Both the position numbers and the translations under genes were made by a program. The notes below the pieces were generated by a model that worked only from the letters and a program-made list of their open reading frames with translations, had not been told where the DNA came from and did no database searches. From Verrucomicrobiia bacterium (GTDB lineage Bacteria; Verrucomicrobiota; Verrucomicrobiia; Limisphaerales; DSYF01), in assembly GCA_035765895.1 (NCBI GenBank), contig DASTWL010000047.1, forward strand, positions 1 through 64,000: 64,000 nucleotides of DNA, read 5' to 3'. Positions 1 through 64,000 of the stretch are shown one piece after another; the first letter of the stretch is position 1; each line of letters opens with the position of its first letter.

Positions 1-240
1 CAACTCGCATGGCACTTGGGCGCGGCGCAATCGGACATCGCCTTCCTTGAGGCCGAGAACATTGATTGGGAGCACAACTTCATTTCGTTCGCGCGCAAGA
101 AGACCGGCTCAATCGCCATCATGCGCTTCGATGAAGACGTGTCCGACGTAACGTCCGTCGAATTATCCGCGCATCTTCAGGTGAACTATCCGGCCAATAG
201 CCGGGTATATTCGGCCAGCATCCGGGTAATGGACGGATAG
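1..240 (+). pseudogene. Tyrosine recombinase (phage integrase) remnant
   Basis: The reading frame is open from base 1, so the gene begins outside the window. It starts QLAWHLGAAQSDIAFLEAEN and continues through ENIDWEHNFISFARKKTG. This is the layout of the first part of the tyrosine-recombinase catalytic domain, where a G-A/M-R-x-x-E-x-x-L stretch is followed by a (D/N)IDWE...I...KTG beta-hairpin. The expected arginine and glutamate positions are degraded. After about residue 45 the homology stops and the frame runs into an 11-12 bp periodic repeat that ends it at 238-240. No H-x-x-R box or catalytic tyrosine follows. It is read as a dead integrase truncated by the repeat, possibly the left-end relic of the island. 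Confidence 0.55.
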
Positions 241-350
241 CGTCCGAGCCGATGCTGGCGAATGTCCGGCACGATGTCCGCAGCCGCATTCAGTCCATGC
301 CCACGGAATGTCCGCGCAGCATCCGCTCAACGTCCGATGAATCGTCCGGG
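140..350. repeat. Degenerate 11-12 bp periodic TCCG repeat
   Basis: TCCG tetramers start at 142, 154, 166, 189, 221, 243, 265, 277, 311, 322, 333 and 345. The gaps (12, 12, 23, 32, 22, 22, 12, 34, 11, 11, 12) are all near multiples of 11-12. Missing positions usually carry one-base variants (GCCG near 200, TCGG at 211, ACGG near 233). The units outside TCCG are not conserved, so this is phased rather than a true tandem array. It overlaps the dead end of the integrase remnant and does not look coding. Confidence 0.6.
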
Positions 351-555
351 CAATGGCCATCCATAAGTTGCATGCCGCCCTGGCAGATGGAAGGAACCAG
401 CGTGGCGGCCTTGCAATTACCGTGTGATGTGCCGACGCGCACACCGGCGTATCTGGGTCAAGCTGGTTTTGCCACTCCTCTGTCGAAGGGAGGTTAGGCG
501 GGGGCGAGGCGTGCGTGCGCGATGTGGGGCAACCAAGTGGCGATCCCACGGGATG

Positions 556-815
556 CTATTTGTTGTAGAACAGGGTGCAGAAGATGACGATGGCGGTTCC
601 TCCTTCAGTGGCAGCGCAATTACACTCCAGTAAAGGCGCAGCGGCTCCGCGGACGTCCTGGCTGCAGGTAAGAACAGGAGCAGTGTGTCGGTGAAACTGG
701 CCACCATGCTAAACAGTGAGAGGATCAGCCCGATGGAAACGGCGGCCGGCAGGACTACCGCCAGACGGGTCCCAAACACGGCTTTCCACCAGGCAAAAGG
801 CGTCTTAATTTTCAT
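556..815 (-). pseudogene. DUF502 membrane protein, truncated and frameshifted copy
   Basis: The N-terminus (MKIKTPFAWWKAVFG, then TRLAVVLPAAVSIGLILSLF) matches the intact DUF502 protein encoded at 15022-15735, which begins MQVFFARWKVAFLTGLAVIL. Both share the loop before LYW. After LYWSVIALP the frame loses similarity. A one-base shift gives a short hydrophobic tail that stops at 556-558, so the conserved second half of the family (about 150 residues) is missing. It follows the DUF3185-like gene on the same strand and would be the last member of the BON-led operon. Most likely a decayed paralogue; a tiny expressed membrane peptide cannot be excluded. Confidence 0.6.
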
Positions 816-905
816 GTGCCGGGCCGTTTGTCTTTCATGACCTCACCCCGGCGGTGTGACGCAAGCGACAGCGGATTCGGGCGGCACTGGTTTCGCCCCC
901 GCTTC

Positions 906-1122
906 TCAGACCCGCTTGAGCCGCAACACCAGCAACACGACTCCGCCGACGAGCATCAGCGCACCGACGACAGGCGGGATGAAATGGTTGTCGGTGGTCT
1001 CAATGTGCATCCCGAGAAAGTCGATTGGTTTGCCTGGCGTCTTAAAATGGACGCCCCGAGTAGGCGAGCACCACGATGCCAAGCGCAATCAAGATCACGG
1101 CAGCAATGGGTTTTACCTTCAT
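906..1122 (-). pseudogene. Small two-TM membrane protein (DUF3185-like), one-base frameshift
   Basis: From the ATG at 1122 the frame reads MKVKPIAAVILIALGIVVLAYSG, a first membrane helix, and then hits TAA. One frame over it continues HFKTPGKPIDFLGMHIETTD, then a second helix (PPVVGALMLVGGVVLLVLRL), and stops at 906. Removing one C from the CCCC run at 1054-1057 restores a single protein of about 71 residues with the usual helix - beta-rich loop - helix layout. The lesion is therefore a single-base insertion, either real or a homopolymer read error. It lies between the Lmo0937-like gene and the DUF502 remnant in a stress operon. The family name is a judgement from pattern. Confidence 0.65.
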
Positions 1123-1160
1123 AATGGTGATTCAATCCCTGTGCTTCGGACGACCGGGAC

Positions 1161-1313
1161 TTAACTCAACCGCCGACGGCCAAACAGGAAGTCGACGAGG
1201 ATCATGATGACCGCCAGCACCAGCAGGAGGTGAATGAACGAACCCATCGTGTAGCCAGTGAGCAGACCGAGCAGCCACAAGACGACCAAGACAATCGCAA
1301 TGGTGTATAACAT
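1161..1313 (-). CDS. Lmo0937-family small membrane protein
   Basis: A 50-residue protein beginning MLYTIAIVLVVLWLLGLLTG and ending FGRRRLS. It has two hydrophobic helices separated by a short GYTMGSFIH turn and a basic tail. This is the typical shape and length of Lmo0937-type proteins, uncharacterised inner-membrane peptides common in stress islands of soil bacteria. It sits between the BON-domain gene upstream and the DUF3185-like gene downstream on the same strand with no promoter palindrome of its own. It is therefore probably transcribed from the site at 2273-2317. Confidence 0.8.
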   Translation of the reverse strand: MLYTIAIVLVVLWLLGLLTGYTMGSFIHLLLVLAVIMILVDFLFGRRRLS

Positions 1314-1397
1314 GGTTTTCTTCTTTCCATTGGCCTTGGATCACTGCCAGCGGGTGCATTTTCCGCACGCCGATGGCAATGAGGGTCAGACTGGATT

Positions 1398-2234
1398 TCA
1401 GTTGCCGACAATTCTCAGGTTCGTCGCCGGGGCAACGGGAGAAATCCACGCCGACACTGGCGCCGCGATCGTCATGTTGTTAATCACGCTGGTCACTCCG
1501 TTGATGTCGTTGACCAGCTTGGTGACGAGACTCTTTTCGGCGGAATTCCTGGCGATGCCGCTGACCGTAACCACGCCATCCGTCGTCTCGACCTTCGTCT
1601 TCAGGGCGCTGGTCGAGTGGTGCGACAGCAACTCCGACTTGACCTGGGCCGTAATGGAGGCGTCGTCAATCTTGTCGCCGATCGTTTCCTTCACCGGGGC
1701 TTCCGCCTTGTCAATCGTCATGTCGTTTTTCACGGATTTGACGCCTTCAACATCACTGGCGTATTCGGTGGTCAGTTCCTTTTGGGCCAGACTGGAGGCC
1801 TCGCCGCTCAGGGTGACGACGCCGTCGGCCACATTTACATCCGTTTTGGTGGCCCTCACGTTGCGATGGAACAGGAGCGTGGTTTTCACCTTCGTGCCCA
1901 GCCAGGCATCCGAATGTTCAGCGGGGCCTTCCCCTTTAACGGTCAGTTGATTGTCCACGCTGGTAACGCCGGGCAGACTTTCAACGGTGTCTTCGGCCAG
2001 CGATTTGTGGTTCGCTTCGGCAACGGTTCCGGTCAAAGTAACGGCCCCATCCTTGGACTCGGTCTTGATGGCATCGTCCTTGAGGTAGGTTTTGAACACA
2101 TAGGACTTGCTGGCGGATGCCTCGATGCGGTCGTCCGTATCAGAGGCGCGCAACGAGGTGGTGGCCACCAACAGGGCGCCCGTGGCTACGAGGAGTGCGA
2201 GCGGATAGATTCGTTTCATAGGGTGCTTTGTCAT
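1398..2234 (-). CDS. Periplasmic triple BON-domain protein (OsmY-like)
   Basis: 278 residues. An N-terminal signal peptide (basic MKRIYPLALLVATGALLVATT) is followed by three BON repeats at about residues 45-105, 110-175 and 185-255. Each repeat has the pattern V.....DGVVTLSG.......K......V.GV.SV.N. BON domains bind phospholipid surfaces, and OsmY-type proteins protect the envelope under osmotic stress, so an envelope-protection role is inferred. Two starts are possible: MTK (2234), preceded by a purine-rich AGAGAAAGA, or MKR five codons later. It is first in the operon that runs on to Lmo0937-like, DUF3185-like and DUF502 genes. Confidence 0.88.
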   Translation of the reverse strand: MTKHPMKRIYPLALLVATGALLVATTSLRASDTDDRIEASASKSYVFKTYLKDDAIKTESKDGAVTLTGTVAEANHKSLAEDTVESLPGVTSVDNQLTVKGEGPAEHSDAWLGTKVKTTLLFHRNVRATKTDVNVADGVVTLSGEASSLAQKELTTEYASDVEGVKSVKNDMTIDKAEAPVKETIGDKIDDASITAQVKSELLSHHSTSALKTKVETTDGVVTVSGIARNSAEKSLVTKLVNDINGVTSVINNMTIAAPVSAWISPVAPATNLRIVGN

Positions 2235-2272
2235 TCTTTCTCTTGAGGAGTTTTGGTTTTACCGACAGATAC

Positions 2273-2317
2273 ACGCTACTCAGCGAGCCAGCCATCCGCT
2301 ATGGGGTGTAACCCTAC
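2273..2317 (-). promoter_or_regulatory. Palindrome promoter site A (BON operon)
   Basis: Read on the minus strand: GTAGGGT-TAC-ACCCCAT (2301-2317), then 20 bases after CATAG, then the -10-like hexamer TAGCGT at 2273-2278. The predicted start is near 2266, giving a leader of about 32 bases before the BON ATG. One of thirteen copies in the window. Confidence 0.75.
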
Positions 2318-2382
2318 CAAGGAGCTGAACTCGAACTTCCGGCTCAAACCCGGGGGCACAGCCCGGCGGAGCCGCAACCAAA

Positions 2383-2455
2383 GGAGCGCGAGTCGCCGAG
2401 TCCGCCAGTGCGAGTTTCGTCCGAGTTGTCTCGCGGACTCGGCGGTCCGCGCTCC
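2383..2455. repeat. Imperfect 23-bp inverted repeat
   Basis: The arms at 2383-2405 and 2433-2455 pair over 23 bases with three mismatches around a 27-base loop; both arms carry CGCCGAGTCCGC or its complement. It lies between the mlaD-like stop codon (2485) and promoter site A, so it could end or stabilise the mlaE-mlaD transcript. There is no T-run on either side, so it is not a canonical terminator. It resembles dispersed REP-like palindromes. The rest of 2318-2484 shows no gene. Confidence 0.6.
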
Positions 2456-2484
2456 TGACAAATCCTCGCGCCGCATGGACGTGG

Positions 2485-3537
2485 TTATCGTGTAAAATCG
2501 CGCGGCGAGCGAAACGTGTTTACCGGCTGCTTTTGCGGTGCGACGGGTTCGTAGGGCGGATGGAGGCGCGGCGGGTTCGTTTTGTTCACATATTTGCGGA
2601 GGAGCCAGTGGCGTTGCATGGCTTCGATCAACCGCTCCAGTTCGCGCATTGAGGACTGCGTTTGCTCGACGAGGCCGGGCAGATCCTTCGCCTCGTTGGC
2701 CACGGCATCGGTGATTTCCGGGAGGCGGGTTGTGCCGGCCTGGATGTTCGCAACGGCAACATTCAGGTTGGTCACCACCCCGCGCAATTCGCCCATCGCT
2801 TCATTCGCCCGCGTCAGGAACTCCCGCGCGTCGTTGGCAATGGCGTCATTGGTGATCAACTGGCCGGCCGTGCCTTTGCCGGCCTCAACACCCGCCGCCA
2901 TTTTGTCCAAGCGAATCGCGAGCTGATCCAGGTGTTGACGGGTTTCGCCCAGGTCCGCCCCCAGCTTGGTCCAGGTATCCAGTCCGCCGTTCACCTTCTT
3001 CAACACGAGCATCGCCTCGGCGCGGACTTGCTCAACGGCCGCTTCCAGCGCGCTCTGAAATTGATCTTTGCACACAATGGATGCGTTTCTTTCCGGGAGC
3101 GGTTGGCCCTCGCCGCGGCTGATTTCAAAAAACGAATCGCCCGCCACGCCAAATTTCTTTTTGACTACCGCCGACGAGTCCGCGCGCACGAACCGGAAGA
3201 AGTCGCGCCGGATGTTCGCTTTGGCTTCCATGCCGCCTTTCTCATCCACCAAAACGTCAGAAACAGTGCCCACGAGCGTGCCCAGAAAGTAAACCTCCGA
3301 GCCTTGCCGGATGCCCGCTGCCCCGGTTTCGGGCAAAACGATCCGCAACGTGACATTGCTTTTGAACCAGCGCTGGCTGCGGCCCGTCCACACCACGGCG
3401 GCGATCAGCACCGCGACCACCACGAGCACGAGCGTCCCGGTGATTTCGTTGACGTGCCGGAATTTGAAGCGATCTGCCAGCCGCCGGCTTCGGTCATCAC
3501 GGGGCGAAGGTTCAGGGGCGTTAATCGTTTCGTTCAT
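2485..3537 (-). CDS. MlaD-like MCE-domain lipid transport protein
   Basis: 350 residues. A cytoplasmic basic stretch is followed by one membrane helix at about 31-50 (EITGTLVLVVVAVLIAAVVW), an MCE domain at about 58-140 (VTLRIVLPETGAAGIRQGSE, then V.FLGTLVGTVSDVLVDEKG), and a long helical region with hydrophobic spacing to about residue 310. MCE proteins form a hexameric ring that shuttles phospholipids between membranes together with an MlaE permease and an MlaF ATPase. The permease gene ends two bases upstream, so the two are an operon. No ATPase gene is present anywhere in the window. Start chosen at 3537 (MNETINAPEP), directly after the permease stop. Confidence 0.85.
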   Translation of the reverse strand: MNETINAPEPSPRDDRSRRLADRFKFRHVNEITGTLVLVVVAVLIAAVVWTGRSQRWFKSNVTLRIVLPETGAAGIRQGSEVYFLGTLVGTVSDVLVDEKGGMEAKANIRRDFFRFVRADSSAVVKKKFGVAGDSFFEISRGEGQPLPERNASIVCKDQFQSALEAAVEQVRAEAMLVLKKVNGGLDTWTKLGADLGETRQHLDQLAIRLDKMAAGVEAGKGTAGQLITNDAIANDAREFLTRANEAMGELRGVVTNLNVAVANIQAGTTRLPEITDAVANEAKDLPGLVEQTQSSMRELERLIEAMQRHWLLRKYVNKTNPPRLHPPYEPVAPQKQPVNTFRSPRDFTR

Positions 3538-3539
3538 GG

Positions 3540-4376
3540 TCACAGGTAGGTCAGCAGTGAGACCACGGCGGAGATGACAAACAGCCCGGCGACGGAGCGG
3601 GTGAGTGCCTGTTGCGTGGCCCGCGGGATTCTCGCGTCCGACGCGCCGACCCCGAGCCCGCCGATGCAGCAAGTTGCAGCCGCGAACAGGGCGGGCAGGA
3701 TGCTTTTGGCCAGGATATTGAGAATGTCCTTGGGTTGAACCGCGCCGGAAATGGTGTCCGCAAACAACAGCACATCCCGGCTGCCGGCGCCCAGCCACGC
3801 CGCGAACAGGTAACCGCTGGCGAACGCGATCAGGATGAACAGGATCGTCAGGCAAAACGCGGACGCCGCCATGCCCAGCACGCGCGGCAGGACCAGATGT
3901 GTGAATGGATCGCGGCCCTGGGCCTCCAACTCGCGCACACCGCCATTGATCTGGAGAACGCCCAGTTCGGTCGCCATCGAACTGCCGCTGCGGATGATAA
4001 CGATGAGGATGATCAGCAGCGGGCCGAGTTCGCGGGCCACGACGGCCACCAACAGAGGTCCGAGCAGTTGCGATTGCCCCAGTTCGCCCGCCCAGAAAGT
4101 GAGCTGCACGACCACCGAGATGCCGACGAATACGGCCACGGCACTGACAAACCAGAGCGGTTCGACGCCAATGGCCAGCACCTGCCGCGCGAAAGCCCTC
4201 CGCACCGGGCGCACCCAGCAACGCGGTCGAAGGCACACGCACAACACGGTGCCGATCACCGCCGCCGTGTGTCGCAGCTCATCCCATTGCGCCAAAACTT
4301 CCGCGCCCAATCTGCCGGGGAGGCGCAGGGGAGAAGTCCAGAATGAGCCAACAACTTTGGACGCTTCCGTGGGCAC
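3540..4376 (-). CDS. MlaE-family ABC permease
   Basis: 278 residues with about five or six hydrophobic helices. The family core is clear: QLTFWAGELGQSQLLGPLL, then RELGPLLIILIVIIRSGSSM, ATELGVLQINGGVRELEAQG (the coupling-helix region of MlaE permeases), and the closing VGASDARIPRATQQALTRSV. It would form the membrane pore of a phospholipid transporter with the MCE protein encoded immediately downstream. It begins 12 bases after the entericidin stop codon, so the order entericidin-mlaE-mlaD reads as one stress-controlled operon behind promoter site B. The absence of an adjacent mlaF is unusual; the ATPase may be elsewhere on the chromosome. Confidence 0.88.
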   Translation of the reverse strand: MPTEASKVVGSFWTSPLRLPGRLGAEVLAQWDELRHTAAVIGTVLCVCLRPRCWVRPVRRAFARQVLAIGVEPLWFVSAVAVFVGISVVVQLTFWAGELGQSQLLGPLLVAVVARELGPLLIILIVIIRSGSSMATELGVLQINGGVRELEAQGRDPFTHLVLPRVLGMAASAFCLTILFILIAFASGYLFAAWLGAGSRDVLLFADTISGAVQPKDILNILAKSILPALFAAATCCIGGLGVGASDARIPRATQQALTRSVAGLFVISAVVSLLTYL

Positions 4377-4388
4377 GGTGGGCCGTGG

Positions 4389-4532
4389 TTATTGGGTGCC
4401 GTGCTGAATTCCCTGGCCGGCATCCTGCATATCTTCGCCGAAGCCGTGAGCCGTATGGCAGCCCGTGCTAACGAAGGCCAGCACCGCGGTGAGACAGAAA
4501 AGAACGATGATGCGTTTGAATGATGAGGTCAT
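4389..4532 (-). CDS. Entericidin-type small lipoprotein
   Basis: 47 residues: a basic start, a hydrophobic core and a lipobox (FVSTGC, Cys25), then a short hydrophilic tail (HTAHGFGEDMQDAGQGIQHG). This is the EcnA/EcnB architecture: tiny lipoproteins induced in stationary phase or by envelope stress, with a GxDxxxxGxxI signature after the cysteine. It lies 66 bases downstream of palindrome B and immediately upstream of mlaE and mlaD. Too short for default gene callers. Confidence 0.85.
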   Translation of the reverse strand: MTSSFKRIIVLFCLTAVLAFVSTGCHTAHGFGEDMQDAGQGIQHGTQ

Positions 4533-4570
4533 AATTGTTCCTTGGTTACATTGGGTTTGCTGACTGGATC

Positions 4571-4615
4571 AGGTTAGCCCTCCGTGTCACGCTTCACTAT
4601 GGGGTAAAACCCTAC
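4571..4615 (-). promoter_or_regulatory. Palindrome promoter site B (entericidin-mlaE-mlaD)
   Basis: Minus strand GTAGGGT-TTT-ACCCCAT (4599-4615), 20-base spacer after CATAG, -10-like TAACCT at 4571-4576. Predicted start near 4564; leader of about 32 bases to the entericidin ATG, the same as at site A. Confidence 0.75.
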
Positions 4616-4675
4616 CGTGGATGGGTCAGGGCAATCCGTTTGAAGCCCGCTTCGCGATCCCGGTTGGCCTGGCAG

Positions 4676-4777
4676 TTAACGGAACAACAGAACCAAAACG
4701 ACGATGACCAGCAGGAGTCCGACGCCGCCGCCGATATAGAGCGTGCTGGCCAGTATTGGTGTGAATAATATGGGCAT
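4676..4777 (-). CDS. 33-residue single-TM peptide
   Basis: The sequence begins MPILFTPILASTLYIGGGVG and ends LLLVIVVLVLLFR. It is essentially one membrane helix with a glycine-rich turn, like the short DUF3309-type or hydrophobic stress peptides of proteobacteria, although I cannot assign a family. Evidence that it is a real gene comes from context: it has its own palindrome (site C) and -10 at the standard spacing, giving a leader of about 45 bases, and the next gene on the strand is the entericidin operon with separate control. Confidence 0.6.
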   Translation of the reverse strand: MPILFTPILASTLYIGGGVGLLLVIVVLVLLFR

Positions 4778-4828
4778 AGTTTTGCTTTCGTATTGAACAG
4801 CGAGGCGTTCGCCGTCCTTTTTCGAATC

Positions 4829-4873
4829 ACGTTAAGTCGTGGGGTGGCCGTTAGCTATGGGGTGTTACCCCAT
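4829..4873 (-). promoter_or_regulatory. Palindrome promoter site C (33-residue peptide)
   Basis: A perfect 7-3-7 palindrome ATGGGGT-AAC-ACCCCAT at 4857-4873 (minus strand). The spacer after CATAG is 20 bases and the -10-like element is TAACGT at 4829-4834. The best-conserved copy in the window. Confidence 0.75.
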
Positions 4874-4992
4874 CAAGAGTTTGCTCGCTTTCCGGCGAGC
4901 CGCGCCGGCCCCAAGAGCCGTTGTGTGGACAGACGATAACTGCATGAAGAGAATGCCGCGCTTGGAGTGTTCGTAATCTCCTCCGGCTTCGT

Positions 4993-5439
4993 TCACGGCG
5001 CGATTTTATCGCTCACCCACTGGCGCGCTTGGTCGAACCCGTCCTTCAAATCTTCATACGCTTTTCTGGAACCCGCCTTGACGCTGTCCCAGGTGGACTC
5101 GTTGGCGTTCTTGGCCTGCTCCAGTTGCTGGTTCAGTTGGGCTGCTTTTTCTCGCAGCGCCTTCAGTTTGGGAGTGGCTTCGGCTTTGACCACGTCACTA
5201 GACTTTTCAATTTTGGCGGAGAGCGCATCCAGGTCCGTGTTAATTGCGGCCAGTTGCGCCTGCATTTTTGCGGTGAACTCCGCCTTCTGGGCGAAGGTGT
5301 AATCCTTCATGTCCTCCGTTGCGGCGGTGGTCTTTTCCTGGACCTGGTCGAGTTGTTGCGTGGTGGTTGCCGGTTTGTCGCAGCCCGCCATGACAGCGGC
5401 AGCGGCGAGGGTTGTTAGGAGCATGGTTGCTTGTTTCAT
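4993..5439 (-). CDS. Coiled-coil lipoprotein
   Basis: 148 residues from MKQATM (5439). A signal peptide with lipobox VMAGC (Cys about 19) is followed by an alpha-helical, Gln/Lys/Glu/Ala-rich body with hydrophobic heptads (LDALSAKIEKSSDVV, then LKALREKAAQLNQQLEQAKN) ending near VSDKIAP. It is probably outer-membrane anchored and rod-like, similar in style to apolipoprotein-like or YtxH/DUF883 stress proteins. An upstream in-frame ATG at 5466 is less likely because the signal peptide would not be N-terminal. Promoter site D lies 72 bases upstream. No enzymatic motif is visible. Confidence 0.75.
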   Translation of the reverse strand: MKQATMLLTTLAAAAVMAGCDKPATTTQQLDQVQEKTTAATEDMKDYTFAQKAEFTAKMQAQLAAINTDLDALSAKIEKSSDVVKAEATPKLKALREKAAQLNQQLEQAKNANESTWDSVKAGSRKAYEDLKDGFDQARQWVSDKIAP

Positions 5440-5478
5440 AAGTGTTCGTTCAACGGGGGGTTGCATTTCACTCGAACG

Positions 5479-5775
5479 TTACGCTACGTCCGGCGCGGGC
5501 GCCGGGCCATAGGGTGTAACCCCACCTCCCTGAGCCCCGTGCGGCAGGGCATCAGAGTTGCGCCCGGCCGGCGCAGACATCTTCCGGGCGGCGCGTGGCT
5601 GGGACATGTCCACGGAACCATGGAGCCCTTCCGCGCGGGTCAGTTCGAACCGGCGCAAAGCCAGACCAGCGCGGGAGTTGGAAGCAGCAACCGTGGCGAA
5701 GGCGTGTGGATACAGGGCGACCAGGGTTGTCAGGGTGCTTTCCTGGTCTGACGGCGTTTTTTCTGAATTCATCAT
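5479..5775 (-). CDS. Small hypothetical protein behind site E
   Basis: The frame opens MMNSEKTPSDQESTLTTLVA and has a plausible folded part up to about residue 65 (PHAFATVAASNSRAG, then LALRRFELTRAEGLHGSVDM). The remainder is low complexity and reads through promoter site D of the downstream gene, which is unusual. The first ATG (5775) coincides almost exactly with the transcription start predicted from site E, so translation would be leaderless. No family recognised. The long 3' part may reflect a lost stop codon. Confidence 0.4.
   Translation of the reverse strand: MMNSEKTPSDQESTLTTLVALYPHAFATVAASNSRAGLALRRFELTRAEGLHGSVDMSQPRAARKMSAPAGRNSDALPHGAQGGGVTPYGPAPAPDVA
5481..5525 (-). promoter_or_regulatory. 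Palindrome promoter site D (lipoprotein)
   Basis: Minus strand GTGGGGT-TAC-ACCCTAT (5509-5525), 20-base spacer, -10-like TAGCGT at 5481-5486, identical to the hexamer of site A. Leader of about 35 bases to the lipoprotein ATG at 5439. Confidence 0.72.
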
Positions 5776-5782
5776 CGCCCAT

Positions 5783-5828
5783 AGTTTGGCGGAAAGGCGC
5801 TCCCAATACCATGGGGTGTTCTCCCCAT
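5783..5828 (-). promoter_or_regulatory. Palindrome promoter site E
   Basis: Minus strand ATGGGG-AGAACA-CCCCAT (5811-5828), a perfect dyad with a six-base centre; 20-base spacer, -10-like CAAACT at 5783-5788. Shares the AGAACA centre with site I. The predicted start is at the ATG of the small gene at 5775. Confidence 0.6.
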
Positions 5829-5894
5829 GTTCACAACTCGCGCTGTGAGCGCTGCCGGGCCAACTGGGTCGTGGCCCGCCCGGCCAGCGCCGCA

Positions 5895-7373
5895 TTACAA
5901 CCCCAGCACGCGGCACGTCTTGCGGAAATGATGGCCGTAGATGGAGAGCGTGACCGCCAGCGGAAACAGCGTCGGACGCCGAAAAAAAGTCCAAAGGAGC
6001 AAACCCCAGTAGTGGAAACGCTCGCGGCCCAGGATGCCAAGCCGGATGCTTGCGTGCAGGAAGGCCATGAAATAGCGCCAGCTAAATGGCCCCGCATTTT
6101 TTGGGCGCTGATATTCGCGCAGAAATGTGCGAATCCGCTGGTAATACGGCCCGGGCGCATACAGGTATCCCATGAGACTCCGGTAGCCCGCCAGTAGCGT
6201 CTCCCGGTTCATTCGCGGAATGAAGTTGGTGGTCCCGTCCAGATTGTTGCCGGTGGTCGGACCGACCAGCCGCCCCTCGCCGTGCAATCGCTGATACAGC
6301 TTCGTGCCGGGGATGGCTTGCAGCAGGCCGACCATCGCCGTAACGATGCCGCTCGTTTGGATGAACTCGATCTGCCGCGCAAAGATCAAAGGCGTGTCGC
6401 TGTCAAAGCCCACGATGAACCCGCCCTGCACTTCCAAGCCCGCGCGCTGAATGCGTTTCACATCGGCCACCAGATCGCGCTGCTGGTTTTGCCGCTTGTG
6501 GCACTCGGCGAGACCCGCGTCCTCCGGCGTTTCGATGCCGATAAACACCTGGTTGAATCCCGCCTCCACCATCATCCGCATCAGCTCCGCATCGTCCGCC
6601 AGGTTGATGGACGCCTCAGTGAAGAACGGAGTGCCGCGCCGGCCCTGCTGCCACTGGATCAGCGCCGGCAGCAATTCCTCCCGGATCGCCCGCTTGTTGC
6701 CGATGAAATTGTCGTCCACGAAAAAGACCGCGCCGCGCCAGCCCGCCCGACGCAGTCCGTCCAGCTCGGCGATTACCTGGGCCGTCGTCTTCGTGCGCGG
6801 TCGATGGCCAAACATCGCCGTGACGTTGCAAAACTCGCAGTCAAACGGACAGCCACGCGAAAATTGCACGCTCATCGAGGCATAACGCCGCAGGTCCGCC
6901 AGCTCCCACAAGGGCGCAGGCGTCTGACGGATATCGGGGAATGCGAGGGAGGAATACACGCGCCGCGCCGTGCCCCGCTCGAAGTCGCGCAGAAACTCCG
7001 GCAGCGTCACCTCCGCCTCGTTCAACACGAAATGGTCAACGTCGGGAAATTGTTCGTGGCCCAGGGTGAAGAGCGGCCCGCCCGCCACAATGGTTTTGCC
7101 GGCCGCGTGGCAACGAGCGATGAGTTCATGCACCGAGTTTTGTTGGGCGATCATTCCGCTGATGAACACCACGTCTGCCCAGGCCAGATCTCGCGTGCGC
7201 AGGTGCCGCACGTTGACATCCACCAGACGCTTTTCCCAATCCGGCGGGAGCATCGCCGCCACAGTCAACAGCCCCAAGGGCGGCAGCGACGCTTTCTTGC
7301 GGATGAATTTCAGCGCGTGCTTGAAACTCCAGAACGTGTCCGGGAATTCCGGGTATAGCAGCAGGACGTTCAT
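5895..7373 (-). CDS. B12-binding radical SAM protein with DUF4070-type C-terminus
   Basis: 492 residues from MNVLLLYPEF (7373). An N-terminal cobalamin-binding Rossmann-like domain (about 1-140) is followed by a radical SAM core with the iron-sulfur motif C175-x3-C179-x2-C182 (SRGCPFDCEFCN), then a C-terminal region (about 290-440) of the DUF4070 kind. That subgroup includes HpnP-like hopanoid methylases and related C-methyltransferases, so methylation of an unreactive carbon in a lipid or secondary metabolite is the likely chemistry; the substrate cannot be told. An upstream start at 7412 would place translation upstream of the predicted transcription start of site F. No hopanoid or other biosynthetic genes are adjacent. 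Confidence 0.82.
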   Translation of the reverse strand: MNVLLLYPEFPDTFWSFKHALKFIRKKASLPPLGLLTVAAMLPPDWEKRLVDVNVRHLRTRDLAWADVVFISGMIAQQNSVHELIARCHAAGKTIVAGGPLFTLGHEQFPDVDHFVLNEAEVTLPEFLRDFERGTARRVYSSLAFPDIRQTPAPLWELADLRRYASMSVQFSRGCPFDCEFCNVTAMFGHRPRTKTTAQVIAELDGLRRAGWRGAVFFVDDNFIGNKRAIREELLPALIQWQQGRRGTPFFTEASINLADDAELMRMMVEAGFNQVFIGIETPEDAGLAECHKRQNQQRDLVADVKRIQRAGLEVQGGFIVGFDSDTPLIFARQIEFIQTSGIVTAMVGLLQAIPGTKLYQRLHGEGRLVGPTTGNNLDGTTNFIPRMNRETLLAGYRSLMGYLYAPGPYYQRIRTFLREYQRPKNAGPFSWRYFMAFLHASIRLGILGRERFHYWGLLLWTFFRRPTLFPLAVTLSIYGHHFRKTCRVLGL

Positions 7374-7384
7374 CCGTTGGGGAA

Positions 7385-7430
7385 TATATGTCAAACAGAC
7401 TGTGCGGGGCACATGGGGTGTTTACCCCAT
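7385..7430 (-). promoter_or_regulatory. Palindrome promoter site F (radical SAM gene)
   Basis: Perfect 7-4-7 dyad ATGGGGT-AAAC-ACCCCAT on the minus strand (7413-7430), 20-base spacer, -10-like CATATA at 7385-7390 (the one copy without T at position 6). The predicted start is about 5 bases before the ATG at 7373. On the plus strand an AATAAC/TAACTA stretch lies at a similar distance, so weak divergent activity is possible. Confidence 0.6.
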
Positions 7431-7732
7431 GGGCAAGTTGTTGGATTTACCCAATAACTATGCTGAGTGCCGGTGCGCCATGGAGCGCACCTGAATATGG
7501 CGCCCGATGGCCACCGGGCAGGGACGCAGCGTTTATGCCGCTTCAGCCCGACGTCGCCCGCAGTTCAGCCTGTTTTCCGGTCTGCCAACGGACGGTGAAG
7601 CGGCCTGAATGCCGCGCATAAGGGCCCCTGTCAGGATGCGCGCGCATTTGATTTGACCTGCGGCTTTTCGGTTGAGGTCGTCAGGGCCAAGGCGCAAGCT
7701 GGTTTTACCGCGATGAAGACTCGCCCCGCACG
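7431..7732. other. Intergenic region between divergent genes, with two dyads
   Basis: About 300 bases without a convincing gene. A 7-bp dyad GGTGCGC-N6-GCGCACC lies at 7472-7491. A 9-bp one (GCCGCTTCA / TGAAGCGGC) has arms at 7537-7545 and 7596-7604. Neither has a T-run. The region should contain the promoter of the CheB/CheR-PAS gene, but I see no clear copy of the palindrome family in that orientation. Confidence 0.4.
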
Positions 7733-10507
7733 GTGCCACCGAATGGGCAGCCAACGGCAGAATCAGACTTTGCGAACGGACCCATGGGAAACATGAAACT
7801 GAAATCTGGACCAAATCTCCGACCCAAACGCCTGGCCCGCGCGGCCAGCCGAATCAAGGCAGCCCGCGAGCCCGGCACCCCGTTTCCCATCGTCGGCATC
7901 GGCGCCTCCGCCGGGGGGCTGGAAGCCTTGGAACAATTTCTCACCCATGTGCCGGCCCGCAGTGGCATGGCGTTTGTCATCGTCCAGCATCTGGACCCCA
8001 CGCACAAGGGCATCATGCCGGAACTGTTGCAGCGCGGCACGGGCATGAAGGTCGTGCAGGTGAAGGACCGCACCCGGGTGCAGCCGGATTGCGTCTATGT
8101 GATTCCGCCGAACAAGGACATGTCCATCCTGCACGGCGTTTTGCATCTGCTCGCCCCGGCAGCCCCGCGCGGGCTGCGTCTGCCGATTGATTTTTTCCTC
8201 CGCTCGCTGGCGCAGGACCAGCAGGAGCACAGCATCGGCGTGATTCTTTCCGGCATGGGGTCGGATGGCACGCTGGGCCTGCGCGCCATCAAGGAGAAGG
8301 CGGGCGTGGTGCTGGTGCAGGATCCGGCGACGGCCAAATTCGACGGCATGCCGCGCAGCGCCATTGACGCCGGGCTGGCGGATATTGTGGCTCCGGCGGA
8401 CGAACTGCCGGCGAAACTCACCGGTTATCTTGACCGCACGCCCCTGATCTCCAAGACGGAGCCGTCCTTGGAAGACAAGACGCAAACCGGCCTGGAAAAA
8501 GCCGTCATCCTGCTGCGCGCCCACACCGGCCAGGATTTTTCCCTCTACAAGCGGAACACCCTCTATCGCCGGATCGAGCGGCGCATGGGCATTCACCAGA
8601 TCGGCAAGATGTCCACCTATGTGCGCTACTTGCAGGCGAATTCACAGGAGCTGGACCTGCTCTTCAAGGAATTATTGATCGGCGTGACGAATTTTTTCCG
8701 CGATCCCGACGTCTGGGACCAGATGCGGGAACACGCCATCCCGGCGCTGCTCGCAAGCCGTCCATCCGGTCAGGCGCTGCGGGCGTGGGTGCCCGGCTGC
8801 TCCACCGGGGAGGAAGCCTATTCCCTGGCCATCGTGCTCAAGGAGGCGGTTGAGGTGGCCAAACCCAAACGACAGTTCACGATTCAGATCTTTGCCACCG
8901 ACCTGGACCGCGACGCGATTGACAAGGCCCGCCAGGGATTTTTCCCCGAGAACATCGCCGCCGACGTGTCGCCGGAACGCTTGAAGCGCTTCTTCATCAA
9001 GGAAGACCACGGCTACCGCGTGCGCAAGGAAATCCGCGAGATGGTGATTTTCGCCCCGCAGAATCTCATCATGGACCCGCCGTTCACCAAGCTGGACATT
9101 TTAAGCTGCCGCAATTTGCTGATCTACCTGGCTCCGGAGGTGCAGAAGAAACTGATTCCGCTCTTTCATTACAGCCTCGCGCCCGGCGGCATTTTATTGC
9201 TGGGCAGCGCGGAAACCGTGGGCGGCAACGGCGCCCTGTTTGCCCCGCTCCACGGCAAATCGCGCATCTATCGGCGAACGGAATCCGTCCTGCGGCCCGA
9301 GCCGGTCGAGTTTCCCTCGTCTTTCAGCGTCAGCCCGACCGTCGGTGCCGAGGCGCGCCCGGTTCCCAAGCCGCCCGCCAGTCTCCAGGCCCTGGCGGAT
9401 CAACTGGTGTTGCAGCATTACGCCCCGCCGGCGGTGCTCGTCAATGACAGCGGCGACATCTTTTACGTCAGCGGCCGCACCGGCAAATATCTCGAACCCG
9501 CCGCCGGCAAGGCCAACTGGAACATCTTTGTCATGGCCCGTGAAAGCCTGCGCTATGAACTCTCCAGCGCTTTCCAGAAAGTGCTCCGGCAAGAAGAAAA
9601 AGTGGAGCTCCATGGACTCAAGGTCGAAACCAATGGCGGAACCCAGTGCGTGAATGTCACCGTTCAGCGGCTTAATGGGGCCGGCCCGCTGCACGGGCTG
9701 GTGATGATTGTCTTTACCGACGTGGCCGCGCCCGTGGCCGATAAAACGCCGGGCCGTCCGGCTTCGCCGCCCGCCCGCCATGCGCGGTTGCGGGAAGTGG
9801 AACAGGAGCTGTTGCGCGTGCGCGCCGAGGCGCGCAACACCCACGAGGAAATGCAGACCTCGCAGGAGGAATTCCGCTCCGCCAACGAGGAGCTGCAGTC
9901 CACCAATGAAGAACTCCAGTCCACCAACGAGGAACTCACCACCTCGAAGGAGGAGATGCAGTCGCTGAACGAGGAATTGCAGACGGTCAACACCGAGCTG
10001 CAGGCCAAGGTGGACGAACTGTCGCGGGCGAGCAACGACATGAAAAACCTGCTCGACAGCACGGACATCGCCACCCTGTTTCTGGACAAGGATCTCAACG
10101 TGCGGCGGTTCACCCCGCAGGCGACGAAAATCATCAAACTCATCCCGGCCGACGTCGGGCGCCCCATTACCGACCTGGCCACGGACCTGCGCTATCCGGA
10201 ACTGGCCGATGACGCGCGGGAGGTGCTGCGCAAACTGACCGCCGCGGAAAAACCGATTGGCGCACGAGACGGACGCTGGTTCACCGTGCGCATCATGCCC
10301 TACCGCACGCAGGACGACCGGATAGACGGCGTGGTGATCACCTTTACGAACATCACGGCGTCCCGGACACTGGAAGCGCAATTGCGGGAAAAGAACGACC
10401 AGCTCTTAAATCCGAACCGGGGCGAAACAATCACACGAAAAAAGCCGTCAAAAAACGGCCAAACCAAAACGGCGCGGCGGCGCCGGAGAAATTCTCAAGG
10501 GGGATGA
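7733..10507 (+). CDS. CheB-CheR hybrid with PAS sensor domain
   Basis: Up to 924 residues. Domains in order: CheB methylesterase (about 50-240, catalytic Ser59 in GIGASAGG, His86 in QHLDP, Asp178 in SGMGSDG); CheR SAM-dependent methyltransferase (about 255-525, SAM loop PGCSTGEEAYS, then a FRNVLIY-type site as SCRNLLIYL); a first PAS-like segment (about 565-650); a long Glu/Gln coiled coil (about 685-775, repeated SxNEELQSTNEEL); and a final PAS (about 780-895). No kinase or REC domain follows, so it is probably a sensor that works with the kinases encoded next. The start is uncertain: GTG 7733, ATG 7784 or ATG 7793 all precede the conserved region. Confidence 0.88.
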   Translation: MPPNGQPTAESDFANGPMGNMKLKSGPNLRPKRLARAASRIKAAREPGTPFPIVGIGASAGGLEALEQFLTHVPARSGMAFVIVQHLDPTHKGIMPELLQRGTGMKVVQVKDRTRVQPDCVYVIPPNKDMSILHGVLHLLAPAAPRGLRLPIDFFLRSLAQDQQEHSIGVILSGMGSDGTLGLRAIKEKAGVVLVQDPATAKFDGMPRSAIDAGLADIVAPADELPAKLTGYLDRTPLISKTEPSLEDKTQTGLEKAVILLRAHTGQDFSLYKRNTLYRRIERRMGIHQIGKMSTYVRYLQANSQELDLLFKELLIGVTNFFRDPDVWDQMREHAIPALLASRPSGQALRAWVPGCSTGEEAYSLAIVLKEAVEVAKPKRQFTIQIFATDLDRDAIDKARQGFFPENIAADVSPERLKRFFIKEDHGYRVRKEIREMVIFAPQNLIMDPPFTKLDILSCRNLLIYLAPEVQKKLIPLFHYSLAPGGILLLGSAETVGGNGALFAPLHGKSRIYRRTESVLRPEPVEFPSSFSVSPTVGAEARPVPKPPASLQALADQLVLQHYAPPAVLVNDSGDIFYVSGRTGKYLEPAAGKANWNIFVMARESLRYELSSAFQKVLRQEEKVELHGLKVETNGGTQCVNVTVQRLNGAGPLHGLVMIVFTDVAAPVADKTPGRPASPPARHARLREVEQELLRVRAEARNTHEEMQTSQEEFRSANEELQSTNEELQSTNEELTTSKEEMQSLNEELQTVNTELQAKVDELSRASNDMKNLLDSTDIATLFLDKDLNVRRFTPQATKIIKLIPADVGRPITDLATDLRYPELADDAREVLRKLTAAEKPIGARDGRWFTVRIMPYRTQDDRIDGVVITFTNITASRTLEAQLREKNDQLLNPNRGETITRKKPSKNGQTKTARRRRRNSQGG

Positions 10508-10510
10508 AAC

Positions 10511-11866
10511 ATGAAAAAGCAATCCCAGCCCATCGCGCCGGAAGGCTCGCCCGAGGCCGCCAAACTGCGGCAGCGTGCCGAAAAACGCCTGCAAGCGCGG
10601 CATTTGGAAGCAGGGCCGGCCCGGACCGAAGCCGACACGCAACGACTGATCCATGAATTGCAGGTTCACCAGATCGAGCTGGAGATGCAGAAGGATGAAC
10701 TCCAGCAGGCGCGGAACGAGCTGGAGGCGGGGCTGGAAAAATACCGGGACCTCTATGATTTCGCCCCGGTGGGTTATCTGACGCTCGATTGCGAGGGAAC
10801 GATCCAGGAGGCGAACCTCGCGGCGGCCAGCCTGCTGGGAATTCCCCGCTCCCGTTTGCTCCAGCAACGTTTCGGACATTATGTGTCCGCGTCCGACCGA
10901 CACGCATTCAGCGACTTTCTCACGCGGATTTATTTGCACCAGACCCGGGAATCCTGCGAGCTGCATCTGCTCAAGGACGGACGCCCCGCAATCGAAGTGC
11001 GGATGGACGCGGCGGCGACAAGCAGACAGGAATGCCGGGTGGTTTTGGAGGATCTCACCGAACACAAACGGGCCGAGGCGGACCGGCTCATCCTGAACAA
11101 ACTGGAGTCCACCGGCATCCTGGCGGGGGGCATTGCGCACGATTTCAACAACCTGCTCACGGTGATCCTGCTGGATCTGGAGCTGGCTCTGGAATCCACC
11201 GCCTCGGACATGAAGTTGACGGAACTGTTGGAGGAGGCAAAGAAGGCTGGCTGGGCTGCCCGTGGTCTGACCCAGCAGTTGATCACCTTTGCCAATGGCG
11301 GCGCGCCGGTTCGTCAGCCGGTCCATCTGGCCGGGCTGATTCAGGAAGCCAGCCAGGCGGCATTGAGCGGTTCCACGGTGCGATGCAATTTTTCTCTGCC
11401 CGACAATCTCCGGCCCGTGAATGTGGACGCGGGACAGATCGCACAGGTCATGCGCAATCTGGTTCAGAACGCGCGCGAAGCAATGCCCAATGGCGGCGTG
11501 GTTTCCGTCCGGGCGGAGAATGTCGTTCGCAAAGCCCGCGAAGAACCCGCGCTGCCGCCGGGTGAGTATGTGCGGGTGAGCATTGCCGACCAGGGCGACG
11601 GCATCGGGAAAGACGTCCTGCCGAAAATTTTTGATCCCTACTTCTCGACGAAAGTAAAGGGCAGTCAGAAGGGCATGGGGCTGGGCCTGACGATCTGCCA
11701 TTCGATCGTTCGAAAACATAATGGCGCGATCACCGTGAAGTCCGAAATCGGAGCCGGCACCACCATTCACCTCTTGCTTCCAATTTCCCGCCCGCAGCCG
11801 GGACCGGAGCCGGCGAAAAAACACTCAAACCAGCAGGCCCCCAACGACCCGCGAAAATCCTGGTGA
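10511..11866 (+). CDS. PAS sensor histidine kinase (split hybrid kinase)
   Basis: 451 residues. An N-terminal helical linker (HELQVHQIELEMQKDELQQA) is followed by PAS (about 78-190), a HisKA dimerisation helix with phospho-acceptor His210 in AGGIAHDFNN, and an HATPase domain (N box near 315-325 MRNLVQNAREAM, G1 DQGDGIG near 358, G2 KGMGLGL near 390). It starts three bases after the CheB-CheR stop. The last 30 residues look out of frame. Reading the other frame across 11785-11866 gives a smooth proline/alanine linker into AKILVMDDEES of the next gene, so this was probably one hybrid kinase-receiver protein. Confidence 0.85.
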   Translation: MKKQSQPIAPEGSPEAAKLRQRAEKRLQARHLEAGPARTEADTQRLIHELQVHQIELEMQKDELQQARNELEAGLEKYRDLYDFAPVGYLTLDCEGTIQEANLAAASLLGIPRSRLLQQRFGHYVSASDRHAFSDFLTRIYLHQTRESCELHLLKDGRPAIEVRMDAAATSRQECRVVLEDLTEHKRAEADRLILNKLESTGILAGGIAHDFNNLLTVILLDLELALESTASDMKLTELLEEAKKAGWAARGLTQQLITFANGGAPVRQPVHLAGLIQEASQAALSGSTVRCNFSLPDNLRPVNVDAGQIAQVMRNLVQNAREAMPNGGVVSVRAENVVRKAREEPALPPGEYVRVSIADQGDGIGKDVLPKIFDPYFSTKVKGSQKGMGLGLTICHSIVRKHNGAITVKSEIGAGTTIHLLLPISRPQPGPEPAKKHSNQQAPNDPRKSW

Positions 11867-12237
11867 TGGATGACGAGGAATCATTGCGGAAAGCGGTTGG
11901 GGCGATGCTCCAACAGATGGGTCATACGGTGGAACAGGCGGCGGAGGGCGGGATGGCCATCCAAGCTTACCAAGCCGCCAAACGTGGGGAAAATTCGTTT
12001 GACGTGGTGCTGCTGGATTTGACGGTGCAGGGAGGCGTTGGTGGCCTGGAAACACTCCAGGCGCTGCTCCGGTTTGACCCGGCGGTGCAGGCCATTGTCA
12101 TGACCGGTTATTCCCATGATCCCGTGCTGCTCAATCCCAAATCCCATGGTTTTAAGGCCGGCCTGGCCAAACCCTTCAACCGCGAACAGCTCCAGAAAAT
12201 ACTGGTCGAAATTATTCCCGACCGTCCCGCGCCATGA
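11866..12237 (+). CDS. Receiver domain, likely the detached C-terminus of the preceding kinase
   Basis: 123 residues from the ATG overlapping the kinase stop (TGATG). The REC fold is clear: the acidic pair sits at the very N-terminus (MDDEES), phospho-acceptor Asp51 is in VVLLDLTV, Thr is in VMTGYS and Lys in AKPF. The first beta strand (AKILVM) is encoded upstream of this ATG in the same frame, so a protein starting here lacks half of beta-1. This supports a frameshifted fusion or coupling through re-initiation. No output domain. Overlaps the next kinase by four bases (ATGA). Confidence 0.75.
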   Translation: MDDEESLRKAVGAMLQQMGHTVEQAAEGGMAIQAYQAAKRGENSFDVVLLDLTVQGGVGGLETLQALLRFDPAVQAIVMTGYSHDPVLLNPKSHGFKAGLAKPFNREQLQKILVEIIPDRPAP

Positions 12238-13673
12238 AGAAAAAAGCGGACACAACCCTGCCCGCCGCCCAACTGCGGCGACGGGCCGAAGCCCGCTTGC
12301 GGAAACGGAAGCGCCTTCAGCGGTCCGGGATGGGCGCGCCAAAAACAGCCGCCGATTCGCAACGGCTGCAACACGAATTACAGGTTCACCAGGTGGAGCT
12401 GGAGATGCAGAATGCCGAGTTGCAGCAGGCCCGGGACCGGATGGAGCCGCTGCTCGAAAAATTCACCGACCTCTACGACTTCGCGCCCGTCGGTTATTTT
12501 TCCCTGAACGAGCAGGGCCGGATACAGGAGGTCAACCTGACCGGGGCCGTCCTGCTCGGCGTGGAACGTTCGCGGCTGCTCCATCAGCCTTTGCAGCGTT
12601 TTATTGACCGGCCGACCCGGCGGGTTTTTCTGACCTTCCTGGAACGAACCTTCGCCGGCAACGGAAAACAGGTTTGCGAGGCGAAGCTGCTGAAAGAAGG
12701 CGGGTCCGCTTTCTGGGCCGACTTTCACGCCATGCCCGCGCTTTCACTTACGGCCCAGCCGAAACGGTGCCGGGTGGCGGTTTCCGACATCACCCCCCTC
12801 AAGCGGGCGGAGGAAGCGCAACGGCGCATGGAGGCGCTCGCGGCCAAGAATCTGGAGTTGCGTCGGGAAATTCTCCGGCGCGAGAAGTTGCAGAAGGCTC
12901 TCTGCGTCAGTGAACGGCATCTGGGCCGGCTGCTGGAGCAGTCACGTTCCACGGCGGAACAGTTGCGGCAACTTTCCCATCAAATCTTGCACGCCCAGGA
13001 GGAGGAGCGGAAGCGCATCAGCCGGGAGTTGCATGATGAAATCACCCAGACCCTGATCCTCATCAATGTGCACCTGCAAAATCTGTCCCAAAAGGCCCGG
13101 ATCAATCCGGCGATGCTCAAGAAGGAAATAACCCGCACGCAGGAACTGGTGGAACATTCAGTAGAGATCGTGCATGAGTTCGCCCGGGAACTGCGGCCGG
13201 CGGCCTTGGACGACTTGGGGCTGATTGCCACCCTTCACGATTTTCTAAAAGATTTTACAAAACGAACGGGCATCCGCGTTCATTTAACCACCTTCACCAA
13301 CCGCCGGATTCGCGGCATGGACAACGCCTTGCGCACGGTATTTTACCGCGTCGCCCAGGAAGCGTTGACCAATGTGGTCCAACATGCGAATGCCAGCCGG
13401 GTGGATGTGCGCATTAAAAAAATTCCCCGGGCCATTCAAATGGAAATCACCGACAACGGTAAAGCCTTCAAGGTGGAGCGGGTGTTGCACCGCAAACGAA
13501 ACCAGCGCCTGGGGCTGGTCGGCATGCGGGAACGGGTGGAAATGGTCGGCGGCCGGTTTGAAATCGAATCCCAGCCCGGCAAAGGCACCACCATTATCGC
13601 CCGGGTCCCTTTGGGAAAAATCCGGGGGGGGCGCAAATTCAGTCCGTTGAAATCCAAGCTTGAATTTGTATGA
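12234..13673 (+). CDS. PAS sensor histidine kinase, NarX/HisKA_3 type
   Basis: 479 residues. The first 190 residues are paralogous to the kinase at 10511: the same HELQVHQ(V/I)ELEMQ linker, then LYDFAPVGYFSL of the PAS domain. The transmitter differs: a coiled coil (about 190-255) precedes HisKA_3 with His267 (RISRELHDEITQTL), and the HATPase has RVAQEALTNVVQHANA (N box) and LGLVGMRERVEMVGG. HisKA_3 kinases pair with NarL-type regulators, and one is encoded at 14171. Four-base overlaps with both neighbours (ATGA) show translational coupling. No membrane segments, so a cytoplasmic sensor. Confidence 0.88.
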   Translation: MKKKADTTLPAAQLRRRAEARLRKRKRLQRSGMGAPKTAADSQRLQHELQVHQVELEMQNAELQQARDRMEPLLEKFTDLYDFAPVGYFSLNEQGRIQEVNLTGAVLLGVERSRLLHQPLQRFIDRPTRRVFLTFLERTFAGNGKQVCEAKLLKEGGSAFWADFHAMPALSLTAQPKRCRVAVSDITPLKRAEEAQRRMEALAAKNLELRREILRREKLQKALCVSERHLGRLLEQSRSTAEQLRQLSHQILHAQEEERKRISRELHDEITQTLILINVHLQNLSQKARINPAMLKKEITRTQELVEHSVEIVHEFARELRPAALDDLGLIATLHDFLKDFTKRTGIRVHLTTFTNRRIRGMDNALRTVFYRVAQEALTNVVQHANASRVDVRIKKIPRAIQMEITDNGKAFKVERVLHRKRNQRLGLVGMRERVEMVGGRFEIESQPGKGTTIIARVPLGKIRGGRKFSPLKSKLEFV

Positions 13674-14170
13674 AGCGAATGACTTTTCGACTGGCGCTGC
13701 TCGCCGCCATTTGCGGCAGGGTCTGCGCCGCATCGGTTGAGACCAACTCCGCCGCGCCTGAGCGCATTCTCCTGATTGATCCCAGTTCCATGCCAGTGGC
13801 CGCAGGCAAAGCCACGCTGACCATCGGTCCGCTTCAGCGCGCGAACGGCGTTTACGCGGGCGATTACCAGTTCAAGGTGATTCCCTATTTTTGGAAAAAC
13901 GAAACGGGCCGGCTGCCCATCGCCGTTTCGGATGCGAAACTGGCCGAGATCGGCCAGGGCAAGACCGTTGCGATCACCGGGACCGCCGTCACCAGCGGCG
14001 AGGACGGCAAGAGTCGGCCCATTGCCGCCACCGCCACGCCGGTTGATCCCGACCACGGAAAGCTCAAGCTGTGGTTCACGGCGGGAAAAAGGAAAATGCT
14101 TTTCGAGCCGGCCTATCAATTTGTCGGCCAAAAGATTACCGGGGATCTGGCGGAGACACACCAACTTTGA
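13670..14170 (+). CDS. Secreted hypothetical protein in a two-component operon
   Basis: 166 residues. A signal peptide (MKRMTFRLALLAAICGRVCA) is followed by a beta-rich body of about 140 residues (RILLIDPSSMPVAAGKATLT, then YAGDYQFKVIPYFWKNETG, IAVSDAKLAEIGQGKTVAIT and a closing WFTAGKRKMLFEPAYQFVG). No family recognised. It overlaps the upstream kinase by four bases and abuts the NarL-type regulator downstream, so it is cotranscribed with them. A periplasmic accessory or a target is possible but unproven. Confidence 0.65.
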   Translation: MKRMTFRLALLAAICGRVCAASVETNSAAPERILLIDPSSMPVAAGKATLTIGPLQRANGVYAGDYQFKVIPYFWKNETGRLPIAVSDAKLAEIGQGKTVAITGTAVTSGEDGKSRPIAATATPVDPDHGKLKLWFTAGKRKMLFEPAYQFVGQKITGDLAETHQL

Positions 14171-14854
14171 ATGATTATGAAAAAAATCACCATTCTGCTC
14201 GCGGAAGACCACACCATCGTGCGCGAAGGATTTCGCCGGATGCTGGAACTGGAAAGTGACCTGGCCGTGGTGGGCGAGGCGGCCGACGGCCGGACGGCAA
14301 TCAATCTCGCCAAAGAACTCAGGCCCGACGTGGTGTTGATGGACATCGCCATGCCGCGGCTCAATGGTTTGGAGGCCACGCGACAGTTGCTCAAGATCAT
14401 CCCCGCCACCAAGGTCATCGTTCTCTCCGCGCACGGGGATGATTCGTATGTTCAGGAAGCCACCGCGGTCGGGGCCGTGGGTTTTTTGCTCAAACAATCC
14501 TCCGCCCACGAGGTGTGCCAGGCGATCCGCGCGGTGCAAAAGGGGAAAATCTTTTTCAGTCCCGCCATTTCCAAACGGCGAAAAAATCTCCAGGCGCAAT
14601 CCCCGGGCCGCCCCGGGGAGTTCAACCTGAAAACGATCAAACTCACGGCGCGCGAGATGGAAGTGCTGCAGCTCATCGCCGAAGGCAAGGCCAACAAGGA
14701 GACGGCCGCGGAACTTGGCATCGGCATGAAGACGGTGGAAAAGCATCGGGAGCATCTCATGCGCAAGCTGGACATCCACGACACCGCCGGCCTCACCCGC
14801 TACGCCATCAGCGCCGGCATCATCGAGAGCAGCGTGCAGGTGACAATTATTTAG
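14171..14854 (+). CDS. NarL/FixJ-type response regulator
   Basis: 227 residues. REC domain (about 4-120) with acidic pair Glu12-Asp13, phospho-acceptor Asp58 (VVLMDIAMPRLNG), Ser in VIVLSAHG and Lys in FLLKQSS. A GerE helix-turn-helix follows (about 155-215, LTAREMEVLQLIAEGKANKE then TVEKHREHLMRKLDIHDTA). It is the probable partner of the HisKA_3 kinase encoded just upstream. As a dimeric GerE-type DNA binder in the middle of the island it is a reasonable candidate to bind the palindrome family, but this is inference. Starts MIMKK; the second ATG at 14177 is equally possible. Confidence 0.9.
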   Translation: MIMKKITILLAEDHTIVREGFRRMLELESDLAVVGEAADGRTAINLAKELRPDVVLMDIAMPRLNGLEATRQLLKIIPATKVIVLSAHGDDSYVQEATAVGAVGFLLKQSSAHEVCQAIRAVQKGKIFFSPAISKRRKNLQAQSPGRPGEFNLKTIKLTAREMEVLQLIAEGKANKETAAELGIGMKTVEKHREHLMRKLDIHDTAGLTRYAISAGIIESSVQVTII

Positions 14855-14902
14855 CCAACGAAGCAGCAGGAACAACGGCATTTCGCGTGCCGAGCGGGCA
14901 CA

Positions 14903-14947
14903 GTAGGGTTTCACCCCATGGCGTCCCGCGGGTTGGCATGGAAGTGT
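14903..14947 (+). promoter_or_regulatory. Palindrome promoter site G (DUF502 gene)
   Basis: GTAGGGT-TTC-ACCCCAT (14903-14919), 20-base spacer after CATGG, -10-like AAGTGT at 14942-14947. Predicted start near 14954; leader of about 68 bases to the DUF502 ATG at 15022. Confidence 0.68.
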
Positions 14948-15021
14948 GCAACACGTTGAGCGCCGCAGCTCCTTGCGTAAAACCATTTCAGGGAGCTGCA
15001 CGGCTCGTGCGATATTCGCCC

Positions 15022-15735
15022 ATGCAAGTATTCTTTGCCCGATGGAAGGTCGCGTTCCTGACTGGACTGGCCGTGATTCTGCCAGCGGCGGTTTCCGTCG
15101 CAATCGTCATCTGGATGTTTGGCGTCGTGTCCCACTTCACCAATACCTTGCTCGTCTTTGTGCCGTCAGCTTGGATGCAGACACGGGAGGGCGTGGGGCT
15201 GCTCTATTGGAACTTGCTGGCACTGGCAGCAGCGATTCTGCTGATCAGCCTGGCGGGCGGGATTGCGCGCTACTATTTCGGCCGGAAGTTGATCCAATTG
15301 GTGGACAGGATTCTCCTGCGCGTGCCCCTCTTCAACAAACTTTACCGTTTGATGAAACGTGTGAATGAAGCGCTGACCGCCAATCAGGCCAATACTTTCA
15401 AACAGGTGGTGCTGGTGGAATTCCCGCGCCCGGGCCTCTACGCCCTTGGATTCCTCACCAGCATGCACAATGACGAAATGCGGGCCCGAAGCCACAAGCC
15501 CCTGGTCAGTGTGTTCGTGCCCGCACCACCTCTTACCAGTGGGTCCGTTGTCCTGGTGCCGGAGGCGGATGTCATCAAACTCGAAATGTCCGTGCCGGAG
15601 GGCATCAAATTCATCATGAGCTTGGGAGCGGTGTCGCCATCGTATGGCGATGCCTTTCAGGGCAAGGAAGGAAACCGCCCAGCTACAGGTGTAAGTGTGC
15701 CAGCCCCCGCGCTCTTGGAACCCCAGACCCGTTGA
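15022..15735 (+). CDS. DUF502 family membrane protein
   Basis: 237 residues from MQVFFARWKV. There are two N-terminal membrane helices (LTGLAVILPAAVSVAIVIWM and NLLALAAAILLISLAGGIA), then the family signature GRKLIQLVDRILLRVPLFNK, IYxxxK region LYRLMKRVNEAL, and the beta-rich C-terminal part (VLVEFPRPGLYALGFLTS, then VFVPAPPLTSGSVVLVPEAD). Function unknown for the family. The start is set by alignment to the decayed paralogue at 556-815 and by the promoter position; longer in-frame extensions run through the promoter. The coding sequence ends with about 25 residues of extra tail. Confidence 0.85.
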   Translation: MQVFFARWKVAFLTGLAVILPAAVSVAIVIWMFGVVSHFTNTLLVFVPSAWMQTREGVGLLYWNLLALAAAILLISLAGGIARYYFGRKLIQLVDRILLRVPLFNKLYRLMKRVNEALTANQANTFKQVVLVEFPRPGLYALGFLTSMHNDEMRARSHKPLVSVFVPAPPLTSGSVVLVPEADVIKLEMSVPEGIKFIMSLGAVSPSYGDAFQGKEGNRPATGVSVPAPALLEPQTR

Positions 15736-15747
15736 GGAAAAATCATC

Positions 15748-16326
15748 ATGACCAACACGCTGATGACCCACCTAAACTTCCTCTGGGCCGGTCTCCGGCA
15801 ACATGGGCAGACTGGGGGCCTCGTTCCCTCCCAGCGATTTCTCATCGCCAGAATGATTGCTCCGGTCGCAAAAAATTATTACGGGGAAATCATTGAGTTG
15901 GGATCGGGCAGTGGCGCGCTCACCTTGCAGCTGGCCCGTCGCTGTCCCCGGGCGCGCATCCTCGCCTCCGAAATAAACCCAACGTTGGCGCGTGATTGCC
16001 GGCGAAATCTGACGCGTGCGGGCCGTGCTGATCAGGTTGAAGTGGTCTGCATTCCGGCCGAACGCCTGCTCACAGAGCTGGGGCGGCGCAGAGCCGCGCC
16101 CGCTGACTTCATCATTTCAGGGATCGCCCTTGGAAACCTCAGCAAGCAGAGGGCGGCAAGCTTGCTCGACGCCATCCGCCAAAATCTTGGTGCGGATGGG
16201 ATGTTCATTCAATTTCAACACTCGCTGCTGGACCGGAAAAACATCCAGGCCAGATTCCCGAACACCCGCACCGTGCCCGTGTGGCTGAACTTCCCGCCGG
16301 CATTCATCTATTTCGCGCAGCCGTAG
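15748..16326 (+). CDS. SAM-dependent methyltransferase, phospholipid N-methyltransferase-like
   Basis: 192 residues. The start TGGLVPSQRFLIARMI matches the G-x-x-P-S-x-x-L opening of PmtA-type phosphatidylethanolamine N-methyltransferases. It is followed by the SAM-binding motif I (EIIELGSGSGALTLQL, about 48-61), motif II (ILASEINPTLARDC) and the PmtA-like end IQFQHSLL...VWLNFPPAFIYFAQ. Likely to methylate a membrane phospholipid headgroup, which fits an envelope-stress island; rRNA dimethylases share motif I and are the alternative. It follows the DUF502 gene by 12 bases, so both are probably driven by site G. ATG 15748 or 15763. Confidence 0.75.
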   Translation: MTNTLMTHLNFLWAGLRQHGQTGGLVPSQRFLIARMIAPVAKNYYGEIIELGSGSGALTLQLARRCPRARILASEINPTLARDCRRNLTRAGRADQVEVVCIPAERLLTELGRRRAAPADFIISGIALGNLSKQRAASLLDAIRQNLGADGMFIQFQHSLLDRKNIQARFPNTRTVPVWLNFPPAFIYFAQP

Positions 16327-16797
16327 TGCCTGCCGCCCCGAGGGGACCGCATGGTTAGCACCCCAACCACGACGCAAGGAACATTCGGGCTTGGCGCGGG
16401 CAACGATCCTGTGCCAGTTCAACGACGAGCGGAAGGGAAGCTTTAGGCCGGCGTGTCAATAGTGTTCCGTTCGAACCCGATGGTTAGCGTGGTCCTGTGG
16501 CTCCAGTCCCAGTCACGGGTGGCACACCGTGACCTCATGGGCGCGGTGACGACCCCGATTATGAGACTGTTCATTTGAGACTTGGCTCCGCAGCCCGCTC
16601 CGACTCCACAAATTAAAGCTTCTCTCTGGCCGCGCGGGAAATTTCGCGTGCATCCACGTCGGCCTTTTTGTGTTGGTTTCACAAGAATCCCTCTAAACGC
16701 CATCGCTTCAAAAGCCCAATAAAAGCGGCCTTCGTCTTTCGGCCATGTTTCTTATGAACTGCAAGCAAGGAAATTCGCACCAGACAGACTCAATGAC
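16327..16797. other. Intergenic region, no gene seen
   Basis: About 470 bases without a supported gene on either strand. A phrase ATGGTTAGC occurs twice (near 16350 and 16481), once followed by ACCCCAA, which might be a decayed half-site of the palindrome family; it lacks a matching second arm. Otherwise unremarkable. Confidence 0.4.
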
Positions 16798-16842
16798 TGG
16801 GTAATACACCCCATGGTAGAACCACTTCGCTTCTGCTTTGGT
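16798..16842 (+). promoter_or_regulatory. Palindrome promoter site H (receiver protein)
   Basis: TGGGT-AATAC-ACCCCAT (16798-16814), five-base centre; 20 bases after CATGG the hexamer is TTTGGT (16837-16842), the only copy lacking A at position 2. The predicted start is at the receiver ATG (16850), so translation would be leaderless. Weakest of the thirteen by -10, but the half-site and context fit. Confidence 0.5.
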
Positions 16843-16849
16843 TGTGCGC

Positions 16850-17326
16850 ATGAAAGCCAAACTTGCAGCAGCATACGAAGCTCCCCGCGCGCCCAGCCAG
16901 TCCCTCCCCACCCCTCATTATCGCATTCTGTTGGTGGAGGACGACGAGGACATCCGGCGGCTCAACACCGAAGTGCTGATCCGCCACGGTTATCAGGTGG
17001 ATGCCGCCGAGGATGGAGCTGTTGCCTGGGATGCGTTGCAATCGAACAGTTATAATTTGATGGTTACTGACAACGCGATGCCGAAGGTGACAGGCTTGGA
17101 GTTGCTGAAGAAGCTGCATGGCGCCCGGATGGCCCTCCCGGTCATCATGGCAACGGGGACACTGCCGACGGCGGAATTCATCTGCTCCCCCTGGCTGCAG
17201 CCCACGGCCACGATGTTCAAGCCCTACACGCTGGACGAGTTGGTGGGAACCGTGCAAGAGGTGTTGCGCGCCACCGAGGATGCCTGCGAGCGACCGGCAC
17301 AACCGCCCATCCAACCCACGGTTTGA
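16850..17326 (+). CDS. Stand-alone receiver-domain protein
   Basis: 158 residues from MKAKLAAAYE. A REC domain occupies about 24-145: acidic residues in LLVEDDEDIRR, phospho-acceptor Asp74 (LMVTDNAMPKVTG), Thr in IMATGT, Lys in MFKPYT. No output domain follows; the tail is proline-rich. Single-domain regulators of this kind act through partner proteins or as phosphate sinks. No kinase gene adjoins it; the nearest are at 10.5-13.7 kb. It lies directly behind promoter site H. Confidence 0.85.
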   Translation: MKAKLAAAYEAPRAPSQSLPTPHYRILLVEDDEDIRRLNTEVLIRHGYQVDAAEDGAVAWDALQSNSYNLMVTDNAMPKVTGLELLKKLHGARMALPVIMATGTLPTAEFICSPWLQPTATMFKPYTLDELVGTVQEVLRATEDACERPAQPPIQPTV

Positions 17327-17338
17327 TCCGCCAATCCA

Positions 17339-17759
17339 TGGATTTATCAAACGATTTTGACCTGCCGGATTTCACTGCTTACGCCCGGTCGGCACGGCCG
17401 ATGCAGCCGCGAACCGCCGGGCGGTGGTTGCCATACTCAACGAGTATAAGGCAGGCGTGCTGCATACTTTCCGCGACGAACCGGCAGAGGTTCTTAAGCT
17501 CGTTCAGTTGGCGATCAATGAGGCCGAGGGCCTCGCCTGGTCCACACCCAATGCTAATTTGATGTTTCCTTCCCTCGTTCAAGAGAAAATCCAGTCCAGC
17601 CAGCGATGGGCCGAGCACCAGCATTGGGCCAGTCCCGGACTTCATCCGGGCACCCACGTCAACAAGTCTCTTGATGTGATGCGGCGAGCAAAGCCGCCTA
17701 TAGGGAGAACACCCCATGGCTCCCGAAACATTTCCCGTTCACTCTCATGCCTTCAATAA
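17339..17759 (+). pseudogene. Small orphan gene with probable frameshift
   Basis: A coding-like start (MDLSNDFDLPDFTAYARS, 17339) loses frame. The frame opening at GTG 17424 carries a convincing helical segment (VVAILNEYKAGVLHTFRDEP, then AEVLKLVQLAINEAEGLAW, ANLMFPSLVQEKIQSSQRWA) before drifting into site I sequence. I interpret the two pieces as one gene of about 100 residues with a single-base lesion near 17395-17420. Family unknown. It follows the receiver gene by 12 bases and may share its transcript. Confidence 0.4.
17701..17745 (+). promoter_or_regulatory. Palindrome promoter site I (CHRD protein)
   Basis: TAGGG-AGAACA-CCCCAT (17701-17717), with the same AGAACA centre as site E; 20 bases after CATGG the hexamer is CACTCT (17740-17745). 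Predicted start near 17752; leader of about 130 bases to the ATG at 17882. Confidence 0.6.
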
Positions 17760-17881
17760 CCGGGGTATTCACCCAATTTCAATTTCCTCTGCGGCGTGTC
17801 GCCGCAGAGGAGCAAGAACGGAAACAAGAACAGAATAAAACGCATATGAAAAACAGGATCCCACAACGTAACGGAACAGCG

Positions 17882-19015
17882 ATGATGAAAATCTTCATCA
17901 TCGGCATGTCGCTTGGTCTCGCAGTCATCGCGCCCGCGGCCATCATTCCATTTGACCTCTCGCCCGCCGGCTCGGGCGCGGCCGTCGGGTTGAGCCCCCT
18001 CAATGAAGTGCCCGCCGTCACCAACAGCGCCGGCAGCGGTGGTGAGATTTTTGGCGGCATCAGTTTTGATACCGACACCGCCTTGCTGTCGCTGGCCGTG
18101 GGCTATGGTTCCGCGGCAGGCTTCACCAACCTGACGGGGGTGGCCACGGCCATGCACATTCACGGTCCTGCCGGACCAGGAACCAACGCGGGTGTGGTCA
18201 TAAACCTTGCCCCGCTCTCGTTCACGGCAGCAGATCCGACCAACGGTGGCATCATTTTTGGAACGGTGCCGGTGCCGACGAACGAAGTTGCCAATCTGCT
18301 CGCGGGGTTGAGCTACCTCAACATCCACACGGCCACCAATTCGGCCGGGGAACTTCGGGCACAATTAATCCCCAAGTCGGGGAGCCCTCCGGTTGTTTCC
18401 TGCCCCGAGCCGGTGACGGTCGAGTGCGGCAGTGTCACCACGGTCACGGTGCAGGTTTCCGATCCTGACAACGACGCATTGCAGGTGGTCTGGTCGGTGA
18501 ACGGTGCTTCTCTTCAGACCAACGAGCTGGCGGCGGGGTCCACTGCTGCGCCGGTGGCGGTTTCATTCGCTGCCCAATATCAACTGGGCACGAACCTCGT
18601 CTCGGTGGCGGTCACCGACTCGACGAATCACTCGGCGGAGTGTTCTGCCACCGTCACCGTGGTGGACACAACCCCGCCGGTCATTACGGTGTTGACGGCA
18701 AGCCCATCCACTCTCTGGCCGCCCAATCACAAGATGGTCTCCATTCAGCTTGCGGCTACGGTCACGGATCTATGCGGTGACACGACCTGGAAAATCACCT
18801 CCATCACCAGCAGCGAGCCGGCGGATGCCAAGGGCAGCGGCAATACCTCCCCCGATTGGGAAATCACGGGAGATCATACCGCGAAGTTGCGCGCGGAACG
18901 CTCCGGCATTACTGGTTCGCGCGTTTACAACCTCACGGTGGAAGCCGTCGATGCTTCAGGAAATGTCTCCCTGCCGAAAACAGTGATCGTGACCGTGCCG
19001 CACAACTCGCGGTAA
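17882..19015 (+). CDS. Secreted CHRD-domain protein with Ig-like repeats
   Basis: 377 residues. Signal peptide MMKIFIIGMSLGLAVIAPAA; CHRD domain at about 30-165 (LSPLNEVPAVTNSAGSGGEI, then GVATAMHIHGPAGPGTNAGV, LNIHTATNSAGELRAQL), then about 210 residues of Ig-like/HYR-type beta domains (VSCPEPVTVECGS, DTTPPVITVLTASPSTLWPP, then VYNLTVEAVDASGNVS). CHRD is an extracellular beta domain of unknown function, often with a conserved MHIHGP motif that is present here. Cysteines suggest disulfides and an exported location. An in-frame ATG at 17846 gives a 12-residue longer N-terminus; 17882 is preferred because GGA lies 8 bases upstream. Confidence 0.8.
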   Translation: MMKIFIIGMSLGLAVIAPAAIIPFDLSPAGSGAAVGLSPLNEVPAVTNSAGSGGEIFGGISFDTDTALLSLAVGYGSAAGFTNLTGVATAMHIHGPAGPGTNAGVVINLAPLSFTAADPTNGGIIFGTVPVPTNEVANLLAGLSYLNIHTATNSAGELRAQLIPKSGSPPVVSCPEPVTVECGSVTTVTVQVSDPDNDALQVVWSVNGASLQTNELAAGSTAAPVAVSFAAQYQLGTNLVSVAVTDSTNHSAECSATVTVVDTTPPVITVLTASPSTLWPPNHKMVSIQLAATVTDLCGDTTWKITSITSSEPADAKGSGNTSPDWEITGDHTAKLRAERSGITGSRVYNLTVEAVDASGNVSLPKTVIVTVPHNSR

Positions 19016-19372
19016 CCAGCGCCGGTATTAAGCATGAGTTCTTAAGACTGTCGAACAAGGGGATGGGCGTATCGGAAGCGTGGCCCGGGACGCTTTCATC
19101 AAGTGGTCAGGCGTCCCGGACCAACCATGGCGCAAGAGAAAGCCCTCTGGAAGCCGCCGGCGCCCATCCCCAAGCGGTGAAGCAAACCACCGCCCACCAC
19201 GGGACCAATTTATGAAGACAAATCGATCGAAGGAAGGTGCGTCGACTGAAAATTCCGCCGGTTCCGGAGCACGATTAAATGCTCCAAGCCGCCGGAAACC
19301 TGAATAACAAGGCTGAACCAGAATCGAGCACCACTTCACCTACCACCCACAAAACGAATCCCCGGCCACCGC
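19016..19372. other. Intergenic region, no gene seen
   Basis: About 360 bases before the glycosyltransferase pseudogene. A short frame (MKTNRSKEGASTENSAG, from 19213) has no supporting features. No copy of the palindrome family and no strong hairpin were seen here, in contrast to most upstream regions of the island; decay may have removed it. Confidence 0.35.
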
Positions 19373-21653
19373 ATGCTGCAGTCCACTGCCATTCGCAGAG
19401 TAGCCTTTCTGGGCGATTATCCACCGCGCAAGTGCGGCATCGCCACGTTCTCGACCGTTTTGCGTTGCTCCGTTGCAGCGGCATTTCCCGCGATCCAATG
19501 TCTCGTCGTGCCGGTCAACGATCTTGCGGGCGGCTACGACTACCCCGGTGAAGTCCGCTTCGAAATAGCGGAGCAAGATCTGACGTCCTACCTGCGCGCG
19601 TCCGACTTCCTGAACATCACTGACGTGGATGTGGTTTGAGTGGAGCACGAGTTTGGCATTTTTGGCGGTCCGGCAGGCAGTCATGTGCTTGCGTTGTTGC
19701 GCGAACTGCAAATGCCCATCGTCACAACGCTCCACACCGTATTGCGTGAGCCGAACGAGGAGCAGCGCCGTGTGATGCGTGAGCAGACCCGGCTCTCGAC
19801 CCGCCTGGTGGTCATGACCGAACGGGGCAGGGAATTCTTGCTGAACATCTATCAGGTCCCGGCAGCGAAAATTGATCTGATACCGCACGGCATTCCAGAC
19901 CGGCCGTTTGCGGACCCCAACTATTTCAAGGACGAGTTTGGCGTGGCGGGCAAACAGGTGTTGCTCACGTTTGGCCTGCTCTCGCCCAGCAAGGGCATTG
20001 AATTCGCGCTGCAAGCCTTGCCGGACATCATTCGAGAGTATCCCAACATCGTTTACATCGTGCTGGGTCAGACGCATCCGAACCTGCTCCGCGATGAAGG
20101 TGAAGCCTACCGCTTGAGTCTGGAGCGCTGGGCGAAGGATCTCGGCGTGCAGAAGAACGTCGTGTTCTTCAATCGCTTCGTGGAACTGGACGAGTTGATG
20201 CGGTTCATCGGCGCGGCGGACATCTACCTGACACCCTATCTTAACGAAGCGCAGATCACCTCTGGCACGCTGGCTTATGCGTTTGGCGCCGGCAACGCCG
20301 TGGTGTCCACGCCATGCTGGCACGCCGCCGAAATGCTGGCGGCCGGGCGCGGCAAACTCGTGCCTTTCCGCGATGCGAAGGCGATCGCCATCGCGGTCTT
20401 GGAATTGCTGCGTGATGAACCCTTGCGGCACTCGATGCGCAAGCACGCCTACCACCTCGGTCGGGATATGGTGTGGAGCCGGGTGGCGCAGCGTTACGCG
20501 ATATCCTTTGAGCAGGCGCGGAGAGATCATAGTTTCGTGGGCCGAAAATCATCCCCCATCAAGACGCTCGATGAACAGCCCGGGCAGTTGCCCGAATTGA
20601 AGCTGGACCATCTATTTCGCATGAGCGATTCGACCGGCATCTTCCAGCACGCGAGCTTTACGGTGCAAATTTTGCCGAGGGCTATTGCACGGACGACAAC
20701 GCGCGTGCGCTGGTGCTGGCGCTGTTGTTGCAACGGCTGGGCCAGGGCTTGCCGCGTCTCGGCGCACAGGCCGCAACCTACGCGGCGTTTCTCAACCGGG
20801 CTTTTGATTCCCAAAGCGGACTCTTTCGCAACTTCATGAGCTTCGAGCGGCGCTGGCTGAATCAAGTCGGCTCAGAAGACTGCCAGGGGCAGGCACTGTG
20901 GGCGCTGGGTTTGTGTGTGGCACAGGCCGGCAGGGGCAGTTTTCAGATGCTTGCGGAACGACTCTTCGAACAGGCGCTGCCCGAGGCGGCCAAATTTACA
21001 TCCCCACGTTCGTGGGCCTTCACGCTCATCGGCATTGATGAATACCTGCGCCGGTTCGGCGGCGACCGGCGGGCGAACCACATCCGCGACGCGCTCACGG
21101 CAAAGCTCATGCAGCGCTACGCCGATGCCGCCACCCCGGACCGGCACTGGTTTGAAGAGGTTGTCTCCTACGCCAACGCCAAGCTGCGCCACGCAATGAT
21201 TCTGAACGGTCGCTGCCTGAAAAGCACAACGATGCTGGAGCTTGGGCTGAAAACACTGCGCTGGTTGATCAACGCTCAAACCTCCGGCGCGGGCTCGTTT
21301 CGACCGGTCGGCTCGAACGGTTTTTATCCAAGGGGCATGGCGCGCGCAATCTTCGATCAACAGCCCATCGAAGCCAAACCACGATTTCCGCCTGCATTGA
21401 GGCTTATCACGCCACGGGCGACATGTTCTGGGTGGCGGAAGCATGCCGGGCGTTCGAGTGGTTTCTCGGACGCAATGACCTGAGGCTGGCGCTTTACGAC
21501 TCCACCACCGGCGGCTGTCGTGATGGCTTGCACGTGGACCGTCTCAGCCAGAATCAAGGGGCGGAATCCACCCTTGCCTTTTTGTTATCGCTCGCGGAAA
21601 TGAAGGCGCTGCAAAACGCGCTCGTCAGTTTTAAGGAACCTGTTGGGAAATAG
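19373..21653 (+). pseudogene. Glycosyltransferase family 4 plus glycosidase-like fusion, three lesions
   Basis: Three collinear frames form one protein of about 760 residues. Part 1 (19373-19639) has the GT-B start VAFLGDYPPRKCGIATFST and ends at TGA 19637-19639 where relatives have a cysteine just before (V/L)xHEFGIFGG. Part 2 continues in the same frame with HEFGIFGGPAGSHV, LIPHGIPDRPF and LTFGLLSPSKGIEFALQ (donor site). One base is missing near 20668, where VPNFAEGYCTDDNARALVLA is expected. Part 3 is the alpha-helical glycosidase-like half (CTDDNAR, SEDCQGQALWALG, HWFEEVVSYANAKL). A second deletion near 21380 shifts to ACIEAYHATGDMFWVAEACR. The gene is dead as assembled. Confidence 0.85.
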
Positions 21654-21738
21654 CTGGTGCAAGTATCCGCGGAAACCATGGTGAATCCGAAGACTATATG
21701 ATATTAATCAAAACCAAGATGGTGAAGAAAGGCCTGTC

Positions 21739-21910
21739 ATGGCTTGCCTGTTTTTGGACATCAGTGGCGTCTTGCTGATCAACGGCTGGGATCATCGCGC
21801 CCGTCGGCGGGCGGCGAAGATGTTTCAACTGGATTTTCGGCGATGGACGCTCGCCATCACCTCGTCTTTGGCACTTACGAATTGGGCAAGCTCAGTCACA
21901 AAAAAACCAT
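21739..21910 (+). pseudogene. HAD-family hydrolase N-terminal remnant
   Basis: The frame starts MACLFLDISGVLLINGWDHR, a HAD motif I in which the usual D-x-G-G is D-I-S-G, followed by ARRRAAKMFQLDF. It then shifts by one base to DARHHLVFGTYELGKLS, the expected next segment of such HAD-IA proteins. After about 60 residues homology ends at the junction with the acetate kinase fragment. Motifs II-III are absent, so it cannot be functional. Confidence 0.7.
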
Positions 21911-22170
21911 TGGAGGAATTGCATCGCATCAGCCCAAACGACCCGGATCATCTGCCGCGCGAGATAGAATTGATTGAGACGTTCCGTCACCGGCATCCAA
22001 AACTGTCCCAAGTGGCCTGCTTCGACACGGCGTTCCACCAGACCACGCCGCACGTGGCCAGGCTGCTGCCAATTCCGCGCCGCTTCGATGCCAAAGGAAT
22101 TCAGCGCTACGGTTTTTACGGCTTGTCCTACGCCTACCCGATGGAAGAACTCGCGCGGCTTTCGTTCGCT
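21911..22170 (+). pseudogene. Acetate kinase internal fragment
   Basis: About 85 residues of an AckA-type acetate/propionate kinase: LREIELIETFRHRHPKLSQV-like helix, then CFDTAFHQTTPHVARLLPIP and RRFDAKGIQRYGFYGLSYAY (family: FDTAFHxTMPxxAxxLPIP...YGFHGxSxxY). The catalytic histidine position in YGFHG is tyrosine here. Both ends are missing: it is joined upstream to a HAD remnant and downstream, near EELARL, directly to P-type ATPase sequence. A deletion relic. Confidence 0.8.
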
Positions 22171-22955
22171 CGACGTCGCGCGGGCCGAGAGCGACGGACA
22201 CTGGCAGTTTCCGGGCGTGTTGCCGCCGTTCGATCCGCCGCGCGATGATGCCAAAGCGACCATCGCGCCCGCGCGGGCGATGGGCGTAAAGATAAGATGG
22301 TGACGGGCGACGCCTTGGCTATCGCGCAAGAGACCGCCAAGAAGCTAGACATGGGCGCGAATATTTTGGATGCCAGTGGTCTCGGTGACTCGAAGAAGCT
22401 GGAAGACAATGCGGTCGCGGAATCCATTGAGAAGGCGGACGGTTTCGCCCTAGCATTTCCCGAACACAAGTTCCACATCATGGATGTGCTCCAAAAGCGC
22501 GGCCACATCGTCGGCATGACCGTCGACGGCGTGAACAACTCGCCTGCACTGAAGAAAATCGACTGCGGCATCGCCGTTTCGAGCGCGACAGACGAGGCGC
22601 GCGGCCCGTTCTGGTCGATCCGGCCCGCGCGGATTCTGCTACTGATGGCGTTCGGCACGCAAATCGTGGCAACATTGATTGCCGTTTGTGGATTATCCAT
22701 GCCACCCATTGGCTGGGGGTGGGCGGCCTTGGTTTGAGGCTGCTCGCTGGTGTGGTTTCTCGTAAATGACCGCGTGAAACTGCTCGCGTATCGGATTTTG
22801 ATCCGGTCAAAGCCAGCACGCCGCCCGACTTGACGCCGCAAATCACCAAACTTGCCTATCAATTTTACGATCGGCGAGGCCGGCAGGATGGCAGTGCGGC
22901 TCAGGATTGGGACCATGCGGAACGAATAATTCTGAAAAACGAACCTCGCGAATAA
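22171..22955 (+). pseudogene. P-type H+-ATPase remnant with internal deletion and DUF2934 tail
   Basis: The fragment begins at the P domain (ESDGHWQFPGVLPPFDPPRD), keeps the hinge region [37 protein letters not shown] and [18 protein letters not shown] (family TGDGVNDAPALK; Asp changed to Val/Asn), and then jumps from [10 protein letters not shown] straight to [14 protein letters not shown] near the C-terminus, losing roughly the membrane helices between. A TGA at 22735-22737 replaces the Trp of ALVWGY. A further shift near 22798 leads to DPVKASTPPDLTPQITKLAY and a DUF2934-type tail (FYDRRGRQDGSAAQDW) ending at 22955. Clearly dead. Confidence 0.85.
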
Positions 22956-23031
22956 AATGAAACGAGCAAATTTGAAATGAACGACCGGAGTCATTGCTCG
23001 CTTTCCCGCCCATTCAGGCGAGACTATAAAA

Positions 23032-24492
23032 TTGAAAACCGCCGCCCTCCACGCCAAACGCATTGGACCAACATTGACCCCGGACTGGTCGCGGGTGCTG
23101 ATGCGTCCGTTTAACCCGAGCACCGACGACATCGTGCGATGCATCGTCGCCCGCGTCATGGCTCTTTCCGAGGATGAGGTCGTGCGCCTGCTGGGCCAGG
23201 CGCTGGGCGAATTTGAGGACCGGCACAAAAACGTCGCCGAAATCCTCTGCAATCGCTTTGAGCAGGTGCGCCATTTTCTCGAACCCGGCGCGCAGCCTTC
23301 GCCGGAGCGGCAGGCGCTCATCGGCTCCTATTTGACGCACGAATATTCCCCGGAATCCGCCGCGCTCTTCAATCCATCCATCGTGCCGCATCCGGACCAG
23401 TCAGGACTGCCAAGAGGTTCGCAGCGCTTCATCCTGAGCCTGCGCGCCACGGGCGAAGGGCATATATCCTCCATTACTTTTCGCGTCGGCGTCGTCAGTG
23501 CGCATCAGCACATCACGCTGACGCCGCCCGTGCCGTTCGTGATGGAGCCGGAACGGGTGCCCAACGTCGCATACCTCAAGGGATTGTTCGCCCATAAGCT
23601 GGAAGAAGCTGGCGTGCAAAATGACTTCTGCCGGCGCGTGCTCGACCAGTTGCACGAGGATTTCACGCTCAAGGAACTGCGTGCGGTTCTGGCTGCCTCG
23701 GGCCTGACCGAGGACACCTCGGACGCCACGGCCACCCGCGCAGCGCGCGGCACCCTGCTGCTGGCGGAATCCAATTATGAAGTAAACTTCGCGCCCGACA
23801 GCAAGGTCTCGCAGCGCGTGCTCTTTCCCGCGGCGCCCAGCCAGAGCAACGGCATCGAAGATGCGCGTTTCGTGCGGTTTGAGAACGACGCAGGCCGCTT
23901 CACTTACTATGCGACCTACACGGCCTGCGACGGCAAGATCACCCTGCCGCAATTGTTGGAGACGCCGGACTTCTTGCATTTCAAATTCAGCACACTGAAT
24001 GGTCCCGCAGTGCAGAACAAGGGGATGGCACTGTTCCCGCGCAAGCTAAACGGTGAATACGTCATGCTCTCGCGCCAGGACGACGAGAACATCCTGATTA
24101 TGTTCTCTGACAACCTCCATTTCTGGCAGACGCCGAAGGTGCTGCTGTCGCCGGCGCAACCGTGGGAGTTCATCAAGATTGGCAACTGCGGCTCGCCCAT
24201 CGAAACCGAACGCGGCTGGCTGGTGTTGAGCCACGGCGTCGGTGCGATGCGAAAGTATTGCATCGGCGCATTCCTGCTTGACCGGAAAGACCCCACGCGG
24301 GTGATTGGTCGCCTGCGCGAACCACTGATCTGCCCGAATGCCGCCGAGCGCGAGGGCTATGTGCCGAACGTCGTTTACACCTGCGGCGCCCTGCTGCAAG
24401 GGTGCGAACTCATCATCCCCTACGCGATGAGCGACTCCGCCACGAGCTTTGCCACGGTTTCTTTCGATGACATTTGGGCGGCGATGGCCTGA
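23032..24492 (+). CDS. Glycoside hydrolase family 130 enzyme
   Basis: 486 residues starting at TTG 23032, after GCGAGAC; no better start is seen. An N-terminal helical region (about 1-150, with NPSIVPHPDQSGL) precedes a five-bladed propeller: LRATGEGHISSITFRVGVV, then GIEDARFVRFENDAG (GH130 (I/V)EDxR motif), YYATYTACDG, NKGMALFPRKLNGEYVMLSR, DDENILIMFSDNLHFW, KIGNCGSPIETERGWLVLSH and the closing VVYTCGALLQGCELIIPYAM. GH130 enzymes phosphorolyse or hydrolyse beta-mannosides. The dead glycosyltransferase nearby probably made its substrate. The gene itself appears intact. Confidence 0.85.
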   Translation: MKTAALHAKRIGPTLTPDWSRVLMRPFNPSTDDIVRCIVARVMALSEDEVVRLLGQALGEFEDRHKNVAEILCNRFEQVRHFLEPGAQPSPERQALIGSYLTHEYSPESAALFNPSIVPHPDQSGLPRGSQRFILSLRATGEGHISSITFRVGVVSAHQHITLTPPVPFVMEPERVPNVAYLKGLFAHKLEEAGVQNDFCRRVLDQLHEDFTLKELRAVLAASGLTEDTSDATATRAARGTLLLAESNYEVNFAPDSKVSQRVLFPAAPSQSNGIEDARFVRFENDAGRFTYYATYTACDGKITLPQLLETPDFLHFKFSTLNGPAVQNKGMALFPRKLNGEYVMLSRQDDENILIMFSDNLHFWQTPKVLLSPAQPWEFIKIGNCGSPIETERGWLVLSHGVGAMRKYCIGAFLLDRKDPTRVIGRLREPLICPNAAEREGYVPNVVYTCGALLQGCELIIPYAMSDSATSFATVSFDDIWAAMA

Positions 24493-24518
24493 GACCGGGT
24501 GCGCGGACGGGCTTCCGG

Positions 24519-24563
24519 GTAGGGTTATACCCCATGGCACTTGTTCCCACTCCGCCTTAGCTT
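24519..24563 (+). promoter_or_regulatory. Palindrome promoter site J (Thivi_2564-type gene)
   Basis: GTAGGGT-TAT-ACCCCAT (24519-24535), 20 bases after CATGG the hexamer TAGCTT (24558-24563). Predicted start near 24570; leader of about 38 bases. One of the closest copies to consensus. Confidence 0.75.
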
Positions 24564-24607
24564 TAGGGCGTGAAGCTAACCATACCGAACCCAACCAAAG
24601 GCAGCCC

Positions 24608-24805
24608 ATGTCACTGATATCTCTGGTCGTCACCCTGGTCGTCGTCGGCGTGTTGCTTTGGCTGATCAACGCCTACATCCCGATGGACGGAAAAATCAAA
24701 AAGATCCTCAACATCGTCGTAGTCGTTTGCGTCATTGTCTGGCTGTTGTTCGCCTTTGGCATTCTCAGTCACGCAAGCGACATCAGCGTGCCGCAAGTCC
24801 GTTAA
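24608..24805 (+). CDS. Thivi_2564-family small membrane protein
   Basis: 65 residues with two membrane helices: LISLVVTLVVVGVLLWLINA and ILNIVVVVCVIVWLLFAFGI, joined by the conserved YIPMDGKIKKILN loop. This loop and length define the Thivi_2564 group, uncharacterised membrane proteins common in stress islands. GGCAGCCC precedes the ATG. The gene is directly controlled by site J and is followed closely by the gene at 24832. Confidence 0.82.
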   Translation: MSLISLVVTLVVVGVLLWLINAYIPMDGKIKKILNIVVVVCVIVWLLFAFGILSHASDISVPQVR

Positions 24806-24831
24806 CCTTCGCCGTCAACGCCAGCAATGCC

Positions 24832-25161
24832 ATGATCGCCAATCACGCCCAGTTCATCGCCGCCCTTGAGGAGAAACGAAAGGTGCGGGTGCAGTTCTAC
24901 TCGCTGCCCGACAACGGCGTTCTCGACCGTGTCTGTGCCCCGATCGATTATGGCCCTGGCGCCGATAATAAAGACGGGCTCAACCGCTACTGGCTCTGGG
25001 ATTACGCCAGCAATACCGGTTCACACACCCTTGGCCTGATGCCCCAGCAAATTGAGGATTTGCAGGTTCTCGGCGAGGTGTTCGATCCCGCGGAATTCAC
25101 CAGCAGGTCTTCACCCGCTCCCGTCGCCTCGTCCGGCGGGGGCAAACCTCCGCTCCTATGA
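24832..25161 (+). CDS. Hypothetical protein with WYL-like opening
   Basis: 109 residues from MIANHAQFIAALEEKRKVRV. The pattern A(I/L)xEKRKVRVQFYS...GVLDRVCAPIDYG recalls the first strands of WYL domains, where a basic helix is followed by V.F.Y......R...P. It then has a distinctive GLNRYWLWDYASNTGSHTLG and PQQIEDLQVLGEVFDPAEF end. I do not know a named family. It lies 26 bases after the Thivi_2564-type stop, so it is probably expressed from site J. The proline/serine tail after residue 90 is likely disordered. Confidence 0.6.
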   Translation: MIANHAQFIAALEEKRKVRVQFYSLPDNGVLDRVCAPIDYGPGADNKDGLNRYWLWDYASNTGSHTLGLMPQQIEDLQVLGEVFDPAEFTSRSSPAPVASSGGGKPPLL

Positions 25162-25464
25162 ACGCATCCCTGGAAACCGCAAGCGGCAAACCCAGACCAC
25201 GCCTACCAGATGTCGGTCGAATCCAATCGCACCTGTTTTCATGGCGGACCGACGTGGATTTCCCGACCCGGGAACAAACCTGCGTCCGGAGCGCCAGCCG
25301 GACGTGGCGGGCGATGTGGATGAAACTCAAACCGTGAACGCGGGATCTTCCAAAGTTATTTTCCGCCGGCGGACGCTGGCCCGTTACCGAAGCGGGCCTT
25401 CGGCGGGCAGGCTCGCTACCTCATAGCCTGCCCAGCATTCCCCGTTCATCTTGAAACGAGCGAA
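25162..25464. other. Intergenic region with a perfect hairpin
   Basis: About 300 bases without a supported gene. A perfect 9-bp stem (GGGCAGGCT at 25405-25413, AGCCTGCCC at 25425-25433) with an 11-base loop sits 30 bases before the GerE gene ATG, where it could shield or end a leader. No T-run follows. No palindrome-family site was seen for the GerE gene. Confidence 0.45.
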
Positions 25465-25905
25465 ATGAAAGAAACGGATCAAAAAGCGGAACGGACCGGC
25501 AACAATTCGCGGGTTGAACAAGCTGAAGCGCGCACCGAGCAGGCCGAATCGCGCACGGAACAAGCCAAAACCCGGACGGAGCAGGCGAAGCTGACACTAC
25601 AGCGCGAAGTGCAAAAGGATGTTCAACTACATCTCGAAACCTCCCCACGACGGCTCAAGAACGTCGTCACGAATGAGACAGCCGAGCCGGAAAATTTACT
25701 GGAACAGTTGACCAGGCGGCAGAGCGAGATTCTGCAACTGATTGCGGAGGGTCAGAACACCAAACAGATCGCCGAGTTGCTGAAGGTCAGCCCCAAGACC
25801 GTAGAGTATCACCGCATGAAGCTGATGGTCGGCCTAAACTTACACGACGTTCCCGGCCTCGTGCGATACGCCCTGCGCGTGGGCTTGATAGCGGCAGGCA
25901 CTTGA
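25465..25905 (+). CDS. GerE (LuxR-type) DNA-binding protein with heptad-repeat coiled coil
   Basis: 146 residues. An N-terminal charged region contains four near-identical heptads (EQAEART, EQAESRT, EQAKTRT, EQAKLT), a parallel coiled-coil signature. A linker follows, then a GerE helix-turn-helix at about 82-142 (LTRRQSEILQLIAEGQNTKQ, then LLKVSPKTVEYHRMKLMVGL). There is no receiver or ligand domain, so dimerisation by the coiled coil probably replaces phosphorylation control. It is a candidate for the regulator of the palindrome promoters, although no direct evidence links them. Its 3' end overlaps the convergent FN3 gene by 119 bases. Confidence 0.8.
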   Translation: MKETDQKAERTGNNSRVEQAEARTEQAESRTEQAKTRTEQAKLTLQREVQKDVQLHLETSPRRLKNVVTNETAEPENLLEQLTRRQSEILQLIAEGQNTKQIAELLKVSPKTVEYHRMKLMVGLNLHDVPGLVRYALRVGLIAAGT

Positions 25906-26551
25906 TGAGCAACTCGCAGCATCGGAGCTGAGTGTCGCGGGCACAGTAAAAGCGTTTAGGGAAGCTCGGTGCATTCGCGTCAATAAAATCGAGCAAACCT
26001 TCAGCGCCCAGCGAGACGTTTCCTATCGTTGTCCACATCCTGAAATCCGGCGTCGCTTGGATGTCATAGGTGCGGCCAACCGGGCCAGCCACGGTCAGAA
26101 TTACGCGCCGGTCGAATGCCACTCGTATCCGAAGGTCGACCGCACTCGGCGTCGTGTAGACAACTTCCGCAGAGTAATCGCTTTCCGGCCCGACGGAGTT
26201 GATGGCGGTCGCCACAAAATAATAGGTCTGACCGGCTTGGAGGTTGGTGATGGTGGCGTTCTTTACCGCGCTGCTGACGGATACTCTGGCAGTGTAAACC
26301 CGCGTGGTGGTGCCGCAATAGACATTGTAACCTGCGAGACTTGCCTCGTTGTTGTTGGAATCCCGCGCCAGGTTCACATTCACCGTTGAGCCCCGAATTC
26401 CAGTCAAGGACGCTAACATCAGCAAGGCCATGAAGAGAGCGTGAAAGAGACTGGCTCCCGGCACACCAGCCAGCCACGTGATCGATGAATTGCAGCAACG
26501 CTCCAAGCCGGCCCGTCCATTGGTTTGTTCAATGTTGTTTCTCATGAACAA
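25787..26551 (-). CDS. Exported fibronectin type III protein
   Basis: 254 residues. A signal/anchor hydrophobic run (SLFHALFMALLMLASLTGI, about 34-52) is followed by an FN3 domain at about 57-140 (VNLARDSNNNEASLAGYNVY, then ATITNLQAGQTYYFVATAIN and SDYSAEVVYTTP) and a second beta domain ending FIDANAPSFPKRFYCA. The family end should fall near here; the extra 45 residues run antisense through the end of the GerE gene and look non-functional, suggesting loss of the native stop codon. No palindrome site precedes it. Likely periplasmic or surface located. Confidence 0.7.
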   Translation of the reverse strand: MFMRNNIEQTNGRAGLERCCNSSITWLAGVPGASLFHALFMALLMLASLTGIRGSTVNVNLARDSNNNEASLAGYNVYCGTTTRVYTARVSVSSAVKNATITNLQAGQTYYFVATAINSVGPESDYSAEVVYTTPSAVDLRIRVAFDRRVILTVAGPVGRTYDIQATPDFRMWTTIGNVSLGAEGLLDFIDANAPSFPKRFYCARDTQLRCCELLIKCLPLSSPRAGRIARGRERRVSLGRPSASCGDTLRSWG

Positions 26552-26730
26552 CCATCACGGATTGGCGGAGTTCTCGCGACTAGGACATTCCTTACAGCCA
26601 CCAGAAAAACTCTTGGTTGCAACTCTGTAGTCCCGACCTGGAACGCAAGCAGGTGAAAGGAACGGGACAACAGCAATCCTGGCGTAAAAGTGTATCGTGT
26701 CTGCTCCAAGCTGGAGTCTGTAACCCGGAG

Positions 26731-26775
26731 GTAGGGTAATACCCCATATCGCCCGGCAGGCGCACTGTTCATTAT
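26731..26775 (+). promoter_or_regulatory. Palindrome promoter site K (CBM48-DUF883-YqjE operon)
   Basis: GTAGGGT-AAT-ACCCCAT (26731-26747), followed after CATAT and 20 bases by CATTAT (26770-26775), a good -10. Predicted start near 26782; leader of about 58 bases to ATG 26840. Confidence 0.72.
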
Positions 26776-26839
26776 GATCACGTTCAGCGAGGCCATTCTT
26801 CCGCGCCCGGAAGACAAGCGGCTCGGGACATTCACTCCT

Positions 26840-27229
26840 ATGAAACATAACAAAAAGAAGGACCTGACAAGCAGCGCCGCTTCTCAACAACCGGAACCTG
26901 TCTGCTTTGAATTCACTCATCCGACCGCCCGCTCCGTTTGCATCGCCGGAACGTTTAACGACTGGCAGCCACAAGCCAAACCCATGCACCGCATAGAAGC
27001 GGGTCACTGGATGGAGAGCACGGCTTTGGCCGCCGGGACCTACGAATACTGCTTCGTGGTGGACGGTCAATGGATGCCTGACCCGCTGGCCAGCCAAACC
27101 GTGCCCAACCCTTTCGGTGGGATGAACTCGATCCTGAAAGTTCACAGTTCGCCGCAGGTCGCCCATCGTGCCGACGGAATGACTTTACCACTCAAAAATG
27201 CAAACAATCCACCAACACAAAAATCATGA
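26840..27229 (+). CDS. CBM48 / AMPK-type glycogen-binding domain protein
   Basis: 129 residues. After a Lys-rich start, a single early-set domain occupies about 22-105: VCFEFTHPTARSVCIAGTFN, DWQPQAKPM, then LAAGTYEYCFVVDGQWMPDP and NPFGGMNSILKV. The (A/G)xFNDW and Y.F.VDG.W..DP motifs are diagnostic of AMPK-beta/isoamylase N-terminal domains that bind alpha-glucans. It has no catalytic domain. It is first in a tightly packed operon (four-base overlap with the next gene) of envelope-stress genes. Confidence 0.82.
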   Translation: MKHNKKKDLTSSAASQQPEPVCFEFTHPTARSVCIAGTFNDWQPQAKPMHRIEAGHWMESTALAAGTYEYCFVVDGQWMPDPLASQTVPNPFGGMNSILKVHSSPQVAHRADGMTLPLKNANNPPTQKS

Positions 27230-27531
27230 GCAAGGAAGCCCAAGCCATCAGTAACGACGCCAGCCAACTGGCCGAAAACGCACGCACCTTGGTGGCGGCA
27301 ACCGCAGACGTGGCCGGAGAAAAGGTCAGCGAAGCCCGCAAGCGCCTCGCCACGGCACTGGAAAGTGGCAAGGAGATGTATGGCCGCGTGCGCGACAAGA
27401 CAGTCGCCGGCGCCAAGGTGGTGGATCAAACCGTCCGCGAAAATCCTTATCAAGCCATCGCCATCGGCGCCGCGGTCGGCGCACTGATTGGTTATTTGGC
27501 CGCCCGCCGGTGCGCTTGCAACCGTGATTGA
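27226..27531 (+). CDS. DUF883 family protein (ElaB/YqjD-like)
   Basis: 101 residues. A long amphipathic helix (about 1-70, SKEAQAISNDASQLAENART then AGEKVSEARKRLATAL) is followed by the family C-terminus: VRENPYQAIAIGAAVGALIG and YLAARR, a glycine-zipper membrane anchor. ElaB/YqjD relatives are inner-membrane proteins that associate with ribosomes in stationary phase. It overlaps the CBM48 gene by four bases (ATGA), and YqjE-like and YqjK-like genes follow, repeating the yqjD-yqjE-yqjK order of enterobacteria. Confidence 0.88.
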   Translation: MSKEAQAISNDASQLAENARTLVAATADVAGEKVSEARKRLATALESGKEMYGRVRDKTVAGAKVVDQTVRENPYQAIAIGAAVGALIGYLAARRCACNRD

Positions 27532-27537
27532 TTCCGT

Positions 27538-27927
27538 ATGGCAGGATCCATGATCAGTTACCGGCATCTGCCCGCAACCTTGAAGCGGACGGTGCGCCGG
27601 CTGTTGCGCATCGGGGAAAACCGGCTTGAACTATTGACGGTGGAAGTGCAGGAGGAGCGTATGCATCTCCTGCACACGTTCCTGCTGGCCTTGGGCATGG
27701 CGGTGTTCGGGCTGCTTGCCGCGCTGACGCTTAGTGCGGCCATCGTGATCATGTTCTGGGCTTACTCACCGGTGATCGTCCTCCTGATCTTGACCGGCCT
27801 CCACGCAGCCGCAGGAGCTTGGCTCGCCCGGCTACTCGCCGGACGACTGCGCGACTGGCAGATACTTCCCGCCACGCTGGATCAACTTCGAAAGGACCGG
27901 GCATGTTTGGAAACCATTCTGGAATGA
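27538..27927 (+). CDS. YqjE-like phage-holin-family membrane protein
   Basis: 129 residues. An amphipathic N-terminus (LPATLKRTVRRLLRIGENRL, then ELLTVEVQEERMHLLH) precedes two membrane helices (TFLLALGMAVFGLLAALTLS and VIVLLILTGLHAAAGAWLA). Matches the YqjE/holin superfamily III pattern. Translated between DUF883 (six bases upstream) and the YqjK-like gene (ATGA overlap). The role is presumably membrane organisation under stress; no lysis function is implied. Confidence 0.82.
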   Translation: MAGSMISYRHLPATLKRTVRRLLRIGENRLELLTVEVQEERMHLLHTFLLALGMAVFGLLAALTLSAAIVIMFWAYSPVIVLLILTGLHAAAGAWLARLLAGRLRDWQILPATLDQLRKDRACLETILE

Positions 27928-28229
27928 ATCCGCTGGCTGCGCGGAGGCAGTTATTGATCGCCGAAAGCGAACTCAACCGCGCCGGACTGGCCGACGATAT
28001 GACCACGCTGACGGTGGGTGTTCGCACGCTCATCGCGCGAGCCAAATCCTTCGGTTCGCTTGCCTCGGCAGCCGCTGTGCTCGTGGCGGGCGTCACCGCC
28101 TTCCGCCGCGGCAAGTCCAGGAACGCCGAAGCAAAGCCATCATGGTTGCCGAAAATTCTCAAAGGCACAGGGCTGGTCTCAACCCTCTGGCAAGCGTTCC
28201 GCCGGCAAGGTGGCAATCAACCAGAATGA
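27924..28229 (+). CDS. YqjK-like protein
   Basis: 101 residues from the ATG at 27924 that overlaps the YqjE stop (ATGA). Opens NPLAARRQLLIAESELNRAG, the recurring start of these proteins (L..R+..L...S...R..L), and has a weakly hydrophobic middle (SLASAAAVLVAGVTAFRRGK) and a closing WLPKILKGTGLVSTLWQAFR. Third of the yqjD-yqjE-yqjK set. A start at 27903 is open but would overlap the YqjE coding end more deeply. Confidence 0.75.
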   Translation: MNPLAARRQLLIAESELNRAGLADDMTTLTVGVRTLIARAKSFGSLASAAAVLVAGVTAFRRGKSRNAEAKPSWLPKILKGTGLVSTLWQAFRRQGGNQPE

Positions 28230-28255
28230 TAGAAACACACCGGAAAGGCAGAGGT

Positions 28256-28963
28256 ATGCTACGAAGCTTGAAACAACTCTACGGAAACCAACTCGGCGCG
28301 TCCGATGGCGACATCGGCTTGGTGCAGGATTTTTATTTTGACGATCATAACTGGGCGATCCGTTATCTGGTCGTGGACACAGGTTCGTGGTTGCCGGGCC
28401 GACAGGTGTTGCTTGCGCCTCATGCCCTCGGCCGCCTTGATCAGTCGGAAAAAATCCTGCGCGTGAACCTGACCCGGAAACAGATTCAGGACTGCCCGGT
28501 GATTGAGTCCCGCCAGCCGGTGTCGCGCCAATACGAAGCGGAGTATTACCGATACTATGGCTGGCCCTACTACTGGCAGGGTGCCGGCTTGTGGGGCATG
28601 AGCGGCTTTCCCGTCTTGGAACTGCCTGTAAAGCCGCTCCCGAGCGAATCAGCCGCCGTATTTGGCCCGCAACTGGAAAGGCCCGAGTCGCATCTGCGGA
28701 GCACGCAGGCGATGAACGGTTACCACCTCCGGGCCGGCGAGGAAATCATCGGCCACGTGTGTGACTATATGATGGACGCGCAAAGCTGGGCCATTGGTCA
28801 ACTCGTCATCCGGACCGGACATCGCCTGACCGGCAAGGAGGTGCTGGTTGAAGTGAAGAACATAAACCGCATCAGCTACGAAGAATCCACTGTTTTTGCC
28901 AGTCTGACCAAGGACGGCATTGAGCAAAGTCCTGCACGCTTGCTCACTCCAGTCGGCAATTGA
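28256..28963 (+). CDS. PRC-barrel domain protein 1 (two barrels)
   Basis: 235 residues from ATG 28256, preceded by AGAGGT at ideal spacing; an in-frame ATG at 28226 overlaps the previous stop. Two PRC-barrel domains occupy about 1-80 (GDIGLVQDFYFDDHNWAIRY, LVVDTGSWLPGRQVLLAP) and 150-225 (IIGHVCDYMMDAQSWAIGQL, TGHRLTGKEVLVEVKNI). They are separated by an aromatic loop (YYRYYGWPYYWQG). PRC barrels are beta domains for protein or RNA contacts. The gene closes the site K operon. A paralogue lies at 29333. Confidence 0.85.
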   Translation: MLRSLKQLYGNQLGASDGDIGLVQDFYFDDHNWAIRYLVVDTGSWLPGRQVLLAPHALGRLDQSEKILRVNLTRKQIQDCPVIESRQPVSRQYEAEYYRYYGWPYYWQGAGLWGMSGFPVLELPVKPLPSESAAVFGPQLERPESHLRSTQAMNGYHLRAGEEIIGHVCDYMMDAQSWAIGQLVIRTGHRLTGKEVLVEVKNINRISYEESTVFASLTKDGIEQSPARLLTPVGN

Positions 28964-29184
28964 GAATCGGTTGGCAAAGCTGGTGAAGTTGTGGAGACGT
29001 CTGCCAGCAATGGACGAGTTTTCAGCAGCCGTGCCTGGAAGACGTTCACATTATGTGGCCTCTATGATCTTACGGCGGGATTCAACTCATCAATAAGACT
29101 CCTATCGAATACATGCGGGGGCTTCTCTCCCGGTTCTAGCTGTCCAGGAAGCTGGCACAAGCCATGGATTCTCGGGGCTTCAAG
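28964..29184. other. Intergenic region upstream of site L
   Basis: 220 bases between the PRC genes without any gene I can support; together with site L and its leader the non-coding stretch is about 370 bases. No strong hairpin seen. Confidence 0.4.
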
Positions 29185-29229
29185 GTGGGGTTTCACCCCA
29201 TGGCACAAGACGCCGCGTCAAGGCACATT
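29185..29229 (+). promoter_or_regulatory. Palindrome promoter site L (second PRC-barrel gene)
   Basis: GTGGGGT-TTC-ACCCCAT (29185-29201), 20 bases after CATGG the hexamer CACATT (29224-29229). Predicted start near 29236; leader of about 97 bases. Confidence 0.65.
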
Positions 29230-29332
29230 CGGGTGTTGGCCCCGCGCGAAACACGGCAATCGCTTTCTCAAACGCCTTGTCCATGCGGCGCCGGCAATGA
29301 ACAAGAAAGGCGTAGAACGCGAAGGAATTATT

Positions 29333-30181
29333 ATGTTAAGCAAAGCCAAAACACTGAGGGGTTATTCATTGCAAAATATCGACGGGGAAACCATCGGAAA
29401 GGTCAAGGAATTCCACTTCGACGACCGGTATTGGACCGTTCGCTATCTGGTCGCCAACACGGGCCCCCGGCTCACGGGCCGACAGGTGCTGATCTCCCCG
29501 CAAGCGCTGATCGCAGTGAATCATGATCATAAAAATATCGTCACCGATTTAACCAAAAAGCAGATCGAGAGCAGTCCTGTCGTGGCCACTGACAAGCCCG
29601 TCTCGCGACAGCGTGAGGAAGAGTTGCAATCTCACTATGGCTGGTGGCCCTACTGGAGTATGGGCCCATATGCCGGGCTCGGGCATCCCGTGCCTGACTC
29701 ACTATCCGAGAGGGCCCAAGCAGGGACACGAGTGGAAGCGAAACCGACGGGCGATCCAACCCTGCGCAGCATGCAGCACGTTAGGGGGTATCGCATTCAG
29801 GTCGCGGACGGCGAGATTGGCCACGTCGAGGATTTTCTCATCGATGACGCGACGTGGGCGATTCGCTACCTGCTGGTTGCCACGCGGAACTGGTGGCCCG
29901 GAAAGAAGGTCCTGGTTTCACCGCTATGGATCGAGCGCGTGAGTTGGAGCGAGTCGAAAGTTTTCGTAAATCTCTCCCTCGACGCCATCAGGCAGTCGCC
30001 CGAATACACGGAGGCAGCTCTCCTGACTCGGGATTACGAGACCAGACTCCATCGCCATTACGACCGCCACGGTTACTGGGTTGCAGAAATGGTGGTTGCG
30101 GAGCACACCCTTTGGCAACTCAAGGACGGAACCATCCAGTCGCAGGCTAATCGCGGCCCAGCGAAAGCGACCTTGTTATGA
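29333..30181 (+). CDS. PRC-barrel domain protein 2 (two barrels)
   Basis: 282 residues from ATG 29333, with AAGGA eight bases upstream. Barrel 1 at about 1-80 (LRGYSLQNIDGETIGKVKEF, then TGRQVLISPQALIAV) and barrel 2 at about 145-220 (MQHVRGYRIQVADGEIGHVE, then WWPGKKVLVSPLWIERVSWS). They are linked by the same kind of aromatic segment (SHYGWWPYWSMGPY) as PRC protein 1, showing ancient duplication. It has an extra 55-residue C-terminus. It has its own palindrome promoter (site L). Confidence 0.85.
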   Translation: MLSKAKTLRGYSLQNIDGETIGKVKEFHFDDRYWTVRYLVANTGPRLTGRQVLISPQALIAVNHDHKNIVTDLTKKQIESSPVVATDKPVSRQREEELQSHYGWWPYWSMGPYAGLGHPVPDSLSERAQAGTRVEAKPTGDPTLRSMQHVRGYRIQVADGEIGHVEDFLIDDATWAIRYLLVATRNWWPGKKVLVSPLWIERVSWSESKVFVNLSLDAIRQSPEYTEAALLTRDYETRLHRHYDRHGYWVAEMVVAEHTLWQLKDGTIQSQANRGPAKATLL

Positions 30182-30294
30182 ACCATACCAAACTTGGATC
30201 AGGCTCTTGGCGGCGGAGCATGCGTTAGAGCTGGAATCTGTACGCGTCAAAGTCACTGCTTTCCGCCGGCACTTTCGGGAAACTTTTCAACCCG

Positions 30295-31290
30295 ATGCGA
30301 ACATTGTTACAGAAAGCGAAACAGTCAAACTGCTGGCGCGCCGTCAAGCAGGCCCGAACGCGTTGGGCGGAAGTGGATGGCGACCAACGTGCCGCCGCCT
30401 TTGCCTATTACCTGCTGTTGTCGCTCCTGCCTTTGACCATTCTGCTCGTGACCGTGGGGTCGCTGTTCGTCGACCGCGAAGTAACGACACAAGCGATCAT
30501 TAAGTTGGTCAATTACTACATGCCGCTGACCAGCGAACAAGAGAGCGCTGCCGTGGCGGGTATCAGCGAATGGTTGCAAGCGCGCGGCAAGATCAGCCTC
30601 GCCGCACTGCCGCTGTTGGTCTGGGGCGCGCTGAAATTCCTGCGCACGCTGATTCGGACCACGAATCGCATCTGGCATTCGAAGACTTACAACTGGTGGC
30701 GCTTGCCGTTGCAAAGCGTCGGCTTGTTCGGCATCACAGCCAGCGCGGTGATGATCGGCGTCTTGCTGCCCGGGGTGGCGCAGCTGGTCCGGGACTGGTT
30801 CACGGCTCCTCTCCAATTTCCCGAGTGGACGTTTACCCTGATGTTCAAGTTCGTCCCGTGGCTCGTGCTGTTCTATGGCTTGATCATGATCTACCGGCTG
30901 GCGCCCAGCAGGGCCACCCGGTTTTCCGAAGTCTGGCTCGGTTCGCTGGGTGCGACCGGATTGATCTGGCTTGCCGAAGGGCTATTCCTGGTTTACGCGA
31001 CACACTTTGCGCACCTAAACCTGCTCTACGGTGCACTCGGCGGCATCGTGGCATTCCTGCTCTGGCTGTATCTCTCAAGCTGCGTTGGCGTGTTCGGCAT
31101 TTGCTTTCGTGCAGCGCGGGGGGAGGTTCGAGGGAGTTTACTGGCAGCGCCAGGACCAATGAGACCTTCTCAGGGCCGCCTTGAGGGACCGATCCATCTC
31201 CAAGTTGCCGCCGATTTTTCAATGGCTGTCGGGCAACAGGTTTCCCCACATTCATCACTTAACGCCGCGGATTCCCAATTACACCCTTGA
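30295..31290 (+). CDS. YihY/BrkB-family membrane protein, C-terminus possibly replaced
   Basis: 331 residues with about six membrane helices. Typical YihY landmarks: DGDQRAAAFAYYLLLSLLPL, then FLRTLIRTTNRIWHS, YRLAPSRATRFSEVWLGSLG and LYGALGGIVAFLLWLYLSSC. Homology should end with FGICFRAARGEVR near 31130. The following 50 residues overlap, in another frame, the desaturase remnant at 31185, indicating that a deletion fused the 3' end to foreign sequence. The membrane part appears complete, so it may function. No palindrome site lies directly upstream; it may be read from site L. Confidence 0.8.
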   Translation: MRTLLQKAKQSNCWRAVKQARTRWAEVDGDQRAAAFAYYLLLSLLPLTILLVTVGSLFVDREVTTQAIIKLVNYYMPLTSEQESAAVAGISEWLQARGKISLAALPLLVWGALKFLRTLIRTTNRIWHSKTYNWWRLPLQSVGLFGITASAVMIGVLLPGVAQLVRDWFTAPLQFPEWTFTLMFKFVPWLVLFYGLIMIYRLAPSRATRFSEVWLGSLGATGLIWLAEGLFLVYATHFAHLNLLYGALGGIVAFLLWLYLSSCVGVFGICFRAARGEVRGSLLAAPGPMRPSQGRLEGPIHLQVAADFSMAVGQQVSPHSSLNAADSQLHP

Positions 31291-31447
31291 CGGCGCCACC
31301 AAGGCGGAGCCTTTGTTTCAAAAGGTGCCGGCGATCACGCAGTTCGCTAGCCTGAAATCCTTCACCTCCCGCCTCTGGGATGAGAAGCCGCATCATCTGG
31401 CTGGCCTCGGTCATCTTCGAAATCTTCAGCGGATGACACCCAATTGA
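31185..31447 (+). pseudogene. Fatty-acid desaturase C-terminal remnant
   Basis: About 85 residues: ISKLPPIFQWLSGNRFPHIH, then HLTPRIPNYTLDGATKAEPL and ITQFASLKSFTSRLWDE, ending at TGA 31445-31447. This matches the C-terminus of DesA-type acyl-lipid desaturases: W-x-x-GN-IGFHHIHHLxPRIPNYxL...SLKSxxxRLWDE. The third histidine box is partly kept (HIHH), but the first two boxes and all membrane helices are gone. It lies at the end of yihY and is a deletion relic. Confidence 0.8.
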
Positions 31448-31511
31448 CCGGCCTCTTCCCTCACTAAATTGCGGGTGAAGCAGGGCCTCCAAAACACCAC
31501 ACCCGCCCTCC

Positions 31512-32753
31512 TCATTGCTTCACCAACCGGCGCACGACACCCTTGAGCGTCAGACCCTGGGCTAGAATGGAAAAGATGACCACGATGTAGGTCACGGCCA
31601 GCACGATTTCTCGTTCGTTCCCGGCAGGGAGTGACAACGCCAACGCAACGGAAATGCCGCCGCGTAGTCCGCCCCACGTCATGATGGTGACGGCGCCGGG
31701 TGTGAAATCACGACAGCGACGGATGACGGTCAAGGGCAGGACCACACTCACCCAACGCGCCAGCAGAATGGCCGGAACGGCGATCAGTCCCGCGAGAAGC
31801 AAATCACGCGTGAAGGCCAGCACCAGAATTTCCAGGCCGATCAGCACGAAGAGTAATGCATTCAGGATTTCATCAATCAATTCCCAGAAAGCATCGAGAT
31901 TTTTGCGCGTGATGTCACTCATGGCAAACTGCCGCCCGTGATTGCCGATGAACAATCCCGCGACCACGACGGCGATGGGGCCGCTGACGTGAATCGCGGC
32001 GGCTAACGCATAACCACCCATCACCAAGGCCAGGGTCAGCATCACCTCCACCCGATAATTATCCACACTTTTCAACAGGCGATAGGCAATCCACCCGATG
32101 AGGAAGCCGAAGATTGCTCCACCCACAGCCTCTTCGAGAAACAGCAGTCCGATGTGTCCCGCCGAAGCGTGCTGGCCGCTTACGGCGATTTCCCGAAGGA
32201 CAATGAATGCCACCACGCCAATGCCGTCGTTGAACAGAGATTCCCCGGCGATCTGAACTTCCAGACTGCGCGGCACTTTAGCCTCTTTCAAAATCCCGAT
32301 CACCGCGACCGGATCGGTTGGCGATATCAACGCGCCGAAGAGCAGGCACCAGACGTAGCTCAGTTTGAACCCGAGCCACCCCAACGCAAACCAAACAAGC
32401 GTGCCGAACACGAACATCGAGATGAGCACGCCCACGATGGCAAGCGTGGCGATGACGCTTCGGTGTTCGGCCAGATCCGTTAGGTTAATATGCAGGGCAC
32501 CCGCGAACAGGAGAAAACAAAGCATGCCCTGCATCAGCGTGTTGTCGAAATCAATTTGCCCGAGCAAATGCTCGGCTGCCTGATGGATTCGCGGCGCAAA
32601 ATGTCCGGCACCAATCAATCCAAGCGAGACAAGGAGCGCAATCAGCATCACCCCAATCGTCGCCGGCAGCTTGAAGTAGCGGAAGTTCAGATAGCTGAAG
32701 ATCGCCGTCAACGAGATGAGGATCGCGGTGATTTGAAACACGGTCACTGGCAT
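31512..32753 (-). CDS. CPA1-type Na+/H+ antiporter (NhaP-like)
   Basis: 413 residues with about 12 membrane helices. The ion-binding core is visible: LFGALISPTDPVAVIGILKE (TDP motif), then LEVQIAGESLFNDGIGVVAF (ND motif) and ITRKNLDAFWELIDEILNAL, with MTWGGLRGGISVALALSLP near the C-terminus. Exchanges Na+ (or K+) for H+ across the inner membrane, in keeping with salt and pH stress. Start at 32753 (MPVTVFQITA). It is the last gene of the island under palindrome control: site M on its own strand has a perfect -10 at the standard distance. A second, unrelated CPA1 antiporter is at 37171. Confidence 0.88.
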   Translation of the reverse strand: MPVTVFQITAILISLTAIFSYLNFRYFKLPATIGVMLIALLVSLGLIGAGHFAPRIHQAAEHLLGQIDFDNTLMQGMLCFLLFAGALHINLTDLAEHRSVIATLAIVGVLISMFVFGTLVWFALGWLGFKLSYVWCLLFGALISPTDPVAVIGILKEAKVPRSLEVQIAGESLFNDGIGVVAFIVLREIAVSGQHASAGHIGLLFLEEAVGGAIFGFLIGWIAYRLLKSVDNYRVEVMLTLALVMGGYALAAAIHVSGPIAVVVAGLFIGNHGRQFAMSDITRKNLDAFWELIDEILNALLFVLIGLEILVLAFTRDLLLAGLIAVPAILLARWVSVVLPLTVIRRCRDFTPGAVTIMTWGGLRGGISVALALSLPAGNEREIVLAVTYIVVIFSILAQGLTLKGVVRRLVKQ

Positions 32754-32812
32754 AAGCCTAGAGCCGTCTCTGCGAAAAGGAAAGCAACGCAGACCCGGCT
32801 TTCGCCCCCGGA

Positions 32813-32858
32813 AGCTTAACTCCACGAACCTGAACCGCACGCGGGGTGAACGCCCCAT
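32813..32858 (-). promoter_or_regulatory. Palindrome promoter site M (NhaP gene)
   Basis: Minus strand ATGGGGC-GTTC-ACCCCGC (palindrome 32841-32858). Four bases after ACCCC plus 20 bases comes TAAGCT (32813-32818), a strong TAnnnT. Predicted start near 32806; leader of about 53 bases to ATG 32753. The plus-strand reading has only AAGAAC at the matching place, so the antiporter is the target. Confidence 0.68.
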
Positions 32859-32941
32859 GGCAAACGGTTATCATCGTGACAAGAACACGAAGACATGCCT
32901 GCGCATTGACCACGGGTTTGTCGTCCACCGTGTCATAGACC

Positions 32942-34924
32942 GTGGGCGTCTTGAGATGGGGCGCTCAATTGAGTGAGGCTGACCGGGAACTCTTGCGCGG
33001 GTTGAACAAACCCGTGACCGAAGAGGAGAGGCAGCGCGCTTGCATTTCGGCGGCAGAGGCGGTGCAGTGGGCGGAAGAGCATCTATTCGACCGCAACTCG
33101 GTCGTGCAGGAGTGCCAGGTGTGGCAGGAAGCGCTGGGCCGGGCGCGCGGAGAAGATTTCTCGCTGGCCGAACTCAAGCAGCTCACGGAGCGACGCGGTT
33201 ACATCCGGGATGCGGATCGTCCCGGTGAATTGACCAAGCGCGACGTGCTATTGCGCGAGTGGGAGATTGTTCAGACCGCCAAGGAAGGTGTCGGCGACTG
33301 TTGGCCGCTCGTGCCGAGTCCGCAGCCTGCCAACCCAAAGCTCGATGATGAGCAGCGCAAGGGGCTTGATGGGTTGCTTGGCTCAACGAATCTGGTTTCT
33401 GTCTTTCGCGGTGGTGCGGGCACGGGAAAAAGCTTCGTGCTGCATGAGTTGGTCCGGCAAATCCAACAATCAGGACGGCCGGTGACCGTTCTAGCGCCGC
33501 AGCGTCAGCAAGTGGTGGATATGGAAAAGGCAGGGTTTCCGTCACCGGCGACGGTGGCGAGTTTTCTCACCAAGGCTGAATTGCCGGAACGAGCCGTGAT
33601 CGTGGTCGATGAGGCTGGCCAGATTGGCGGTCGGCAAATGCTGGCGTTACTCCGACTCGCCAAGGAGCGAAATGCACGGGTCATTCTCTCCGGCGACACC
33701 CGGCAGCATGGTGCGGTGGAAGCATCGGATGCGTTGCTCGCCATCGAGCGTCATGCCGGGGTGAAGCCAGTGGAGTTGCACAAGATTCGTCGCCAAGACC
33801 CCGGCCTCGCTCGCGACAATAGCGAACGCGCCAGCATCAAGCGGTATCGGAGCGCCGTTGAAGCAGCGGCAGCCGGACGATTGGCGGAGTCCTTCAAACG
33901 CCTCGATCAAATGGGCGCGCTCGTCGGTTGCGGCCTGGGCGAACAGGCCGAAAAGCTCGCCGATGAATACGTTCGACTCGCAAAGCAAAGCGCTTCGGCG
34001 GTCGTGGTGTCACAGACCTGGGGCGAAGTGCATCGCGTCAACACGCGCGTGCGCGAGGCGCTCAAGGCGAAGGGATTACTCGGTGCAAGTGATACCACCA
34101 TTCAAGCGCTCGAACGCGTGGACCTGACCAATGCACAGAAGCGCGACGAACGATTCTATCCGCAAGATGCGGTCATTGTGTTCAATCAGAAGGTGCGCGA
34201 AGCCGACGCTGGGGCGAAAGGAAAGCTGTCGGGAATCATCAAAACCGGTCTGCTCGTGGAAGTCGGCGGACGATTCGTCACCGTCTCGAACAAGATGCTC
34301 GACCGGATTTCGGTCTGTCAGGCGCGTGAGATTGCCGTTGCGTCTGGCGACCGCCTGCACCTGAAAGCCAACCGGAAGCTGGCATCCGGTGGACGCGTCA
34401 CGAACGGAGAACTTGTCGCGGTTAAGTCAGTTCGTGGTGATGGCAGCATTGAACTCGCCGATGGCCGTGTGTTAGATGCGAGCTTCCGCGAATTCCTGCC
34501 GGGCTACGCCGTCACGTCCTACGGGTCGCAAGGCAAGACGGTGGATTACGTCCTGTTCTCCGATTCCACCATCAAGGCGGCAACGAGCGCGCAGCAATGG
34601 TATGTGACCATTTCGCGTGGACGGCGTGGCATCCGCATATTCACACCGGACAAGGAGCAGTTGCGCGAGAACGTGGCTCGCTCCGGCCACAGGCCATTGG
34701 CACTCGAACTCGCGGCTGGTCTAGTCCCTCGAAACGGTGTGCGCCTCTGGGATCGGCTGCATGGTTACATGCGGCGCTTTGGTCGTCGTGCCGCCGACAA
34801 CTTCTGTCGCCTGAAACTTTCTCGTCATCGTCATCAACCCATTGAAACCCATGAGCACAAAAACACCCGAATGTTGGGCGAGCGATCCGAACGCTCGCGC
34901 GGTCAAAATCGAAGTATCCGCTGA
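32942..34924 (+). pseudogene. MobF-type relaxase C-terminal helicase, relaxase domain missing
   Basis: 660 residues with an SF1 (RecD/TraI-like) helicase: Walker A GGAGTGKSF at about 157-165, Walker B IVVDEAGQIGG near 218, SGDTRQHGAVEASDALLAIE (motif III), IRRQDPGL, then a UvrD-type C-terminal part (FLPGYAVTSYGSQGKTVDYV and AQQWYVTISRGRRGIRIFT). TrwC/TraA proteins carry an N-terminal histidine-rich relaxase domain of about 300 residues, which is absent. Upstream sequence shows no trace of it. The helicase frame is intact, so it could still be translated, but transfer-origin nicking is lost. Confidence 0.75.
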
Positions 34925-35204
34925 ACAAAGCCTCCTGCTGCCGTTCGATCAATTCGCCTTTGCTGACCTCAAGAACGAGGGTAAGGAGCAGCGCCTCCGT
35001 TTGGTTTTCGCCACCCATGAAATCACGCTTCGCGGCCACGCTCTGCGACGTATCGAGACAGCAATGCAGCGGATGGAACTATCCTTCCTAATGGCGCTGG
35101 TCGGCAATCAGCGAAATCTCCTCGCGGAAGGTCAGCCGGCAATCGCTGAAATCACCGTGAAAGAGGCCATCGTCGAACACAAGGAAGCGGAGTCCAGACA
35201 GTGA
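34851..35204 (+). CDS. Hypothetical protein coupled to the MobF-type helicase
   Basis: 117 residues from MSTKTPECWASDPNARAVKI; overlaps the helicase 3' end by 74 bases in another frame. Central beta-rich part (SLLLPFDQFAFADLKNEGKE, then LRLVFATHEITLRGHALRRI) followed by helices (TAMQRMELSFLMAL). Function unknown. Position suggests a conserved partner of the helicase module. Confidence 0.6.
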   Translation: MSTKTPECWASDPNARAVKIEVSAEQSLLLPFDQFAFADLKNEGKEQRLRLVFATHEITLRGHALRRIETAMQRMELSFLMALVGNQRNLLAEGQPAIAEITVKEAIVEHKEAESRQ

Positions 35205-35218
35205 ACATCAAGCGTCCG

Positions 35219-35737
35219 TCAAACACCAGGCGGAGACTGTCCCGTAGAGATAATCTGTAATTTCACGAGTTGCTGGTTGAGCACGACCACACCGCCGTCG
35301 CTTCTGCGACTCGGAAAAAGAATGCCGCTCGCGTTACCAGTGTGACCGAGTGTGTTGAGGCATTCGACGACGAATTGAGATTTCAAGTATTGCCCTGTGG
35401 CTAGTTCGCGGTCTGCGTAAATCGCTTCGCGATATTCCTCTGGAAGTTTGTTCATGTTCCAAACGGGCGTGTCCTGGCCCAAGCACGAATACTCGTATAT
35501 GGTTGGGCCAGCAGGCGGCCTTTCGGCCAGAGCCACGCCAAAGGACGTTCCATACCAGCTCCCACTCTCACCCTGCGATTTGAAGCTGCCCCCAGCCGTG
35601 GAGACGTAGCCAGTCCAATAATTCGCTGGCTCGATTTGCACAACACGGCAAATGCCGCTGCCCGATGGGAGCGTGTCTAACAGACTGTTTCCGCTGGCCT
35701 TTAGCCAGCCTGATACGAGATTGAAATAGTTATCCAT
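35219..35737 (-). CDS. RES-domain-like protein (possible NAD+-targeting toxin)
   Basis: 172 residues. It has features of the RES fold: an early R (GICRVVQI), a G-G-S/SWYG segment (SGSWYGTSFGVALAERP) in place of the usual GRWN, Y.A.RELAT, and an ending GILFPSRRSDGGVVVLNQQL close to the RES consensus (a-I-x-Y-P-S-x-R-x-x-G-G). RES toxins of type II systems degrade NAD+. No Xre/antitoxin gene is adjacent. Divergence of the central arginine/tyrosine motifs makes the assignment uncertain. Confidence 0.4.
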   Translation of the reverse strand: MDNYFNLVSGWLKASGNSLLDTLPSGSGICRVVQIEPANYWTGYVSTAGGSFKSQGESGSWYGTSFGVALAERPPAGPTIYEYSCLGQDTPVWNMNKLPEEYREAIYADRELATGQYLKSQFVVECLNTLGHTGNASGILFPSRRSDGGVVVLNQQLVKLQIISTGQSPPGV

Positions 35738-35881
35738 ACTATTCTTTACACGGCCTTTGTCGTTGGGATTGGTCGAAGGAGCATTTTTTGTGAGATATAT
35801 TTTTTCACAAGTCGCGAAAAAAAGTGTATGCGCTCACGCGCCGAGGAAATATCGGCTTTTTTGAGCATGGCCCGGCTGGGC

Positions 35882-36427
35882 CTAGCTGAAAAAATAGCCC
35901 AGACTGCGAAGACTCGTGTGGTTTGGGTTTCCAACAACGATGTGATCGAGAACTTCGATTTTAAGAAGTTGACCAGCTCGAATGAGGTCACGGGTGATTT
36001 TGATGTCGGCCTCGGAAGGAGTCGGCTCACCGCTCGGATGATTGTGCGCGATGATGATTGCAGCGGCGCTCGCCATGATTGCTAAACGAAATACCTCCCT
36101 GGGATGACAGAGAATGGTATCCATTGTCCCAATGGACACCAGATAGTGGCCTTTGATGCGCCGACGTGTGTTTAGGATGAACACCACCAGACATTCACAT
36201 TCAGAATTGAAGTAGGGATGGGTCGCGATATGCGTTCTCCAATAGGCGGCTGCCTGATCCGGGGTCTCGCAAGGTTGCATGGTGTCGGGAGTGGGACATT
36301 CCCGAAGTGATACGATTTTCCATTCCTGTGGCCGGGGTGGAAATTTGATGGGTTTGACGATTTTGTTCTGCGGTTGCAGAGCGGTGGTGGGGCATCCGGT
36401 GGCGATGAGGTTTTCTGTTGTGTTCAT
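35882..36427 (-). CDS. RadC-like JAB/MPN metalloprotease-fold protein
   Basis: 181 residues from MNTTENLIAT (36427). Domain at about 55-181 with the JAMM zinc motif H128-N-H130-P-S-G, then D141 (AHNHPSGEPTPSEAD), a preceding VVFILNTRRRIKGHYLVSIG, and C-terminal LKIEVLDHIVVG. RadC-family proteins are typical cargo of plasmids and integrative elements; the activity is unclear. A longer frame from 36550 would run through a large hairpin, so 36427 is preferred. Transcribed on the same strand as the RES-like gene. Confidence 0.85.
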   Translation of the reverse strand: MNTTENLIATGCPTTALQPQNKIVKPIKFPPRPQEWKIVSLRECPTPDTMQPCETPDQAAAYWRTHIATHPYFNSECECLVVFILNTRRRIKGHYLVSIGTMDTILCHPREVFRLAIMASAAAIIIAHNHPSGEPTPSEADIKITRDLIRAGQLLKIEVLDHIVVGNPNHTSLRSLGYFFS

Positions 36428-36431
36428 GTTT

Positions 36432-36509
36432 TGCGTTTCGTTCTGAAGGAGCGGGACTGCTCTCTTCACCACCGGACCGGGAGAGCAGCCCCGCTCCGAA
36501 CGAAACGCA
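36432..36509. repeat. Large two-block inverted repeat in the radC-like leader
   Basis: Outer arms of 12 bases (TGCGTTTCGTTC at 36432-36443, its complement at 36498-36509) and inner arms of 16 bases (36449-36464 and 36481-36496, one mismatch) around a 16-base loop. It begins four bases upstream of the radC-like ATG and would form a long hairpin covering the ribosome-binding region. Confidence 0.75.
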
Positions 36510-36631
36510 CCCGTGTCTGACTGCGCCGCCGGGCAGCGGAGCATCAGCAACGAAGTGACAGCGGGCGAAAGGATGTTTCGACCGCTGGCGCGAGGTTGCG
36601 CGGAGCAACCAGAGGCGCGGGCAGACGCGGG

Positions 36632-36817
36632 ATGAACACGACGGAAAATTTCAGCGGCGGATGCCAGACGGTTGCCAGAGCATTAGTGCCTGAAGTTTGT
36701 TACTTGAATGGTGCAAGCCTGGCGATCGCTTGGTGTCACAAAAACAAGGCAGTTTTTGTGACAGGCATTTCCATTGCATCATCCTGGCCTTGCCTCGGTT
36801 TGGTGGACAGGTGGTGA
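36632..36817 (+). pseudogene. Decayed duplicate of the radC-like N-terminus (fossil)
   Basis: The frame starts MNTTENFSGGCQTVARALVP, the same first six residues and Gly-Cys spacing as the radC-like protein on the opposite strand (MNTTENLIATGCPTTALQPQ). The two coding starts share ATGAACAC(R)AC(R)GAAAA. After about 20 residues similarity ends and the frame runs through a dyad at 36735-36764. Read as a duplication fossil in inverse orientation. Confidence 0.35.
36735..36764. repeat. Perfect 12-bp dyad, six-base centre
   Basis: TGTCACAAAAAC (36735-36746), AAGGCA, GTTTTTGTGACA (36753-36764). Symmetry is exact. It could be a recombinase or repressor site, or a bidirectional terminator since each arm contains a run of five T or A. 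It lies between mobile-element genes and the chromosomal boundary. Confidence 0.7.
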
Positions 36818-36895
36818 ATGCATGAGACATCGGTGTTTTGGTTTTAGTTGAGTTGGGTTTCAAAGTCCACAGGGGATTGGTAGCCGGCGGCGCCG

Positions 36896-37102
36896 CGGCG
36901 CAGTGCCGGGCTGACCTCGATTTGGGGACTGGGGCTGTTGCTGATATTCTACGCCCTGAGTCCCGGTCCGGTCCTGAAATACTTCGGGCCTAATCCGCCC
37001 AATGCCGTCGCCATGCTGTATGTGCCCCTGATCTACCTTTACGGCAGGGTTCCCGCCGTGCACAACTTCTACGAATGGTATCTCAAGCTTTGGGGCGTGT
37101 AG
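36896..37102 (+). pseudogene. C-terminal stub of a membrane protein at the island boundary
   Basis: An in-frame stretch ending TAG 37100-37102 reads LTSIWGLGLLLIFYALSPGP, then VLKYFGPNPPNAVAMLYVPL and IYLYGRVPAVHNFYEWYLKL. The codon use and hydrophobic pattern are those of a real membrane protein C-terminus. Upstream, the frame meets a stop (near 36874) inside GC-rich junction sequence, so the N-terminal part is gone. It probably belonged to the chromosomal flank and was cut when the mobile element entered or left. Confidence 0.5.
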
Positions 37103-37170
37103 TGGCGCCCTCAACTTGCAACGCCCGGTCGTTAAACACGCAAGTGACGAGCGGTTGACGCCGGCTGCCC

Positions 37171-38745
37171 TTACTGGTGAGCCCGCAAGCGCGCCTCGGC
37201 CAGGTCGATGTCGCGCTGGATGCGGCGCAGGACCTCGTCGCTGATGACGTTCTCATCGCGGAGCTGGAGGATGGTGCGGCGTTCGACCTGAAGCGCCGCG
37301 TGGGAGAGCCGTTCAAATTCACTGGAGAACCGCCGCAGGCGGGCGCCGGAGGGCCGGGCCTCGTCGCCCTTCAACTGGAGGATGTGATCTTCGTATTCCA
37401 CCCGCAGGCGCTGGCGGGCGTCGAGAAAGGCGGGCTCGCTGCCGGCGGTTTCAGTGAGCCGGGCCAGCGCCGCGTGGTTGGCCTTGAGGCGCGCCTCGTG
37501 CTCCTCGCGATCTGACGTGCCATCGTCCTCGACGCCAAGGGCACGGATGAGCAGCGGCAGCGTGAGCCCCTGCACCACCAGCGTGGCGATGATGACGATG
37601 AAGGTGAGAAACAGAATCAAGTTGCGCTCGATGACCATCAACGGCAGGGCCAGCGCCGCCGCCAGCGAAACCACGCCGCGCATGCCCGTCCAGGCCACGA
37701 TGGCCACGTTGCGCCAGCTCGGCGCGGGGTCGCGTTCGCGGAGGCGCCGGGACAGAAGCCGTGGGATGTAGGTGGCGGGAAACACCCAGAGCACCCGGAT
37801 GAGAATAACCGCCACACTGATGATGACGGCGTAACCAACGCGATGCCGCAACGGAATGGCGTCGTGCGACAACGCCGCCATGACCTCGGGCAGTTGCAGG
37901 CCGATGAGGATGAAAACGCAGCCGTTCAGGAGGAATTCCACCATTTCCCACACCGGGCCGCCCTGTAATCGCGTTTCGAAGGTGAACAGCTCGGGCACGC
38001 GCCGGCCGAGATACAGTCCGGCCGCAACGACGGCGAGCACGCCGGAGACGTGCAGGCGTTCGGCGGCGAGATACGCCACAAACGGCGTCAGCAAGGACAC
38101 GGTAATCTCGATGGGCGCATCCTCGACGCGTTTGTGAAATTGCGCGCCCAGCCAGCCGATGAGCAGACCCAGCGCGATGCCGCCCAAGCCGACGATGAGA
38201 AACTGGCCCCCGGCCTTGGCGAAGGAAAACGAACCCGTCACGATGGCCGCCACGGCAAAGCGATAAGCAACCAGCGCGGTCGCGTCGTTCACGAGGCTTT
38301 CGCCTTCCAAAATGGTGACGATGCGCCGGGGAATTTTCAGGCGTTGCGCAATGGCCGTGGCCGCGATGGCGTCCGGCGGGGAAACGATGGCCCCGAGCAC
38401 AAAGCCGGACGCGAGCCCCAGGTGCATGAATGTGTGGCCGAGCCACGCGACGATGACGGTGGTGAACAGCACCAGCCCGACCGCCAGCAGCGTGATGGGC
38501 CGGAGGTTCGCACGGAAGTCCCGCCACGAGGTGAACAGGGCCGCCGGAAACAGCAGCGGCGGCAGGAAGAAGAGAAAGACCAGTTCCGGATCGAGGCGGA
38601 CCTTCGGCAGGCCGGGAATGAGACCGATGCCCAGCCCGCCAATGACGAACAGGATGGGATAAGGGATGTGGAGTTTGCGCGCCAGCAGCGCCATCACCGC
38701 CACGGCGATCAACAAACCCACGAAAATTTCCACGACGCCCGTCAT
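37171..38745 (-). CDS. CPA1 Na+/H+ antiporter with long cytoplasmic C-terminus
   Basis: 524 residues. About 12 membrane helices with IVSPPDAIAATAIAQRLKIP, ILEGESLVNDATALVAYRFA (ND pair), and AWTGMRGVVSLAAALALP. Then a 120-residue charged, helical tail (about 405-524, EEHEARLKANHAALARL) of the kind seen in bacterial NHE-like exchangers. Only distantly similar to the antiporter at 31512, which uses TDP where this has PPD. Ordinary chromosomal gene; no palindrome site near its start. Confidence 0.9.
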   Translation of the reverse strand: MTGVVEIFVGLLIAVAVMALLARKLHIPYPILFVIGGLGIGLIPGLPKVRLDPELVFLFFLPPLLFPAALFTSWRDFRANLRPITLLAVGLVLFTTVIVAWLGHTFMHLGLASGFVLGAIVSPPDAIAATAIAQRLKIPRRIVTILEGESLVNDATALVAYRFAVAAIVTGSFSFAKAGGQFLIVGLGGIALGLLIGWLGAQFHKRVEDAPIEITVSLLTPFVAYLAAERLHVSGVLAVVAAGLYLGRRVPELFTFETRLQGGPVWEMVEFLLNGCVFILIGLQLPEVMAALSHDAIPLRHRVGYAVIISVAVILIRVLWVFPATYIPRLLSRRLRERDPAPSWRNVAIVAWTGMRGVVSLAAALALPLMVIERNLILFLTFIVIIATLVVQGLTLPLLIRALGVEDDGTSDREEHEARLKANHAALARLTETAGSEPAFLDARQRLRVEYEDHILQLKGDEARPSGARLRRFSSEFERLSHAALQVERRTILQLRDENVISDEVLRRIQRDIDLAEARLRAHQ

Positions 38746-38815
38746 GCGCGCGGGACAATACGGGCGAACGATGAATTTGAAAAGAGACGGAGTGAGACCG
38801 GCAAACGACGGGCCG

Positions 38816-38967
38816 CTATAGCAGTTTCATAAATACTGTAGCCGTCCTGACGGCAGCAGCCCCTCACCCCGTCCCTCTTCCCCATCCGATGGGGAGAGGG
38901 TGGCCGAAGGCCGGGTGAGGGGCCGGCGAATAACCCGACGGCTACGACATTATTTAAACCGCTCTAG
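38816..38967. repeat. MITE-like nested inverted repeat
   Basis: Outer arms of about 30 bases (38817-38846 and 38937-38966) match imperfectly and contain a perfect GTAGCCGTC/GACGGCTAC core. Inside, CCCCTCACC near 38860 pairs with GGTGAGGGG, and a central hairpin (CCTCTTCCCCATC-CGATGGGGAGAGG, 38875-38900) forms the tip. No coding capacity. The right arm contains the TAG stop codon of the ABC permease gene, so the element sits exactly at that gene's 3' end. Probably a dispersed non-autonomous element. Confidence 0.7.
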
Positions 38968-40607
38968 TCGATGGACGGCCAGCGGGCAGCGGTCACGCGC
39001 CGGCGCAGGCCCGCGTAGAGCCCAACCATCAGGACCGTTTCTCCCGCCACGAGCCACCAGAACCACCCGCCGTGCCACGCCCATGCCGTCACGCCCGCCA
39101 GCGCCAGCGCCACGAGCATGACGCCGATCATGGCCAGGCCGCGTCCGGCGGATTTGGCCTCCTCGGTGGGCAGGGAGAGCGGCACGGCGCGGCCGCCGAG
39201 GCACGGCAGGAGCGCGTAAACCGGCAGGGCAATGATGCCGGGCAGCATGAGTTCGAGCTGGCCCAAATCCCGTTTCACGAGCCACGCCAGCAGGCCGAGC
39301 CCGACGAGCACGGGAAACGCCAGCAGGCACAGCACGGCGCGCCGTGCGCCATGACACAACGGCGCCGGGCCCGGCATCGGCGCCACGCGGAACAAATCCG
39401 CCGCCTGCCATTGCTGCGAGTATTGCAGCAGGTTCAGCCCGAGCAATGGGACGAGCCCGAGATACGAGCCGGCAAAGGCCGTGGTGAAGCCGCCGCCGCT
39501 GCCGCCGCGCCGCGCGAAATCCTGAAAGAGAAACAGCAGCGGCATCACCATGATGGGCGCAATGCCCGGATACACGCGCAGCTTCACGTCGCGGTCGCGG
39601 AAGAGATAGGCCGCCGTCAGCCGGAACGCCGCGCGGGACACGGAATCGCGCAGCCACCAGCACAGCGGCGGCCGGTGCAGGAGCACGTCCAGGCCGCGCC
39701 GCCGGCCGCGGGAGCGCGGCGCCGCCACGGATTCGTTGAGCGTTTGCAGGCCGGCCCCGTAATCCCGGGCCAGTTGCCCAAACGCCAGCCACAGCGACAG
39801 GAGCGTCACCGCCACCGCCAGCGCGGCAAGCAGCCACGAACCCTGATGGCGTCCGCCCGCCAGCGCATCGTCCAGCCCGGCGAACCACGTGGGCGGCAGC
39901 AGCGCGAGCCACCAGGATTCGGCATTCAGGGACAGCTTCGGCCCGAACCGCCCGATCAACTGCGGCAGCAACTGGCCGCCGAGGACGGCGAAGAGCGCCA
40001 GCAGCACCTGCGCCGTGGTCATCAACCCTTCGAGCCGCTCGCGGCCGAACCAGCGCAGGCACAGTTGATAGACCACCACCACGGCGCTCACGCAGAACAG
40101 CGCCTGCAAGACCGTCGAAAACGCGTGCACCAGCGGGAAGCTCCAGCCGCCGTCCGCAGCAAAGGCGCCGGCGACAAGCCCGGCCAGATTGAAGGCGCCG
40201 GCCAGCCACAGCGAGACCTGCACGAGCACGGCGATTTTGGCCCACAACAACGCCCGCGGCGTCACCGGCCGGTGCAGGAGAATGTCCGCCTCCTCCTTGT
40301 TGAACAGCACCTCGCCCGACGAGGCGGCGATGAACATGCCGAGGAACACGAAGGTCATGCCGTGCAGATAAACGGACAGCAGAAAGACGTTCTGGCGGAC
40401 GAAGGCGAGCGCGGCAAGGCCGACCACCGCATAGATGAACAGCGCCCAACCCAGCTTGGAGGCGACGGATTTGGGCACGCCGGATTTCTGAAGCCCGCGC
40501 GCGCCGCGCCCGCGCAGGAAGAGCGTCAGGAACAGGCGGCGCAGCGTGCGTTCCGGCGCGGCCGCGGGACGCAGGACCGGCGGGCGCGGTTCCGGGGCGG
40601 GGTTCAT
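38964..40607 (-). CDS. ABC-2-type exporter permease
   Basis: 547 residues from MNPAPEPRPP (40607). About 12 hydrophobic helices, with LGMFIAASSGEVLFNKEEAD (a typical ABC-2 segment in which integral nucleases or exporters place NxEEADxLL) and LLHRPVTPRALLWAKI, then a second half with RVYPGIAPIMVMPLLFLFQ. Substrate unknown. Overlaps the ATPase gene upstream by four bases, so it forms a two-gene transporter. Its stop codon lies inside the terminal repeat of a MITE-like element, so a few C-terminal residues may differ from the ancestral protein. Confidence 0.85.
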   Translation of the reverse strand: MNPAPEPRPPVLRPAAAPERTLRRLFLTLFLRGRGARGLQKSGVPKSVASKLGWALFIYAVVGLAALAFVRQNVFLLSVYLHGMTFVFLGMFIAASSGEVLFNKEEADILLHRPVTPRALLWAKIAVLVQVSLWLAGAFNLAGLVAGAFAADGGWSFPLVHAFSTVLQALFCVSAVVVVYQLCLRWFGRERLEGLMTTAQVLLALFAVLGGQLLPQLIGRFGPKLSLNAESWWLALLPPTWFAGLDDALAGGRHQGSWLLAALAVAVTLLSLWLAFGQLARDYGAGLQTLNESVAAPRSRGRRRGLDVLLHRPPLCWWLRDSVSRAAFRLTAAYLFRDRDVKLRVYPGIAPIMVMPLLFLFQDFARRGGSGGGFTTAFAGSYLGLVPLLGLNLLQYSQQWQAADLFRVAPMPGPAPLCHGARRAVLCLLAFPVLVGLGLLAWLVKRDLGQLELMLPGIIALPVYALLPCLGGRAVPLSLPTEEAKSAGRGLAMIGVMLVALALAGVTAWAWHGGWFWWLVAGETVLMVGLYAGLRRRVTAARWPSID

Positions 40608-41374
40608 GAGCGAAAGGTCCGGGCAAAATCGGCGGCGCGCTGTTCCAGTTCGGTGCCGCCCGTCAATTGCGTGAAGAGCCGCTCCAAGGTGCCGCTGCCG
40701 TGCGCGGCGACGAGTTCGTCCGGTTTGCCGTCGAGCAGCAGCCGGCCCTTGTCGATGATGATCACGCGGTCGCACACGCGTTCCACCACGTCCAGAATGT
40801 GCGAGCTGTAAACGATGGTCTTGCCCTCGCGCGCCAGGGTTTGGATGAGCGCCTTGAACCCCACCGCCGCGTTGGCGTCGAGGCCGTCGAGCGGTTCGTC
40901 GAAGAAGACGACCGGCGGATTGTGCAGCAGCGCCGCGGTGATGACGACCTTGCGGCGCATGCCTTTCGAGTAGGCGCCGAGCAGCTTGTCGGTCAACGTC
41001 TCAAAGCTGAGGTCGAAGAAGGCGATGAACTGCCGGATGCGCACGCGCGCGGCGTCCTCAGGAATGCCGTAAAGCGCCGCCACCATCTCGAGGTATTCGA
41101 GGCCGGTGAGGGATTCGAAGACCGCGCCGGATTCCGGGACGAAGCCCACGCGGCGTTTGACCTCGAGCAGGTCATCGCGCAGGTCGAATCCGCAGAGGCG
41201 GGCGGTGCCGCGGGTGGGCTCGATCATGCCGGTCAGCATCTTCAAGGTGGTGGACTTGCCGGCGCCGTTGGGACCGAGAAAACCGACGATCTGGCCGGCG
41301 GGGATTTCACAGCTCAACGCATCGACGGCCGTCTGGGAGCCGAACACCTTGGTCAGTTGCTGCACGGAAATCAT
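40604..41374 (-). CDS. ABC transporter ATP-binding protein
   Basis: 256 residues. Walker A GPNGAGKSTT (about 34-43), Q-loop region VGFVPESGAVFESLTGLEYL, signature LGAYSKGMRRKV (in place of LSGGQ), Walker B VVFFDEPLDGLD, H-loop IVYSSHILD. This is the CcmA/NatA-like subfamily that partners ABC-2 permeases. Operon with the permease at 38964. The signature AYSKGM is typical for this exporter group. No cargo gene nearby identifies the substrate. Confidence 0.92.
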   Translation of the reverse strand: MISVQQLTKVFGSQTAVDALSCEIPAGQIVGFLGPNGAGKSTTLKMLTGMIEPTRGTARLCGFDLRDDLLEVKRRVGFVPESGAVFESLTGLEYLEMVAALYGIPEDAARVRIRQFIAFFDLSFETLTDKLLGAYSKGMRRKVVITAALLHNPPVVFFDEPLDGLDANAAVGFKALIQTLAREGKTIVYSSHILDVVERVCDRVIIIDKGRLLLDGKPDELVAAHGSGTLERLFTQLTGGTELEQRAADFARTFRS

Positions 41375-41631
41375 GGGCGCGCGGCCATTCCTGCCCCAAG
41401 GCCCGCCGCTTGGCGATAAAAATCCGCACCCCGCCCGGCCCGCGCGGATTGACGACAGCGACCTTGCCCCGGACTGCTTCCAGCAACGCAGCGGCAGCTA
41501 CACTCAAGCCCTCGAAAACGGAGGCGCGTCGCCGCGCAGGGCGACTGCACGGGAGGCGTTTGCAAACGTTTCGGACCGGCCGTCCTCCCGTCGGACTTGT
41601 GATTCCGGCCGGCGCGCGTAAGCTCCCCGGC

Positions 41632-42267
41632 GTGAAAGGAAAACTCGCATTGCCCATCGCCTTGATGGTGGTGTTCGCGCTGACGCGCGTGCCGGGCATG
41701 TTGCCGCAGAATTTCAGCGCTGCCTACGCGCTGGTGTTCTGCGCAGGCGTGTATTTTTCCGGCCGCATGGCGTGGTGGCTGCCGCTGGGAACCATGCTGG
41801 TCACGGACATCGGATTGAATCTGTATTACTGGCTGGCGCTGGGATGGAACGTGTGGACGCCGACCAACATTGCCTATCAAAGCTTCAACTACGTGGCCTA
41901 TCTCGCGTTGATCTGGCTGGGGCGGCGGTTCAAGCCAACAGCGTCCTTCGTGTCACTTCTCGGCGGTGGGATTCTCGGGGCCATTCTGTTCTATTTTATC
42001 ACGAACACGGCATCGTGGCTGTTCAACCCTTTCCACAACCCCGAATATACCAAGACGTTCGCAAGCTGGCTGCTTGCATTGACCAAAGGCATCGGCGGCT
42101 GGCCTTCTACTTGGGAATTTTTCCGCAATACGCTCCTGAGCGGCGGGCTGTTCACCGGCCTGTTTGTCGGCGCCATGAAGCTCAGCGAGGCCGCCGAGGA
42201 ACGGGAGGAGGAAGCCGAGGAACCCGACGCCACGCCCGAGGCCGAACCGGAAGAATCACAAGCATAG
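41632..42267 (+). CDS. DUF6580-like putative transport membrane protein
   Basis: 211 residues from GTG 41632 (VKGKLALPIALMVVFALTRV). About five membrane helices: PGMLPQNFSAAYALVFCAGV, WWLPLGTMLVTDIGLNLYYW, FNYVAYLALIWLGRR, and FVSLLGGGILGAILFYFITN. It has the N-F-S-(P/A)-x-x-A landmark of this group and an ECF-transporter S-component-like arrangement. The last 35 residues are acidic (EEREEEAEEPDATPEAEPEE). Frame is open upstream to 41410, but the hydrophobic start argues for 41632. Substrate unknown. Confidence 0.72.
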   Translation: MKGKLALPIALMVVFALTRVPGMLPQNFSAAYALVFCAGVYFSGRMAWWLPLGTMLVTDIGLNLYYWLALGWNVWTPTNIAYQSFNYVAYLALIWLGRRFKPTASFVSLLGGGILGAILFYFITNTASWLFNPFHNPEYTKTFASWLLALTKGIGGWPSTWEFFRNTLLSGGLFTGLFVGAMKLSEAAEEREEEAEEPDATPEAEPEESQA

Positions 42268-42312
42268 GATGGCCTTGAATAGACCTCCGGTGCTGCACGT
42301 CAGCCTCCACCC

Positions 42313-42792
42313 ATGAGTGCCAGAACCAAAATTGGAGTGATTTCCGACACCCACGATTTTCTTGATCCGCGGGTGAAGGAGCTGTTCGCCGATGTGCAGC
42401 ACATTTTGCACGCGGGCGACATCGGCACGGTGTGGATCACGTTCCAGCTCGAACAAATCGCCCCGGTCACGGCCGTGGTCGGCAACACGGACAGCGGCCT
42501 GGATTTCAAGGAAGTGGCCGTGGTGACGGTCGCGCAGCGGAAGTTTCTGCTCCAGCACATCGTGAACCCGGCAGCGCCGGACGACCAGTTGCGGCGGCAG
42601 CTCGCGAAGCACCGGCCCGACGCCGTCATCTTTGGCCACACGCACAAGACCTACAATGACGCGCAGTCCGGCACGCTGTTCTTCAATCCCGGCTACGCGG
42701 GCCGGCCCCGGCTCAACCAGCCGCGCAGCGTGGCCATCTTTCACTGCGATGCCGCGGGCATCACGCCGGAATTCGTCCCCCTGCCCGACTGA
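42313..42792 (+). CDS. YfcE/MJ0936-type metallophosphodiesterase
   Basis: 159 residues. Calcineurin-like metal motifs are complete: GVISDTHDFLDP (D-x-H), ILHAGDIGT (GD), VVGNTDSG (GN-(H/T)D), LLQHIVNP and FGHTHKTYNDAQSG (GHTH), FFNPGYAG. This is the small phosphodiesterase family (YfcE, Vps29-like fold). The middle His of the usual LxHG is Gln-His here. It would hydrolyse a phosphodiester such as a small nucleotide derivative. Convergent with the MFS gene, the two ends overlapping by about 50 bases. Confidence 0.88.
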   Translation: MSARTKIGVISDTHDFLDPRVKELFADVQHILHAGDIGTVWITFQLEQIAPVTAVVGNTDSGLDFKEVAVVTVAQRKFLLQHIVNPAAPDDQLRRQLAKHRPDAVIFGHTHKTYNDAQSGTLFFNPGYAGRPRLNQPRSVAIFHCDAAGITPEFVPLPD

Positions 42793-44009
42793 GCCGGCGC
42801 GCCGGCCTTCAGCTTCAACGCCAGCCAAAGCCAGAGCAGCGCCCCGACGCCCAACGCCACGGGCAGCACCAGCACGGCCTTTTGCAGGCTTTGCCATTGG
42901 TCGGACAACCAGCCCACCATGAGCGGGGACGGCACGTCGCCAAACAGATGGATGAGGAAGATGGACAACGCCATGGCGCTGGCGCGGAGATTCACCGGCA
43001 CGGTTTCCAGAATCAACGTGTTCACCGGCCCGGTGCCGAGGAACAGCAGGAACATGGCCGCGGCCAGACAGGCCATGGACACCGTCTGGGACTGCGCGAG
43101 AAAGGCGCCGGCTGACACCGGCACGGCCACCAGCACGGACAAGCCCAGCACCCACGCGTAGGCGGCGCGATTGCGCTTGTGCCACGCCGTCGCGGCAAAC
43201 CCGCCCACGAAGGTTCCCAGCAGGCCCGCCACCACCAGCACGAGACCGAAAAATTCCGCGGCCCGGGCTTCGGCCATCCCGTGGACGCGATTCAGAAAGG
43301 TCGGCCCCCACAGGGCAAACGCGCCCAGGGCAAACGTGTAGGCCACGTAGCCGCCGACCACGAGCAGGTAATCCGGCAGGCAGAAAAGCCGCAGCACATC
43401 GGCCACGCGCGGTTTGCTGACGTGATCCACGCCATCGGCCGCGCCGCGGCCGGGTTCGGCAAAGGGCAGCAGGAGCAGCGCGAGCAGCAACCCGGGCGCG
43501 CCGGCCCAGATGAACGCGTGCCGCCAGCCCCAATGTTCGGAAATGAGCCCGCCGATGATGGTGCCCAGCGCCGCACCGACGGGAATCGCCACGTAGAAAA
43601 TCGTCAACGCGTTGTTCCGCCGGGCGGACCCAAACGTGTCGGAAATGTAGCTGGGGCTGATCGTCGCGTAGCTGGCTTCGCCCACGCCAACGAGCACGCG
43701 AAAGCCGATCATCATCGCAAACGTCGCCGCGAAGCCGGTGAGCAGCGTGCCCACGCTCCAGACGAAAATGCCCACCGCGATCAGCCATTTGCGCGAGGTC
43801 CGGTCGCCCAGGTAGCCGAACACGGGCGACGTGACGAAGTAGCCCAGCATGAACGCCGTGCCGAGCCAGCCGTTCTGGCTGTCCGTCAGGACCAGATCGC
43901 GCTGCACGGACGGCAGCACGGCGGACAGGACGTAGCGGTCGAAATAGTTGAAGAGGTTCAGCCCGGTGAGGATGAACAACGTCCAGAACGGCGACAGTTT
44001 GCGGCTCAT
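42741..44009 (-). CDS. Major facilitator superfamily transporter (spinster-like)
   Basis: 422 residues with 12 predicted helices. Start LTGLNLFNYFDRYVLSAVLP followed by loop 2-3 GYLGDRTSRKWLIAVG (GxxxDRxxRR motif A), and RVLVGVGEASYATISPSYI typical of the spinster/SPNS and phthalate-permease-like branch. Substrate unknown, perhaps an organic anion or lipid. The 3' end overlaps the phosphodiesterase gene by 52 bases tail to tail, a sign of compact packing. Confidence 0.85.
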   Translation of the reverse strand: MSRKLSPFWTLFILTGLNLFNYFDRYVLSAVLPSVQRDLVLTDSQNGWLGTAFMLGYFVTSPVFGYLGDRTSRKWLIAVGIFVWSVGTLLTGFAATFAMMIGFRVLVGVGEASYATISPSYISDTFGSARRNNALTIFYVAIPVGAALGTIIGGLISEHWGWRHAFIWAGAPGLLLALLLLPFAEPGRGAADGVDHVSKPRVADVLRLFCLPDYLLVVGGYVAYTFALGAFALWGPTFLNRVHGMAEARAAEFFGLVLVVAGLLGTFVGGFAATAWHKRNRAAYAWVLGLSVLVAVPVSAGAFLAQSQTVSMACLAAAMFLLFLGTGPVNTLILETVPVNLRASAMALSIFLIHLFGDVPSPLMVGWLSDQWQSLQKAVLVLPVALGVGALLWLWLALKLKAGAPAQSGRGTNSGVMPAASQ

Positions 44010-44100
44010 GTGAATCCGGCCCCGGCCGGCGATGGGCGGAGCTTAACCCAGCCCCCGCCGCCGGCCCGCATCGAAAAAACTTCCCGCCCGCGCCGGATTC

Positions 44101-44811
44101 TCAATCCGGCCGGGATTCGTCCCGCCCGCACTTTTGCTCGAAGCGGTCGATGTGCGTGCGCCTGCCCGTCACGGCGAGCAGGTCATTGAACTGGAGCACG
44201 AAATCCGGTTCGGGCTCGAAATTCTCCATCGCGTCGTCCTCCGCCGCGGCCTCCCCCGCGGGCCGGTCGCGGCTGATGAGCACGACGGTGACGCGATACT
44301 TCCCCGGCAACTGGGCATCGCTCAATTTCACGCGGTCCAGGACGCGGCCGGCGCGGATGTAGGCGAGCTGATATTCGCCGCTGATGGGCCGGCGCTCGGA
44401 CACCGAACCGGCCCGCAGGGTTTCGGCCAGTTGATAAGCCATGTCGCGGCTGGGCAGCACCACCAGGTCGGCGCCCACCTTCTCGAGCACCTGCGCGTGT
44501 TTGATGTCCACCGCGCGGGCCACGACCTTTTTCGCCTTCAGCTCCTTCAACGTCAGGGTGGCCAGAATGCTCGCCTGCATGTTTTCGCCAATCGAAACCA
44601 CGACCGCGTCAGCCTCCGGCGCACCGGCGGCCCGGAGCGCCTCCTCGTCATCGGCGTCCAGTTCCACGGCGTGAAAGCCGTCCTCGGACAGGTCCTCCAC
44701 GCGTTTCGGACTGGAGTCGGCGATGACCACTTCGCAGCCGAATTCGCACAGGCGGGAGGCGAGGTGGGTGCCAAAGCGGCCGCCGCCCAGAATGAAAATG
44801 CGCAAGCTCAT
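44101..44811 (-). CDS. ktrA: Ktr/Trk potassium uptake regulatory subunit (RCK domain)
   Basis: 236 residues. RCK-N Rossmann domain with FILGGGRFGTHLASRLCEFG (about 5-24), VVIADSSPKRVEDL, and the DADDEEAL loop, then RCK-C at about 140-215. It has a short acidic extension (AAAEDDAMENFEPEP). Binds nucleotide and gates the KtrB channel. Three bases separate it from the ktrB stop upstream, so it is the second gene of a two-gene operon. The C-terminus ends RFEQKCGRDESRPD. Confidence 0.88.
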   Translation of the reverse strand: MSLRIFILGGGRFGTHLASRLCEFGCEVVIADSSPKRVEDLSEDGFHAVELDADDEEALRAAGAPEADAVVVSIGENMQASILATLTLKELKAKKVVARAVDIKHAQVLEKVGADLVVLPSRDMAYQLAETLRAGSVSERRPISGEYQLAYIRAGRVLDRVKLSDAQLPGKYRVTVVLISRDRPAGEAAAEDDAMENFEPEPDFVLQFNDLLAVTGRRTHIDRFEQKCGRDESRPD

Positions 44812-44814
44812 GAT

Positions 44815-46314
44815 TCAACCCAGTGAAATGCTTTCCTCGGGATACCGGACATGCCACGGCACCAGCGGCCGGCACAGGTGCATGGCCAGCATCAGCGGCC
44901 CAACGCGCCCGAGGAACATGAGCGCGATGATAATCGCCTTGCCCGGACTGGTCAAAAGCGGCGTCACATCCGCGCTCAACCCCACGGTGCCGAAGGCGGA
45001 CACCGCTTCGAACACCACCCCCAGCCAGCCGTGCCGCGCGTGCACCGCAAGACTGCCGCCTTCGGTGATCATCAACAGGATCACCGCCAGCAACAGGCTC
45101 GCCGTGGCCAGCAGCAGAATCATCACGGCTGCGCTGGTCTGGCTGCCCGGCACACGGCGGCCAAACAGATTCACCTCGCTGCGGCGGCGCAGGGCCGCCC
45201 AGGCCGCCAGCACCAGCACCGCCGTGGTGCTGGTCTTGATGCCGCCCGCCATCGAACCGGGCGCCCCGCCGATGAACATGAGCACAATGCTGATTTGCAG
45301 CGTCGCCGGATGCATCTGCGCCAGATCCACGACGCTGAAGCCCGCCGTGCGGGTCATGGTCGAATGAAAAAACGCCCACGACAGGCGTTCACCGAACGAA
45401 TGCGCCGCCGCCAGGGTGCGGTTCCATTCCAGCGCCAGCGTCAGCAACGTCCCGCCCGCGAGCAGCAGGACCGTGAGCACCACGGATAGCCGGGTCTGCA
45501 CGCTCAGGCTGCCGCGTTTGCGCGAATCGCGCCGCCACCAGCGGTAGTAACGGAGATTGACCAAGGTCAGCAGCCCGATGCCGCCCGTGATAACCAGCGC
45601 GTCCACGACGCCGAGCAGGGCCGGCACATTTTTCCAGCGCGCCAGCCCTTCGGGAAAAATCGAAATCCCCGCGTTGCAAAAGGCGCTGACCGAATGGAAC
45701 ACCGCCTGCCAGAGCGCGATGCCCACCGGCTGCTCCGGCCATTGCTGGGAAATCAAGCTGAACAACGCCACCGCACCGGCCAGTTCCGTGACCAGCACGA
45801 CGACGCAAGCGTAGGCAAAAATGTCGCCGGGCCGGACCGAACGCAATTGTCCGAACGCACCGGCAATGGATTGCTCGTGCGCGAGCGACAGCCGGTTCCC
45901 GGTCAGCACCAGAAAAAACGTGCCCGCCGTCATGATGCCGATGCCGCCGGCCTGGATCAGCACCAGCAGCACCGCCTGGCCGAAGCCGTTGAAAACCTCC
46001 GCCACGTTCACCGGACTCAAGCCGGTGACGCAGGTGGCGGACGTGGACAGGAACAGCGCATCGAGCGAGGAAATGCTCCGCCCCGGGTTGTGCGCCAGGG
46101 GCAGCCGCAGGAACAGCGCGCCAACCAGAATCAGGGCCCCAAACGCATACGGAATCGGGCGGAGCGGCGCCTCGTGGCCGCGCAGGGTTGACTTGTAGCC
46201 GGTGCGGCCCCCGAACCGCGCCATGAAGCGCTGCCAGACCCGGGGCGTGGCCCCGCCACGCCGGCCCGGCACGCCGCGGGATTCATCTGACTTCTCTCGG
46301 CCCCACCAATGCAT
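44815..46314 (-). CDS. ktrB: TrkH/KtrB-family potassium channel subunit
   Basis: 499 residues. The four pore repeats with selectivity glycines are visible: STSATCVTGLSPVNVAEVFN, AVFHSVSAFCNAGISIFPEG, ALLFHSTMTRTAGFSVVDL (AFFHSTMTRTAGF), and VFEAVSAFGTVGLSADVTPL. Imports K+ down the membrane potential, with the RCK subunit encoded next. N-terminal cytoplasmic stretch of about 50 residues. Ordinary operon, no special regulatory signal seen. Confidence 0.9.
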   Translation of the reverse strand: MHWWGREKSDESRGVPGRRGGATPRVWQRFMARFGGRTGYKSTLRGHEAPLRPIPYAFGALILVGALFLRLPLAHNPGRSISSLDALFLSTSATCVTGLSPVNVAEVFNGFGQAVLLVLIQAGGIGIMTAGTFFLVLTGNRLSLAHEQSIAGAFGQLRSVRPGDIFAYACVVVLVTELAGAVALFSLISQQWPEQPVGIALWQAVFHSVSAFCNAGISIFPEGLARWKNVPALLGVVDALVITGGIGLLTLVNLRYYRWWRRDSRKRGSLSVQTRLSVVLTVLLLAGGTLLTLALEWNRTLAAAHSFGERLSWAFFHSTMTRTAGFSVVDLAQMHPATLQISIVLMFIGGAPGSMAGGIKTSTTAVLVLAAWAALRRRSEVNLFGRRVPGSQTSAAVMILLLATASLLLAVILLMITEGGSLAVHARHGWLGVVFEAVSAFGTVGLSADVTPLLTSPGKAIIIALMFLGRVGPLMLAMHLCRPLVPWHVRYPEESISLG

Positions 46315-46383
46315 GTTCGGCCGCCAAGCTGCCGGGCCGGTTTCCCGTTGGCGAGCGTATTTGCCGCCGCCCGCGGCGGGCGC

Positions 46384-46968
46384 TCATTGCCGCACCAGCT
46401 TGAGGGTTTCCGCAAACGCGTTGGTGTCATCGCGATATTGGAGAATGAAGCGTTGCAGTTCGGCCGTGTCCGCCGTGAGCACGAGCTTGCCGCTGTCCGG
46501 CTGCTGCGCATCGCGATCCACCCACACGTGGCGGATGGCAGCGGGATTCGTTTTCACCAGTTCCTGCAACCAGCCGTAGCTCAGGAGCGACAATTCCAAC
46601 GCCGTGCCATCGAGCCGCGAGACCGCCAGCAAATAATGCGGCGGAATGAAATCATCCTCGCGCTTCGTGGGCAGCGCATCGAGATAACGGCGCCCGGGCA
46701 ACGCAAACAGGTGGGCGGTGAACCCGGTCTTTTCGGCCGTATCACGCACCGTGAGCAGGTAGGACTGGTCCGGGCCCGCGGCGAACTGCCAGTTCTTCTC
46801 CGCCGCATTCGTTTCGCCGGCTTCGGCCCACGTGCCGATCAACGCCGGATCGGAAACCACGTCCTTGGCAGTGTAATAGGGATAAACGGAAGTGACCACG
46901 CAGCCAACCAGCGCTACGAGGCTGGTCGCGAGCAGGCCGTAAGCGATTGTTTTAAGGTTTGGTTTCAT
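46384..46968 (-). CDS. Hypothetical lipoprotein
   Basis: 194 residues. Lipobox LVALVGC (Cys23) after a good signal peptide (MKPNLKTIAYGLLATSLVAL). The mature part starts with VVTSVYPYYTAKDVVSDPAL and continues IGTWAEAGETNAAEKNWQF, an anchor of lipocalin-like lipoproteins, with beta-strand pattern up to FILQYRDDTNAFAETLKLV. Function unknown. Probably outer-membrane attached. Confidence 0.75.
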   Translation of the reverse strand: MKPNLKTIAYGLLATSLVALVGCVVTSVYPYYTAKDVVSDPALIGTWAEAGETNAAEKNWQFAAGPDQSYLLTVRDTAEKTGFTAHLFALPGRRYLDALPTKREDDFIPPHYLLAVSRLDGTALELSLLSYGWLQELVKTNPAAIRHVWVDRDAQQPDSGKLVLTADTAELQRFILQYRDDTNAFAETLKLVRQ

Positions 46969-47135
46969 GGGAATCGGATGGGTTGATGATTCAATGTGCG
47001 CCCTTTCGGCTCGGTGGCAACCGGCCGCATCCGCGGCGAAGGGGTTTGACCGATGGACGTTAGCGGCCGGCCAGCGTGGCGCGAAATCGATAAAATGAAG
47101 GCCGCTTCGAGAAAAGCGATGGCGTGCCCGCGTGA

Positions 47136-47163
47136 TTGACTTCCCGGCGCTGCGGCATAGGAT
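47136..47163 (+). promoter_or_regulatory. Sigma-70-type promoter for tRNA-Glu
   Basis: TTGACT (47136-47141), 16-base spacer, TAGGAT (47158-47163). The predicted start near 47170 lies about 16 bases before the mature tRNA end. Confidence 0.6.
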
Positions 47164-47185
47164 GAACGCCGCTGGAATTCGGGCT

Positions 47186-47260
47186 GGCGCGCTCGTCTAT
47201 CGGCTAGGACACGGCCCTCTCAAGGCTGAAAGACGGGTTCGATTCCCGTGCGCGCTACCA
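47186..47260 (+). tRNA. tRNA-Glu (anticodon CTC)
   Basis: 75 bases with encoded CCA. Acceptor GGCGCGC pairs with GCGCGCT (G1-U72 wobble), D-stem GTCT/GGAC, anticodon stem CGGCC/GGCTG with loop CTCTCAA (anticodon CTC, read as glutamate), four-base variable loop, T-arm ACGGG-TTCGATT-CCCGT. All helices close. A promoter is visible just upstream. No tandem tRNA follows; a RelE-like gene starts 19 bases later. Confidence 0.93.
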
Positions 47261-47279
47261 ATCCGGCTCAATCCCCGAC

Positions 47280-47648
47280 ATGACCGCGTTTCAAATCATT
47301 TTCACTCCGACGGCGGCGGCGGAACTCGCGCGGATGCCCAAGGATCTGCAACTGCAAATCCTCGGCGAATTCCGCGGCGTGCCGCATCAGGTCATGGCCA
47401 CCGACCTGGAGGATTTCGGCAAGCTGGAACGGGACGGCCGCGTGTTGCACCGTCTGCGCATCGGCGACTACCGGATTTACTTCGAGAAACACGACCTCGG
47501 CGTGCTCGTGCACCGCATCCTGAGCCGGCACACGCTGAAGGATTTTTACTTCCGCCACGGCTTGAAGGTGCCGGAAGACGAAGCCCTGCAAAGCAACCCC
47601 CGCTTCTGGGAGCTCATCGAAAGCGCCCGCACGGCCAGCAAGGGGTGA
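47280..47648 (+). CDS. RelE/ParE-superfamily toxin-like protein
   Basis: 122 residues. Pattern of the RelE fold: IIFTPTAAAELARMPKDLQL, then V.ATDLEDFGKLERDGRVLH, RLRIGDYRIYFEKHDLGVLV (the diagnostic R-x-G-D-Y-R-I) and HRILSRHTLKDFYFR. Such proteins cleave mRNA on the ribosome or inhibit gyrase, and normally pair with a small antitoxin gene. None is seen up- or downstream, and the 35-residue C-terminal extension is unusual, so it may be a solitary or domesticated member. Confidence 0.75.
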   Translation: MTAFQIIFTPTAAAELARMPKDLQLQILGEFRGVPHQVMATDLEDFGKLERDGRVLHRLRIGDYRIYFEKHDLGVLVHRILSRHTLKDFYFRHGLKVPEDEALQSNPRFWELIESARTASKG

Positions 47649-47702
47649 GGGCCCGATTGAGTGGGGCTATTTCGGCCCGCTTTGGCAAAACAAGTCAGTT
47701 CC

Positions 47703-48326
47703 CTACCCCGCCTCTTCGCCGAGTTCCACGTTCCAGTAGGCGAGATCCACGAAGTGCTTCCAGCTTTCGTGCTGTTGGAAGTGCAGATTGATCTGCACGA
47801 ACGGACGCCACTTGGGCTTCTTCGGCTTGCGGACGAGGTGCATGCCGGCCTCAATCGGCGTCCGGTTGCTCTTGCGCGTGTTGCAGCGGATGCACGAGCA
47901 GACGATGTTTTCCCACGTCGTCGGCCCGCCGCGGTCGCGCGGGATGACATGGTCGAGATTCAAATCCTTCCGGTCGAACACATGGCCGCAATACTGGCAG
48001 GTGTTCTTGTCGCGCTCGAAGATGTTGTGCCGGGTGAATTTCACCTCCTTCTTCGGCATGTGGTCGAACATGGCGAGCAGGATCACCCGCGGCACGCGGA
48101 TGCGGAACGAAATGGTGTGGATGCTTTCCGGATGCGGTTCGGCCTGCGACAGGCTGTGCCATTCGCGGAAATCGAACGTCTGGAAGCTGCCGTCCGGCCG
48201 GCTGAGCACGACCTCGGCGTGCCCTTGAAACAACAGCGTGAGCGCGCGGCGGACAGAGCAGACGTTGACCGCCTGCCACAGCCGGTTGAGAACCAGCACC
48301 TGCGAATTGAGGAACGAAGTGCTCAT
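47703..48326 (-). CDS. HNH endonuclease family protein
   Basis: 207 residues. N-terminal FLNSQVLVLNRLWQAVNVCS and RRALTLLFQGHAEVV, then the zinc-ribbon HNH motif at about 113-155: TCQYCGHVFDRKDLNLDHVI, PRDRGGPTTWENIVCSCIRC, NTRK. This is the common 170-210-residue bacterial HNH family (C-x2-C, DHxxP, N-x-V, C-x2-C-N-x2-K). Its biological role is usually unknown; restriction, repair or DNA-processing roles are proposed. Not adjacent to phage genes here. Confidence 0.88.
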   Translation of the reverse strand: MSTSFLNSQVLVLNRLWQAVNVCSVRRALTLLFQGHAEVVLSRPDGSFQTFDFREWHSLSQAEPHPESIHTISFRIRVPRVILLAMFDHMPKKEVKFTRHNIFERDKNTCQYCGHVFDRKDLNLDHVIPRDRGGPTTWENIVCSCIRCNTRKSNRTPIEAGMHLVRKPKKPKWRPFVQINLHFQQHESWKHFVDLAYWNVELGEEAG

Positions 48327-48504
48327 GGCCTTCGATGGGCGGACGCTAGCATGGCGACGCCGGGAGTGTCAACGGGCGCGGGGCGTGGTTGCGCAGGCGG
48401 CAACCGCGCTTGACGCCACGGGCGGAACGACTTGGCCGGGCACGCCGCCGAATGGCCGGCCCGTCCGCTTGTGTCCCCTCGCCGCTCCACGTATCTTCGC
48501 GCCC

Positions 48505-49194
48505 ATGACCAATGGCAATGGCGACAACCACTTCATCAAGGAGGATCCGTGGCGCATCTTCCGCATCATGGCGGAGTTTGTGGAATCCTTTGAAACCATG
48601 TCGCGGGTGGGCCCGGCCGTGACGGTGTTCGGCTCGGCGCGGATGAAGCCGGCCGACCCGTGCTACCAGTTGACGGTCGAACTCGGCAAGCAGCTCGCCA
48701 AACACAAGATCGCGGTCATCACGGGCGGCGGACCGGGGCTGATGGAGGCGGCCAACAAGGGCGCGGCCCAGGCAAAGGGAAAATCGGTCGGCCTGAACAT
48801 CGAACTGCCGCACGAACAAAAGGGTAATCGCTACGCAAACCTCCCGCTGCACTTCCACTACTTTTTCGCCCGCAAGGTCTGCTTCGCCAAATACAGCATG
48901 GGATTCATCTTCATGCCGGGCGGCTTTGGCACCCTGGATGAATTCGCCGAAATCCTGACGCTGGTGCAGACGGGACGCATCCCCCGCTTTCCGCTGATTC
49001 TCTTCGGCAAACAATTCTGGTCCGGCCTCATCGCGTGGATGCAGGCGCAGATGCAGCAGCGCCGCAAACTCATCGGGCCGCGCGACCTCGAACTCTTCAA
49101 CGTGGTGGACCGGCCGGAGGAGGCCGTCGAGCTCATCCTCGACTATGAACGCCGCGTCGGTCCGCCCGAGACCGTGCCCACGGCATTCCAGTGA
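48505..49194 (+). CDS. LOG-family protein (lysine decarboxylase-like Rossmann fold)
   Basis: 229 residues from ATG 48505; the frame is open upstream, but homology begins here. Motifs: VTVFGSARM, ITGGGPGLMEAANKGAAQAK (PGGxGTxxE precursor GGGPGLM), then FIFMPGGFGTLDEFAEILTL with PGGxGTxxE. This is the TIGR00730/LOG group, whose members hydrolyse nucleoside 5'-monophosphates to release cytokinin-type bases or modulate nucleotide pools. Followed after 64 bases by the M16 peptidase gene on the same strand. Confidence 0.88.
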   Translation: MTNGNGDNHFIKEDPWRIFRIMAEFVESFETMSRVGPAVTVFGSARMKPADPCYQLTVELGKQLAKHKIAVITGGGPGLMEAANKGAAQAKGKSVGLNIELPHEQKGNRYANLPLHFHYFFARKVCFAKYSMGFIFMPGGFGTLDEFAEILTLVQTGRIPRFPLILFGKQFWSGLIAWMQAQMQQRRKLIGPRDLELFNVVDRPEEAVELILDYERRVGPPETVPTAFQ

Positions 49195-49258
49195 CGGCCG
49201 GCGCCAGTTCAATCCAAACAAAGGCGCCAAGGGCGGAACCGCGTCCGCCAGAAAACCG

Positions 49259-50524
49259 ATGTATTCACTGACCACTCTCCCGAACGGCCTGCGCGTTGCG
49301 ACCGCCGAAATGCCCCACATGGCCAGCGTCAGTGTGGGCCTCTGGGTCGGCGTGGGTTCGCGTTACGAGCCGGCGCCGCTCAACGGCGTCAGCCATTTCA
49401 TCGAACACATGCTGTTCAAGGGAACGCACCGCCGGTCCGCCCGCGAGATTTCCGAGGAGGTTGAAGGCATCGGCGGTTATTTGAACGCCTTCACCAGCGA
49501 GGAAATCACCTGCTTCCACGCCCGCGTGCATCACCACCACTTTGCGGACGTGCTGGACGTCCTGATGGACATGCTGCACCACTCGTGCTTCGCGCCCGCG
49601 GACATCGTCAAGGAGCGCGACGTCATCAAGGAGGAGATCGCCATGTATCGCGACCAGCCGGCGCAGCAGGTGCAGGAACTCCTCAACGCCATCGTCTGGC
49701 CCAACCATCCGCTGGGCCGCTCCATCACGGGCACCAACCGCTCGCTCGACCGCCTGCGCCGGCTGCAATTGACCGGCTTCCTGGGACGGAATTACGTCGC
49801 CGGCAACACGGTGGTGGTGGCCGCCGGCAACATCCGGCATGCCGCCGTGGTGCGGGCCGCAAGCCGTTATGCCCGGCATTTTCGCACCGGCGCCCCGCCC
49901 GTTTGTCCGCCCGCTGAGGCGCGCCAGCGCGGACCGCGCCTCAAATTGTTCGCCAAACCCATCGAACAGGCGCAGCTCGCCCTCGGCCTGCGCACGTGCT
50001 CGCGTCATGATGATCGGCGTTTTGCCCTGCGCGTCTTCAACGCCATCCTTGGCGAGAACATGAGTTCACGGCTGTTCCAGCGCATTCGTGAAGACCTGGG
50101 ACTGGCCTACACCATTTACAGCACGCCGAGCTTCTATGCGGACACGGGCGACCTCGTCATCTCGGCCGGGCTGGACACGGACAACCTGCCCCGCACCCTG
50201 CGGCTGATCCGGCAGGAGCTGGAGCGTTGCGCCGCCGCCGCGCCCGGCCGCGCCGAATTGCAGCGTGCCCGCGACTTTGTCATCGGCCAGTTCGACCTGA
50301 CCCTGGAAAGCACGGAAAACCAGATGAACTTCGTCGGCGAACAAGTCCTCGGTTACGGCCGTCTCACCGCACCGGAACTGACCAAACGCCGGCTCGCGGC
50401 GGTGACCGCCACGCAAATCCGGCTGGTGGCGCAGACGTATTTTCAGCCGGACGGGCTCAGCCTCGCCGTCGTCAGCCCGCTGCGGGACGACGCGCAGCTG
50501 CGCGCTGAACTGCGGTGGTCGTGA
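49259..50524 (+). CDS. M16-family zinc metallopeptidase (PqqL/YmxG-like)
   Basis: 421 residues from ATG 49259. Inverted zinc motif H46-x2-E49-H50 (VSHFIEHMLFKGT), second glutamate in KEEIAMYRDQPAQQVQE (about 125), and the C-terminal M16 lobe with LGENMSSRLFQRIREDLGLA (R-Y pair) and GYGRLTAPELTKRRLAAV. Degrades small peptides within a closed chamber. The N-terminus has no signal peptide, so cytoplasmic. Ordinary housekeeping location. Confidence 0.9.
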   Translation: MYSLTTLPNGLRVATAEMPHMASVSVGLWVGVGSRYEPAPLNGVSHFIEHMLFKGTHRRSAREISEEVEGIGGYLNAFTSEEITCFHARVHHHHFADVLDVLMDMLHHSCFAPADIVKERDVIKEEIAMYRDQPAQQVQELLNAIVWPNHPLGRSITGTNRSLDRLRRLQLTGFLGRNYVAGNTVVVAAGNIRHAAVVRAASRYARHFRTGAPPVCPPAEARQRGPRLKLFAKPIEQAQLALGLRTCSRHDDRRFALRVFNAILGENMSSRLFQRIREDLGLAYTIYSTPSFYADTGDLVISAGLDTDNLPRTLRLIRQELERCAAAAPGRAELQRARDFVIGQFDLTLESTENQMNFVGEQVLGYGRLTAPELTKRRLAAVTATQIRLVAQTYFQPDGLSLAVVSPLRDDAQLRAELRWS

Positions 50525-50570
50525 AGCGGGTGTTTGCCGTGGGCGGTGAACTGGGCTATCACTTGCCGGC

Positions 50571-51557
50571 GTGCAGGCCGAACACCTCAACGAACCCATC
50601 ACCCGCCTCGCAAGCAAGGACTTCACGGCCCTCGCCGTGGACCTGACCGTGGCGGGCGCGCTGGCCCAAATTCGCGAACGGGGGGTCGCCGAGAAAATCA
50701 TTTATTTCTACGTGGTGGACCACGACGGCAAGCTCATGGGCGTGGTGCCGACGCGGCGCCTGTTGACCGCCGCCCTCGACACGCCGCTGGCGCAAATCAT
50801 GATTGCCCGCGTGGTCGTGGTGCCGGACACGGCCACCATCATGGAGGCCTGCGAGATGTTCCTGCTCCACAAGTTCCTCGCCTTTCCCGTGGTGGACTTG
50901 CGCCACCGGCTCGTCGGCGTCATGAACGTGAGCCTGTTCACCGACGAGGTGTTTGACCTGTCCGAGAAATCGCACATGGACGACGTGTTTCAGACAATCG
51001 GTTTTCGCGTGGCCGAGGTGCAGAACGCCTCGCCGACCCGGGCGTTTCGGCTGCGTTTTCCGTGGCTGCTCGCCACCATCGGCGGCGGCATTTGCTGCGC
51101 CCTGCTGGCGGCGCGCTACGAAGCGACGCTCGCCACCAGCCTCGTGCTGGCGTTTTTTTTGACGCTGGTGCTCGGCCTCGCCGAAAGCGTCAGCGCGCAA
51201 TCGCTGACGGTCGCGATTCAATCATTGCACGGACGCGAGCCCGATCGCGCCTGGTTTTTGCGCGCCATGGGCAAGGAGTTCCTCACCGCGGTGCTGCTCG
51301 GCGGAGCGTGCGGCCTGATCGTCGGACTCGTGGCGTGGCTTTGGCGCGGCAGCCCGAGTGCCGCCGCGGTCATCGGCGGCAGCATCACCCTCGCGATGGT
51401 CACCGCGTGTTTGCTGGGGCTGGCGGTGCCCACGATCCTGCACCGCTTGAAACTGGATCCCCGCATCGCCGCCGGACCGATGACGCTGGCGCTGGCGGAC
51501 ATCGGCACGTTGCTGTTCTACTTCAATCTGGCGAAGTTTGTCCTCTCACGCGAATGA
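50571..51557 (+). CDS. MgtE-like Mg2+ transporter without the N domain
   Basis: 328 residues, starting GTG 50571 (MQAEHLNEPITRLASKDFTA). Two CBS motifs at about 20-135 (VAGALAQIRERGVAEKIIYF, then IMEACEMFLLHKFLAFPVVD) and a C-terminal MgtE membrane domain of five helices (FRLRFPWLLATIGGGICCAL, AESVSAQSLTVAIQSLHG, ADIGTLLFYFNLAKFVL). Standard MgtE has an extra 100-residue N domain before the CBS pair, which is absent, so gating control would differ. Overlaps pabB by four bases. Confidence 0.82.
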   Translation: MQAEHLNEPITRLASKDFTALAVDLTVAGALAQIRERGVAEKIIYFYVVDHDGKLMGVVPTRRLLTAALDTPLAQIMIARVVVVPDTATIMEACEMFLLHKFLAFPVVDLRHRLVGVMNVSLFTDEVFDLSEKSHMDDVFQTIGFRVAEVQNASPTRAFRLRFPWLLATIGGGICCALLAARYEATLATSLVLAFFLTLVLGLAESVSAQSLTVAIQSLHGREPDRAWFLRAMGKEFLTAVLLGGACGLIVGLVAWLWRGSPSAAAVIGGSITLAMVTACLLGLAVPTILHRLKLDPRIAAGPMTLALADIGTLLFYFNLAKFVLSRE

Positions 51558-53065
51558 CGCCGGCCATCCAGTCCGTGGTCACCACCCACACCCCGGAGTC
51601 GCTCGTCGAGCTGCTTCACGGCGAGCCCGGGATTGTGCTGCTGCGCAGCGGGCTGTTCGACTCACCACAGGCGCGTTACTCCTTCGTTGCCGCCCGGCCG
51701 TTTCTCACCTTTCGTGCCTGCGGATCGCGCTGCGAGGTGACGCCGCACGATGCCGTCGGCCGGCCGCACGTTCAATTCGGCAACCCGTGGCGCGGTCTGG
51801 AGGCGCTGCTGGCCCGCTATGAATTGCCGGATGAAGTGGACCTCCCCTTCCCGCTCGGCGGCTGTTTCGGTTTTTGGGGTTATGACCTGAAGGAATTCGT
51901 CGAACCCAAGTTGCGGGTTCACACCGCGGCCGACCTTGACCTGCCCGACTGCCAGCTCGGCTTCTATGCCAGCCTCGTCGCGTTCGACCATCGGCTGGGC
52001 CAGGCATGGATCATTGCCACCGGGCTGGGCGCCGACGGAGCGCGCGACGAACACCGGCAAGCCGCGCAATTTAACTTCTGGCACGCCCGCCTCACCGCCC
52101 GCCCGCAGCCGGAGAGGGTAATTCCACGGCCCAACTGGCACGTGCGCGAGGTCACCTCGAGCTTCAGCCGCGCCGGCTTCATCGCCGCAGTGGAAGCGGC
52201 GCAACGCTACATTCACACGGGCGACATTTATCAGGTGAACCTCGCCCAACGGCTGTCGGCGCCGTGCGACGGGACCTCCGTTTCGCCCGCGGCCTTGGGC
52301 TGGAATTTGTTCCGCCGGTTGACCGAAGTTTCGCCCGCGCCGTTCGCGGCGTTTCTGGACGGGGGTGATTTTCAACTCGCTTCGTCCTCGCCCGAACAGT
52401 TCCTGCGGCTGAGCGGACCGCACATCCAGACCCGACCCATCAAGGGCACGCGCCCGCGTCACCTCGATCCGACGCGCGACGCCCAACTGGCTTACGAACT
52501 GCAAACCAGCGCCAAGGAGCAGGCCGAGCTCGTGATGATTACCGACCTGCTGCGCAACGATCTTGGCCGAGTCTGTGAATTCGGCTCCGTGCAGGTTCCG
52601 GATTTGCTGCGGCTCGAAAAATTCGCGCAGGTGCAGCACCTCGTTTCCACCATCGAAGGGCGGCTCCGGCCGGAGATCACGCATCTCGACGCTTTGGCCG
52701 CGTGCTTCCCTGGCGGCAGCATCACTGGCGCCCCCAAGTTTCGCGCCATGGAAATCATCGATGAACTCGAACCGGTCGCGCGCGGACCTTATTGCGGCGC
52801 ACTCGGCTACCTCGGGTTCAATCGGGAAAGCCAGCTAAGCATCCTCATCCGCACCGCCATCTGCAAGGACGGCGTCGCCCATTTCCCGGTCGGCGCCGGC
52901 ATCGTGGCCGATTCGGATCCCGCGGCCGAATACGAGGAGACGCTGGCCAAGGCGCAGGGCTTTTTCGCGGCATTGGAACGGCCTGACGCTCAGTCCGTCA
53001 GCCAAGGGACCGGAGCAAAGCCGGACCGGGTTCCGCACTCGCAGCCGGATGTCAAAACCCCATGA
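51554..53065 (+). CDS. pabB: Aminodeoxychorismate synthase component I
   Basis: 503 residues. Anthranilate-synthase-type fold: N-terminal part with FPLGGCFGFWGYDLKEFVE, then the chorismate-binding half: YIHTGDIYQVNLAQRLSAPC, FQLASSSPEQFLRLSGPHIQ, TRPIKGTRPR, ELVMITDLLRNDLGRVCEFG, and LAACFPGGSITGAPKFRAME. P-I-K-G-T is the PabB/TrpE class motif in which Lys marks PabB. Converts chorismate and glutamine-derived ammonia to aminodeoxychorismate for folate. The final 30 residues are variable. pabC overlaps by four bases. Confidence 0.9.
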   Translation: MTPAIQSVVTTHTPESLVELLHGEPGIVLLRSGLFDSPQARYSFVAARPFLTFRACGSRCEVTPHDAVGRPHVQFGNPWRGLEALLARYELPDEVDLPFPLGGCFGFWGYDLKEFVEPKLRVHTAADLDLPDCQLGFYASLVAFDHRLGQAWIIATGLGADGARDEHRQAAQFNFWHARLTARPQPERVIPRPNWHVREVTSSFSRAGFIAAVEAAQRYIHTGDIYQVNLAQRLSAPCDGTSVSPAALGWNLFRRLTEVSPAPFAAFLDGGDFQLASSSPEQFLRLSGPHIQTRPIKGTRPRHLDPTRDAQLAYELQTSAKEQAELVMITDLLRNDLGRVCEFGSVQVPDLLRLEKFAQVQHLVSTIEGRLRPEITHLDALAACFPGGSITGAPKFRAMEIIDELEPVARGPYCGALGYLGFNRESQLSILIRTAICKDGVAHFPVGAGIVADSDPAAEYEETLAKAQGFFAALERPDAQSVSQGTGAKPDRVPHSQPDVKTP

Positions 53066-53949
53066 TTGTTTTCCTCAACGGACAGTTCGTCTCGGAGGCG
53101 CAGGCAACCGTCTCGGTGTTCGACCGCTCGTTTCTTTACGGCGACGGCCTGTTTGAAACCCTGCGCGTGACGAACGGCAAACCGTTCCGCTGGGAACAAC
53201 ATCTGGACCGCCTTGTGCGCGGCGCAGAATTTTTAGGCCTCAAAATCCCGTTCGACCGTCCGGCGCTGGCGCGGTTTGCCGGCGAATTGATCGCACAAAA
53301 TCGCCTGCCTGAAGCGTTGCTGCGGCTGACGTTGTCACGCGGCGTCGGTCCGCGCGGTTACTCGCCGCGCGGCGCGGACCAGCCGTTGCTGGTGATGGCG
53401 CTGCACCCATTCAAGATGCCGACGGCCGACCCTGAGTCTTCAATGGGTGGGGTCGTGGCAGCCGGCGGATTGGTTCGCTGGCGGGCGCACACGGCGGGTT
53501 GCCGCCTGCCAGCGGGCGAAGCGCTGGCGCAGTTCAAAACCTGCAACAAACTGGCGCAGGTGCTGGCGCGGGCGGAAGCCGAGGCCGCCGGTGCGGATGA
53601 AGCCCTGCTCCTCAACACCGCCGGATTTCTGGTGGAAGGCGCGGGCAGCAATCTTTTTTGGATCCGGGATGGCGTCGTCAGCACACCGCCCCTGGCCAGC
53701 GGCATTCTCGCCGGCGTGACGCGGGCCGTGGTGCGCGAACTGTGCGAGGCGCGCGGCGTGCCGTTCACGGAGGCGCAGTTGAAACCGGCCGAACTGCCGC
53801 AGATGGACGGCGCGTTTTTGTCGCTCAGCTCACTCGGCCTCGTGGAACTGGCGGAAGTGGACGGAACCCCGATCAATCGTGCGCCCATCCTGCCGCAACT
53901 GCACGCTGCCTACCAAACGCTGCTGGAAAGGGAGTGTGGCGCCCGTTAG
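53062..53949 (+). CDS. pabC: Aminodeoxychorismate lyase / class IV aminotransferase
   Basis: 295 residues. Class IV PLP fold: VFDRSFLYGDGLFETLRVTN, RLTLSRGVGPRGYSPRGA, the lysine region FKTCNKLAQVLARAEAEAAG (Schiff-base Lys in (F/L)KTxN), then EALLLNTAGFLVEGAGSNLF, and ILAGVTRAVVRELCEARGV. Context beside pabB decides for PabC over branched-chain aminotransferase. Catalyses formation of 4-aminobenzoate and pyruvate. Ends four bases into the convergent hypothetical gene. Confidence 0.85.
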   Translation: MIVFLNGQFVSEAQATVSVFDRSFLYGDGLFETLRVTNGKPFRWEQHLDRLVRGAEFLGLKIPFDRPALARFAGELIAQNRLPEALLRLTLSRGVGPRGYSPRGADQPLLVMALHPFKMPTADPESSMGGVVAAGGLVRWRAHTAGCRLPAGEALAQFKTCNKLAQVLARAEAEAAGADEALLLNTAGFLVEGAGSNLFWIRDGVVSTPPLASGILAGVTRAVVRELCEARGVPFTEAQLKPAELPQMDGAFLSLSSLGLVELAEVDGTPINRAPILPQLHAAYQTLLERECGAR

Positions 53950-54347
53950 AAAGTTTTTTCCAACTGGAGCACGCGCGGATAGACCGGTGAATTCGTCGGG
54001 GTCCGTTCCTTGACGGCCAGGAAAACCTTCTTGGCTTCGTTGGGATCCTCCCGCATCAACGCCAGCGCATAGTCCATTTCAATCCAAGCCTTGCGCGGAT
54101 CCTGCACCTGCGCGCCATAGGCTTTGAGCCAGTTGCGCATGCCGGTGGCGCCGTTCTTTTGCGCTATCTCCAACGAGGAAGCCAGTTCCCACGGCAGACC
54201 GGGAAGCTGGTCAGGTCGCAGGTCCGCACCGGTTTCGACCGTCTGCTTGTGTTTGGCTTCCTCCGCGACCTGCTGGTAATAGGAAAAGAGCTTCCATCCC
54301 GCCACCAGAACCAACACGACGATGAATATGGAAATGATTTTGGTCAT
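53946..54347 (-). CDS. Membrane-anchored hypothetical protein
   Basis: 133 residues. One N-terminal helix (TKIISIFIVVLVLVAGWKLF), then a helical periplasmic region (SYYQQVAEEAKHKQTVETGA, ... MDYALALMREDPNEAKKVFL) resembling a single TPR-like hairpin ending RVLQLEKTF. No family assigned. It overlaps the start of murA by four bases on the same strand (it follows murA), suggesting coupling to murA transcription; any role in envelope growth is speculative. Confidence 0.65.
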   Translation of the reverse strand: MTKIISIFIVVLVLVAGWKLFSYYQQVAEEAKHKQTVETGADLRPDQLPGLPWELASSLEIAQKNGATGMRNWLKAYGAQVQDPRKAWIEMDYALALMREDPNEAKKVFLAVKERTPTNSPVYPRVLQLEKTF

Positions 54348-55606
54348 GAGTCGCTAATCCGCTCGATGCGCGCCCCGAGCCGGCGCAATTTGCCATCAAT
54401 GTTTTCGTAACCGCGGTCCAAATGGTAAATGCGGCTCACGCTGGTGGTGCCCTTGGCCGCCAGCCCCGCAATGACCAAAGCCGCCGACGCCCGCAAATCG
54501 CTGGCCATCACGGGCGCGCCGCTCAACGGCCGGCCACCCTTCACAATCGCACTGGGCCCTTCGATTTCAATGTCCGCCCCCAGGCGCGACAGCTCGCTCA
54601 CATGCATGAACCGCGATTCAAAGATGCGTTCCGTGATGATGCTGATGCCGGGGGCCAGTGTCAGCAACGCCATCATTTGCGCCTGCACGTCCGTGGGAAA
54701 ACCGGAATACGGCAGCGTGGTGACATCGACGGCGCGCAACCGGCCGGCGCGCTTCACGATCATGTCATTGCCGCGGCGAGTGACGGCCACCCCGGCGGAC
54801 CGCAACTTGTCGAGCACTGCATGAAGATGATCGGCCCGCGCGCCCTTGAGCGTCACCTCGCCATCAGTGGCCGCCGCAGCAATGGCAAAAGTGGCGGCCT
54901 CGATGCGGTCCGGAATCACCTCGTGTTCGGCGCCGTGCAGTTGTTTGACGCCCGTGATGATGAGAGTGGGACTCCCAGCCCCCGTGATCTTCGCGCCCAT
55001 CGCAATGAGGAAGTTGGCCAGATCAACCACCTCGGGTTCGCACGCCGCGCTTTCAACTACCGTAACGCCCTCCGCCAGCACGGCGGCCATCATCACATTC
55101 GCCGTGCCCAACACCGTCGAACCGGCCCGGCCGCCCAGAAAGACCTCCGTGCCGAGCAAACGCCGCGCCGCGGCCTGCACGTAACCGGCTTCGATGGTGA
55201 TTTTGGCGCCAAGCGATTCAAAGCCTTTCAGATGCAGATTGATGGGGCGTGCACCAATGACACAACCGCCGGGCAGCGACACCCGGGCGCGTTTCAATCG
55301 CCCCAGCAACGGTCCCATGATGCAAATTGAACCGCGCATCTTGCGGACCAGTTCGTAATCCGCCATGCCCTTGATCTTGCGCGCCTGCACGCGGACAGTG
55401 TCCCCCTCGATCTTCACATCGGCGCCCAGCCAGCGGAGGATTTCGCCCATGTATTTGACATCGCTCAGGCGGGGCACGCGCCGGATGACGCAGGGTTCTT
55501 CAGTGAGCAGAGTGGCGGCGAGAATGGGCAGCACGGCGTTTTTGGCACCGCTGATCTGGACCTCGCCGGCGAGCGGAACACCGCCCTTGATCATCAAACT
55601 ATCCAT
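54344..55606 (-). CDS. murA: UDP-N-acetylglucosamine 1-carboxyvinyltransferase
   Basis: 420 residues, the usual MurA length. Lys22-Asn23 in QISGAKNAVLPILAATLLTE, catalytic Cys115 in ARVSLPGGCVIGARP, RINLHLKGFESLGAKI region (PINLHLKGFE), and closing GTTSVSRIYHLDRGYENID (the conserved G-x-S-x-I-x-H-x-D-R-G-Y). Transfers enolpyruvate from PEP to UDP-GlcNAc, the first committed step of peptidoglycan synthesis. Cys115 predicts fosfomycin sensitivity. A prmC gene lies upstream in the same direction. Confidence 0.95.
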   Translation of the reverse strand: MDSLMIKGGVPLAGEVQISGAKNAVLPILAATLLTEEPCVIRRVPRLSDVKYMGEILRWLGADVKIEGDTVRVQARKIKGMADYELVRKMRGSICIMGPLLGRLKRARVSLPGGCVIGARPINLHLKGFESLGAKITIEAGYVQAAARRLLGTEVFLGGRAGSTVLGTANVMMAAVLAEGVTVVESAACEPEVVDLANFLIAMGAKITGAGSPTLIITGVKQLHGAEHEVIPDRIEAATFAIAAAATDGEVTLKGARADHLHAVLDKLRSAGVAVTRRGNDMIVKRAGRLRAVDVTTLPYSGFPTDVQAQMMALLTLAPGISIITERIFESRFMHVSELSRLGADIEIEGPSAIVKGGRPLSGAPVMASDLRASAALVIAGLAAKGTTSVSRIYHLDRGYENIDGKLRRLGARIERISDS

Positions 55607-55661
55607 GAAATGCGTTGTGGCTGCCGGTCATTGGTTGCGCTCATCAAAACGCCGTAAAACG

Positions 55662-56516
55662 TCACGGACGCCGCGCAAGAAGGAACCGGTCGCGCAGAGA
55701 GTAGTCCTGCCTTGTGCCTTCGACAATCCACTTCTGTGCGGCGAAAATTTCACTCACGGACGCGGCCTGATCATCGCCCAATTCGACCGCAATTCTCCCC
55801 GCCGGGTTCAACCAAGCACTCCCCTGCGCCGCGATCTGACGGTAAAAGCGGAGCCCATCCTCGCCGCCATCCAGCGCTTGATGAGGATCAAAATCGCGCA
55901 CCTCGGGCTGCAATGTGGCGATCTCGGGCGTGGGAATGTAGGGCGGATTGCTGACGATGAGGTCAAAGCGTTGATCATGCGGCAGAGCGGCAAAGCCGTC
56001 GCCCGGCACGAACTGAATGCGTTCAGCAGCGCCGGTCCGGACCGCATTGGCCCGGGCGAGTTCCAACGCCGGCGCCGAAATGTCGCCCGCCCAAATCCGG
56101 GCGCGGGGCACCTTCAGCGCCAGCGCGATCGCCAGACAGCCCGTGCCGGTGCCGAAGTCGAAAACGCACGGTGCCGGCGCCGGATGTTGCGCGAGCAGTT
56201 CCCAGCCGATTTGCGCAAGGGTTTCGGTTTCCGGGCGCGGAATCAATGCAGCCCGGGTGGAGGCGAGTTCGATGCCACAAAAGGAAACCGTGCCGAGAAT
56301 GTGCTGGAGCGGCTCGCGCTGTCCGCGGCGCCGGACCAGTTCACGGAACGCATCCGTTTCTACGGCCTGGAGCTGCCGCTCGAAATTAAGATACAATTTC
56401 AAGCGCGGCAGCTGGAGCACGTGCGCCAGCAGCAGTTCGGCCTGCAGGCGCGACGACTCCACGCCCTTTTGGTCGAAAAACGCGGCGGTTTTCTGAATGG
56501 CCTCGAGAACGGTCAC
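55662..56516 (-). CDS. prmC: Release-factor glutamine methyltransferase
   Basis: 284 residues. N-terminal helical bundle (VLEAIQKTAAFFDQKGVESS), TRAALIPRPETETLAQIGWE (the PrmC-typical I-P-R-P-E-T-E), SAM-binding FDFGTGTGCLAIALALKVPR and catalytic N190-P-P-Y193 (LIVSNPPYIPTPEI). Methylates the GGQ glutamine of release factors. It lies 10 bases downstream of pilT on the same strand. Confidence 0.93.
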   Translation of the reverse strand: MTVLEAIQKTAAFFDQKGVESSRLQAELLLAHVLQLPRLKLYLNFERQLQAVETDAFRELVRRRGQREPLQHILGTVSFCGIELASTRAALIPRPETETLAQIGWELLAQHPAPAPCVFDFGTGTGCLAIALALKVPRARIWAGDISAPALELARANAVRTGAAERIQFVPGDGFAALPHDQRFDLIVSNPPYIPTPEIATLQPEVRDFDPHQALDGGEDGLRFYRQIAAQGSAWLNPAGRIAVELGDDQAASVSEIFAAQKWIVEGTRQDYSLRDRFLLARRP

Positions 56517-56526
56517 GCGTCCGCTG

Positions 56527-57615
56527 CTAGCCGAGAATGCGCTTGCCCTCGGAGAGGAAGATGCCCTTGAAGTTCATCTCGAGCGCCTGCGGATTGGTGG
56601 CCTTGGCCAGGGCTTCCTCCTTGGAAACCTTGCCTTCCTGCACGAGTTTGAACAACGACTGGTTGAAGTTGATCATGCCATCGTCCGTGCCGGTTTCAAT
56701 GGCGGCAGCCAGCTTGTCGAGGCGGTTTTCCTCGATCATCTTTTTGACGGTCGGCGTGTTGATCATGATTTCCACGGCCGGCGTCATGCGGCCGTTGATG
56801 GTCTGCGCCATGCGTTGACAGATGACCGCGCGAAGGCAGCCCGCCAGCTGCCGGCGAACCTGCTCACGTTCATCGGCCTTGAAGAAATCCATGATGCGCG
56901 TCACTGACTGCGACGCCGTCGTGGTGTGCAGCGTGGACAGCACGAGATGGCCGGTGTCCGCCGCGCTCATGGCCGCCATGAAGCTGACGGCATCGCGCAT
57001 TTCGCCCAGCATGATGATGTCCGGATCCTGCCGCAGCACGTGTTTGAGCGCGTGGTGAAAGGAAAGCGTATCCAGCCCGACCTCCCGCTGCTCAATGACC
57101 GACTGGTTGTCCTCGAACACGAACTCGATGGGATCCTCCATCGTGACGATGTGTTTTTTGAAGTTGGCATTGATGTGCTCAAGCATGCACGCGAGCGTCG
57201 TGGATTTGCCGGACCCGGTGGCGCCGGCCACCAGAACGATGCCGCGCGGCGTTGAGGCCATATCCTTCAGCACTTCGGGCAGACCGAGTTCATGAAAGGC
57301 GGGCACGGTGGATTTGACGTGCCGCATGGCGAGACAGAACTGGCCCCGCTGCTGAAAAAGGTTCGTGCGGAAACGACCCACACCCGGCAGGAAGTAGGAG
57401 AAATCCACCTCCCGTTCCTCCTCGAGGCGATGCTTGAGATGCTGCGGGGTGATGTTCTCCACCACCTTGTTCATCCATTCCTCGGTGGGATAAGGGCACT
57501 CGGCGGCCACAAGATCCCGGCTGATGCGATAAATGACCGGCCCCCCGACTTTGATATGAACATCCGACGCGTGGCTGTCAACGCCGGCCGTAAGAATCTT
57601 GTGGAACAGTTCCAT
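56527..57615 (-). CDS. pilT: Type IV pilus twitching motility ATPase
   Basis: 362 residues. PAS-like N-domain (ASDVHIKVGGPVIYRISRDL), Walker A GATGSGKSTT (131-140), Asp box EDPIEFVFEDNQSVIEQREV, Walker B PDIIMLGEMRD, His box LVLSTLHTTTASQSVTRIMD, and the PilT AIRNLIRE position replaced by LNPQALEMNFKGI. Hexameric ATPase powering pilus retraction. No pilin or pilB genes in the window. The PilZ-like gene upstream, on the same strand, suggests a pilus or c-di-GMP context. Confidence 0.92.
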   Translation of the reverse strand: MELFHKILTAGVDSHASDVHIKVGGPVIYRISRDLVAAECPYPTEEWMNKVVENITPQHLKHRLEEEREVDFSYFLPGVGRFRTNLFQQRGQFCLAMRHVKSTVPAFHELGLPEVLKDMASTPRGIVLVAGATGSGKSTTLACMLEHINANFKKHIVTMEDPIEFVFEDNQSVIEQREVGLDTLSFHHALKHVLRQDPDIIMLGEMRDAVSFMAAMSAADTGHLVLSTLHTTTASQSVTRIMDFFKADEREQVRRQLAGCLRAVICQRMAQTINGRMTPAVEIMINTPTVKKMIEENRLDKLAAAIETGTDDGMINFNQSLFKLVQEGKVSKEEALAKATNPQALEMNFKGIFLSEGKRILG

Positions 57616-57642
57616 GCCGCCAGTCTAGCGGCCGGGTCGCGG

Positions 57643-57975
57643 TCACGCCAGCGGGGATTGCGCCAGCGCGCTCAAGCGGGCCTGCGCCTGCTTGGAGAGG
57701 CTGGTGAACACCATGGAAACGTGGTAGCCGGAATGCTTGTTTCCCGAGCAACTGATCACCACACCGCTGCAGTTGACGACCTCGTTGTCGCGGGCCCGCA
57801 GGGTCAGGGTCATTTCCGTCCATGCCGCAAAAGGCGTTGGACTGCGGAACTCAATGCCGCTGCGGTGCAGGACGACGGAATCCTCCGTCAGGGTCAAGTG
57901 TGCCTCGCGTCCGTGGATGGTGACATTGCTCGGCAGGAAGTTGTTGTTGGTGGTGGTGGCTTTTCTGGCGCTCAT
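57643..57975 (-). CDS. PilZ-like domain protein
   Basis: 110 residues. Beta-rich pattern of a degenerate PilZ domain: LHRSGIEFRSPTPFAAWTEM (S-x-x-G-(I/L)xF-x-S near the N-terminus), then VNCSGVVISCSGNKHSGYHV and SMVFTSLSKQAQARLSAL. The canonical R-x3-R of c-di-GMP binding is absent, so it may be a non-binding PilZ. Twenty-seven bases upstream of pilT, so likely cotranscribed. Confidence 0.6.
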   Translation of the reverse strand: MSARKATTTNNNFLPSNVTIHGREAHLTLTEDSVVLHRSGIEFRSPTPFAAWTEMTLTLRARDNEVVNCSGVVISCSGNKHSGYHVSMVFTSLSKQAQARLSALAQSPLA

Positions 57976-58022
57976 ACGCTTGAATCAGGTTAACACGAGG
58001 CTGGATTACGTCAAATTAGCAA

Positions 58023-59060
58023 TCACCACTCAATGATCGCCGCGCCCCACGTCAAACCCGCCCCAAACGCGACGATCATGATGAGGTCACCACGCACCAC
58101 GCGCCCGGAAGCCACCGCCTCATCCAGCGCGATGGCCACTGAAGCCGCCGACGTGTTGCCATAGCGGTCCAAATTCACAAACAACTGCTCGGGCTTTGCC
58201 CCCAGGCGGTCTCCGACCGCGTCAATGATGCGCCGGTTGGCCTGATGCGGGATGATGCATTTGATGCGCGAAATATCCAGTTCGCACTGTTTCATCGCCT
58301 CCTTGGCCGCCCCATACATGGCCTGCACGGCGTTTTTGAAGGTTTCCTTGCCGGTCATGCGCAGGTAGTGCTGCCGCGCGGCAACCGAATCCTGCGTTGC
58401 CGGGCAACGGCTGCCGCCACCCGGCATGTAGAGCAGATCCGCATTGTTCCCGTCCGCTCCCATGACCGCCGTCAAGAGGCCATGCGAATTCGGTCGGTTT
58501 TGCAAAATGGCCGCCCCCGCCCCGTCGCCAAAAAGGACGCATGTGTTGCGATCCGTCCAGTCCACGATGGAGGAGAGTTTCTCCGCACCGATGACAAGCA
58601 CCGTGTCGTAGGTGCGCGAGGTGATGAATTGCTGGCCGATTTCGAGGGCGTAAATAAAACCCGAGCAGGCCGCTTCCACATCGAACGCCGCGGCCCGGCG
58701 CGCGCCGAGCTTGCGCTGCACAAGACAGGCCGTGTTCGGGAACGGCATGTCCGGCGTGATGGTCGCCACAATGATCAAGTCGATCTGCTCGGCCGTCACG
58801 CCTGCCATTTGCATGGCCTTGTGCGCAGCCAGCGCAGCCATGTCGGACGTGAATTCATCCTCGGCCGCAAGCCGGCGCTCACGGATGCCGGTGCGCGTCA
58901 CGATCCACTCGTCCGAAGTCTCCACCAGCTTTTCCAGGTCGGCGTTCGACAGCACGCGCGCGGGCACGTAGGAGCCCACGCCGGTCACCGAACAAGTGCG
59001 GCCGACGAAGTTGTGCTTGGCCCGGGGATTTTTCAGGGAAGTCGTGGGTGTGGCACTCAT
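58023..59060 (-). CDS. fabH: 3-oxoacyl-ACP synthase III
   Basis: 345 residues. Active-site Cys132 (FDVEAACSGFIYALEIG), His in CIIPHQANRRI and Asn in LDRYGNTSAASVAIALDEAV give the Cys-His-Asn triad; start SVTGVGSYVPARVLSNADLE and TSDEWIVTRTGIRERRL are typical. Condenses acetyl-CoA with malonyl-ACP to begin fatty-acid synthesis. Overlaps plsX by four bases on the same strand. About 20 N-terminal residues longer than E. coli FabH. Confidence 0.95.
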   Translation of the reverse strand: MSATPTTSLKNPRAKHNFVGRTCSVTGVGSYVPARVLSNADLEKLVETSDEWIVTRTGIRERRLAAEDEFTSDMAALAAHKAMQMAGVTAEQIDLIIVATITPDMPFPNTACLVQRKLGARRAAAFDVEAACSGFIYALEIGQQFITSRTYDTVLVIGAEKLSSIVDWTDRNTCVLFGDGAGAAILQNRPNSHGLLTAVMGADGNNADLLYMPGGGSRCPATQDSVAARQHYLRMTGKETFKNAVQAMYGAAKEAMKQCELDISRIKCIIPHQANRRIIDAVGDRLGAKPEQLFVNLDRYGNTSAASVAIALDEAVASGRVVRGDLIMIVAFGAGLTWGAAIIEW

Positions 59061-60094
59061 GCTGTGGGAGAAGTTGCCGGCGTGGCCGCCGCCAGGGCGG
59101 CATCGGCGCGGGCGATTTGCGCCGCCAAGGTCTTGTTCAAGTCGTGTTTGATTTCCTGCGCTGCGACCCGCAGGGCGTTGGCGATGGCGCGGGCGCGGGA
59201 TGAGCCATGGGCTTTGATGACCACGCCGTTCAGACCGAGCACCACGGCGCCCCCATAAACCTCCGGATCCAACCGCTGCTTGAGCGCCTTGAAGGCACCG
59301 CGGGCCAGGGCCGCCCCGACCTTGCGCATGGGCGTGGCGGTCAACTGTTGTTTCAACAGTCCGGCAATCGTCGAACTCAGGCTTTCCGCCGTTTTCAACA
59401 CGACGTTGCCCGTAAAGCCATCCGTCACCACCACATCAACCGCATCGTCAAACAGGTCGAAGCCTTCCACGTAGCCAATGAAGTTCAAATCCAGAAGCCC
59501 ACAAAGCCGCGCCGCTTCCCGGGTCAGGTCGTTGCCCTTCGATTCCTCGGAGCCGTTGCTGAGGACGCCCACCCGGGGCCGCTCATGACCGAGGATTTCG
59601 CGGGCATAGAGGCTGCCCATGACGGCAAATTGAGCGAGGTGCGTGGGTTCCGCCACGGCGTTGGCGCCGGCATCGAGCAGAACGAAGTCGCGCGAGCGGG
59701 ACGGCATGCGACAGGCGATGGCCGGTCGTTCCACCCCGGGCAACCGGCCAAGCTTCATTGAACCGGCCACGAGCGCGCCCGTGTTACCCGGCGAAATGAC
59801 GGCATCGGCCTTGTCATTGCGCACCAATTCAATCGCCCGGACCATCGAGGAATCCTTTTTTTTGCGGATTCCCTCGAGCGGGTTGTCGTCCATGGTCAGG
59901 ACTTCGGTGGTGTGAATGATCTGAATACGCCGGTCGGTCAATCCGGCACGGGAAAGTTCGGTCTGAATGTCCCGTTCGTTGCCAACCAGAAGAACTGCCG
60001 AGATTTCCAAATCGGCTTCAAACGCCCGCCTCAACCCATCTATGACCACCCCGCAACCATGGTCACCGCCCATGACATCCACTGCCAGTCGCAT
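59057..60094 (-). CDS. plsX: Phosphate acyltransferase
   Basis: 345 residues. MRLAVDVMGGDHGCGVVIDG, then ISPGNTGALVAGSMKLGRLP (PGNTGA), VGVLSNGSEESKGNDLTREA and VVTDGFTGNVVLKTAESLSS are all diagnostic PlsX segments. Makes acyl-phosphate from acyl-ACP for phospholipid synthesis. Lies between rpmF upstream and fabH downstream, the conserved order. The 50-base gap to rpmF holds a perfect hairpin. Confidence 0.95.
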   Translation of the reverse strand: MRLAVDVMGGDHGCGVVIDGLRRAFEADLEISAVLLVGNERDIQTELSRAGLTDRRIQIIHTTEVLTMDDNPLEGIRKKKDSSMVRAIELVRNDKADAVISPGNTGALVAGSMKLGRLPGVERPAIACRMPSRSRDFVLLDAGANAVAEPTHLAQFAVMGSLYAREILGHERPRVGVLSNGSEESKGNDLTREAARLCGLLDLNFIGYVEGFDLFDDAVDVVVTDGFTGNVVLKTAESLSSTIAGLLKQQLTATPMRKVGAALARGAFKALKQRLDPEVYGGAVVLGLNGVVIKAHGSSRARAIANALRVAAQEIKHDLNKTLAAQIARADAALAAATPATSPTA

Positions 60095-60104
60095 AAATGA
60101 AAGA

Positions 60105-60129
60105 ACGCGGAAAGCCCGGCTTTCCGCGT
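60105..60129. repeat. Perfect 11-bp hairpin between rpmF and plsX
   Basis: ACGCGGAAAGC (60105-60115), CCG loop, GCTTTCCGCGT (60119-60129). No U-tract follows on the transcribed strand, so it is not a simple terminator; it may be an RNA-processing or attenuating element setting plsX expression relative to L32. Confidence 0.55.
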
Positions 60130-60143
60130 CCCGCGAACGGAAA

Positions 60144-60332
60144 TCAGGCGCCCGCAGTAACGGTCACCACCTGCCGGCCCTTGTAAAAACCGCACGCCGG
60201 GCAAACCCGGTGCGGCATGTAGGGCGCAGCGCATTGGGGGCAGACGCCCAAAACGGGAAGCTTGAGCACGCTGTTGTAGGCCCGCCGCATGCGCTGACGG
60301 CTGTGTGACGGTTTACGTTTCGGAACACCCAT
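60144..60332 (-). CDS. rpmF: 50S ribosomal protein L32
   Basis: 62 residues: MGVPKRKPSHSRQRMRRAYN, then a zinc ribbon (CPQC...CPAC: VLGVCPQCAAPYMPHRVCPA) and the closing CGFYKGRQVVTVTA. The zinc-binding C+ form of L32. Immediately downstream of yceD and upstream of plsX, the classical yceD-rpmF-plsX-fabH order. Confidence 0.96.
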   Translation of the reverse strand: MGVPKRKPSHSRQRMRRAYNSVLKLPVLGVCPQCAAPYMPHRVCPACGFYKGRQVVTVTAGA

Positions 60333-60344
60333 ATTGCTTAAATC

Positions 60345-60830
60345 CTATAATTTTAATTTGTTCAACTCGGCCAGGGCCGATGACGGAAGCCCCGCCTTCG
60401 CCCGATTTGACTTTTTCGACTTCCCGCGCGGGACGCCCGTCAAGCCGCTGCACTCCGGTTCGCAGGCCGGATGCTGCGGAAACCCGAGGAGAATATCTTC
60501 GCGAATGGGAGGCGTCAAGTCCACCAAGTCATTCGCCACCGGCACGGCATCCTCGCCTTCCAACGCCAGGTGGGCGACCCAATGGGGCAGTTCCAGATGA
60601 AAAACGAACTTCTTCAGGCAGCGAACGCACTGGCAGTCCAGGCGCAGGCTCAAATGCCCTTGCACAAGAATCGCATGCTCAAGCTTCTCCGCCTCCAGAT
60701 CATAAACCAGCGGCGATCGGGCCTGAACCATTTCGTCGGTCAAACCAAGGTCCAATTCCTCCACCGGCAGCTCGCCCGCCAAGTGCAGCGAGTCGCGCAG
60801 CAAATGTTGAATGTTTACCTGTAACGGCAT
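60345..60830 (-). CDS. YceD/DUF177 family protein
   Basis: 161 residues. Typical landmarks: LAGELPVEELDLGLTDEMVQ, LSLRLDCQCVRCLKKFVFHL (C-x-C-x2-C), VPVANDLVDLTPPIREDILL and a closing C-x-x-x-C-x-G-L (HPACEPECSGL). YceD proteins accompany rpmF and are implicated in 23S rRNA maturation. Twelve bases before rpmF, in the same operon. The coaD gene lies 6 bases upstream of its region boundary. Confidence 0.88.
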   Translation of the reverse strand: MPLQVNIQHLLRDSLHLAGELPVEELDLGLTDEMVQARSPLVYDLEAEKLEHAILVQGHLSLRLDCQCVRCLKKFVFHLELPHWVAHLALEGEDAVPVANDLVDLTPPIREDILLGFPQHPACEPECSGLTGVPRGKSKKSNRAKAGLPSSALAELNKLKL

Positions 60831-60836
60831 GGCAAC

Positions 60837-61325
60837 CTAACGATGCGACGTTTGGAACTTGGCTTCAAGCGCAGCTTTGATGTGGGCCGGCACGAAGGCA
60901 CTCACGTCGCCTCCCAACCGGCAGATTTCCTTGATCATCCGTGAACTCAAATACGTGTAGGTGTCCTTGGGCATCATGAAGATGGTTTCGACCCGCTCGT
61001 TCATGTTGCGATTCATCAGGGCCAGCTGAAATTCAAACTCGAAATCAGACACCGCCCGCAACCCGCGGACAATGGCCTGGGCGCCGCGCTGTTCCACAAA
61101 ATCCACCAACAACCGGTCAAATGAATCCACCTCCACCGTTGGCAGGTGCTGAACCGACTCGCGCGTGAGCTGCATGCGTTCCTGAAGACTGAAGAGCGGC
61201 TGCTTCGCCTCGTTGTGAGCCACCGCCACGATCACGCGGTCGAACAACTTGGTCGCGCGCTGAATGACGTCCAGATGGCCGTTTGTCAGCGGGTCAAAAC
61301 TGCCGGGACAAATGGCAATGCGCAT
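60837..61325 (-). CDS. coaD: Phosphopantetheine adenylyltransferase
   Basis: 162 residues from MRIAICPGSFDPLTNGHLDV (61325). Nucleotidyltransferase T/HxGH motif (TNGH), LLVDFVEQRGAQAIVRGLRA, FEFEFQLALMNRNMNERVET and the ISSSxxK equivalent YTYLSSRMIKEICRLGGDVS. Fourth step of coenzyme A synthesis. Longer in-frame start is less likely. Followed on the same strand by yceD, rpmF, plsX and fabH, linking CoA, ribosome and fatty-acid genes. Confidence 0.94.
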   Translation of the reverse strand: MRIAICPGSFDPLTNGHLDVIQRATKLFDRVIVAVAHNEAKQPLFSLQERMQLTRESVQHLPTVEVDSFDRLLVDFVEQRGAQAIVRGLRAVSDFEFEFQLALMNRNMNERVETIFMMPKDTYTYLSSRMIKEICRLGGDVSAFVPAHIKAALEAKFQTSHR

Positions 61326-61380
61326 GTCGCCAAGGTAGTTGATGGATGACGCAAGACGAGCACGAAAAAACACCGCGACC

Positions 61381-63672
61381 TCAGGCGGACGGTGTCGGTT
61401 GCCACGGCACCTCGTAAATGCGGACGGCGTTGCGAATGCCTTTGACCTCCACGGCCGAAAGCGGAAGGCACGTCGCCGCGAGCGCAGGTTCATCGCGCTG
61501 CAAATGCAGAAAGGTGGCTTCACTGATGATGATTCGGCCGCGGCCGGACACCGCTTCCAGGCGGCTGGCCAGATTAACATCCCGGCCAAAAACCGTGTAG
61601 TTGAGGATGTGCGCGTCCGACCCCATCAACCCGACCGCCGCCAGGCCGGTGTTGATGCCGGTCCCCAAGGACAGGAGCGGCAGCAGAGGAAGGCGAGGCC
61701 TGCCCTCCGGTTCTCGTTGTCGATTCGCGGCTTCAATCCGCTGGTTTTCGGCGGCGCGCGCTGCATTCAACTCGTGGATGGCGCGCTGCGCATCAATCGC
61801 CGCCCGCACGCATGTCACCGCATGGTGATTGTTGGGCGTGGGCGCCCCCCAAAAGGCCATCACACAATCGCCGATATACTTGTCGAGCGTGCCGTCATGT
61901 TGCTTCACCGTATCGGCCACCCGCGCGAGATACAAATTGACCGTGTTCAATGCCTCCCGCGCCTGAGCATCGATATGGGCGGACGCCTCGGGACCCGTTA
62001 GCCCGTGGTCCCGCACATAAGCTTCGGCCGCCTCCTGACTGACGTCGGTAAACTCGGTAAACCCGCGCACGTCGGCAAAAAAGACGGTGACTTCACGCCG
62101 TGCCCCACCCAGCGACAATTGCTTCGCTTCCAGAAGCTCATGCACCACATTCGGTGACACGATCCGCGAGAACACGGATTTCACCCGACGCCGCTCGGAT
62201 TGCTCAAAGACCGCGCGCCACGCCGTCAAACATGCCCATGTCGCCAGGAGGGCTGCCGCCGGCAGCAACACGGGGAGCCAGATCCGCCACGCAATGTAAA
62301 CCGCCACCGCCACCGCGATGAACACCATCAGCAACAAGGCCACACTCAGCGCAGCCGGAACCGTCCGCAACCGTGCGGCCAGAAAGCCCGCAAGCACGCC
62401 CAACAGCCCGATCAGGCACAATTCCCCGCCCCCGCTCAACCGGTGAATAAAGCGGTTCGTAATGATGGAATTCGCCACGTTCCAGTGCTTGCTGACGAGC
62501 AGCGTGTCCGCCCGTAACGGCGTCGCGCCATGATCCGTCAAGTCATTGCCCCCTGCCACAGCGGAGCCGATGATGGCAATTTTGCCGCGCCAGTCATCCG
62601 GCACCGCGGTGCTCCTGCCCCCCCATTGGTCGCGGCTCTCCGCGAGCAGCGCGCTGATCGGCTGGCGAAACAACTGCGGATCGTTGGGCGGGATGGTCCA
62701 GTCGATCCAGAGAAAGCCCTGCTGGTCCACCGGCAACACGCGTTCAACGCCGCCCGCGCCGCGGAGGACGATCCGTCCGTCTGGCAGGTCCACTGCGGCA
62801 TGATTCAAATCAAGTTTCAGTGCCTGCGCGGCGATCACAATGCCCATGTGCCACACCCGCTCATCCCAAAACGGCTGGGCGCGGGCGGGCCAGCCAGGCG
62901 GCAGATTTTCCCCGACGAAATCTGCGAGCTGAAAATCCCCATCGGCATCCAGCGGGACGACAATCGAATCGCCATTTGCCCGGGGCAGAATGATTCTATC
63001 CTGTTCAACCTTCGCCTGCCGCAGGTCCACTCCCATTTCCGCATCAGCCTGGACTTTCAAAAACAACGGGTGCCAGTGGCGATACGTGCGGAACGCACGC
63101 ACCCGGCGCAAAATGCCGTCGGAATCTTTTTCCGTGGAAATGTCGCCGACTGCTGCCGCATTCGTGCGAAAAAGATCGGGCACCTCCAGTTCGGGCGTGA
63201 CCGCAAGAATGATGTTGCCCGCCTGCCGCATCTGGTCCGCCAGAAAATCGTCGGACTCCATCATCTCCCGGCCGGGCGGCTGCACAAAAGGATGGTCTGG
63301 CCGAAGTTCGCCAAACACCACGTCGAAGGCGACCGTTTTGGCGCCCTGCCGCGCGAGTTCCTGCACCACCCGCCCGTAAACTTGTCGCGGCCAATAGAGA
63401 CCATAGTGATAGCCGAACGCGCCGTCGTGAACGGCCTGAATGCTGGCCTCATCAATGAATACAAAACCCAGATTGTCGGCGGTTGGTGGCCGGAAGCGCA
63501 GGGCCGAGCGGACCCGCCAATCGTAGGTGACGCGCTCCATCCGATCGATCAGGTCGGGGTTGAGAATCCGGAGCAGCAGGAGGAAACCGATGACGGCCGC
63601 TGTGATGAGAAGCGGGATGCGCTTGGGCGGCCAGAAATTCACTCGCGCAAGGAAACAAAAAAGCCAGAGCAA
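61381..63672 (-). CDS. CHASE2-domain class III adenylate/guanylate cyclase
   Basis: 763 residues. One N-terminal helix, a CHASE2 extracellular sensor (about 30-395; FVFIDEASIQAVHDGAFGYH, WPRQVYGRVVQELARQGAKT, VAFDVVFGE, then IAIIGSAVAGGNDLTDHGAT), three helices (about 400-480), and a C-terminal cyclase domain (about 510-745) with the metal aspartates in VTVFFADVRGFTEFT and VMAFWGAP, plus LNYTVFGRDVNLASRLEAVS. Makes cAMP or cGMP from an external signal. The FecR-like gene is next to it on the same strand, as is common for CHASE2 cyclases. Confidence 0.9.
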   Translation of the reverse strand: MLWLFCFLARVNFWPPKRIPLLITAAVIGFLLLLRILNPDLIDRMERVTYDWRVRSALRFRPPTADNLGFVFIDEASIQAVHDGAFGYHYGLYWPRQVYGRVVQELARQGAKTVAFDVVFGELRPDHPFVQPPGREMMESDDFLADQMRQAGNIILAVTPELEVPDLFRTNAAAVGDISTEKDSDGILRRVRAFRTYRHWHPLFLKVQADAEMGVDLRQAKVEQDRIILPRANGDSIVVPLDADGDFQLADFVGENLPPGWPARAQPFWDERVWHMGIVIAAQALKLDLNHAAVDLPDGRIVLRGAGGVERVLPVDQQGFLWIDWTIPPNDPQLFRQPISALLAESRDQWGGRSTAVPDDWRGKIAIIGSAVAGGNDLTDHGATPLRADTLLVSKHWNVANSIITNRFIHRLSGGGELCLIGLLGVLAGFLAARLRTVPAALSVALLLMVFIAVAVAVYIAWRIWLPVLLPAAALLATWACLTAWRAVFEQSERRRVKSVFSRIVSPNVVHELLEAKQLSLGGARREVTVFFADVRGFTEFTDVSQEAAEAYVRDHGLTGPEASAHIDAQAREALNTVNLYLARVADTVKQHDGTLDKYIGDCVMAFWGAPTPNNHHAVTCVRAAIDAQRAIHELNAARAAENQRIEAANRQREPEGRPRLPLLPLLSLGTGINTGLAAVGLMGSDAHILNYTVFGRDVNLASRLEAVSGRGRIIISEATFLHLQRDEPALAATCLPLSAVEVKGIRNAVRIYEVPWQPTPSA

Positions 63673-63711
63673 CTCAAGGCTGCCCTGGCTGGGAAGTCAA
63701 ATTACGCACCC

Positions 63712-64000
63712 CTAATTTGGCACTACTTGAAAGCCGGGGTGGCCTTGGGTAGGCGAAATGTAATGATTGGTGTGATCCTCGGGGAAGTGCTGGAGCCCGG
63801 GAGGCAAACCCGTCCGCGACGCATTCAACGCGTTTTGCAGGCCCTGCTTCTCGGGATCAGAGAGCGTGGTGATCTTTCCGGTGGAAATGTCAAACTGCTG
63901 CCCGGCAGCAACCGCCTGCGTCAGTGTGTTGCCCGAAGCGTCCACGTAGGCAATCACCACGGTGCCCGAAAGAACGCTCAAGATGCCGTCGGCGCTGATG
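63712..64000 (-). CDS. FecR-like domain protein (partial, cut by window end)
   Basis: The frame is open at the window edge and ends at 63712. Readable part: ISADGILSVLSGTVVIAYVD, then NTLTQAVAAGQQFDISTGKI and a disordered C-terminus (PGLQHFPEDHTNHYISPTQG). SGTV...Y.......V.AGQQ..... matches a FecR-type beta helix in which V.(L/V)x.G.V.V......V..GQ is repeated. Probable membrane-associated partner of the CHASE2 cyclase, as such pairs recur in bacteria. Confidence 0.6.
   Translation of the reverse strand, partial: ISADGILSVLSGTVVIAYVDASGNTLTQAVAAGQQFDISTGKITTLSDPEKQGLQNALNASRTGLPPGLQHFPEDHTNHYISPTQGHPGFQVVPN

Follow-up and report, generated by a model that had tools for sequence, protein, structure and literature searches.

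Our analysis identifies a helically phased array of TCCG words at the start of a contig from a Verrucomicrobiia bacterium, and we propose that it is probably the leftover cis-acting site of a decayed integrative mobilizable element: an array on which an HTH protein would dock beside oriT, exposed in this genome by an internal deletion. It would be a transfer or partition site of a recognisable kind, yet an unusually elaborate one. The stretch that was analysed, referred to here as the window, comprises 64,000 nucleotides and opens contig C47; the genome (G000) is 4.64 Mb in size and is divided into 96 contigs. Its relevant features, in window coordinates unless another contig is named, are as follows.

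1..141, plus strand: tyrosine integrase remnant, 47 codons of the catalytic domain, 96% identical at the amino-acid level to G042:C126 over 47 aa
141..142, no strand: junction between the last base of nucleotide homology to integrases and the first base of the first TCCG
142..356, plus strand: phased array, unit ANYR-TCCG-N3-4, period 11.2 bp
142, 154, 166, 189, 221, 243, 265, 277, 311, 322, 333 and 345, plus strand: starts of the exact TCCG words
near 177, 200, 210, 232, 254, 288 and 299: degenerate array cells, assigned by eye
C57:1-192, minus strand: 5' part of a closely related integrase, at a contig end

The phased array and its statistical support

The twelve exact TCCG words span positions 142-348, with steps of 12, 12, 23, 32, 22, 22, 12, 34, 11, 11 and 12 bp between consecutive starts, and fit best to a period of 11.2 bp with a vector strength of 0.935 (0.904 at 11.27 bp); of 5000 random placements of 12 sites, none attained the vector strength of the window when periods between 5 and 30 bp were tried. 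The original prediction of twelve TCCG words on an 11-12 bp grid is confirmed by these values, with the qualification that the grid is gapped: exact TCCG fills 12 of approximately 19 cells. The sites lie on one DNA face only, at full turns. The remainder of each unit had been described as unconserved; this is true of most other spacer columns, which are near background, and untrue of positions -4 (A in 10/12 units), -2 (pyrimidine in 12/12) and -1 (purine in 12/12), all as seen in units that were picked for TCCG. The sole TRF match in the array is a two-copy, 21-bp stretch at 187-228, in keeping with the view that this is not a simple tandem repeat. SS and AA/TT dinucleotides within the array follow the same 11.0-11.2 bp rhythm, which may be a by-product of the TCCG word itself. 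Reading frames across the array do not exceed 128 aa, and a Pfam search with the plus-strand frame over 1-240 gave no match. An Rfam search of both strands of 1-1500 gave nothing beyond one spurious match (E 1.7), and DNA similarity searches of the array in 40 genomes returned chance-level matches only (best off-self E 0.0045).

Arrays were compared by a phased score, S, which for TCCG in the window is 11.22. Sequence of the same composition does not reproduce it: among 1000 dinucleotide shuffles of segment 130-370 none attained this value for any 4-mer tried (maximum 6.30), and when the full 64 kb was shuffled 20 times, TCCG scored 5.32 at best. A search for other phased arrays, as the prediction had called for, covered 464 kb of the genome, made up of the window and 20 sampled 20-kb stretches, one of which shares 3 kb with the window, and the 4-mer scans excluded the 16 lowest-complexity 4-mers. 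Nothing as strong was found; the runner-up 4-mer at periods of 10-12.55 bp scored 7.74 against 11.22, and the top score at the other periods tried (7-8.75 and 12.6-14.75 bp) was 8.70.

The integrase remnant and its junction with the array

Comparison with the 3' ends of integrase genes in relatives by blastn places the end of homology directly beside the first TCCG. Matches end at 141 in four loci (L039, at 92%, and L041, L042 and L043); the L045 match stops at 139 and that of L040 at 137. The loss of the integrase end is therefore real at the nucleotide level, with homology stopping at 141; the array as its cause is not supported, and a deletion junction explains the arrangement better. The protein-level match overruns the junction by four codons, to 153, which we take as a chance extension. 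A Pfam search with the stub itself gave no match, and a full-length relative of it matches Phage_integrase (1.4e-10). One G042 integrase matches both the end of contig C57, at 86.5% nucleotide identity, and window positions 1-141, at 92.2%; approximately 376 bp of integrase between the two pieces was not found assembled.

Contig C57 also carries a stretch that by eye resembles the 3' end of a tRNA-Cys gene, where ARAGORN reports no tRNA. Around relatives of the integrase, ARAGORN found a tRNA gene in 17/30 loci, tRNA-Cys in 10 of these 17, and in the G025 genome tRNA-Cys precedes the integrase (L042). Paired direct repeats of approximately 12 bp occur upstream of the integrases in L041-L062 (for example, AAGTGCCAGTGA twice in L049); in several loci they lie between the tRNA gene and the integrase, and they resemble arm-type integrase sites. 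On the minus strand at 546-815, facing the integrase stub, a conserved gene is represented by its N-terminal part; by eye it resembles a membrane-protein gene, and it seems to carry a frameshift. A match to it is found in a related open frame at 15028-15228.

The simplest account of the integrase-array junction is a deletion event, and the stub and the array were most likely joined by an internal deletion within one mobile element. No hairpin of the kind described below was seen in the window copy, and searches of G000 found no relaxase at E <= 1e-60 and no HTH gene at E <= 1.

Related arrays beside relaxase genes

An intact counterpart is present in G025 (C18), where an integrase 83% identical at the amino-acid level precedes a minus-strand gene for a TrwC relaxase (Pfam PF08751, 1.5e-80). 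Between the relaxase and a non-coding stretch that holds the array lies a small minus-strand gene without a Pfam match. The G025 TCCG array (S = 8.85, T = 11.25) lies approximately 1.15 kb upstream of the relaxase start; its orientation relative to the integrase is that of the window, and the two features are a few kb apart. After the array come genes for a C5 methyltransferase, for a protein that resembles DrmE with a match below the cut-off (E 0.00065), for a NERD/helicase protein and for another helicase. In G155, a relaxase 90% identical to that of G025 is accompanied by a non-coding block similar by eye, an array and then an HsdM-like gene, also by eye. The cargo adjoining these arrays (L356:6603-16142; L374/L091) is defence-like, with a C5 methyltransferase and DISARM-like genes in one element and an HsdM-like gene, assigned by eye, in the other.

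Relatives of the G025-type relaxase are present in 48/293 genomes of the order. We assembled 42 relaxase-upstream regions, namely those of 40 of the listed relaxases with G025 and G155, three of the regions being shorter than 500 bp. A TCCG array with S >= 5 was found in only 13 of the 42; all 13 lie on the strand opposite the relaxase, and 10 are within 1.2 kb of its start. Background matches at S >= 5 numbered four in 400 kb sampled from G000 (maximum 5.81) and six in 163 kb of G098 (maximum 6.2), so that the weaker arrays among the 13 are not strong singly, and it is their shared strand and place that constitute the evidence. Of 18 stretches around relatives of the integrase, several of them cut by contig ends, only two (L356 and L364) reached S >= 5 for TCCG. 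The closest integrase, that of G042 (96% at the amino-acid level), comes from an element with a TCAA/AACG array in place of a TCCG one; the deletion account thus needs the further assumption of mosaicism, with integrase and array modules reassorting. The ties between the window array and the arrays of relatives are limited to word, period, strand and linkage to an integrase.

A pattern search for TCCG arrays matched 29/196 genomes of the order, and the matches are heterogeneous. They include ATCCGTGTTCA-type repeats, the perfect arrays of G098, matches in coding frames and two look-alikes, L091 and L081. G098 (L098-L106; L138:7999) holds many perfect 11-bp arrays, including TCCGAAGGGTA, TCCGTAGTACC in inverted pairs, TCCGCTCGTAT and TGCGTCCCCCA, and gave 45 + 36 pattern matches against none in the reversed control. 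Copies of an interspersed ATCCGTGTTCATCCGTG-like repeat with a period of approximately 10-12 bp were met at L011:1501-1530 and L013:1501-1530; a literature search by exact word for this repeat found nothing.

The hairpin, the HTH gene and the ATPase gene

In relatives the arrays come after a hairpin motif like GGCACGCSTTACCCCTT-loop-AAGG, which would represent oriT. The motif, a regular expression that was itself set by eye on loci of this type, is present in 29/40 loci, mostly 436 or 448 bp ahead of a small HTH gene. We aligned 26 of the 33 distinct hairpin sequences, which are related to one another, leaving out L438, L450, L462, L466, L467, L472 and L473, and set a five-pair stem by eye. 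Changes in the stem are paired: 93.1% of its cells are paired, and its covariation score is 0.297 compared with 0.080 (sd 0.026) in shuffles, none of 500 being as high, with slid versions of the stem scoring at most 0.148. Two of the five hairpin measures were no better than shuffles (both-side pair changes, 318/500; pair types, 244/500). These two null measures and the protein-level overrun at the junction lower our confidence in the main reading slightly.

The 41 HTH loci in named genomes carry mostly Verrucomicrobiota titles, with a few from Latescibacterota, Acidobacteria, a Methanoregulaceae archaeon and unplaced bacteria, which may be mis-binned contigs. Counts over 40 loci exclude L485, which has 15 bp of upstream sequence. 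Upstream of the HTH genes TCCG occurs 379 times on the plus strand and 107 times on the minus strand, with a plus-strand excess in 36/40 loci. A TraL/StbB-like ATPase gene lies downstream of the HTH gene in 36/37 loci with room for one, and upstream, 19/30 loci with room have a relaxase gene on the minus strand. In NCBIfam the ATPase matches TraL PRK13886 at E 6e-18, although its 65 bits fall far short of the curated cut-off of 360; it also matches Pfam CbiA (3.8e-8), and its BLASTP match to R388 StbB covers the P-loop only (E 0.13).

A structural model of the HTH protein has a mean pLDDT of 69 and helices at residues 6-16, 28-39, 44-53 and 60-69. A Foldseek search with the model returned no match with E <= 0.001; the highest VIA-align Z score, 6.3 for the GcrA DNA-binding domain, is within the common range, and the absence of StbA (7pc1) from its matches excludes nothing. 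A profile of the protein retrieved five weak matches among solved chains, mostly designed proteins by name, and not 7pc1, which StbA itself does retrieve in such a search.

The original prediction had read the near-helical phase as a sign of DNA shape or of multi-site protein binding. Binding of protein at many helically phased sites is supported by context, since the related arrays adjoin the hairpin, the relaxase and/or the small HTH gene and match in period, and the HTH protein is the candidate to bind there; DNA shape alone does not appear to be needed.

A half-turn lattice and its differing words

The lattice was studied in 39 array regions, those of 36 HTH loci (L448-L483) with L356u, L374u and L406; L484-L488 were excluded because their words differ or they lack upstream DNA. 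Distances between TCC words over these regions peak at 6, 11, 17, 22-23, 28 and 34 bp. Searched over 5.2-6.2 bp, the TCC period is significant against random placements (p < 0.05) in 36/39 regions, with a mean of 5.637 bp (sd 0.034), half of 11.27 bp; the regions are not independent, 31 of the 39 falling into two blastn-linked groups, and the effective number is nearer nine. In the window the TCC period is 5.59 bp, a result attained by 11/1000 random placements. Most relatives thus have sites at every half turn, whereas TCCG in the window keeps to full turns.

The lattice does not continue into the HTH gene: this was considered and rejected, TCC in the first 60 nucleotides being mostly in antiphase, with 9/80 in phase. 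Within the first 30 codons of the HTH genes of L448-L481, TCC often stands at +3, +14 and +25, in exact 11-bp steps that for the most part do not share the phase of the lattice upstream.

Different words accompany different types of HTH protein. The 13 loci of FDP type all have a plus-strand excess of TCCG (the weakest, 5 against 4), and a diverged HTH locus, L440, has 8 against 0. A second HTH type, in two loci, goes with TTGC/GCTGC (S 8.8 and 5.5), and a third, also in two loci, with TCAA (S 6.1 and 6.8); all four of these non-TCCG loci show a small TCCG excess too (2-4 against 1). No clear array was seen in L487. Periods differ by word, at 10.45-11.15 bp for TCAA/AACG and 11.55-11.85 bp for TGCT/TTGC. 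Such a pattern would be expected if a DNA-binding protein and its sites had co-evolved, although the non-TCCG groups are small.

We tentatively suggest a half-turn code, a bolder idea that may well be wrong, in which the HTH protein would coat 200-400 bp beside oriT, touching a short word at each 5.64-bp step, on one DNA face and then the other, and keeping the DNA underwound at approximately 11.27 bp per turn. Protein and word would co-evolve, and arrays would switch word (TCCG, TCAA, TTGC/GCTGC) on a lattice of approximately one helical turn.

Comparison with known systems

The closest parallel is with plasmid R388, which like these elements has a MOBF relaxase, encoded on the opposite strand. 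In R388 two sets of five 9-bp repeats with two-nucleotide spacing, the stbDRs, lie upstream of stbA; according to the published account, StbA binds the stbDRs and acts in plasmid stability and transfer, and StbB is ParA-like (PMC3098194). In our analysis of the R388 sequence, in which stbA was identified by its match to 7pc1, the relaxase and two further genes are on the minus strand, followed by the gap that holds the repeats and by stbA and then stbB on the plus strand; the best word in the upstream region is ATGC, with T 10.7. In both systems direct repeats phased at approximately 11 bp lie between oriT, or in the relatives the putative oriT hairpin, and the gene for a small DNA-binding protein, which a gene for a ParA-like ATPase follows. 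Unlike the two sets of 9-bp repeats in R388, the arrays of the relatives are built of numerous short, degenerate words, frequently one per half turn; the words vary with the type of HTH protein, the elements are integrative elements of Verrucomicrobiota, and the HTH protein is not significantly similar to StbA (hhalign E 0.35).

RP4 is a MOBP plasmid. The downstream ATPase resembles its TraL in matching PRK13886 below the curated cut-off. RP4 also has TraK, a DNA-binding accessory protein that, according to the same source, binds between nic and its own gene (PMC3098194); no TraK-like name emerged from the annotation searches with the HTH protein, which sets these elements apart from RP4. In the portions of the literature covered, no account of such phased arrays in Verrucomicrobiota was found.

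Alternative explanations

An unlikely alternative, though one to be taken seriously, is that the array is mainly a centromere-like partition site, with the HTH protein and the ParA-like ATPase placing or segregating the excised circular element. The ParA-like gene directly downstream in 36/37 loci with room fits this, as does R388, where StbA, by binding stbDRs, controls both the stability of the plasmid and its transfer (PMC3098194). However, the oriT-like hairpin beside the array (29/40) and the relaxase gene upstream (19/30) speak against it, and the 15 plasmid matches of the ATPase listed of 614 are all annotated as conjugal transfer protein TraL.

It is improbable that the array is a decayed minisatellite, in which an 11-bp unit expanded by slippage and later mutated. 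The perfect 11-bp TCCG arrays in G098 show such units in another genome of the order, yet decay should be even, and here TCCG is intact in 12 units, chosen for TCCG, while most columns are near background. The non-integer period of 11.2-11.27 bp and the half-turn sites, single strand and regular place of the arrays in relatives also argue against slippage.

Replication iterons of the lambda O type lie inside phage initiator genes, and their short words share the 11-12 bp phasing. An origin of this kind within a lost replication-initiator gene is a very improbable source of the array. At least 120 viral stretches fit a four-unit TCCG pattern, and many of the 80 listed are, by eye, 11-12 bp arrays in frames resembling replication initiators. 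However, a control with the reversed word gives 72 stretches with arrays as strong or stronger, some in similar frames: S >= 7 is reached by 24/72 in the control and by 24/80 among the forward matches listed of at least 120, and S >= 8.5 by 19 and 10. Phage arrays were on this ground rejected as the source of the window array, geometry being all that is common. In addition, no initiator gene was seen here; the G025 element has a relaxase and defence-like cargo, and the array is non-coding and in relatives lies beside transfer genes, unlike the phage iterons in initiator-like frames.

Phage frames that are initiator-like by eye (L236-L315; controls L169, L202, L205 and L233) often hold phased arrays of 11-12 bp, the word varying (TCCG, GCCTGTC) and TCCG arrays occurring in both coding orientations.

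A chimeric assembly, joining an integrase stub and an array from different places, is very doubtful. In its favour, the window begins at a contig end and the 5' part of the integrase is on another contig, yet a random chimera would not predict that in G025 an integrase and an array should again occur together, in this orientation and within a few kb of each other. Chance or composition is already refuted: TCCG is not rare (349 in the 64-kb window), but the score was attained in 0/1000 segment shuffles and 0/20 window shuffles.

A proposed model of the element and its decay

Our preferred reading, that of a protein-docking array left by a decayed mobilizable element, suggests the following model. 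Intact relatives have an integrase gene on the plus strand, then a relaxase gene and often one further, small gene on the minus strand, and then the oriT-like hairpin and the phased array; past the array come either two plus-strand genes, for a small HTH protein and for a ParA ATPase of TraL/StbB-like type, or the cargo directly. Many copies of the HTH protein would sit side by side on the array, with the DNA at approximately 11.27 bp per turn, and the resulting nucleoprotein complex next to oriT may control transfer and/or segregation, as StbA does on the stbDRs of R388; a role of the array in transfer or partition is proposed by this analogy. In the present genome the element would have decayed, an internal deletion taking the 3' end of the integrase, the relaxase and the hairpin, so that the integrase stub now leads directly into the array.

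An odd periodic stretch of DNA thereby comes to mark a family of Verrucomicrobiota mobile elements, two examined members of which carry defence-like cargo. The arrays also form a natural data set of protein-DNA lattices with varied words and slightly varied periods, on which the idea that a transfer or partition protein may set the helical repeat of its own DNA is directly testable.
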